Shown here: piece by piece, positions 1-28,303 of the stretch | Layout of the letters: each line of letters begins with the position of its first letter | How positions within the stretch are numbered: position 1 is the first letter of the stretch | Virus record (IMG/VR): IMGVR_UViG_3300023109_000093 | Coordinates: 1-28,303 of that record | DNA length: 28,303 bases | DNA from: a virus | Direction: 5' to 3' (one strand) | Notes under the pieces: model-generated | Told to the model about the DNA's origin: nothing | The model's input: the letters and a program-made list of their open reading frames with translations, nothing else | The model's database searches: none | Made by a program: the position numbers and the translations under genes

Positions 1-50
1 TTCAACTCTTCATATTCATTACAAGCTGTTATGAAATATCCTATTTTCAT
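1..50 (-). CDS. N-terminus of a family-2-type glycosyltransferase (cut by window edge)
   Basis: Only the first 16 codons are inside the window, reading MKIGYFITACNEYEEL. The pattern hydrophobic strand, then ITACNE, then EL is typical of the start of GT-A family 2 glycosyltransferases, where the N-terminal strand binds the nucleotide sugar. The start ATG overlaps the stop of the preceding glycosyltransferase gene by 4 nt (ATGA), so translation is probably coupled. The two genes upstream of it are also glycosyltransferases, which supports the assignment. The family call is tentative because so little of the protein is visible. Confidence 0.6.
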   Translation of the reverse strand, partial: MKIGYFITACNEYEEL

Positions 51-1336
51 ACTTTATTTAGTTTAGGTAATTTTAACTTAGGAAGTTCAACTGTTTTAAG
101 ATTCGGTTTATTAAGCTGTGGCAATTTTAATTGCTGCATACTAGGTCCTTCTACTACTCTACTTTCAATTAAATCTATTAACTTTGTATAACTAGGAGCA
201 ATTGCAATTTTTGTAAAATTTTCTGTAACAAATTTCTTTTGCTCTCTAGCTCCAGGAATAAATTTGCTGTAATGTTTATGTACTTCTTTTAATGCTTTTT
301 TTGAATATGCATAATCAGGAGTAAACCATTTAGATCCTTCGATTATCCATTGATTTCTAGCCGATGGATGTACTTCTGTTAATCCTCCTGCTAATGCAAC
401 TATATGCTCTTTCTTTAAGAAATCTGCTTGGCCTGAATAATGTGGTGCTATAATAGGTTTTCCTGTAGATGCAAATTCTAATAAAGGTCTTCCAAATCCT
501 TCTCCTTTAGTATATGAAACCATTGCTTTAACTTTGGAATGATTATATAATGAATTCATTTCATTGTCAGATAAATCTCCATGTAATAAATATATATTTG
601 GAAGTTTAGCAGTTTTAGGAAATAAGTCACGAATTGAATTAATATATTGTTCCATTTTACTTCTGTCAGTAACAGAGTATGTTGCAGAACTAGTTTTTAA
701 TATTAATCCTGGAGCTTTTTCTTTGTTTTTAAATGTTTCTAAAAAATTGTGAAGTAATCCAGTTATATTTTTTCTATCTTCTCCTAATGATCCCTGAAGC
801 CAATGTCCTACAAACAAATAACAAAATGATTCATGTACTTCACTCAAATCAATTGATTCAGCTTTATTATTTTTATTGTATATATCTTTATTAAAATATT
901 CTGATATAACATGTATTTCTGGCGAAATTGCAATATTATGTTTTTCTGCAGTTTTTGTTAATACTGATTTAGTAAATTCAGATGGAACTATGATAACTTG
1001 CATTTTATTAATAGAATCAATCCATTCTTTTGAACATATATCGCCTTCGGTTACTGCAGTTACTCCGATATTAAATTTTCCAACCGGTTGGAATTCATTT
1101 GGGATTGTTATTTGTATCCATATATCTGGTTGTTCTGTTAATGGTAATGGAACTACTCTAGTTCGCATTTCGTTTGATATTGGAAATGTTAATGGTGTAT
1201 TGCCCCATGGCATTGATAACAATTTAATATTCCATTCTTTTCCTCGTTGTTCAATTATATTTTCTATAACTTCTCTTGCATGATGTCCATATCCCGATTG
1301 TGTTGCTAATGGACTTGATATTACACATTTTCTCAT
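47..1336 (-). CDS. GT-B glycosyltransferase (GT4-like) with a Leu-Pro-Lys-Leu repeat tail
   Basis: This 429-aa protein looks like a retaining GT-B enzyme that transfers a sugar from a nucleotide sugar. The donor-site signature is clear near residue 285, TKGEGFGRPLLEFASTGKP, giving the E-x7-E arrangement of GT4-type enzymes. The N-terminal half has the SGYGHHAREV segment expected of an acceptor-side loop. The C-terminus carries repeated LPxL units (LKLPQLNKP, VELPKLK, LPKLNKV), which are not part of the GT fold. The gene starts with a 4-nt ATGA overlap on the preceding glycosyltransferase and ends with the same overlap on the next. Acceptor unknown: virion protein, host surface glycan or modified DNA are all possible. 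Confidence 0.8.
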   Translation of the reverse strand: MRKCVISSPLATQSGYGHHAREVIENIIEQRGKEWNIKLLSMPWGNTPLTFPISNEMRTRVVPLPLTEQPDIWIQITIPNEFQPVGKFNIGVTAVTEGDICSKEWIDSINKMQVIIVPSEFTKSVLTKTAEKHNIAISPEIHVISEYFNKDIYNKNNKAESIDLSEVHESFCYLFVGHWLQGSLGEDRKNITGLLHNFLETFKNKEKAPGLILKTSSATYSVTDRSKMEQYINSIRDLFPKTAKLPNIYLLHGDLSDNEMNSLYNHSKVKAMVSYTKGEGFGRPLLEFASTGKPIIAPHYSGQADFLKKEHIVALAGGLTEVHPSARNQWIIEGSKWFTPDYAYSKKALKEVHKHYSKFIPGAREQKKFVTENFTKIAIAPSYTKLIDLIESRVVEGPSMQQLKLPQLNKPNLKTVELPKLKLPKLNKV

Positions 1337-2823
1337 ACTATTCCCATTTCTTTATATTGTTTATTTGTTACTTTTCTTAATGTATATTTAGGCCTAGATT
1401 TTTTTGGATATTTAAATAAGAAATCCATTATTTCTATCATTTTGTCACCCATTTGTTTTGCTGTTAATCCATGATTTAAACAAAACTCTCTTCCAGCTTC
1501 TCCACATTCTTCTCGTTGTTCTTTTGGCATATTCCACCAATATAATAATGCGTCTCCTACATCTTCAAATTGAGCACGATCATCAAATATATAAGGAGTG
1601 ACTGGTGATCCTTGACATGATCTATTTGAAGGAAATACTGGTCTTACCCACTTTCCATGTTTTTTATATCTTCCTTTATGATTTGTCGAGAATGTACCGT
1701 CAAATGTAATCCATTCTCCATTTTCATCTTCAAATCTACATTGATCTTGTAACCCTCCAGTTACATTATTAACAATTGGAGTACCTGATAATAATGCTTC
1801 TGTGCTACTTAAACCCCATCCTTCGTTTGAAGCAATGTTTAATACAACATCTGAAATATTATACATTGCATTTAATTCTTGTAATGTTAATTTCTTTTCA
1901 GAAAATATAACTTTACATTCTGGTGCTACGTTTTTCCAAACAGCTCTTATATCTGTACCGTTTGAATCAGACGGTTGAGTATGCATTAATAAAGCTACTC
2001 GATCTTTTTTATCTTTTGGTAACATGTTTCTAAAATGCTGGAAAGCTAATACAACATCGCCTGGCTGTTTTCTTCTAATATTCCTATTATTCCAAAATAC
2101 AACAAAGTCGACATCATTTTTCACTTTTATATCAGTATAGAATCTTTCATATAACTCATCAGACTCTAATAATGTCTTGTAAGCATTATGATTTAATCCG
2201 TGTGGAACATAGCCTGTTACAACTTCGTCCCACTCTAATTCAGGATCTTCTTTATTTTCTTCTGCGTCAAAGTCATATACTCCATAATCGTTCTGTAACA
2301 ACACTTCTCGATGTATATTATCAGATTGCTTAGAAATTCCCATTATTAGGTCACAGCTCGCATAAAAGGGCGCATTCCACATTGGATATGGTAGGTCGTC
2401 CCAAATTGAATAATATATGAGTGGAATATTAAATGTTGTTTTTATTTCATGTTCAATAGCATATAACCATTCCCAATATCTAGGATCTGTGAAATGAAAT
2501 ATAGCATCTGGTTTTTCTTGATGTAATACAGCAAACAATAAGTTTCTATCACCATATCCATTTGATGGAATAATTTTAACAACTGCATCTTCTATTCCAG
2601 ATTCTTTTGCTACGTCTTTTGAAACGTCGAACATTTTACCAGCATCTGGGTGATTCATTGCTGCTCCAATTTGTACCCAATCATATTGGCGTACTGTGTT
2701 CAACACAATTTCTTTTGATATTGTTCCTATGCCTGATGGTAATCTTAAATCATCAGCTAGTAATAATATCTTTTTCTTTTTTTGTTTGTTTGAGTCTATT
2801 TTTTTTAACTTTGGTAACTCCAT
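1333..2823 (-). CDS. GT-B glycosyltransferase (GT4-like), 496 aa
   Basis: A glycosyltransferase of GT-B type. The strand KKILLLADDLRLPSGIGTIS near the N-terminus is the usual GT4 opening with a glycine-rich loop, and NIASNEGWGLSSTEALLSGTP near residue 335 gives the E-x7-E donor-binding motif. A segment of about 50 residues after the latter (roughly 360-410) is longer than in minimal GT4 enzymes. The first ten residues, MELPKLKKID, repeat the ELPKLK peptide found at the C-terminus of the next glycosyltransferase. The start is preceded by AAGGA at a normal Shine-Dalgarno distance. It heads a run of three glycosyltransferase genes. The acceptor is not predictable from sequence. Confidence 0.8.
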   Translation of the reverse strand: MELPKLKKIDSNKQKKKKILLLADDLRLPSGIGTISKEIVLNTVRQYDWVQIGAAMNHPDAGKMFDVSKDVAKESGIEDAVVKIIPSNGYGDRNLLFAVLHQEKPDAIFHFTDPRYWEWLYAIEHEIKTTFNIPLIYYSIWDDLPYPMWNAPFYASCDLIMGISKQSDNIHREVLLQNDYGVYDFDAEENKEDPELEWDEVVTGYVPHGLNHNAYKTLLESDELYERFYTDIKVKNDVDFVVFWNNRNIRRKQPGDVVLAFQHFRNMLPKDKKDRVALLMHTQPSDSNGTDIRAVWKNVAPECKVIFSEKKLTLQELNAMYNISDVVLNIASNEGWGLSSTEALLSGTPIVNNVTGGLQDQCRFEDENGEWITFDGTFSTNHKGRYKKHGKWVRPVFPSNRSCQGSPVTPYIFDDRAQFEDVGDALLYWWNMPKEQREECGEAGREFCLNHGLTAKQMGDKMIEIMDFLFKYPKKSRPKYTLRKVTNKQYKEMGIV

Positions 2824-2858
2824 TTATGTCCTTATTTATAACTTATTTAATATAAATA

Positions 2859-3263
2859 TCAACCTAATACAACAACAGGCTTATTTAACTTTGTAACTTT
2901 ATTATATGCTGTTTGCAGTTGTGGGTTCATATCTATTTGGTTATTTAAAATCATTAAATAATCACAATTTTCAGCTAAAATTTTCATTCGATGTAATAAC
3001 TGAGAAAAGTGATATTTCTTTCCATAATATGATTCTGGTAATGCTGAATACAAATTATATCCAGTATATGATGCATTATATTCTTGATATTTAATTCCAA
3101 ATTCTAATGCAAATTTTCTAATCATATAATTTGCTCCTTCAGATCCGCCAGCTCCAATTAATATTAATTCTTCTTTAAATTTTTGTCTTAGTTCTAACAG
3201 TACTTTTTGTATTTTTCTTTTATTTTGCCATTCTTTATTTCCAACAACTGCAATTTTAGTCAT
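2859..3263 (-). CDS. SLOG-fold (YspA/DUF2493-like) nucleotide-binding protein
   Basis: This 134-aa protein has the layout of YspA-type SLOG (Rossmann-like) domains: an N-terminal strand MTKIAVVGNKEW, a helix, then the strand and loop LILIGAGGSEGANYMIRKFALEFG, which resembles the hGGAxGAD-xxA signature, and a C-terminal strand YLMILNN followed by KPVVVLG. SLOG domains bind nucleotides or nucleotide-derived ligands. In the family the loop usually reads GxxxGAD; here it is GSEGAN, so the Asp is replaced by Asn. It overlaps the preceding gene by 8 nt. Whether it is an enzyme, a ligand sensor or a decoy for host signalling nucleotides cannot be told. Confidence 0.6.
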   Translation of the reverse strand: MTKIAVVGNKEWQNKRKIQKVLLELRQKFKEELILIGAGGSEGANYMIRKFALEFGIKYQEYNASYTGYNLYSALPESYYGKKYHFSQLLHRMKILAENCDYLMILNNQIDMNPQLQTAYNKVTKLNKPVVVLG

Positions 3264-3501
3264 TTAAAAGTTCTTTTTGTGACATATTTCCGTTGCTTAT
3301 ATGAGAAAGCATCATTTTTAAAGATTCTAATTTGTCTTGTGCGTCTGCAAATTGTGCTACTATATTATCCATTTCTTCTGTATGTTGTGGATGTTCTCCA
3401 ATACCAACAGAATTGTTTAGGTAAATATCTAATCTAGCAACTGCATCAGCTTTATCTGCATGATATTTTGCATATAACGCGTCTAATAATAACCCATTCA
3501 T
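3256..3501 (-). CDS. Conserved-looking small phage protein, unknown function
   Basis: An 81-aa, probably all-helical, acidic soluble protein. It has no signal peptide, cysteine or membrane segment. The centre carries a distinctive segment, VGIGEHPQHTEEMDNIV, followed by a heptad-like helix AQDKLESLKMML. From memory, this VGIGEH pattern recurs in small proteins of T4-like phages, but I cannot name a function. It begins 1 nt after the stop of the secreted-protein gene and overlaps the SLOG gene by 8 nt, so the three are probably co-transcribed from the promoter at 3896-3924. Confidence 0.6.
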   Translation of the reverse strand: MNGLLLDALYAKYHADKADAVARLDIYLNNSVGIGEHPQHTEEMDNIVAQFADAQDKLESLKMMLSHISNGNMSQKELLND

Positions 3502-3502
3502 A

Positions 3503-3856
3503 TTATTTATCGTTTCTTTCTTTAGTTACTTCTTTAACTTTTTCAGGATTTAAACCAGTTGGCTTTGGAGCATTTTTGGATCTGTTATTTACAACTTTTA
3601 CATTGTCTTTTCTTTCACCTTTAACCTGTTCTGGTCTGTTAGTTGATGATGTTGCTCTTGTAGTTGATGTTTGATATTTTACATTAGCAACTGGGACTAC
3701 AACCATATTATTTTTTTGATTAAATACATTTGGTTTAATTGGGTTAACTACAACCTTAGTATCTTTGATAGGGGTAGTGTTTTTGTGTCCTTTTTCTTGT
3801 GCAGAAAATGAAATTGCTATTAAAAACAAGCCTATTGTAATTATTGATTTTTTCAT
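3503..3856 (-). CDS. Small secreted/periplasmic basic protein
   Basis: The first 20 residues, MKKSIITIGLFLIAISFSAQ, form a textbook Sec signal: two lysines, a hydrophobic core and a small-residue cleavage zone. The SFSAQ ending is common in exported proteins of Bacteroidota, which hints at the host. There is no lipobox cysteine. The mature part, about 97 residues, is low-complexity, rich in Lys, Asn, Thr, Val and Pro with no cysteine, and is likely disordered. It is the first gene behind the promoter at 3896-3924. An exported phage protein may act in the cell envelope, for example in superinfection exclusion or lysis, but nothing in the sequence decides this. Confidence 0.7.
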   Translation of the reverse strand: MKKSIITIGLFLIAISFSAQEKGHKNTTPIKDTKVVVNPIKPNVFNQKNNMVVVPVANVKYQTSTTRATSSTNRPEQVKGERKDNVKVVNNRSKNAPKPTGLNPEKVKEVTKERNDK

Positions 3857-3895
3857 ATATTTGTTTCTTTTTTATTTGTTAAACTACTTATTATT

Positions 3896-3924
3896 ATTAT
3901 AATAAAAATTATTCACGAATCCTA
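3896..3924 (-). promoter_or_regulatory. Candidate promoter TAGGAT-17-TATAAT upstream of the secreted-protein gene
   Basis: On the minus strand a TAGGAT box (3919-3924) and a perfect TATAAT (3896-3901) are separated by exactly 17 nt. It is one of eight similar sites in the window and differs from the consensus TTGGAT at one base. It overlaps the last codons of the nuclease gene. The -10 box is 39 nt from the next ATG, so this transcript would have a normal short leader. Confidence 0.6.
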
Positions 3925-4862
3925 TTTTCTTTAGGACAATTATCATAGTCTGTTTTAAAAGGACACCATTTGCAATGTTTTGCACCTTTACCAGCTATAG
4001 CTAAATAATTTTTATCTGTTTGCTTGTTACCATCTTTATCAAAACAATACTCAATAAATGTGTCAATACTTCGTTGTATTTTTTTTCTAGTAACAGAGCC
4101 AGACGCTGGATTAAGTAATTGTATCCTTTTTTGTGGAAACATTGATTCTTCTAATAGTTTTCTTTTAACTATAAAAAACTCAATATCAATATTGTCAATT
4201 GGAGTACCAAATTGATCTGCAAAATATTTTTTATATGCAACTAATTGAGCTGCTTTTAGTTTGTCTGCTTTTTGCCATTTATTCCAACCCATTCTACTAG
4301 TTTTAATATCTAGTATCTTTATTTTATTCTGAACGGTATCTCTAACTACTATATCTATGAATCCGTACCAGTATACATTTTTATTGCTAGGAGAAGCAGG
4401 GACTCCTAATTCTACTTCTATTCCAACAAGCTCTTGATTCTTTGTTGAAAAATATTGAGCTCTTCTTTTAGTAAACCATTCTAGTATTTGTACACCATCT
4501 TCTAAATGTTCTGCTAACTCAGTTGGAGTAGAAAAATGTTCGCCATTATTTGCCTTGACGCCTTTTTGATATTCCATCTTTAAACATGTTAATAACATAT
4601 CACGAAAGTCAATTTCATTTGCTGCTTTAACAGAATCAGTATACATCACAGTTAAATATTCTTGCAATGTTTCATGAAATGCTGTTCCAAAACAAGTTGC
4701 AATACTATGAGTAAATGGAGCTAATTTGTCAATATAAGAAAGTTTCCATTGTCTAGGACACTTTTCAAACATAGACCATTGCGAATAAGATATCTTAGCA
4801 GGTACCTTAGATACATCATTTAATGATAGTTTATATATTGGATTTATATACCCGCTTTTCAT
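3909..4862 (-). CDS. PD-(D/E)XK nuclease, RecB/Cas4-like, with probable Fe-S cluster
   Basis: A 317-aa nuclease of the RecB/Cas4 branch. Motifs in order: SYSQWSMFEKCPRQW (residues 26-39), the CFGTAFHE helix with His63, GFIDIVV with Asp170, the catalytic strand ILDIKTS with Asp185 and Lys187, and QLVAY with Gln206 and Tyr210. Four cysteines, Cys35 plus a C-terminal C-x2-C-x8-C at 297/300/309, match the 4Fe-4S clamp of Cas4 and AddB nucleases. The family cuts or resects DNA ends in recombination or repair. It starts 1 nt after the YubB-like gene ends, in one unit with it. Related single-domain nucleases occur in T4-like phages. Exonuclease polarity and role are not predictable. Confidence 0.85.
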   Translation of the reverse strand: MKSGYINPIYKLSLNDVSKVPAKISYSQWSMFEKCPRQWKLSYIDKLAPFTHSIATCFGTAFHETLQEYLTVMYTDSVKAANEIDFRDMLLTCLKMEYQKGVKANNGEHFSTPTELAEHLEDGVQILEWFTKRRAQYFSTKNQELVGIEVELGVPASPSNKNVYWYGFIDIVVRDTVQNKIKILDIKTSRMGWNKWQKADKLKAAQLVAYKKYFADQFGTPIDNIDIEFFIVKRKLLEESMFPQKRIQLLNPASGSVTRKKIQRSIDTFIEYCFDKDGNKQTDKNYLAIAGKGAKHCKWCPFKTDYDNCPKENRIRE

Positions 4863-4863
4863 A

Positions 4864-5436
4864 TTATGGATATAAAATAAGATCTTGTTTACATTCTAAG
4901 ATAAGATCGTCTTTTATTTCAGAAATTTTATCATAAAAATTTTCAACTGCTTCGTCATGATCTTCTTGAGAATCATATTCTTCATCGTCTGGATATCCTG
5001 GTATATCATCGTCTTCCGTTATAAATTCTGATCCGTTTTGGTTAGCATACCCTCCTGAAACATGTAAATATGCTTCATCTTCACTTCTAGCTTCCATTTC
5101 AAATTCTCCTCGCTTTGTAAACCAATCTGCTAGTTCATGAAACAACTCTTCAGGTGGATACCATGCAGAATCAAATGTTAAATCAATTATGTCATCATCT
5201 ATTTGCCAATCATGTATAAAGCACCATTTTGCTCCCACATTGTCAGTCATCCAATCTCTAGAATATTCTTTTGGATAATCTTTATATAATAGTCCATATA
5301 AATTGTCAGCTAATAAATCACTTTTTTTCTGCCAATCTGCTTCTTCTACTTCTGGAGTAAATATTTTGTCTACAAAATTCTTAAGAACTTCTTTAGAAGC
5401 TTCTATACTCACAACTGTATATACGTTATTTGCCAT
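4864..5436 (-). CDS. YubB/API92-type ferredoxin-like domain protein
   Basis: A 190-aa soluble, very acidic protein. The start MANNVYTVVSIEASKEVLKNF and the central segment NVGAKWCFIHDWQI...LTFDSAWYPPEELFHELADWF match the pattern of the YubB/DUF1281 family: an N-terminal strand on small proteins carried by plasmids and phages, a GxKW segment, then a TAWxPP segment before an amphipathic helix. The C-terminal 60 residues are dominated by Asp and Glu and could mimic nucleic acid or simply be disordered. It follows a promoter-like site at 5452-5480, with ATG 15 nt from the -10 box, and leads into the PD-(D/E)XK nuclease gene. Molecular function unknown. Confidence 0.6.
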   Translation of the reverse strand: MANNVYTVVSIEASKEVLKNFVDKIFTPEVEEADWQKKSDLLADNLYGLLYKDYPKEYSRDWMTDNVGAKWCFIHDWQIDDDIIDLTFDSAWYPPEELFHELADWFTKRGEFEMEARSEDEAYLHVSGGYANQNGSEFITEDDDIPGYPDDEEYDSQEDHDEAVENFYDKISEIKDDLILECKQDLILYP

Positions 5437-5451
5437 ATTCTTTTTTATTAT

Positions 5452-5480
5452 ATTATAAGAAATTATTCGGATTGATCCAA
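5452..5480 (-). promoter_or_regulatory. Candidate promoter TTGGAT-17-TATAAT upstream of the YubB-like gene
   Basis: Minus-strand TTGGAT (5475-5480) and TATAAT (5452-5457) with a 17-nt spacer, a perfect match to the consensus seen at other sites in this window. The upstream box lies inside the end of the DUF3310-like coding sequence. The ATG follows 15 nt after the -10 box, so the predicted leader is only about 8 nt. Confidence 0.7.
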
Positions 5481-5690
5481 ATGTTCAGTAAGATATATAT
5501 CTATTAAATCCTTTGATTTTTTTAAGTCTTCTTCAAATTGACCTTTTTTCCTACATCTAACAATTCTTTTAACAATATCAAATTCATATGAGTTCAAATC
5601 CCATTCTTCTGAGAACTTGTATAAACTAGATTTACCAACATAATGATATTGGGTATTTACTGATTCTGTGTTATCTGATTCAAATTTCAT
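5463..5690 (-). CDS. DUF3310-like small protein
   Basis: A 75-aa protein whose core, from QYHYVGKSSLYKF through NSYEFDIVKRIVRCRKKGQFEEDLKKSKDLIDIYL, follows the DUF3310 pattern: HY-x-G near the start, then a phage-conserved helix of the form GN-x-x-KY-x-x-R-x-x-K-x-G-x-x-EDLKKA. DUF3310 proteins are frequent in phages near nucleotide-metabolism or replication genes; some are loosely annotated as nucleotide kinases, but no P-loop is present here. The match is degenerate (FDIVKRIVR for GNIIKYVTR). Its start overlaps the gp62 gene by 4 nt, so it rides on the clamp-loader operon. Confidence 0.5.
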   Translation of the reverse strand: MKFESDNTESVNTQYHYVGKSSLYKFSEEWDLNSYEFDIVKRIVRCRKKGQFEEDLKKSKDLIDIYLTEHLDQSE

Positions 5691-6130
5691 TTTTTACCTT
5701 TCAACATTGTTTTTATTTCTTTTTCTGTATACCCATATAATGATAACAAAGAGCTGCAACTATCTTTTGGCATTAACTCGACATATTCAATGGCTTCTGA
5801 TTTACTTATCAGATAGTGGTCTGCAATTTGTGAAACTAACTGTTTGTCATACTTATCTTCCTTTTTTCCTTTTATGTACTTAGCAAAGGTTCTCTGGGCA
5901 GGTAGAAGGCCGTGATAGAGACGATAAGTATCCTTATGGGATAGTAACCCTATTGTGTATTTCTGTAACTGATTGATTATTTCAATTAGTTCCATTCTCA
6001 TTGATAACCATCTATTAACTAAATAAGGAGAAAACTTTTTATGGTCAATATCTGTATATTCAGACCAAGCTTTTTTCTTATGAGTCATTCCATCAATAAA
6101 ATCGAAAATAGTTGCAGGTTTCTTTGTCAT
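5687..6130 (-). CDS. 62: Clamp-loader small subunit (T4 gp62-like)
   Basis: This 147-aa protein resembles the small subunit of the T4-type clamp loader, which with the gp44 ATPase opens and loads the gp45 clamp. The diagnostic run is DHKKFSPYLVNRWLSMRMEL at residues about 29-48, the FxxFxVNRxLS motif I know from gp62 of T4-like cyanophages. It is followed by a helix pair around a K/R-rich patch and, near the C-terminus, SKSEAIEYVELMP, matching the helix seen in that family. T4 gp62 is 187 aa, so this is a short version. It lies two genes downstream of gp44 instead of directly adjacent, with two small ORFs between, and overlaps the preceding gene by 4 nt. Confidence 0.75.
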   Translation of the reverse strand: MTKKPATIFDFIDGMTHKKKAWSEYTDIDHKKFSPYLVNRWLSMRMELIEIINQLQKYTIGLLSHKDTYRLYHGLLPAQRTFAKYIKGKKEDKYDKQLVSQIADHYLISKSEAIEYVELMPKDSCSSLLSLYGYTEKEIKTMLKGKK

Positions 6131-6339
6131 AATTTATATTTTTGTTTATACTTTTCTATATAATGTTCTCCTATAGCTAATTCCAAGAAAATTGAATTTT
6201 CTGGCACTCCAGGAAGTTTCTTTTCGTTGACATAATCAACATTCTTATTTTTGTAAACTTTCATTTTAGTTTTAGCATTTGATCTATTTGAAGTTTTAAA
6301 TACTAAGACTACTGGTTCTGTTGGATACGGAGCTCCCAT
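6127..6339 (-). CDS. Small hypothetical protein between clamp-loader genes
   Basis: A 70-aa basic protein with no cysteine, signal or membrane segment. It reads as a probable small beta-rich fold: EPVVLVFKTS, then a lysine-rich stretch, then SIFLELAIGEHYIEKYKQKY. Its start codon overlaps the stop of the zinc-ribbon gene by 1 nt and its end overlaps the gp62 start by 4 nt, so it is translated within the replisome operon. No family recognised. The position suggests a small replisome- or RNA-polymerase-associated protein, but this is only context. Confidence 0.6.
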   Translation of the reverse strand: MGAPYPTEPVVLVFKTSNRSNAKTKMKVYKNKNVDYVNEKKLPGVPENSIFLELAIGEHYIEKYKQKYKL

Positions 6340-6551
6340 TACTTACTAGGTGTTACTGGTCTAAACTCTTCTGGAACATGTCCACAATCATCACATCTAA
6401 ATACTGGGATTGGAACTACTGTGTCTTTGTCTGCACCAGTTACGAATCTAGATACTTTGTTAATACTCATTACTTGTCTAAAATACATTCCGCTACATTC
6501 TGTACAGATCATTGGTTTTAAATCTGCAGGATTGATATTTGGTTGATTCAT
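6339..6551 (-). CDS. Zinc-ribbon small protein
   Basis: A 70-aa protein with two CxxC knuckles, CTEC at residues 16-19 and CDDC at about 53-56, spaced as in a zinc ribbon. The region between is ordered-looking (FRQVMSINKVSRFVTG...VPIPVFRC). The N-terminus NQPNINPADLKPMICTEC resembles small zinc-ribbon proteins I associate with T4-like phages of marine bacteria, whose function is unknown. AAAGGA lies at a Shine-Dalgarno distance before the ATG. It sits 9 nt after gp44. A nucleic-acid-binding or transcription-related role is the natural guess from the ribbon, not shown. Confidence 0.7.
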   Translation of the reverse strand: MNQPNINPADLKPMICTECSGMYFRQVMSINKVSRFVTGADKDTVVPIPVFRCDDCGHVPEEFRPVTPSK

Positions 6552-6560
6552 ATTATTCCT

Positions 6561-7487
6561 TTATAATTCGTTCATTAATTTAACAAACATTGCCATTATA
6601 TTTATTTCTTTATCTACTACATGAGAATCAGTATACTGGGATTCTGCAATAATTAATATACAAGAAGCAATAGATCCAGTTGCAAATTCATCTAAATTTT
6701 CATACAAATAAGTATATAGCGGTGTAAAATCTTTAACTTTGCTATCTGCTATAATTTGTCGGATACTTTTAAATGTTTCTTTTTTATCTGTTACATTCTT
6801 TAATAACTCTAGTAATTTAGTCATATAATTAGCTTGTACAACACTATTTTTGTCTAATGTTAACTTACCTTTAACTACATGGCTTTGTGCTGCATTAATT
6901 GCTCTACGTATATCAGGATATGAAGAATTAATAATAGCTGCAACATCTTTAATGTCATATTCAACTTGTTTTTCTTCTAATACCGTTACTAATCGTTGAG
7001 CTACATCTTTTTTTGAAGGAGGTGTTATGCCAAATGTTTGACATCTTGATTGTATTGGATCTATAATTTTTTCAACATAGTTACATGTTAATATAAATCT
7101 AGTAGTCTTGCTATATGTTTCCATTAAGTTTCTTAACGCAGCTTGTGCATTAGGAGTTAAATAGTCAGCTTCATCTAGTATAACAATTTTCCATCTTTTA
7201 AATCCTACTGTAGATGCATATCTTTTTATTTTATCTCTTACTGCGTCTACTGAGTTTTCGTCAGATGCATTTATATACATTAAATCTGCATCTACATTAT
7301 TTGCTATAATCTTTGCTAATGTAGTCTTACCAGTTCCTGCTCCTCCATAAAATAATAAATGCGGAACATCTCCATTTTCAATGAATATTTTAACTTTGTC
7401 AATGATATGCTCATTTCCAATATATCCATCTAATGTGTTGGGTCTAAATGCTTCTACCCAAAGTGTATTTTCTGTTACTCCAAACAT
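6561..7487 (-). CDS. 44: Clamp-loader large subunit ATPase (T4 gp44-like)
   Basis: A 308-aa AAA+ ATPase that, as a tetramer with gp62, loads the gp45 sliding clamp onto primer-template DNA. Walker A GGAGTGKT is at residues 48-55, Walker B with DEAD box ILDEADYL at 103-110, sensor 1 at FILTCN (131-136) and the SRC arginine-finger motif of clamp loaders at 147-149. RRAINAAQ near residue 212 gives the sensor-2 region. Length matches T4 gp44 (319 aa). It lies just after dUTPase and clamp genes in the same operon, with a 3-nt gap after dut. Confidence 0.95.
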   Translation of the reverse strand: MFGVTENTLWVEAFRPNTLDGYIGNEHIIDKVKIFIENGDVPHLLFYGGAGTGKTTLAKIIANNVDADLMYINASDENSVDAVRDKIKRYASTVGFKRWKIVILDEADYLTPNAQAALRNLMETYSKTTRFILTCNYVEKIIDPIQSRCQTFGITPPSKKDVAQRLVTVLEEKQVEYDIKDVAAIINSSYPDIRRAINAAQSHVVKGKLTLDKNSVVQANYMTKLLELLKNVTDKKETFKSIRQIIADSKVKDFTPLYTYLYENLDEFATGSIASCILIIAESQYTDSHVVDKEINIMAMFVKLMNEL

Positions 7488-7490
7488 AAT

Positions 7491-7919
7491 TTATTGTTTT
7501 CCTGTTGAACCAAATCCTCCAGAACCTCTCGTAGTGTCAGCTAATGCTAATACTGGATTCCATTTTATTTGTTCAACTTTATTTAATACTAATTGTCCTA
7601 TTCGTTCACCTTTTTCTATTTCAACTTTAGCTAATCCATGATTAATTAAAATTACTCCAATTTCTCCTCGATAATCTGCATCAATAGTTCCAGGACTATT
7701 TAAAACCGTTATTTGTTTTTTATATGCTAATCCACTTCTTGGCCTCACTTGTATTTCATATCCCAATGGAATTTCAACATATAATCCAGTCTTAATTAAA
7801 GTACTCAATCCAGGGCCTATAATTGCCCCATGGGTTGATCTTACATCGCATCCAGCACTACCTATAGTTTCATAACTAGGAAGATCATTATCTGATTTAT
7901 TTATTACTCGTACTTCCAT
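7491..7919 (-). CDS. dut: Trimeric dUTPase
   Basis: Hydrolyses dUTP to dUMP and pyrophosphate, keeping uracil out of phage DNA and feeding thymidylate synthesis. All five trimeric dUTPase motifs are visible: SAGCDVRS (1), RPRSGLAYK (2), SPGTIDADYRGEIGVIL (3), KGERIGQLVL (4) and the flexible C-terminal arm TTRGSGGFGSTGK (5), so it should be active. I chose the ATG at 7919 because the protein then starts MEVRVINKSDND, as dUTPases usually do, and begins 2 nt after the clamp stop. A longer reading from 7946 would overlap the clamp gene by 25 nt and add nine unconserved residues. It lies between gp45 and gp44. Confidence 0.95.
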   Translation of the reverse strand: MEVRVINKSDNDLPSYETIGSAGCDVRSTHGAIIGPGLSTLIKTGLYVEIPLGYEIQVRPRSGLAYKKQITVLNSPGTIDADYRGEIGVILINHGLAKVEIEKGERIGQLVLNKVEQIKWNPVLALADTTRGSGGFGSTGKQ

Positions 7920-7921
7920 AC

Positions 7922-8629
7922 TTAATTTTGTAATTGAACTAACCAATAATTTGAATCAAAATCAGGACCTGTAAAATCTATTCTAGCTAATCCTTTAGAT
8001 GAAAAATGCATTGTACCTTTATCTCCTTTATTTGCAGTTAATACTTCTTTTAGTTTATCTGCAGAAAAACAAATTGGTTCCATTGCTTCTGTACCACCAT
8101 CTATTTCAAATGTAACATTGTCTGAATTAATAGTTGTATAATTAATAATAAACTTTATTTTACCGTTTTGTACTTGTACTGCAAAATTCTTTGCGTCTGG
8201 TAATGCATTTTTTGCTTTTATAAATTTATTAACAAATAATTCATCAATATCAATTGTAACATTATATTCTGGTTCTGCGTTAATTGCAGGAACTGCTGGT
8301 ATAACAGAAGTATCAGCTAACATGAAAGTCATTGTGGTACTTCCTTCTTTGATCTTCATAGCATAATTCTTACCTGCAGACTCTTGTACATTGATATCAA
8401 TATTTTCACCTACTGCAGATAACATTTTTGTTAATCCACCTGTATGATTAATACCTAATTCGCCAGACATAAATGGATCTGTTTTCCATTTTATTTTTCC
8501 GACTACTGTTTGATCAACATCTATTAATTCACAATTAACAGACTGACCATTTGCTTTAACAGTTACAGCTTCGCAATTTCCTGCTAGATAATATCTGTTA
8601 ATAAACGATTGTAATTTACTTTTTTCCAT
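7922..8629 (-). CDS. 45: Sliding clamp (T4 gp45-like)
   Basis: A 235-aa protein matching the T4 gp45 processivity clamp in length (228 aa in T4) and layout: two repeats of a beta-alpha-beta clamp domain, with KLQSFINRYYLAGNCEAVTV opening the first and VTIDIDELFVNKFIKAKNAL opening the second. The C-terminal strand LARIDFTGPDFDSNYWLVQL is typical of the group. As a trimeric ring it tethers the polymerase, and in T4 it also activates late transcription. The gene follows dpdA by 12 nt and precedes dut and gp44. Its neighbour DpdA ends with a peptide like that at the polymerase C-terminus, which in T4 relatives binds this clamp. Confidence 0.93.
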   Translation of the reverse strand: MEKSKLQSFINRYYLAGNCEAVTVKANGQSVNCELIDVDQTVVGKIKWKTDPFMSGELGINHTGGLTKMLSAVGENIDINVQESAGKNYAMKIKEGSTTMTFMLADTSVIPAVPAINAEPEYNVTIDIDELFVNKFIKAKNALPDAKNFAVQVQNGKIKFIINYTTINSDNVTFEIDGGTEAMEPICFSADKLKEVLTANKGDKGTMHFSSKGLARIDFTGPDFDSNYWLVQLQN

Positions 8630-8641
8630 TTGTTTTTATTT

Positions 8642-9892
8642 TTAAAATTTAAAGAATTTATTGAATTGATTTGCGTCAGTAGTTGATATACTATCACCAC
8701 CAAACTTTTTGTATGTTTTTTTATAAGTCGCATATACTCTCATTGCATTGTCTGGATCAGCAAACATATCGTGTAATGATAATATAACATCGTATAATGG
8801 TTTTGGAATTGCTGTTTCTAACAATTCAACATGATTATTTACTAGTTTGCTTACATCTTTTGCAATGTCGACATATAAATGAGTATTATGTATAACCATT
8901 CTAGGCATACCTTCTTGGCTATATCTATCTAACCCAGTTGCTGTCTGGCCTCCTAAATAATCATATGTAAAATCATTACAAGCAGGGCAGCCTAAACTAC
9001 ATGGCACGTGTTTAGTAGTGTCAATGGCTACTGTTTTATTAGATCTATTAGCATGAGATTTTCTTCTATATTCATTATTTTTTGGAAAGTATAATTCTGT
9101 AAATGTTTGAGTTTTATAATTCCCAGAATGTAAATATGTTCCAAATACTGGATATTGTCCTGGTGAACTAGAATCTGTTGAGAATAATACTCTGTTATCA
9201 GTTAATTTGTTAATTAACTTTTGTAATGTTGCTAATATAAAAAAGTCTGATATTTTTGATATTCCTAGTAAATGTATATACTTTACATGATTCTTTTCAA
9301 ATTCTCGTTCCTTTAACATTAAAGCAATAACATACATGAAATCTACTAATTTCTTAGGGCCTCCGATACACCAACCATTAAATGCAAAATCCTTAAACTT
9401 ATGATACCACTCTTCATATTCTTCTGTATATGTTCCTTGTATAACATTTAAGAAATCAGTTTTTCCAGTTTGTTTAGATTCAAAATATTTAAAATTATCA
9501 AAACTAATATCCATGGATTCGGCAAATCTATTTTCATATTTTGCTCTTGGTGGAATATCTAAATTTGCTGCTACATCTGAATTATGTTCTAACCATTCAA
9601 ATATTCTTTCACGAATAGTACCGTCCCACTTTAAAGCTCCTGTTGCTATTTGGAATCCGCCTGAATCTCCGAATACTAATACCTCATCATCTAAACCTAA
9701 CTGATCACGAAAATCCATCTTTTTGAAATGATGTCCAGCAGTGATTAAGAAATATGGATGTCTCCATTCTGCAGGATACTCTTTTGAAAAGAATCTTGTT
9801 GTAGTTCCATCCTCAAATTTTGTATTCTTTTTGAATGCAGACACCATACTACCAGCTGATAACGATGGATAATATATAAAATTTTTATCCAT
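8642..9892 (-). CDS. dpdA: DpdA-type DNA guanine transglycosylase (TGT family)
   Basis: A 416-aa TGT-fold enzyme. Family signatures in order: FGDSGGFQ at residues 74-81 (Asp76 is the TGT substrate-binding Asp), NVIQGTY at 149-155, the GWCIGGP loop at 173-179, HLLGIS at 207-212 and STDSSSP with the probable nucleophile Asp240. A zinc site C-x3-C-x2-C is at 298/302/305. Tandem tRNA-specific features such as a PUA domain are absent, and the phage context with FolE, QueD and QueE points to DpdA, which replaces guanine in DNA with a 7-deazaguanine. The last residues, NQFNKFFKF, nearly repeat the polymerase C-terminus. The start overlaps the preceding 59-aa gene by 1 nt (TAATG). Subfamily (DpdA1-4) not determined. 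Confidence 0.85.
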   Translation of the reverse strand: MDKNFIYYPSLSAGSMVSAFKKNTKFEDGTTTRFFSKEYPAEWRHPYFLITAGHHFKKMDFRDQLGLDDEVLVFGDSGGFQIATGALKWDGTIRERIFEWLEHNSDVAANLDIPPRAKYENRFAESMDISFDNFKYFESKQTGKTDFLNVIQGTYTEEYEEWYHKFKDFAFNGWCIGGPKKLVDFMYVIALMLKEREFEKNHVKYIHLLGISKISDFFILATLQKLINKLTDNRVLFSTDSSSPGQYPVFGTYLHSGNYKTQTFTELYFPKNNEYRRKSHANRSNKTVAIDTTKHVPCSLGCPACNDFTYDYLGGQTATGLDRYSQEGMPRMVIHNTHLYVDIAKDVSKLVNNHVELLETAIPKPLYDVILSLHDMFADPDNAMRVYATYKKTYKKFGGDSISTTDANQFNKFFKF

Positions 9893-10071
9893 TAATCAAT
9901 TACTTCCCATGATGAATCTCCGAGAGTTTCAATTTTCGAAAATATAAATGTTACTATTTCTGCAGATTGTTTGTCTAAACATCCTTTATCACTTAGCTGT
10001 TCTGCTAAAGCTTTAAAGGGAGTTTCAATAGTACTTCTAATTTCTTCTAAACCTTGTTTATCTATTTTCAT
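9892..10071 (-). CDS. 59-aa protein translationally coupled to dpdA
   Basis: A 59-codon reading frame fills the space between the glycosyltransferase and dpdA. It begins MKIDKQGLEEIRSTIETPFK and ends GDSSWEVID, with a helical, mildly acidic composition and one cysteine. It overlaps the glycosyltransferase end by 14 nt and its stop shares a base with the dpdA start (TAATG), a strong sign of real coupling. GAGGAAA lies before the start. No family recognised. A DpdA partner or leader gene is possible from position alone. Confidence 0.65.
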   Translation of the reverse strand: MKIDKQGLEEIRSTIETPFKALAEQLSDKGCLDKQSAEIVTFIFSKIETLGDSSWEVID

Positions 10072-11245
10072 GTTTTTCCTCTTTTTTATTTAATAAAATT
10101 TTACAATATTCGGCTTCATGCCAAACATTAATTTCTTGATTAATACCATTTGCTACAATGTATCCTTCCATTTGTCTACCTAGATCAGATATATCTACTA
10201 TTTCATTGTGTCTATTAGGAAACAGCATTACATCACTAAATGTATCTAATGCAGATTGTACATTAAATGGTTTATACATTCTTTTACTGTCAATAAATTC
10301 TGGAAATGATCTAAAATTAGGATATACAATATCTGCTCCAAAAGCAGTAGCTTCAATTACAGTCCATGATACATAATCTTGTAAAGCTGAATTAAACTGT
10401 ATACTGCAAGTAGATAACTCTGTATAATATTCTTCTTTTGTTAATCCTTCTAATAATTTAAATCTAGGCTCTTTATTTGCTAATGATCTTAATTTGTCAA
10501 TAACTCCAGGCAACATTGATCTAAACTCTTTGCCTGAGGTAGTTATGTGCCATTCCCAATCTGGATATTCTTGTAGAAATTCTGTTGCTACTTCCATCAT
10601 GAAAAATGGATTTTTCTCTTTGTCTAATCTGCTAGAGTATACAACAAATGGTTTTCTTTCTGCACCGGAGTTATAACTAGGCAATTTGTCTAATGTAGCT
10701 TGTTTATGAATTGGTAATGAAACAACATGTATTGGAGATTCAAATCCAGCTACTCGTAGTTGTTCTTTATGAATACTAGATCCTACAAATATACCTGTCA
10801 TTCTTTTGTCTAAACCTAATTCAAAACCTCGCATCCATGTTCTCATAGGATATGTAAAATCATATTCATCTACACTTTGAGCATGTAACATTGCATATAT
10901 TTCCAATTTAATACCATATAAATCAGCTGCATACAAAATAGATCCGATACCTGGATGCCAATAGTCTTGTAAAAATATAACATCTCCATCTCTAACCTCA
11001 TCTCGATTCATCATATCTAAAAAGTTGCTACATTGACTCATAGCAAACTTACCTCTACCTACTGCATCTAATACAGCTCCAATTTTAATTTGTTGATCTG
11101 GATCAAATTCTCCTTCTACATCAATATATTCAATTTTACCTGCATCAACATATGGCTGGAATGTTGCCGGCATCCATTCTTTAGATAACTGATATGTATA
11201 TCTAGCCTTTAAAGGCTCTAAACCAAAATAAAATACTTTTTTCAT
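10058..11245 (-). CDS. GT-B glycosyltransferase (GT4-like) in the dpdA operon
   Basis: A 395-aa GT-B enzyme. The second domain is recognisable from VVYSSRLDKEKNPFFMMEVA (about residues 202-221), the standard GT4 strand and helix, and the donor-site region YVSWTVIEATAFGADIVYPN gives a shortened E-containing motif with only one clear glutamate. The N-terminal half has GDVIFLQDYWHPG and a Tyr-Asp-rich loop, unlike the other glycosyltransferases in this window, so it is not a recent duplicate. It lies two genes upstream of dpdA and downstream of a PTPS-like gene. It could glycosylate DNA, a phage structural protein or a host glycan. Confidence 0.75.
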   Translation of the reverse strand: MKKVFYFGLEPLKARYTYQLSKEWMPATFQPYVDAGKIEYIDVEGEFDPDQQIKIGAVLDAVGRGKFAMSQCSNFLDMMNRDEVRDGDVIFLQDYWHPGIGSILYAADLYGIKLEIYAMLHAQSVDEYDFTYPMRTWMRGFELGLDKRMTGIFVGSSIHKEQLRVAGFESPIHVVSLPIHKQATLDKLPSYNSGAERKPFVVYSSRLDKEKNPFFMMEVATEFLQEYPDWEWHITTSGKEFRSMLPGVIDKLRSLANKEPRFKLLEGLTKEEYYTELSTCSIQFNSALQDYVSWTVIEATAFGADIVYPNFRSFPEFIDSKRMYKPFNVQSALDTFSDVMLFPNRHNEIVDISDLGRQMEGYIVANGINQEINVWHEAEYCKILLNKKEEKHENR

Positions 11246-11246
11246 A

Positions 11247-11594
11247 TTAATAACCTAATTCTACTATTGCTCCGTTTTCCCAATCTTCCCAAACTTCTAC
11301 TTTATACAAATTATTATTTTGTTCTAAAATCCAAGCGCCTATATCTTCACAACTCATTCTACCAAATTCTAATATATTACCACCAAAATTAGTTCTTAGT
11401 TGTTTTTTTAATTTTCTTTGCATTAAAATAAATTCTTCATCTCTATCTGTATGTGTTACTTTTGCATAGCAACGGAATCCAAACATATGCCTATGTCTGT
11501 CAGATAAAAATCCAACCTCCGGGAAAATTTCTTTAGCTTCTGGCCAACAATGAAATCCTTCTATACTAAATGATACAACTACTGAATATTTCAT
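11247..11594 (-). CDS. PTPS/QueD-like T-fold protein, divergent
   Basis: This 115-aa protein has no annotation I can recall, but it follows the PTPS/QueD T-fold pattern. FSIEGFHCW (residues 9-17, His15) matches the FxAxH strand, RHRHMFGFRCYAKV (33-46, His34 and His36) matches the HGH zinc motif with about the right spacing (E. coli QueD uses 16, 31 and 33), and MSCEDIGAWILE plus VEVWEDWENGAIV match the PTxExLAxW helix and the VxVxET strand. It lacks the loop catalytic Cys and is shorter than QueD. It overlaps the upstream gene by 4 nt. A pterin- or 7-deazapurine-binding role is inferred from fold alone. Confidence 0.5.
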   Translation of the reverse strand: MKYSVVVSFSIEGFHCWPEAKEIFPEVGFLSDRHRHMFGFRCYAKVTHTDRDEEFILMQRKLKKQLRTNFGGNILEFGRMSCEDIGAWILEQNNNLYKVEVWEDWENGAIVELGY

Positions 11595-12043
11595 ATTTCT
11601 TCGTCAAATTTATAGTTATCTGGTTGAATTTCCATCATATTACATTTAGTTACTTGATGAACTCTATACCAACCTGCATCAATTGATAATGTGTCAGTGT
11701 CTTTAAGCATTTCTAAATAAGGATCTGAAATTCTATATATAATATGACATCTATTAAATAAGTCTGGTTTAATTGTGTCTAAAGTGTCTTTAGTAGCTTC
11801 TATAGTTACAGCACAATTTGATTCATCTAATATACGTCTAATACTTTCCAAATATTTTTCGTCTTTCATAGACTTTTTCATGAATTCAATTGTAAAATAA
11901 TAATGAGGATATTCATTAAAATTTTCTACTTCTAAACCATAAGTTTTTTTAATATTATGATTTAAGTCTCTTACGAAGAAAGTCATAAGATCTGAATAAC
12001 GACCTTCTACTTCTCTACCTTTCCATTGATGCTTACCGTACAT
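11591..12043 (-). CDS. Unknown 150-aa protein heading the dpdA-replisome operon
   Basis: A 150-aa soluble protein with no family I recognise. It begins MYGKHQWKGREVEGRYSDLM and contains a helical centre (KKSMKDEKYLESIRRILDE), a strand-turn TVxTIEAT-like segment and a C-terminal EIQPDNYKF. The composition is ordinary, with two or three unpaired cysteines and no metal pattern. Its ATG lies 11 nt after the -10 box of the promoter at 12055-12083, so it should be translated from an almost leaderless message, and it leads the operon for the PTPS-like protein, glycosyltransferase, DpdA and clamp. Position suggests an early or middle gene linked to replication. Confidence 0.6.
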   Translation of the reverse strand: MYGKHQWKGREVEGRYSDLMTFFVRDLNHNIKKTYGLEVENFNEYPHYYFTIEFMKKSMKDEKYLESIRRILDESNCAVTIEATKDTLDTIKPDLFNRCHIIYRISDPYLEMLKDTDTLSIDAGWYRVHQVTKCNMMEIQPDNYKFDEEI

Positions 12044-12054
12044 ATTTTTTCTTT

Positions 12055-12083
12055 ATTATAATTAATTTTATTGAATTATCCAA
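12055..12083 (-). promoter_or_regulatory. Candidate promoter TTGGAT-17-TATAAT for the dpdA-clamp-clamp-loader operon
   Basis: Minus-strand TTGGAT (12078-12083) and TATAAT (12055-12060), spaced by 17 nt, match the window's promoter consensus exactly. The -35 box overlaps the last codons of the polymerase, those for its terminal Phe-Gly, so one DNA stretch serves coding and promotion. ATG follows 11 nt after the -10 box. Confidence 0.7.
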
Positions 12084-14595
12084 ATGAAAAGAACTTATTC
12101 ATATTATTATTTTCAGGAAGTTTATCCCAATTCATTGATGCGTAAAAGTCATCTAACTTTCCACGTATCTCTCTGTCAAATATTTTATTTCTATCAATAA
12201 ATTTTTCAACAAATTCTGTTATTTGGGTTGGATCTTCATAACCTCTAAGTGCAATGGTATCAAACCCCATTTGATTTGTTTTAAGATACGCCCATTTAAT
12301 CTTATCTCCATTTTGTATATCTGCAAAGTTTTTTGCATTTTTATTTATACCTAAATGTTTAAGCATATCATTGTAATTTATTGAAGATTTAACATGTACT
12401 GGGGTACCTAATGGATATCCAGATAATGTTTTTCTTCCTTTAGTATACTTTGTGATATTTTTAACACCTGTATTCTTCATGACATCCAATATTGGAGAAT
12501 CTTGTATTTTGTCTTTGAAATCCATTATTAAGTTAGTTGTGGCATTCTTTGACTTTTCTTTGAGTATATACCATAATGTTTCTTTCATTATAGTTTTAAA
12601 TTCAGTAGGGAAAGATGATCTGACTACGTCTAATCCTTTTATATCCATTTTATCCGTAGGTTTACCTTCTTTAAATATTACCCATTGAGCATATCTCTTT
12701 TTTGCTATCCACAGACCAGACTTAGCAACATATTCTTGTTTAATTTGCCATCTATGATCAAATGTATTATGAAAATGAACTGCATATTGATCATACATTT
12801 TATTTACATGCGATTGTATTTCAGATGCTATTTCATTTGTTTTTTCAATCATAAACTTTTCATCAGATTCATCAAATCCAGGATATCTTTTTTCTATTAA
12901 AGGTAAACTAGATACAAATGTTGAATCTGTATCTGTATAGAATGAAAATTCTGCTTTATTGCCATTAGCATTAATAAAATAATCTTTACCAACTTCTTTC
13001 TTATAGTACCCATTAATAACTTTTGCAGAAAATTTAATAACACTTTGGCCAGTTGCTGTGATAGCTCCTGCGTTATCTAAATCATGAAATCTAAATGTCT
13101 TTAATCCTAATACTCCATAAAATGAATTTAACAATACTTTTTGTGTTAATTGCATTGCATCATAAAATTTATACTTATCACTTCCTACTTCATGATTATC
13201 TCGTTCATTTTTAAATTTAACACGTTCATCAAACCATTTTTCTAATATCTTTGGTAAGAATCCTTTACTTCTAGTATCATATACTACTCCATTACTTGCA
13301 ACAGTAAATTTATTATCAATTAGCCATTGTTTAATATCTGGAATAGTCTGGCCGGTACATACTACACTAACAGGATCTTTACTTAGCAATGATTCTTGTT
13401 TCCAATTTGGAATAACACCTATTTTAGTTTCTGGAGATATATTAAGGCTCATTATGATGGATGGATATAGAGATGTTAAATCTAAATCGTATATCCATTT
13501 ATATAGGCCTGGTATAGGAGGCATAACATATGCACCGGCTAATTTATTCTGCTCTTCATCTTCAACAAATCTAAATTGTTTATTTGGAGCTACTAATCCG
13601 TTTCTTTTTAAATCTACAATAGCTGCACCATCAAGATATTTAGATGCGTAATAAACATCTTCATATGGAACATGACCTTTATGGCATATAGTTCTTGCTA
13701 AGTTGATTAATTGTAATTTTTCATCCAACTCATATACAAGATCAACATCAGTCATATTATATTCTATGAACTTGTTAATGTCTGAAACAAATAAATCATC
13801 TAAGTCACCATCATATTCAATTTTACCTTTACCTAACTCTGTTTTACCTACTGTATCTAATCTATAATTAGGAAGTTCTGTATATGTGAAGTTTTTATAT
13901 AATTTAATATAATCTAAACTAGAAACTCCAAATATTTTATATCTTTCACGATGTTTATTCCATTCTACAATTCCAGCTGGAGATAATTTATTGGCAGACT
14001 TTGGACCTAATACTTTTTTAATTCTATTAATAAGATATGGAATATCATACCCATCAGTATTCCAGCCAGTTATAACAGTAGGTTGTATTTCTGAAAAATA
14101 GTTAATAAATTTAATTAGCAAATTTGCTTCATTATCAAATACCTCAACAGTATAGTTATCACCGTATATAATGTCATCAGATAATCTGTTTGCTTTATCC
14201 AATACTAATACTCTCCTATCTTTGCCAACTTTGTCATAATATGCTATTGATGTTATTTCGGTTCTAACATCTTCTGGAGTAGAATATCCATCTGCATCTT
14301 TTGCTGTTTCAATATCAAAAAAGAAGTCGGAATGACCAGTGGATACTAAATCAGACTCATAATATAAGTCTATTAATGTTCTAACCTCTTCATTTAAATC
14401 AGATTCATATGCATCTGAATTATCTCTATGATTGCCTGGAGTCTTTGATAATTTAGTGCCATTTAGTGATACATATTCTCCATTTGTATCTGGAATATAT
14501 CCATATGGAGTAAACTTAAAAGTTTTATGACCTAATTCGTCATCCCATACATGCATTGTGCCAGTTTTCTTATGATATGCTATATTTTGATACAT
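12076..14595 (-). CDS. 43: Family B DNA polymerase (T4 gp43-like)
   Basis: The replicative polymerase with 3'-5' proofreading, 839 aa (T4 gp43 is 898). Exonuclease motifs: FFFDIETAKD with Asp94 and Glu96, TGWNTDGYDIPYL at about 176-188, and YNMTDVDLVYEL near 279. Polymerase motifs: DLTSLYPSI at 372-380 (A), KVLLNSFYGVLG at 486-497 (B) and FYTDTDSTF at 552-560 (C), followed by KKRYAQWVIF. All catalytic acids are present. The C-terminus NNNMNKFFSFG is where T4-group polymerases carry their clamp-binding peptide. The gene begins immediately after the small membrane-protein gene, with no gap, and ends inside a promoter for the next operon. Confidence 0.97.
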   Translation of the reverse strand: MYQNIAYHKKTGTMHVWDDELGHKTFKFTPYGYIPDTNGEYVSLNGTKLSKTPGNHRDNSDAYESDLNEEVRTLIDLYYESDLVSTGHSDFFFDIETAKDADGYSTPEDVRTEITSIAYYDKVGKDRRVLVLDKANRLSDDIIYGDNYTVEVFDNEANLLIKFINYFSEIQPTVITGWNTDGYDIPYLINRIKKVLGPKSANKLSPAGIVEWNKHRERYKIFGVSSLDYIKLYKNFTYTELPNYRLDTVGKTELGKGKIEYDGDLDDLFVSDINKFIEYNMTDVDLVYELDEKLQLINLARTICHKGHVPYEDVYYASKYLDGAAIVDLKRNGLVAPNKQFRFVEDEEQNKLAGAYVMPPIPGLYKWIYDLDLTSLYPSIIMSLNISPETKIGVIPNWKQESLLSKDPVSVVCTGQTIPDIKQWLIDNKFTVASNGVVYDTRSKGFLPKILEKWFDERVKFKNERDNHEVGSDKYKFYDAMQLTQKVLLNSFYGVLGLKTFRFHDLDNAGAITATGQSVIKFSAKVINGYYKKEVGKDYFINANGNKAEFSFYTDTDSTFVSSLPLIEKRYPGFDESDEKFMIEKTNEIASEIQSHVNKMYDQYAVHFHNTFDHRWQIKQEYVAKSGLWIAKKRYAQWVIFKEGKPTDKMDIKGLDVVRSSFPTEFKTIMKETLWYILKEKSKNATTNLIMDFKDKIQDSPILDVMKNTGVKNITKYTKGRKTLSGYPLGTPVHVKSSINYNDMLKHLGINKNAKNFADIQNGDKIKWAYLKTNQMGFDTIALRGYEDPTQITEFVEKFIDRNKIFDREIRGKLDDFYASMNWDKLPENNNMNKFFSFG

Positions 14596-14823
14596 TTATT
14601 GTTTTTCTGCTTTTTTTATGTTATACATTCCGTATATATTAATTGATATAATAACAAAACTTAGTACTAGATGACTAAAATTATCGATAAAGAAATCATA
14701 TATTATCCATCCTGTATCTCCTATAATCCATGCAATCATTGCATATATAGTTAATTGTCGAGCATTATAAACATACCCTAATAATACTAATCCAGTACTA
14801 ATCCATCCTAATAAGTCTATCAT
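14596..14823 (-). CDS. Small three-TM membrane protein upstream of the polymerase
   Basis: A 75-aa integral membrane protein with three predicted segments, at about 6-21, 27-46 and 50-68, and a short charged tail KKAEKQ. The pattern GWISTGLVLLGYVYNARQ, WIIGDTGWIIYDF, then INIYGMYN resembles the repeat unit of PnuC/SWEET-type small transporters, which can assemble from half-size subunits. That assignment is a fold-level guess. The ATG is only 6 nt after the -10 of the promoter at 14830-14858, so the message may be leaderless. Its stop abuts the polymerase start. Confidence 0.6.
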   Translation of the reverse strand: MIDLLGWISTGLVLLGYVYNARQLTIYAMIAWIIGDTGWIIYDFFIDNFSHLVLSFVIISINIYGMYNIKKAEKQ

Positions 14824-14825
14824 AA

Positions 14826-15860
14826 TTATAATATAAGTAATTCTTTTTGTTTTTCCAATACCGGTAAAATAGCTAACTCTTTTGCCTTAGCTTCAACTAC
14901 TATGTCTAGATTATCAACATTATAAGTATTAGGAGTATTCACAATATAATCTGCATGGGCAGGCTCTTTTATCTTTGAGAATTCTTTCTTGAACTTTGCA
15001 AAGGTAGGCCAGCTATCAATTTCATCCCACGAAATACCATGCTTGCTACATACCTCATTCAAGAAAGATTTCTTTTCGTTTCGTCTAGACTCAGAATAAT
15101 GAGTACATTGAGTTACACCATACTTATCCCAAGTAGATCTTGCCATAAAGAATGCCTCACGTTCAGATAAATCGCCTGTACAAAAGGTATGATGCCAATA
15201 GTCAAATGTAATGGGAATACCAATTTCTTGGTGTATAAGCTCGTATAGATGCCTTACACTATACATAGATGCCTTATCATCATTCTCTAGTACTAATCTA
15301 GATCTACAAGACTCAGATAATCGTCTCCAGGTCTTGATCCACCGCTTAGCAGTAGCTTCACGATCACCATATGCGCCAGCAACATGTATATTAATCTTAT
15401 TCTCAAAGGACGGCTCATACCCCATAATATCAAACATTTCAGAGTGTCGTTCTAGACCAATAATACTTTTTTCTACAACATCTTGCCTAGGAGAACCTAA
15501 TACATGGAACGGTCCAGGATGGGTAGTCAATCGATGGCCATGTTGTCTAGCAAATTCACCAGCTGCATGTAAGTGATAAGCAATTTCTTCGAAGCCAGGT
15601 AGATCATGTAATTCATAAGAATCATGCCATGGGAACAATTCAGAACCTATACGAAACAAAGTAATACCATGCTCTTCGTTCCATTGAAGATAAGTAAGTA
15701 AATCTTTTGCGTTGTCTAATGCCTTATCGGAAATAAGCTGTAAATTATCGGGATACCAAGAAGCTTTTCTAGCCGTACGAGAAGTAGTAACTCTACCACC
15801 TAATTTTTTGGGTCTAGATGTCAATGTTTGGTTGACACAAGCGTAACCATATCTAATCAT
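14826..15860 (-). CDS. uvdE: UV-damage endonuclease (UvdE/UvsE family)
   Basis: A 344-aa TIM-barrel endonuclease that nicks 5' to UV photoproducts, starting repair without a glycosylase. Recognisable motifs: IRYGYACVNQTL at the start, FRIGSELFPWHDSYEL (about 70-85), the metal-binding strand LTTHPGPFHVLGSP (~110-123), NIHVAGAYGDR (~156-166), VLENDDK (~193-199) and FDYWHHTFC with the late histidines. Length matches bacterial UvdE. Base composition stands out: three 60-base lines in this gene are 42-50% G+C by hand count, versus 23-28% in the other lines I sampled, suggesting recent acquisition from a less AT-rich source. It has its own promoter at 15872-15900 and is followed by the membrane-protein gene. 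Confidence 0.93.
   Translation of the reverse strand: MIRYGYACVNQTLTSRPKKLGGRVTTSRTARKASWYPDNLQLISDKALDNAKDLLTYLQWNEEHGITLFRIGSELFPWHDSYELHDLPGFEEIAYHLHAAGEFARQHGHRLTTHPGPFHVLGSPRQDVVEKSIIGLERHSEMFDIMGYEPSFENKINIHVAGAYGDREATAKRWIKTWRRLSESCRSRLVLENDDKASMYSVRHLYELIHQEIGIPITFDYWHHTFCTGDLSEREAFFMARSTWDKYGVTQCTHYSESRRNEKKSFLNEVCSKHGISWDEIDSWPTFAKFKKEFSKIKEPAHADYIVNTPNTYNVDNLDIVVEAKAKELAILPVLEKQKELLIL
14830..14858 (-). promoter_or_regulatory. Candidate promoter TTGGAA-17-TATATT upstream of the membrane protein and polymerase
   Basis: Minus-strand TTGGAA (14853-14858) and TATATT (14830-14835) with a 17-nt spacer, one mismatch in each box relative to the window consensus. It lies inside the end of uvdE. 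A second TATAAT at 14825-14830 overlaps at a less usual spacing. The ATG is 6 nt from the -10 box, predicting a leaderless message. Confidence 0.5.
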
Positions 15861-15871
15861 ATTTTTATTAT

Positions 15872-15900
15872 ATAATAAGAAATAATTTTTTAATATCCAA
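15872..15900 (-). promoter_or_regulatory. Candidate promoter TTGGAT-17-TATTAT upstream of uvdE
   Basis: Minus-strand TTGGAT (15895-15900) and TATTAT (15872-15877), spacer 17 nt, one mismatch to TATAAT. The -10 sits in a perfect 14-nt palindrome at 15865-15878. The uvdE ATG follows 11 nt after the -10 box, predicting a leader of about 4 nt. Confidence 0.6.
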
Positions 15901-15902
15901 AT

Positions 15903-16565
15903 TTAAGAATAAGATTGTAATAATCTTAATACTTCGTTTAGTGCTGAATGTCGATGATTATCCTTTAAAGTAACAGCATGAACAAATTTTGAATCTTTTA
16001 CTTTAGGAACATCATGTATAGCTGAGTCATTACCAAATTTTAAATCTATTTGTTGTGGGTCGCCTGTTAATATCATAGTTGAGTTTTTACCTAATCTACC
16101 TAATACCATTCCTAGTTGTTGTTTAGTTAAATTTTGAAACTCATCTATAATCACACAAGCATTTTCAAATGTCCTGCCTCTAAAATGGGATAACGATACT
16201 AACTCAATATTTTCATCATTTTCCATTTTTTCAAGTATAGCTGGTTTATTATATACTTTTCTCATATTAGAACGAATTGGTACTAACCAAGGTTCCATTT
16301 TTTCATTTAATGATCCAGGTAAATAACCATTATCCTCATTTGATACAGTTGGTCTAGTAATAATAATTTGATTAACACTTCTTTTAAAAAACATATCCAA
16401 TGCAACCTGTACTGCTAATAAGGTTTTTCCACTTCCGGCCTTACCTATAATAAAATTGTAAGGATGGTGTAATATCTCAGCTTTAGCTAATTTTTGTTCA
16501 TCTGATAATGTAATATTAAATTTTATGTTTCCTTTCGGAGGATTTTTGTCTTTATTATCTGGCAT
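15903..16565 (-). CDS. phoH: PhoH-like ATPase
   Basis: A 220-aa P-loop ATPase. Walker A GKAGSGKT spans residues 41-48, Walker B is VIIDEFQN with Asp141 and Glu142, followed by LTGDPQQIDL (166-175) and a C-terminal Arg-rich DNHRHSALNEVL helix. PhoH is common in phages of marine and freshwater bacteria; family members are RNA-related helicase or ATPase proteins and the phage role is unsettled. There is no N-terminal PIN domain, so this is the short type. It shares its start with the lipoprotein gene end by 1 nt. It ends the folE-to-phoH operon, and its last codons are followed by the uvdE promoter. Confidence 0.92.
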   Translation of the reverse strand: MPDNKDKNPPKGNIKFNITLSDEQKLAKAEILHHPYNFIIGKAGSGKTLLAVQVALDMFFKRSVNQIIITRPTVSNEDNGYLPGSLNEKMEPWLVPIRSNMRKVYNKPAILEKMENDENIELVSLSHFRGRTFENACVIIDEFQNLTKQQLGMVLGRLGKNSTMILTGDPQQIDLKFGNDSAIHDVPKVKDSKFVHAVTLKDNHRHSALNEVLRLLQSYS

Positions 16566-17203
16566 TATATATTTTTTATTTTAATCGTTATATCGTGAGG
16601 AGCTGGTTCATCTCCTCCAAAATATGGCCAAAGTGCAAACTTACGACCGGTCCAATTTGAACAATATCTTGGCATTGTGTCACAAATTCCATCTATACAT
16701 ACTATATAGGTTTCATTTGAGAATGACATCTCAATATTTATAATGTTATTAATAGTAATCGTACTAATTGATTGAAACAAAAAATTGCCATCATTGCGAT
16801 TATATGATAATAATTCTAATCCGTTATTATATCTCCATCCAATTCGATGAGATGATGTTGAGTGATGATTTCCGCAATCTGAAAATCCTATTAATTTATT
16901 AACATCTAATTGATTTAATGGGTTCTGCGTTTCGTATATAGCTGAGCTATCAAAAATAACTTGCCATTGCCATGAATTTTCTTTATTATCATTGCCATAT
17001 AATTTATCTAGTTTACCATTTGAATAATGACTTCCTTGATCGATAATATATGTTTTAAATCCATTTTCGTCTATTTTTTTACATGACGTAAATAAAAAAT
17101 ATAAAGACATTATTAGGATGTAATAAATAAATGCTACAACAGTTGCTTGCCCCTTTGGCATTTTAGACTTTATAACATTTTTATCTTTTTTTATTTTTAA
17201 CAT
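16565..17203 (-). CDS. Probable membrane-anchored lipoprotein
   Basis: A 212-aa protein. Residues 1-14 are lysine-rich, 20-40 form a hydrophobic segment (AFIYYILIMSLYFLF) ending in TSC at Cys41, a loose lipobox of the kind tolerated in Bacteroidota, followed by Lys-Lys-Ile-Asp-Glu. The remaining 170 residues are soluble, beta-rich and aromatic (GWRYNNGLELLSYNRND) with further cysteines (CGNHH, IVCIDGIC, RYCSNW) that could pair. An alternative start at Met15 (position 17161) would still leave the membrane segment. It lies between groES and phoH, oddly among cytoplasmic genes. No family recognised. It could alter the cell envelope during infection. Confidence 0.55.
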   Translation of the reverse strand: MLKIKKDKNVIKSKMPKGQATVVAFIYYILIMSLYFLFTSCKKIDENGFKTYIIDQGSHYSNGKLDKLYGNDNKENSWQWQVIFDSSAIYETQNPLNQLDVNKLIGFSDCGNHHSTSSHRIGWRYNNGLELLSYNRNDGNFLFQSISTITINNIINIEMSFSNETYIVCIDGICDTMPRYCSNWTGRKFALWPYFGGDEPAPHDITIKIKNI

Positions 17204-17204
17204 A

Positions 17205-17501
17205 TTAGTTTGAAACCATGGATATTTCCATTTCTCTTACTAATATATATTCCGTACCATCAATTTTTACTTTCTTTTGTGCACCAGTATTATTTTTATG
17301 TATTAAAACAGTATCTCCTGGAGAGACCGACATTGGTATTCTATTTCCAGTTTGAGTAAATAATCCATTACCTACAGATATAACATCTGCATATATAAAT
17401 TCTCCGTCTATACCATCTACTAATATTATTCCACTTTCTGTTTTATCAGCTTTTTCTTGTTCTTTTATTAAAACTTGATCTCCAATTGGTTTCATTTTCA
17501 T
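17205..17501 (-). CDS. groES: GroES-type co-chaperonin (T4 gp31 analogue)
   Basis: A 98-aa co-chaperonin that should cap the host GroEL chamber; in T4 the gp31 analogue is needed to fold the major capsid protein. The order is right: MKPIGDQVLIKEQEKADKTESGIIL at the N-terminus with the mobile-loop region around TESGIIL, VISVGNGLF as the second strand and SPGDTVLIHKN as the third, then YILVREMEI at the end, matching cellular GroES in length. Only GroES is here; no GroEL lies in the window, so it must use the host ring. It follows the 43-aa ORF by 10 nt with an AAAGGAAAAG Shine-Dalgarno-like stretch. Confidence 0.9.
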   Translation of the reverse strand: MKMKPIGDQVLIKEQEKADKTESGIILVDGIDGEFIYADVISVGNGLFTQTGNRIPMSVSPGDTVLIHKNNTGAQKKVKIDGTEYILVREMEISMVSN

Positions 17502-17511
17502 AACTTTTCCT

Positions 17512-17643
17512 TTATTTTATGTTTTTTAATATACTTCGTAATTTATCTATCATTTCCTGAACTTCATCAGGATCCATTGTTATTGCACAACAAATATTAA
17601 CATTTTCTTCTATTTCATTTAGTAGTAATAATGCTTCATCCAT
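17512..17643 (-). CDS. 43-aa acidic ORF coupled to queE
   Basis: A 43-codon frame fills the gap between queE and groES. It reads from MDEALLLLNEIEENVNICC and ends IDKLRSILKNIK, giving an acidic N-terminal helix, a CysCys pair at residues 18-19 and a basic C-terminal helix. Its start codon shares one base with the queE stop (TAATG), and it ends just before groES with a 10-nt gap, so it is likely translated. No family recognised; a helical adaptor protein is conceivable. Confidence 0.6.
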   Translation of the reverse strand: MDEALLLLNEIEENVNICCAITMDPDEVQEMIDKLRSILKNIK

Positions 17644-18506
17644 TACACTCCTCTTTCTGTATCAAATGCTATAATGTGGTCTCTACCTGTCATATTATAT
17701 CCTTTTTCAGCACATAATTCAAATACTAAAGGATACATTTTTACTAATGTTTCTCTAGTATCACCAGCTGGCATTATAAATGTTTTATCTTTTGGAATAT
17801 CCATTTCAACTCTAAATGCTTCTATTTCTTCTAGATTTTCATCTGTGCCATCCCATACTGGTTTAAAATGGTAATCTTTATGGTATGCAATTGTTTTACT
17901 AATAGCTTCCTTATTTAATCTAAGTCTATTGTGAACTTTTATCATTCGCTCGTCGGCGATAGCCCCGTTAGGTGTAACAGCACCAAGTACAGGCACACTA
18001 TTACTAAATTTAGGACTAAGACTAATAAGATCCAAAGGATAGTCTGTTTCAAGAAAGTGAGAGCCTTCTGTTTCAATTGTAACCAAAATGTTTCTTTCAT
18101 TTGCAAAATGTGTTATTTCATTTACTAACGCAGGGTGCATTGTAGGTGATCCACCTGTTAACATCATTTCTTTTACATGAGGATTATCATCATATATTTT
18201 AATAATGTCATTAAATGTAAATGTGCCTTTTTCTGGGTGTATACTTGTATACCAAGAATCACACCAACCACCTTCCCCAAAATAACATCTATGAGTACAG
18301 CCTGTTGTTCTAACTGCAATAGTTGGTCTACCAAATCTAGAACCTTCTGATTGTACACATCTATATACTTCTAAAACTGGTAATACTTTATTATAATCTT
18401 CTATTCTTTTTAATCTACTTTGTATCTTTCTTTTAGAAGATCCAATTTCTCGTTGATATACTGTTTTGCCTCCATTAGGAGATTCATATATTAGGTTATT
18501 CTCCAT
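17643..18506 (-). CDS. queE: QueE, 7-carboxy-7-deazaguanine synthase
   Basis: Radical-SAM enzyme converting 6-carboxytetrahydropterin (QueD product) to 7-carboxy-7-deazaguanine. The N-terminus NLIYESPNGGKTVYQRE is followed by RFGRPTIAVRTTGCTHRCYF, with the cluster cysteines at 70, 74 and 82, spaced C-x3-C-x7-C, wider than the canonical C-x3-C-x2-C but seen as a variable loop in QueE proteins. Then MLTGGSPTMHP and TIETEGS (SAM-binding strands) and DLISLSPKFSNS. I chose the start at 18506 (MENNLIYESP), overlapping queD by 11 nt; the longer start at 18533 would overlap by 38. The patch 17941-18000 is 53% G+C, unlike the flanking sequence. The stop is shared (TAATG) with the 43-aa ORF. Confidence 0.9.
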   Translation of the reverse strand: MENNLIYESPNGGKTVYQREIGSSKRKIQSRLKRIEDYNKVLPVLEVYRCVQSEGSRFGRPTIAVRTTGCTHRCYFGEGGWCDSWYTSIHPEKGTFTFNDIIKIYDDNPHVKEMMLTGGSPTMHPALVNEITHFANERNILVTIETEGSHFLETDYPLDLISLSPKFSNSVPVLGAVTPNGAIADERMIKVHNRLRLNKEAISKTIAYHKDYHFKPVWDGTDENLEEIEAFRVEMDIPKDKTFIMPAGDTRETLVKMYPLVFELCAEKGYNMTGRDHIIAFDTERGV

Positions 18507-18963
18507 ATATAGCTGTATTTTTTTTATTTTCAAAAAATTCTACTCGAGCTATTTTTACTCTATCTGTAGTTTCTTCTTTTACAAAATCATTTAATTTATT
18601 AAATATATATTCTGCAAACTTCTCTGCTCCGGTTGGACCTTTCATCACTCTTAACTGAATAAGACCTTCATCTTGCATTTTTAAAAATGTTTCTAAGTAT
18701 GGATCATCTTCTGCTATTATTGTAGTATGATCAAACATATAGTCCATCCATTCTTTTGCAGACATTCCATCAATTTTTGTTTTAGACCGTTTCATTCCTC
18801 CAAAATCCCATACCCAATTTCTATGATCTAGTTCTCCTTCGAAGGTTACTTTAAATTCGATCGCATACCCATGTAAAAATCTGCAGTGTGTTTCAATAGC
18901 TCCAAATTGACGAAACACTGTACTAAATCCGTCAAATATTTTTGTTGATTTAAATTTATTCAT
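18496..18963 (-). CDS. queD: QueD-family 6-carboxytetrahydropterin synthase, atypical metal site
   Basis: A 155-aa PTPS/QueD-fold enzyme, which would turn dihydroneopterin triphosphate (FolE product) into 6-carboxytetrahydropterin. Motifs: THCRFLHGYAIEFKVTF (residues 25-41), the catalytic-type Cys27, NWVWDFG (~49-55), DHTTIIAEDDP, GPTGAEKFAEYIF and the C-terminal VEFFEN strand. The zinc triad is unusual: the usual HGH is HGY (His31, Tyr33), and the first His is not in the AAH context, although His26 precedes the Cys. This HGY variant I have seen in some phage and alphaproteobacterial QueD-like proteins. Between folE (1-nt overlap) and queE. Confidence 0.85.
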   Translation of the reverse strand: MNKFKSTKIFDGFSTVFRQFGAIETHCRFLHGYAIEFKVTFEGELDHRNWVWDFGGMKRSKTKIDGMSAKEWMDYMFDHTTIIAEDDPYLETFLKMQDEGLIQLRVMKGPTGAEKFAEYIFNKLNDFVKEETTDRVKIARVEFFENKKNTAIYGE

Positions 18964-19622
18964 TAATATCCTTTTACAAATTCATAAAATTCAGCTCTTG
19001 TCGAAGTATCATTCTTAAATGCTCCGGTAAGCTTACTTGTTTTCATTGATGCTCCTCCATGTTTAACTCCTCTACATGATACACAATTATGAGTAGCATC
19101 TATCATTACTGCTACGCCATTATTATCATTAATAATAGTATTAATTGAATTATGAATAGCAACTGTTAATTGTTCTTGTATAGCACCTCTTCTTCCAAAA
19201 TGTTCTACTAATCTATTCAATTTACTTAATCCTATTACTTTACTATCTTTTCCTGGAATATAAGCTACATGAACTTTACCCATAATAGTTTGATGATGAT
19301 GCGAACACATTGACGTCAATGGAATACCGCCTTCGAATACCATACCATCATACCCATCAGATGGAAATGCTGTAATATCTGGTGATCCTTCATATCTACC
19401 AGCCCATAAATCATTAACATATGCTTTTGCTACTCGGTGTGGGGTATTATCTGAATTTGGATCATTTCGCCAATCACATTTAAGTGCATCTAAAAAGTGA
19501 CCAAAATGTCTTGCTGCTAATTGTATCATATCATTTTTTTGGTAATCGTCTAATGGGCCGCCTGGTGCAACCCCGTTAGCAAAACCTTCTTTTACTAGTT
19601 CAATCGTTTTCTTTGTTGTCAT
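18963..19622 (-). CDS. folE: GTP cyclohydrolase I (FolE)
   Basis: Makes dihydroneopterin triphosphate from GTP, the first step toward 7-deazaguanine (and also folate). The zinc-binding motif SMCSHHHQTIMGKVHVAY has Cys106 and His109; Cys180 in THNCVSCRGVKH is the third ligand. GLSKLNRLVEHFGRR (131-145) and QLTVAIHNSI match the family; the C-terminal half is well conserved at 219 aa, the normal size. The presence with queD, queE and dpdA, rather than folate genes, argues for the DNA modification route. It overlaps the upstream 107-aa gene by 23 nt and shares its stop with the queD start. Confidence 0.95.
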   Translation of the reverse strand: MTTKKTIELVKEGFANGVAPGGPLDDYQKNDMIQLAARHFGHFLDALKCDWRNDPNSDNTPHRVAKAYVNDLWAGRYEGSPDITAFPSDGYDGMVFEGGIPLTSMCSHHHQTIMGKVHVAYIPGKDSKVIGLSKLNRLVEHFGRRGAIQEQLTVAIHNSINTIINDNNGVAVMIDATHNCVSCRGVKHGGASMKTSKLTGAFKNDTSTRAEFYEFVKGY

Positions 19623-19923
19623 GATTATATTTTAAATCTTTTAATAATTTTGCAATTGATTTTACAGTTTCTAAGTTAACTTTTAACCACTTTTTATATT
19701 TTTTTTTCTGAGATATTAGTTGACTGCATTTTTCATATTCTTCTAAATGCTCCCCAACTTCAATTAAATATGATAAAAAGTCATAGATGGTTTTTTTATA
19801 TTGAATCATAACAGCATCATTTAACATATGAAGATCTGTTCCGTCTTTTTCTGCTACAATCGATACACATCGATTAAACATATTTTTATCTACATCAGAT
19901 GGATTTAAGAAATTAAAACTCAT
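19600..19923 (-). CDS. Helical protein, first gene of the folE-queD-queE operon
   Basis: A 107-aa helical protein with an acidic N-terminal half and very lysine-rich C-terminal half (SQKKKYKKWLKVNLETVKSIAKLLKDLKYNHDNKEN). It has two cysteines and no recognised domain. The strong helical pattern in residues 40-100 could form a coiled coil. It is the first reading frame behind the promoter at 19936-19964, with ATG 12 nt from the -10 box, and overlaps folE by 23 nt, so it may couple to FolE synthesis. No family recognised. Confidence 0.6.
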   Translation of the reverse strand: MSFNFLNPSDVDKNMFNRCVSIVAEKDGTDLHMLNDAVMIQYKKTIYDFLSYLIEVGEHLEEYEKCSQLISQKKKYKKWLKVNLETVKSIAKLLKDLKYNHDNKEND

Positions 19924-19935
19924 TCTTTTTATTTT

Positions 19936-19964
19936 ATTATAATAAAATTATATTAATTATCCAA
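19936..19964 (-). promoter_or_regulatory. Candidate promoter TTGGAT-17-TATAAT for the 7-deazaguanine operon
   Basis: Minus-strand TTGGAT (19959-19964) and TATAAT (19936-19941) with a 17-nt spacer, an exact match. The -10 box lies in a perfect 18-nt palindrome (19931-19948). The next ATG is 12 nt away, giving a predicted leader of about 5 nt. The downstream genes are the 107-aa ORF, folE, queD, queE, groES, the lipoprotein and phoH. Confidence 0.7.
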
Positions 19965-19965
19965 A

Positions 19966-20124
19966 TTAATATGGACAATGATAGCAGCCATTTGTGCAAC
20001 AATAACCACGTTTTAAATGATATTGTTTTGTCATTATCATCATCCCACCTTCCCAATAAAAATCTTGTAACGAGTTAATTTTTTCTTTGAGATCTAGTTC
20101 TGATATCCAGTCGTCTACTCTCAT
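19966..20124 (-). CDS. Tiny Cys-rich protein, DUF5522-like
   Basis: A 52-aa protein coupled to the ribonucleotide reductase gene: its start shares a base with the reductase stop (TAATG). The C-terminal half, YHLKRGYCCTNGCYHCPY, closely matches the DUF5522 pattern as I remember it (KRGYCC-xx-GC-xx-CPY, usually with RHC where this one has YHC). Four cysteines (42, 43, 47, 50) could bind zinc or an Fe-S cluster. The N-terminus is a short acidic helix. Function unknown; the link to a B12-dependent reductase is only by position. Confidence 0.75.
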   Translation of the reverse strand: MRVDDWISELDLKEKINSLQDFYWEGGMMIMTKQYHLKRGYCCTNGCYHCPY

Positions 20125-21983
20125 TATTGTATCTCACACGCTCCGCCGGCACACGCTAATTCTCCTGAAAGATCTGTATTGTCGTCTAATTCTACTATGT
20201 TAGCAATATCTACGTCGGTTAGTGTTTTCATTAATGAATCATATTCTTTTTTAGTGCAATCTTCAAATGGTGCTTGTTTATATGTTCCACCATTATAATT
20301 TAATACTGATAACCCATTATAATGTTTTCTATTGTTCCACATCCATTCCCCAGCTAATTCCCATTCATCATCTTTTAAAGATACAGTTGCTGATACGTTA
20401 TGTGTATTACTACCATTTCTATGACCTGGTGCTACCCATTCGGTTGCTATCTTTTTTATTCTTTCTAATAATGCAAACGGTGATTCGGTTCTCATTATTG
20501 CTCCATTAGGTGCTTTTTGTGGTACCGATATTACTGCAGTGTCATGTGGTCTAAAATATTCATCTTCAATTAGCTCAGGATGATTTTCTACTAAATATTT
20601 ATAAATTGATTCATTTTTTCCTACTCTGATTCTTCTAATATAGTAATCATTATGCCATGCATGAATTCCAGATGATGTTCCTAATGCTAATGAAGTAGTT
20701 CCTGCTGGTTTAACCGTGGTTGATCTAGCTGACTTATTTATACCTATTAGTTTTGCAACTCTAGAATTTTCTTTTTTAACTATATTAGCAGCCTTTGTCA
20801 TATCATAACCTAAAACTACACCAGATGCAATTCCTGTCATTGATACGCCAATAAGCGCATCTTTTTCTGTTGTCTCTTTCCAAATATTTCTTAAATAATG
20901 AAAATCAGTGTAACCAGCTTGTAGTGTACCTATAAATGCTGCGCCTTTTACTCTATTGTCATAATCTTCTTGAGATTCAATGTCTGAAGCATTTACCTCA
21001 CATAAGTTACAAAACTGAAAAGGTCTTAATGCTATTTCACAACAAGGATTTGTACCCCAGTCTTTATCGTTATTTAAATAAATGCCAGGTTCACCTGCTC
21101 CAGATAATTCTACACGTTTCCAAAGATCCATAAAAAATTGTTTAGTTACTTTATGTCTCATTAATACTGCTGAATTATTAGCTCTTCCTCTTTGTGGATT
21201 TGTTTCCCACCAATTTCCTGATTTACTTCCGATCATTGCTTCATCGTCTGCAGAAAACAAACTAATTAACGCAGCTCGTCTAATTCCTCCAGCTAATACA
21301 GCATCAGCTATATGACAAACAACATCATGTGTTTCTACGGTAGATAGGCTATCGCCATCTTCTTTGCCATCTAATATACCTGTAATCTTTAGTATACATT
21401 CTTTTAATGGTTGTGGACCTGGAGCTTTACCACCGGATGTAACTAATTGAGCTCCTTTAGGTCTAACATCAGAAAAATCAAATTCAATTCTTGAGCTTTT
21501 ACCATTCAAATAGGACTTCATTAGAACCTTAATAGCATCAGCCCAGCCTTCTATACTGTCACCGATTAAAAATCTTCTTGTTCTTTTTTGATATGGTTTA
21601 TTTACTGGTGGCAATTTGTCTACATGGTGTCGTTGAACTGAATATCCTACACCAGTACCGCCTAATAGTAAAAACATTATTTCACTAAATGAGTCAGTAT
21701 GATCAATTGGTAAATAAGCACAATTATATACACGATTAGGTGATATCTCAATTGGCTTTCCTCCAAATTGTAAAGATCTCATTGAAGGTAATATTTTTTT
21801 ATTATATACCATTTTATAAACATCATCAATTTCATCTTTTAAGTTTGGATATGTCTTTATATGCATATTCTTATTTCTTGTAACAAGCTCTTCCCAAGTT
21901 TCTCTTCTATTGAGTTCTGGCATATATTTTGCATATTTCATATGCACTGTAATATCTGATAAAATTTTATTTGAAATGTTCAT
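20124..21983 (-). CDS. nrdJ: Class II (adenosylcobalamin-dependent) ribonucleotide reductase
   Basis: A 619-aa reductase that makes deoxynucleotides using coenzyme B12, so it works with or without oxygen but needs host cobalamin. The active site matches Lactobacillus RTPR: Asn312, Cys314 and Glu316 in NPCCEI (compare N406, C408, E410), a partner Cys88 in NCAYLP and Cys325 eleven residues after the thiyl Cys, as C419 follows C408. The C-terminal redox pair Cys611 and Cys616 (CAGGACEIQ) keeps the RTPR 5-residue spacing. GGTGVGYSVQ at 108-117 is typical. No NrdB is present. GGAG before the start is a clear Shine-Dalgarno. The promoter is uncertain: a terminator at 22014-22039 separates it from gp41. 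Confidence 0.95.
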   Translation of the reverse strand: MNISNKILSDITVHMKYAKYMPELNRRETWEELVTRNKNMHIKTYPNLKDEIDDVYKMVYNKKILPSMRSLQFGGKPIEISPNRVYNCAYLPIDHTDSFSEIMFLLLGGTGVGYSVQRHHVDKLPPVNKPYQKRTRRFLIGDSIEGWADAIKVLMKSYLNGKSSRIEFDFSDVRPKGAQLVTSGGKAPGPQPLKECILKITGILDGKEDGDSLSTVETHDVVCHIADAVLAGGIRRAALISLFSADDEAMIGSKSGNWWETNPQRGRANNSAVLMRHKVTKQFFMDLWKRVELSGAGEPGIYLNNDKDWGTNPCCEIALRPFQFCNLCEVNASDIESQEDYDNRVKGAAFIGTLQAGYTDFHYLRNIWKETTEKDALIGVSMTGIASGVVLGYDMTKAANIVKKENSRVAKLIGINKSARSTTVKPAGTTSLALGTSSGIHAWHNDYYIRRIRVGKNESIYKYLVENHPELIEDEYFRPHDTAVISVPQKAPNGAIMRTESPFALLERIKKIATEWVAPGHRNGSNTHNVSATVSLKDDEWELAGEWMWNNRKHYNGLSVLNYNGGTYKQAPFEDCTKKEYDSLMKTLTDVDIANIVELDDNTDLSGELACAGGACEIQ

Positions 21984-22013
21984 TTATGTGACTCCGTTTT
22001 TTTTCTTTTTAGA

Positions 22014-22039
22014 CAAAAATAGACCCCTTATAGAGGTCT
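22014..22039 (-). terminator. Hairpin terminator after gp41
   Basis: On the minus strand an 8-bp stem (one C-A mismatch) with a 3-nt loop, 22021-22039, built from AGACC and GGTCT arms, is followed by ATTTTT (22020-22015). That is the standard layout of an intrinsic terminator for the helicase transcript. It is the only convincing hairpin plus T-run seen in the window. Confidence 0.7.
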
Positions 22040-22066
22040 AAGATTAATTTAATATAAATATAAATA

Positions 22067-23422
22067 CTATCCTAAACTTCCGCCTAAATCTTTAAATTTC
22101 TGTGCTAAATTTTTCTTTACCAATGTTTCTCCTGTTTTCATTGTTTGGGTAGTCTGTCTTCCTTGAGATGTTTGTGGCTCAAAGAAATCAAACTGCCCGT
22201 TATTTGTGTTAATTTTACTTGGTAATGTAATACCATCTGGGCCAAATCTATTTTTAATAACATGGCCTCTACCAGTACCAGATAATTTATCTTCAACTTT
22301 TCTTGATAATGACATTAAGAAATCTGCAACCATTACCTTACCATATGATGATGCAATTTTATCTGCTTCAATAATATCATCTTCTAGTGCAGATCTACCT
22401 GCTTGAGATGCTGTCCAAACTGGAACATTATATTCCCCGGCCATGCCTCGCATTTCTTCATATAACTCTTCTAAAGCTTCATGCTTATCTTTTTTAGTAT
22501 TTACTTTTAATAAATCACCATAATCTATTACAATTAAATCTGGAGTATTTCCTAACATAATTGTTTTTTCAATATGTGCTTTTATTCCCATAACACCAGT
22601 AGACTTAGTTGGATAATATTTTATAATTAATTCTCCAGATAATGTCTCTAATTTTTCTTGTATATCATCAGTGTAATTTTTTAAATTCTGAGCAGCAATA
22701 CCAGTAACTACAGAATCATAACGTTGACCTACATAATTATCATTTAACTCTAACGTATAGTGTATAACTGTTTTACCTTTTTTAACAGCATTTGCTCCTA
22801 TATTAATAAGCATCCATGATTTTCCAATACCGGCTGGAGCCATAACTACTCCTAATTCGCCGGCAGCTAATCCACCATCCATTAAATCATCTATTACATC
22901 CCATCCGGTGCTAATAGTGTTTCTAGCTGATTCAGTATATCTAGCAATAACATCTTTTTTATATTCATGACCGATGTCAGTGTCAGCACCAGCTTTCATT
23001 GCTGAATCTATTTTACTTTTAATTTCATCATAACTACCCATTTTGAGCAAATTAACCGAATCCATTATTGCTCGCTTAATTTCTTGATTCTTACAAAACT
23101 TAAGTATTTCATTTTTAACAAAGTCTAAATCATCTGACTCCATAAATCGAAATACTTCTTTTAATTGTTCTAATATTGCAGTTTTAAGAACATCATTATC
23201 TATTTCTGTTACTTTAACTTTTAATACATCTTTTGAAGGTGGAGTTTTATACTCACGGAAATGTTCTAGTAATATATCTAATAACCAACTATTAGCATCA
23301 GATTCGAAATACTCTGACTGTATAATATCAGCAATTTGTTGTAAAAATGTTCTATCCACAAACATAGCTGCCAAAACTTTAATTTGAAACGACCATCCAT
23401 ACTCACTTAACTTATCTGTCAT
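22067..23422 (-). CDS. 41: Replicative DnaB-type helicase (T4 gp41-like)
   Basis: A 451-aa hexameric helicase of the RecA-like DnaB/gp41 type that unwinds DNA ahead of the polymerase and drives lagging-strand priming. The N-terminal domain spans about 1-150; the motor domain has Walker A APAGIGKS at 195-202, the strand VIHYTLE (219-225) with the catalytic Glu, Walker B DLIVIDYGD (295-303), and TASQAGR (helicase motif 3 Gln) near 341. T4 gp41 is 475 aa. No primase gene is visible in this window. It has its own promoter at 23428-23456 with ATG only 5 nt away and a terminator downstream. Confidence 0.92.
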   Translation of the reverse strand: MTDKLSEYGWSFQIKVLAAMFVDRTFLQQIADIIQSEYFESDANSWLLDILLEHFREYKTPPSKDVLKVKVTEIDNDVLKTAILEQLKEVFRFMESDDLDFVKNEILKFCKNQEIKRAIMDSVNLLKMGSYDEIKSKIDSAMKAGADTDIGHEYKKDVIARYTESARNTISTGWDVIDDLMDGGLAAGELGVVMAPAGIGKSWMLINIGANAVKKGKTVIHYTLELNDNYVGQRYDSVVTGIAAQNLKNYTDDIQEKLETLSGELIIKYYPTKSTGVMGIKAHIEKTIMLGNTPDLIVIDYGDLLKVNTKKDKHEALEELYEEMRGMAGEYNVPVWTASQAGRSALEDDIIEADKIASSYGKVMVADFLMSLSRKVEDKLSGTGRGHVIKNRFGPDGITLPSKINTNNGQFDFFEPQTSQGRQTTQTMKTGETLVKKNLAQKFKDLGGSLG

Positions 23423-23427
23423 AAATT

Positions 23428-23456
23428 ATTATATAAAAAATAAATAATAAATCCAA
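23428..23456 (-). promoter_or_regulatory. Candidate promoter TTGGAT-17-TATAAT upstream of gp41
   Basis: Minus-strand TTGGAT (23451-23456) and TATAAT (23428-23433) with a 17-nt spacer, an exact match. It sits just past the stop of the 5' nuclease gene. The gp41 ATG is 5 nt after the -10 box, so the start would coincide with the transcription start, giving a leaderless message. Confidence 0.7.
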
Positions 23457-23457
23457 T

Positions 23458-24507
23458 TTATTTTGTTTTTTGTGCAAATGCACTCAATGATAACCAGGTG
23501 TTATTTAACCAGTCTGGCATATTTTTCATTACAGACCACATTTTGTCTTCCATAAATAATCTTCTAAATTCAATCTTATTTAATTCTGATACTGATGATT
23601 CCATAATTTTTCTAATATTACTTTTTGTTTGTGCTGGAATATCTAATAGTTTTAGATTCATTAGTTTCCAATTATCTGAAATAATATTTTTGTTATCTAT
23701 TATTTTATTATATGTTTTTGATTCTGTTACATTATTATAACATGTTTCCCATAAATCATCTAATTCATATTCTTGTTCTTTATCCAAGTCAGGAACATGT
23801 TTTAATAAAGTTTTTGGACCAATTCCCATTACTCCAGGAATATTATCTGACTTATCACCTGTAAATGCTCTATATAATACATAGTTTTTAGGGTGTACCT
23901 GAAACTCATCTAATAATTTTTCTGTATCATATAATTTCTTTTTAATAGGAGACCAAATTTGAATTTTATCATTAATTAATTGATAAAAATCTCTATCAGT
24001 TGATACAATTGTCATTTTTTTACTTTTAGCTTCATACATTTCAGTAATATATGCAATTGTGTCATCTGCTTCAATTCCATCCATTGATAAAAATGTAACT
24101 GGTAATGCATCTAAATATGAAACTAATCTGCTGAATTGGTGTCTCATAGCTTCTTGCTCATGTTCTATACTAGGCATATGATGATCATGTCTTCGCAATC
24201 TTGTTTTATTAACACGATTACCTTTATAATCTTTATAAATCTTTTTTCTTCGTTTAGATCCACCAACCCCATCAAATACAATGATACATCTAGAAGGCTT
24301 AAAATCTCTAACACATTTTCCAATGCTATATAAAAATCCTGTAATCCCTCCTATATGTTCTCCATCTTCGTTAGTTGAAGGAGTTGCTGAAAATGATCTA
24401 ATAAAAGTATTGAGTCCATCAAAAATCATAATATGATCATCAGGACTCTGATTAATACTTTCTTTTTCTTTTTGAAGTTGCTTAAATAATTCTTGATATT
24501 TATTCAT
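23458..24507 (-). CDS. FEN/T4-RNase-H-type 5'-3' nuclease
   Basis: A 349-aa flap endonuclease-family enzyme that removes RNA primers from Okazaki fragments, the role of T4 Rnh. Motifs: MIFDGLNTFIRSFSA (Asp near residue 29), IIVFDGVGGSKRRKKIYKDYKGNR (about 74-97, metal Asp and basic arch), GIEADDTIAY (the EADD acid cluster), IVSTDRDFYQL and FTGDKSDNIPGVMGIGPKTLL (H3TH DNA-binding motif with the last Asp pair). All acidic ligands are present, so it should be active. It shares one base with the uvsX stop (TAATG). Confidence 0.93.
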   Translation of the reverse strand: MNKYQELFKQLQKEKESINQSPDDHIMIFDGLNTFIRSFSATPSTNEDGEHIGGITGFLYSIGKCVRDFKPSRCIIVFDGVGGSKRRKKIYKDYKGNRVNKTRLRRHDHHMPSIEHEQEAMRHQFSRLVSYLDALPVTFLSMDGIEADDTIAYITEMYEAKSKKMTIVSTDRDFYQLINDKIQIWSPIKKKLYDTEKLLDEFQVHPKNYVLYRAFTGDKSDNIPGVMGIGPKTLLKHVPDLDKEQEYELDDLWETCYNNVTESKTYNKIIDNKNIISDNWKLMNLKLLDIPAQTKSNIRKIMESSVSELNKIEFRRLFMEDKMWSVMKNMPDWLNNTWLSLSAFAQKTK

Positions 24508-25664
24508 TATCCTTCTTCATTTATAACTTCTTCATCAACTACTACATCGTCAATACCACCATCTATTCCGGCTCTGTATTTAAATATATATGCTTCACAA
24601 ATTCTATTATACAGTCTATCTTTCATTTTAGTATTTTGTATTACCTTTTCTATGAAATCTTTACTTTGAAATTTGATAGTTTCTAGAACTTCGCCAGTAT
24701 CTGGATCAACATCATCTAATGAATACCAAGCTCCTGATTGAGAAACTAATTTGAAATTCTTCATGATATTTAACCAACCGCCATAGTTGTCAATTCCACT
24801 ATCATAATATATTTCATAATCAATTTTTCTGTTAGGAGGCCCCATTCTGTTTTTTACAACATGTACATTAGTTTTATTTCCAACTACTTGATCTGTTCCG
24901 TTTACTCTGGCCTTTATCATACCAGTATTTTTTAAACGAAGTCTAACCGATGAATGAAATGGTAAAGCTTTACCGCCTGCAGTTGTCCATGGATCTCCAA
25001 AAGATACGCCTAATTTAGTTCTTAACTGATTAGTGAAGATTAAACATATTCTTTCTCTAGCTATCCAATTAGTAACTTTTCTCATAGCTTTACTTAATAT
25101 AATAGATTTGGATGTTGCATATCCATCTTTATCATATTCCATTGCCATTTCTATTTTAGTAGATGCTCCCATTACTGAGTCTACTACTATAGTTACTAAC
25201 CTATCTTTGTCAGACTTTCTAACATTTTCAACAATTGTTTCAATAGTTTCAAATATTTCTTCAATTGTTTCTAATGGAACATATAACATAGTTTTTAAAT
25301 CTACGCCAATTGCTGTTAAAAATTCTGCACTACTAGCTGATTCTGTATCAATATATACTGATAATCCGCCTCTTTTTTGCGTCTCTGCTAAGGTATGAGC
25401 TGCTAGTAATGATTTACCAGAAGCTTCAAGTCCTGTTATTTCGGTAATTCTACCAACAGGAAATCCTCCGTTAGGACGATTTGAAATGGCTAAATCTAAC
25501 ATTGAGCATCCAGTAGATATCCATTCATTAACATTTGTAGGAGCATCATCATCACCATCTAGAAAAAATGCTGACTTGTAATTTTGTCCTTTAAATTGTT
25601 TATTAATGCTTTCTGCTAGCGCCGATGCTAACGAATCTTCCAGTTCGCTCTTTTTCTTTCCCAT
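24507..25664 (-). CDS. uvsX: RecA-family recombinase (T4 UvsX-like)
   Basis: A 385-aa RecA/UvsX strand-exchange protein for recombination-dependent replication and repair. Walker A GLEASGKS is at 78-85, the Walker B strand is VTIVVDSVMGAS, then the Gln-containing IFTNQLRTKLGVSFGDPWTTAGGKALPFHSS region corresponds to the L1-L2 zone and nucleotide-sensing Gln. The C-terminal GxxDxxDxxV acidic stretch (DGGIDDVVVDEEVINEEG) resembles RecA tails. T4 UvsX is 391 aa. It is encoded between gp32 and the 5' nuclease, the recombination-replication group seen in T4 relatives, with an 11-nt gap after gp32. Confidence 0.95.
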   Translation of the reverse strand: MGKKKSELEDSLASALAESINKQFKGQNYKSAFFLDGDDDAPTNVNEWISTGCSMLDLAISNRPNGGFPVGRITEITGLEASGKSLLAAHTLAETQKRGGLSVYIDTESASSAEFLTAIGVDLKTMLYVPLETIEEIFETIETIVENVRKSDKDRLVTIVVDSVMGASTKIEMAMEYDKDGYATSKSIILSKAMRKVTNWIARERICLIFTNQLRTKLGVSFGDPWTTAGGKALPFHSSVRLRLKNTGMIKARVNGTDQVVGNKTNVHVVKNRMGPPNRKIDYEIYYDSGIDNYGGWLNIMKNFKLVSQSGAWYSLDDVDPDTGEVLETIKFQSKDFIEKVIQNTKMKDRLYNRICEAYIFKYRAGIDGGIDDVVVDEEVINEEG

Positions 25665-25675
25665 ATATAACTTTC

Positions 25676-26449
25676 TTAATTATTGAATAAATCGTCAAAT
25701 GCTTCTGCTACGTCTGTTTTTTTAGTAACAGTATCATTTGATTTTGTTTCAGTTGCAGGAGTTGCTGCAGCTTTTGGAGTTGACGTATCAGAGTCAGCAC
25801 TTTCTGGATTCATCCAATCATTTAATGCTTTTTCTAATTCTTCATATGTTGGCTCTGGAAATAGATCTGTTATTTTAGGTTGATCCATTATTGATTTTGC
25901 AATTGCTTTATCTTCAGTAGCTGCTGATGTATTAGGTTTAACTCTAATAGCTGTTTTTGGATATTGACCAGGACCTTCTGATGGGGTAAATTCAACGTCA
26001 ATGTCTCTTCCATTCATTAAGTCGGTAATATCACCATAATCAGGGTCTGCTATAATAGATAATAATTCAGAATAAATTGTTTTTCCGAATCCCCAAAATT
26101 TAACACCTTCAGATTCTTTACCTCTTACTACAACAGGAACGTACGTTCTCATTTTTGGTTCAATTTTTCTACCCATTAACCAGTCATCTTTATCACCAGT
26201 TTTCTTAAGCTTTTCAGCAAATTCTACTACTGGATCAGCATTACCAAATGTTATTGGAGAGAGCATACTTCTCTTTGCAATATCATAATGGAAATACATT
26301 TCTAGGAAAGGGTTTTCTTTTCTGTGAACGTAAGGGACAATTCTTACTCTTTGTTTGCCAGGTTCTGGCTTGAAATAGTTATTTCTTCTGTCGTTAGTTG
26401 TTGTTAATTGGTTAAGTTTTGCCTTTATGGCGTTTAAGTCTAAACTCAT
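25676..26449 (-). CDS. 32: ssDNA-binding protein (T4 gp32-like, zinc-less)
   Basis: A 257-aa gp32-type protein that coats single strands and organises recombination and replication. The N-terminal NAIKAKLNQLTTTNDRRNNYFKP matches the cooperativity region, then RVRIVPYVHRKENPFLEMYFHY and MRTYVPVVVRG with the OB-fold core. The acidic tail VAEAFDDLFNN follows a low-complexity linker, as in gp32 where it binds partners. The zinc site of T4 gp32 (three Cys, one His) is absent; the protein has no cysteine. A Shine-Dalgarno AAAGGA sits before the ATG and a tandem ACAATTAA repeat lies just upstream, a candidate autoregulatory site. Confidence 0.93.
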   Translation of the reverse strand: MSLDLNAIKAKLNQLTTTNDRRNNYFKPEPGKQRVRIVPYVHRKENPFLEMYFHYDIAKRSMLSPITFGNADPVVEFAEKLKKTGDKDDWLMGRKIEPKMRTYVPVVVRGKESEGVKFWGFGKTIYSELLSIIADPDYGDITDLMNGRDIDVEFTPSEGPGQYPKTAIRVKPNTSAATEDKAIAKSIMDQPKITDLFPEPTYEELEKALNDWMNPESADSDTSTPKAAATPATETKSNDTVTKKTDVAEAFDDLFNN

Positions 26450-26459
26450 ATTGTATCCT

Positions 26460-26547
26460 TTAATTGTTTAATTGTTATTATTTGTTTATTTATTAATTAT
26501 ATTATAAGTAATTAATTCGTTAATTCAAAGTTAATTGTGTAATTGTT
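26460..26547 (-). repeat. 17-nt imperfect direct repeat flanking the gp32 promoter; candidate operator
   Basis: Two copies of an AT-rich element (16 of 17 identical) lie at 26460-26476 and 26531-26547. On the transcribed strand the proximal copy is two tandem ACAATTAA units placed directly before the Shine-Dalgarno of gp32. In T4, gp32 represses its own mRNA by binding repeats in an unstructured A/U-rich leader near the start codon, so the proximal copy is a candidate operator. The distal copy lies upstream of the -35 box. Confidence 0.5.
26501..26528 (-). promoter_or_regulatory. Candidate gp32 promoter TTGAAT-16-TATAAT
   Basis: Minus-strand TTGAAT (26523-26528) and TATAAT (26501-26506), spacer 16 nt, one mismatch to the TTGGAT box of the other sites. 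It lies in the 97-nt gap before gp32, the longest gap in this part of the window. The predicted leader is about 45 nt, long enough to hold an operator. Confidence 0.6.
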
Positions 26548-27176
26548 TATAAATTTGTATGTTTGATATCACCACGTTGAAGTGTCGGTTTATCTGCATC
26601 CATATCAATTTTTGGAAGTATATCACTATTCCATGTTGTTTCTATATCTTTATTCCTAGTAGCATATGTTTCAGATGGAGGAGCATAATAGTAATATCCT
26701 CCTTTAGAATTATACGAACTTCGTGTAAATCTCAATTGTTTCATAGATACTAATATTTCTTTACCCAGAGATCTTTGATTTAATATCCCTAGTTTTTTTA
26801 ATGATGTAAATATACTAGGTATCTTTCCGTCTCCAACATTATCTGCAGTATAATCTTCTACTGACTTTGTTATCCACGTTACATCTGTAATAGTTGTTAA
26901 TGATGCTAGCGATATATTTAGTAAGGAAGGATTTGAATAATTATCCATTAACCAACTGACTAAAGACTTTCCTAAATTTTTTTCAACTTCTTTTAGTATT
27001 TTGGTATCAGTAATTCTTGCTATTTCTTCTTGCATGACATCTTCTTTGTCATTTAAAAATCCTACTGCATCTTGAATTTTATCTGCTATATCAAAACCTA
27101 ATGATGGTATTGAAAGATCTTCTTGTTCCTGAAGATTTTTAGTACCAATTCTTTTCATTAATTTTTTAAAATTCAT
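26547..27176 (-). CDS. Protein with GTKNLQE N-terminal tag, possible internal head protein
   Basis: A 209-aa soluble protein of unknown family. Its first 19 residues, MNFKKLMKRIGTKNLQEQE, are basic with a Leu-Gln-Glu at 15-17, the (L/I)xE type of site cut by T4 prohead protease gp21. The 105-aa neighbour has the same GTKNL tag. The rest is largely helical, with conserved-looking KKLGILNQRSLGKEILVSMKQ and a Tyr-rich GGYYYYAPPSE near residue 160. If the tag works as in T4 internal proteins, the protein is packed in the prohead and trimmed. A virion-delivered function is possible. No enzymatic motif is visible. Confidence 0.6.
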   Translation of the reverse strand: MNFKKLMKRIGTKNLQEQEDLSIPSLGFDIADKIQDAVGFLNDKEDVMQEEIARITDTKILKEVEKNLGKSLVSWLMDNYSNPSLLNISLASLTTITDVTWITKSVEDYTADNVGDGKIPSIFTSLKKLGILNQRSLGKEILVSMKQLRFTRSSYNSKGGYYYYAPPSETYATRNKDIETTWNSDILPKIDMDADKPTLQRGDIKHTNL

Positions 27177-27187
27177 TAGTTTTATCG

Positions 27188-27505
27188 TTAAAATTCAAAA
27201 TCGTCATCAAATGAGTTTTTAGGTTCTTGATATGGTTTATCATAATTACCTTTTTGGAGATCTCCCATTAATGAGTTTGGAATATTTAGCTTATCATCTG
27301 CTAAAAAATTTCCTGCTAATTTTCCATCAACATATATTTCCAAGTTTCCGTTCTGGCCAATTTTCCATTCGCCTGAATCTCCTTCTTTTTTATTGAAATG
27401 TCCTTTAAGCCAATTTTGTTGATTAGCCGCAGCTTCTTTTAATAAATTAGATTCTGTAAGATTTTTTGTACCAAATCTTGTCATATTTTGTTGTAATTTA
27501 CTCAT
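27188..27505 (-). CDS. Small protein with GTKNLTE N-terminal tag
   Basis: A 105-aa protein. Residues 1-20, SKLQQNMTRFGTKNLTESNL, share the RxGTKNLxE tag with the next gene's protein and end in Leu-Thr-Glu-Ser, a good prohead-protease-type site. The middle (GEWKIGQNGNLEIYVDGKLAGNFLADDKLN) looks like a small beta domain; the C-terminus is acidic and aromatic (NSFDDDFEF). The start codon overlaps the preceding stop by 1 nt and it is followed 11 nt later by the 209-aa gene, so the three genes form a unit. Function unknown. Confidence 0.6.
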   Translation of the reverse strand: MSKLQQNMTRFGTKNLTESNLLKEAAANQQNWLKGHFNKKEGDSGEWKIGQNGNLEIYVDGKLAGNFLADDKLNIPNSLMGDLQKGNYDKPYQEPKNSFDDDFEF

Positions 27506-28182
27506 TATTTTTCTTCCTTTTCCAAGGTGTCAATTTCAAAGTCTTCTAATTCTCCATGAAATGCCATGGATCCTTCCATACCCCAATTATTTCCACCTGC
27601 ATCTTTTCCCATTAAGTAGATTGCTTTTTCATATCCATGATCGTCAACTTCTTCATAATCATTAAATTCAATATCAAATGGTGAACTTCCATCTATACTA
27701 ACTGTTATTGTAAGATTTGTACCACTACCCATTTTTGTATTTTTCAATTCAATTCTTGGCTGATAGTTTTGATTGTCTTTATATTTTAAATCTGTTCGTA
27801 CATTTCCGTCTTTGTCTTTTAGGGCTTCTGTTATACCCATTTTTGCAACTTTAGCTTTAATCATTTCCATGTATTTATCATCAATTGTTCCAGCCAACAT
27901 CCCTTTTTGTCCGGCAATAGTATACATTCCTTTAAATACAGCATTTGTTCCAATAATTAATATGATATTATTAGATCCTTTTTCTAATGTAGCTACAGTT
28001 TGACCGTTACCCATTTTTTCTAATTCAAATCCCATATCAATTAATGGCTGTAATCTATTTGAAGATTGTTCTTGAAGATTTTTTTGATGATTTGTAGTAG
28101 CGTCTGCTAATGTTGGTAAAGATCCATCTGCATTTCTTTCCCATGCAAATCCTTCTTTCAGTAAATTTTTTAATTTAATCAT
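27505..28182 (-). CDS. Protein with MIKLKNLLKE N-terminal tag, possible head protein
   Basis: A 225-aa protein. The N-terminus MIKLKNLLKEGFAWERNADG resembles capsid-targeting tags with Leu-Lys-Glu-Gly at 8-11 as a likely prohead-protease site; another Leu-Gln-Glu-Gln occurs near residue 38. The body has beta-rich segments (GQTVATLEKGSNNIILIIGTNAVFKGMYTIAG and RIELKNTKMGSGTNLTITVSIDG) and an acidic C-terminus. No cysteine. AAAGAAAA precedes the ATG weakly. It is the first complete gene of the set; the gene before it is cut by the window edge. Function unknown. Confidence 0.6.
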   Translation of the reverse strand: MIKLKNLLKEGFAWERNADGSLPTLADATTNHQKNLQEQSSNRLQPLIDMGFELEKMGNGQTVATLEKGSNNIILIIGTNAVFKGMYTIAGQKGMLAGTIDDKYMEMIKAKVAKMGITEALKDKDGNVRTDLKYKDNQNYQPRIELKNTKMGSGTNLTITVSIDGSSPFDIEFNDYEEVDDHGYEKAIYLMGKDAGGNNWGMEGSMAFHGELEDFEIDTLEKEEK

Positions 28183-28216
28183 GATAGTATTTTCTTTATT
28201 ACATATATAAATATAG

Positions 28217-28303
28217 TTAAAAATTAATTCTTTTAAAAAATACTAAGTCTATCCTGCGATAACCATTATCATCAGTTAATAAAAAAGAATTTTCAAATGC
28301 TTC
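28217..28303 (-). CDS. C-terminus of an unknown protein (cut by window edge)
   Basis: The last 28 residues of a gene entering from the right edge, starting EAFENSFLLTDDNGYRRIDLV and ending FFKRINF before a TAA. It lies 34 nt upstream of the 225-aa gene in the same orientation. Too little is visible for a family call. Confidence 0.6.
   Translation of the reverse strand, partial: EAFENSFLLTDDNGYRRIDLVFFKRINF

Follow-up and report, generated by a model that had tools for sequence, protein, structure and literature searches.

Genes at the locus and identity of DpdA

The window analysed here, the whole 28,303-nucleotide stretch of IMG/VR virus record IMGVR_UViG_3300023109_000093, carries on its minus strand a dpdA gene (8642..9892, 416 aa) and a gene for a gp45/PCNA-like sliding clamp (7922..8629, 235 aa). 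The clamp was assigned by phrog_223 (DNA polymerase processivity factor) and by a structure model (pLDDT >90) whose PDB matches in a structure search were all PCNAs. An earlier note on this DNA had placed dpdA directly upstream of gp45, and indeed gp45 starts only 12 nt (8630..8641) past the dpdA stop; in relatives this gap, stop codon included, measures 9-23 nt. Also on the minus strand are a gp44-like clamp loader ATPase (6561..7487; AAA, DNA_pol3_delta2) and a gp43-like family B DNA polymerase, PolB (12076..14595, 839 aa; PF00136, PF03104, phrog_262). Genes of the 7-deazaguanine pathway are present on this strand as well, namely FolE (18963..19622; NF006824, E 2e-47), a QueD-like gene (18496..18963; TIGR03367, E 2e-7) and a QueE-like gene (17643..18533; TIGR03365, E 1e-14), while QueC (PF06508) was not found in 5 related contigs.

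The window DpdA just missed the PF01702 tRNA-guanine transglycosylase (TGT) cut-off (25.0 bits for 26.3, E 1.2e-5). Its structure model, with a pLDDT of only 61 and TM of 0.3-0.4, matched TGTs best in Foldseek (2ash, E 2.9e-5), followed by 7UI4, a bacterial "DNA preQ0 insertase DpdA" (E 6.2e-5); a PDB sequence search with the DpdA profile gave only a non-relevant match (E 0.28) and no profile-level similarity to 7UI4. Among 22 DpdA relatives, S77-G78, D240, C298, C302, C305 and H335 were invariant and D76 was kept in at least 90%, residues for which catalytic or zinc-binding roles are suggested by analogy only. In line with the modelled TGT fold, this protein appears to be a TGT-related, putative DNA guanine transglycosylase, like the phage DpdA and DpdA2 enzymes, TGT-related DNA 7-deazaguanine transglycosylases with a folE/queD/queE cluster, described by Hutinet et al. 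(2019, PMC6884629), who make no mention of a clamp or of the DpdA C-terminus.

A C-terminal peptide common to DpdA and the polymerase

The window DpdA ends in ...TTDANQFNKFFKF and PolB in ...PENNNMNKFFSFG. The likeness of the two tails pointed out in the earlier note, NQFNKFFKF (8645..8671) and NNMNKFFSFG (12079..12108), both on the minus strand, was confirmed from the sequence. Of the proposed N-x-x-NKFF, it is the F-x-x-F-F part that is under selection; the N and K vary among relatives and are partly coincidental, and the full NxxNKFF was rejected as a specific signature. The motif was present in all 203 relatives of the clade, with DpdA tails such as FNEFFKF, FAEFFKF, FGEFFKF, FNKYFTF and FNQFFGQKTN. 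Position 410 was F in 135 of 135 distinct genes, with mixed codons (76 TTC, 59 TTT); position 413 was F or Y and position 414 F in the same 135, and synonymous changes but no residue change were seen at F410 and F414, whereas each flanking position showed 4-10 different residues. Judged by this conservation of sequence, the F-x-x-F-F motif in DpdA is not due to chance.

The polymerase tail is likewise conserved, as (M/V/A)xKFFSFG(K): NN-x-[MVA]-x-[KR]FF-[STN]-[FY] closed 104 of the 105 relatives with a stop-ended polymerase frame, the exception being a truncated frame, and the polymerase of Microcystis phage Mel-JY01 ends in NKNLSKFFNFK. The constrained core common to both proteins is hydrophobic-x-x-[F/Y]-F. 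A near-identical relative of 173 kb had hydrophobic-xx-FF within the last 14 residues of only five ORFs, two of them small and doubtful; the other three were PolB, DpdA and an endonuclease. Both tails contain the h-x-x-a-a core of the PIP box (F-x-x-F-F in DpdA, M/V/A-x-x-F-F in PolB), but the glutamine three residues before h is absent (DpdA has A there, PolB has N), and we thus call them PIP-like rather than canonical PIP boxes.

Tail form, polymerase and clamp type in distant phages

The observation extends far beyond the window. DpdAs of jumbo phages, about 25-30% identical, adjoin PCNA-like clamp and polB genes in polB-clamp-dpdA clusters, and their tails match the polymerase of the same genome (FNDLFDF/FNSLFD, MQQFFEF/MNEFFEF, NNTDLFDW/NNNDLFGW). 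DpdA was the best match to the polymerase tail among co-encoded proteins in 35 of 47 lineages (3.4 expected), and the motif lay within the last 50 residues of 40/47 DpdAs vs 124/694 other proteins; by the pattern used, 5 of the 47 lineages had none. The form of the motif, aromatic or aliphatic, co-varied between DpdA and polymerase (Fisher 4e-6, 70% clusters), with 79 of 84 concordant for 63-67 expected (p ~5e-5 by stratified permutation, the lowest value that test can return). An FF-type polymerase was paired with a DpdA called aliphatic in 3/47 lineages; in lineage L189 the mismatch was produced by the pattern itself, the DpdA tail there being FNKYF. Pfam and PADLOC gave nothing useful on the distant DpdAs and clamps, and the Vibrio 2.275.O DpdA had no matches as a query against viral_contigs.

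A different tail was found in the 9g/CAjan-type DpdAs, which adjoin a DnaN-type clamp (in 9g, a TIGR00663 dnan match below cut-off) and end in a textbook beta-clamp motif (QIGLF, QLGLF, QMSLF). A Q-x(1,2)-[LI]-F tail closed 73 of these 86 DpdAs vs 1 of 1018 other proteins, and the looser [LIF]F near the C-terminal end occurred in 84 of the 86; after clustering at 60% identity, the strict motif was kept in 27/34 and [LIF][FW] in 33/34. A DnaN-like clamp was found at 78 loci and in 77 of these lay no more than 1.3 kb downstream. The CAjan DpdA has VMELF as its last five residues. Unlike their DpdAs, the 9g-type polymerases do not end in this canonical motif. These DpdAs share the bacterial beta-clamp motif QL[SD]LF, and some have exactly the QLGLF of the E. 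coli Pol II C-terminus (PMC3716654), whereas the window DpdA has the PIP-like form instead; no earlier report of a beta-clamp motif on DpdA was found in the searchable literature. This clamp-type-matched switch is stronger evidence for clamp tethering than anything in the window. All four DpdAs that adjoin ParB and not a clamp (Faze9, Nadezda, Sonali, phi38:2) were without such tails, as was DpdA2 of Vibrio phage nt-1, although nt-1 has gp45.

Probable clamp tethering and alternative explanations

The tail match across very different phages, together with a form that changes with the type of clamp, indicates that DpdA is probably carried by the replication clamp, modifying DNA as it is synthesised. 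The earlier note had proposed that DpdA is tethered to the sliding clamp and replaces guanine on fresh DNA behind the fork. Orthologue conservation, co-variation with the polymerase and the 9g-type switch support the tethering; from them we infer physical binding to the clamp, in the pocket that serves the polymerase, and modification coupled to replication. It seems to us highly probable that a flexible, polymerase-type DpdA tail docks on the phage's own clamp and holds the enzyme on phage DNA for guanine exchange. The peptide, of the same kind as that of the replicative polymerase, would fit into the hydrophobic pocket on the clamp, which in this phage is gp45/PCNA-like; the clamp would stay on freshly copied duplex, and DpdA held by it would exchange guanine for 7-deazaguanine. 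The best reading appears to be that clamp binding is general among phage DpdAs. Against it speak the motif-less DpdA2 of nt-1, a phage with gp45, the PIP glutamine missing in the window, and the lineages with no motif or with a mismatched type. Chances are about even that such tethering is the general targeting of DpdA in clamp-encoding phages, with a peptide switching between PIP-like and beta-clamp forms that would couple guanine replacement to replication, on phage DNA only. Our literature search turned up no paper that connects DpdA with a clamp.

Other origins of the likeness were considered. As dpdA and pol are near neighbours, recombination may have swapped their 3' ends, leaving tails that are alike through common ancestry and have no function. 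This is most improbable: the 12-nt DNA match under both tails (AATAARTTCTTT) can be put down to chance, given how AT-rich the window is (5 matches at no more than 1 mismatch vs 3.1 expected), residues between the aromatic positions vary freely while the motif is kept, and the 9g-type DpdAs carry a motif in which their polymerases do not end. The DpdA tail may instead be a structural element, a C-terminal helix packed against the barrel or part of a dimer interface, that converged on a short hydrophobic motif. Indeed, a GGxSIST stretch immediately preceding the motif hardly varies either, so that the tail may partly serve the protein's own fold, and the DpdA model shows a short helix at 407-413. 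We nevertheless hold this reading to be improbable, as linker 399-407 has a pLDDT <50 (last block about 50), in jumbo-phage DpdAs the spacing between the last body helix and the motif varies and anything from 0 to about 45 residues comes after the motif, motif type tracks polymerase and clamp class, and DpdAs not adjoining a clamp are without the motif. In an AlphaFold model of the DpdA tail fused to gp45 through GKGKQ, an in-frame readthrough (code TAA=G), the clamp was confident and the tail had a pLDDT of 45-51; this low confidence bears on docking in neither direction.

Binding to the clamp for another end, such as competition with or regulation of the polymerase, repair patches, late-transcription-like roles or keeping DpdA off host DNA, is rather unlikely, yet less so than the two preceding explanations. 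Clamps serve many clients, and T4 alpha-glucosyltransferase co-purifies with gp45, an interaction reported by Sommer et al. (2004) and confirmed in PMC13216743, where it is not the main determinant of the modification level. By contrast, the known job of DpdA is DNA modification, and in CAjan no modification is detectable without dpdA (PMC6884629). The T4 enzyme, a phage DNA-modifying enzyme bound to a sliding clamp, is a precedent for the proposed clamp-held DpdA; it differs in chemistry, enzyme family and substrate (hydroxymethylcytosine), and to our knowledge no series of motifs matched to clamp type across phages has been described for it. Another precedent is the C-terminal PIP peptide of RB69 gp43 solved on gp45 (T4/RB69 gp43-gp45, PDB 1b8h; PMC3012046). 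In both cases a phage replication protein has an extreme C-terminal hydrophobic/aromatic peptide and the phage encodes its own gp45/PCNA-like clamp, but in the window the peptide is also found on an enzyme of base exchange, not a polymerase, whose clamp binding is putative.

A clamp-binding tail would provide a specific mechanism by which DpdA reaches phage DNA. It may also bear on when in infection guanines are replaced and on the extent of replacement, which in 9g and CAjan reaches only about 1/4 to 1/3 of the guanines. A genetic model exists in CAjan infecting E. coli K-12, in which inactivating dpdA gives a clear LC-MS and restriction phenotype, and the tail motif offers a sequence handle for finding further phage clamp clients.

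A gp33-like candidate for a third client in the window (27188-27505, ending NSFDDDFEF) was unsupported, the single relative found having the tail NTFDDDFELER. In nt-1 it is ArcS, a later 7-deazaguanine enzyme, and not DpdA2 that has a gp43-like tail (LANFF vs LESFFG).

Conserved C-terminal tails of DpdA and the polymerase

The DpdA of the window (8642-9892, minus strand) ends in NQFNKFFKF and PolB (12076-14595, minus strand) in NNMNKFFSFG, which confirms the C-terminal motif that the earlier note had seen in both, and dpdA does lie immediately upstream of gp45 (7922-8629, minus strand), with 12 nt between the dpdA stop and the gp45 start. The DpdA model (pLDDT 61) has TGTs as its closest folds, the second being PDB 7UI4, 'DNA preQ0 insertase DpdA', and its PF01702 match falls slightly under threshold; the gp45 model is confident, all top 50 structure matches being PCNAs. 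Across the gap (8630-8644 with the dpdA stop), dpdA and gp45 share one reading frame (TAA AAA TAA AAA CAA ATG), probably by chance, since relatives differ in both length and frame of this gap.

Three scans of IMG/VR gave 203 orthologous DpdAs with a complete tail (69-100% identity to the window DpdA), and F-x-x-[F/Y]-F was present in every one. The longer N-x-x-NKFF-x-F pattern first proposed was thus retained only in its core: flanking and internal residues vary (NQ, IK, HK, EN, KQ; NK, NE, AE, GE, SE, NQ), and the terminal F is absent from some relatives (FKT, FKS, FFGQKTN). Residue 410 is F throughout 135 distinct genes despite the use of both TTC and TTT codons, and the NKFF-encoding DNA of dpdA and of the polymerase gene resemble each other no more than by chance. 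On the polymerase side, NN-x-[MVA]-x-[KR]FF-[STN]-[FY] is kept in 104 of 105 stop-ended PolB ORFs, the exception being a truncated frame, and the Mel-JY01 PolB (44% identity) ends in NKNLSKFFNFK, near the PIP consensus Qxxhxxaa of gp45/PCNA clients (PMC3012046).

Covariation with polymerase and clamp

When 300 loci with both C-termini were grouped into 47 lineages at 70% DpdA identity, the motif occurred within the last 50 residues of DpdA in 40 lineages, vs 124 of 694 other co-encoded proteins, and DpdA was the co-encoded protein best matching the polymerase tail in 35 lineages (3.4 expected). Aromatic (FF) and aliphatic (LF) forms were associated (polymerase-DpdA pairs: FF-FF 7, FF-LF 3, LF-FF 0, LF-LF 32; Fisher 4e-6), also at 60% clustering (p = 0.012); of the three FF-LF pairs, that of L189 was misclassified by the pattern used, its DpdA tail reading FNKYF. 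Covariation was indeed upheld by permutation inside DpdA superclusters, which controls only partly for relatedness (84 lineages at 80% clustering, 79 of them concordant, 63-67 expected; p 5e-5, the test floor).

Remote DpdAs (about 25-30% identical), drawn from annotated phages and profile scans and mostly set in a polB - PCNA-like clamp - dpdA cluster, bear the motif of their own phage's polymerase. Polymerase and DpdA tails read, respectively, NNTDLFDW and NNNDLFGW in Vibrio 2.275.O, and, at other loci, MQQFFEF and MNEFFEF (L239), LQAFFEF and LNEFFEF (L246), NTFGSLFSFD and NTFGSLFSFEE (L301), TFNKFFKF and NFKKFFSP (L303), TFNDLFDF and TFNSLFD (L370), and LFSSFFA and MFEDFFN (L380). The motif is often followed by an acidic extension and is sometimes the extreme C-terminus. 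A partial, weaker match was seen in the jumbo Sinorhizobium phage Phosso (DpdA KIVEGLF, L220:3842-5491; PolB TFNDLFTF).

In the biochemically characterised family of 9g and CAjan, dpdA adjoins DnaN-like clamp and polymerase genes, and the tails read LQDLFDE (9g), RVMELF (CAjan), QELF, QPELF, TQGLF and EQRLF. Q-x(1,2)-[LI]-F, as in DQIGLF, DQMGLF, DQLGLF, QMSLF or QPELF, lies no more than 4 residues from the C-terminus in 73 of 86 such DpdAs vs 1 of 1018 other proteins of these loci; among 34 clusters (60% identity), 33 have an [LIF][FW] ending and 27 the strict motif. This is the bacterial beta-clamp motif (consensus QL[S/D]LF; PMC3716654), also carried by E. coli Pol II, whose C-terminus is exactly QLGLF, so that DpdA tail class tracks clamp class.

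A clamp-type tail was absent from DpdAs adjoining a ParB-like gene in place of a clamp gene (Faze9, Nadezda, Sonali, phi38:2); phi38:2 still encodes a beta clamp, some 3 kb from dpdA. The motif was also absent from the DpdA2 tail of the T4-like Vibrio phage nt-1, in whose DNA modified G reaches only about 0.1% (PMC6884629).

Proposed docking of DpdA on the clamp

These comparisons strongly support the prediction that DpdA docks on the clamp, most likely via a pocket of the polymerase type. A clamp-docked DpdA would act on clamp-encircled DNA, that is, newly copied phage DNA, and we infer that its action may be coupled to replication, as earlier proposed. In the DpdA model, the final body helix (380-396) is followed by residues 399-407 at pLDDT under 50 and a short helix (407-413), a pattern expected of a tethered peptide but no proof of one; in an AlphaFold tail-gp45 fusion, the tail had a pLDDT of 45-51. 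In T4, alpha-GT binds gp45, and the share of modification is mostly set by expression rather than by this contact (PMC13216743), which calls for caution regarding DpdA. Clamp-bound phage DNA modification is thus already known from this enzyme. No description linking DpdA or 7-deazaguanine to a clamp was found in the literature searched, which covered subscription journals and bioRxiv incompletely; what appears new is the predicted clamp tail across the whole enzyme family, with a motif switch matched to the clamp.

Other candidate clamp clients and neighbouring genes

An endonuclease I-like protein (phrog_945; L083:10109-10582, and 29109-29585 in the near-identical 173-kb relative G001) ends in KPNVVKFFV, its L565 and L566 relatives in KTFFA and KRFFS, and is possibly a third clamp client in this phage group. 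A 105-aa ORF (27188-27505), placed like gp33 in T4 with a gp59-sized ORF and gp32 downstream of it, ends in NSFDDDFEF; its G001 relative (81% identity) ends in NTFDDDFELER, so a clamp-client role is unsupported. In nt-1, an ArcS-like protein of the dG+ pathway cluster (ORF388, L471:36416-37096) ends in NSLANFF, resembling gp43 (LESFFG) and gp55 (LQKFYN); its relatives in the phage collection are all near-identical.

FolE, QueD and QueE are all encoded within the window (17643-19622). A search of five contigs, the 173-kb relative among them, gave no QueC (PF06508), so that preQ0 may be completed by host QueC, or the carboxy form of the base may be inserted. A UvsE-type UV damage endonuclease gene (14826-15860; TIGR00629 above cut-off) lies immediately upstream of the polymerase gene. 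Glycosyltransferase-resembling ORFs at 47-2823 and 10058-11245, two with weak NCBIfam matches and a third, between the polymerase gene and dpdA, assigned by eye without any family match, could act on DNA bases or capsule.
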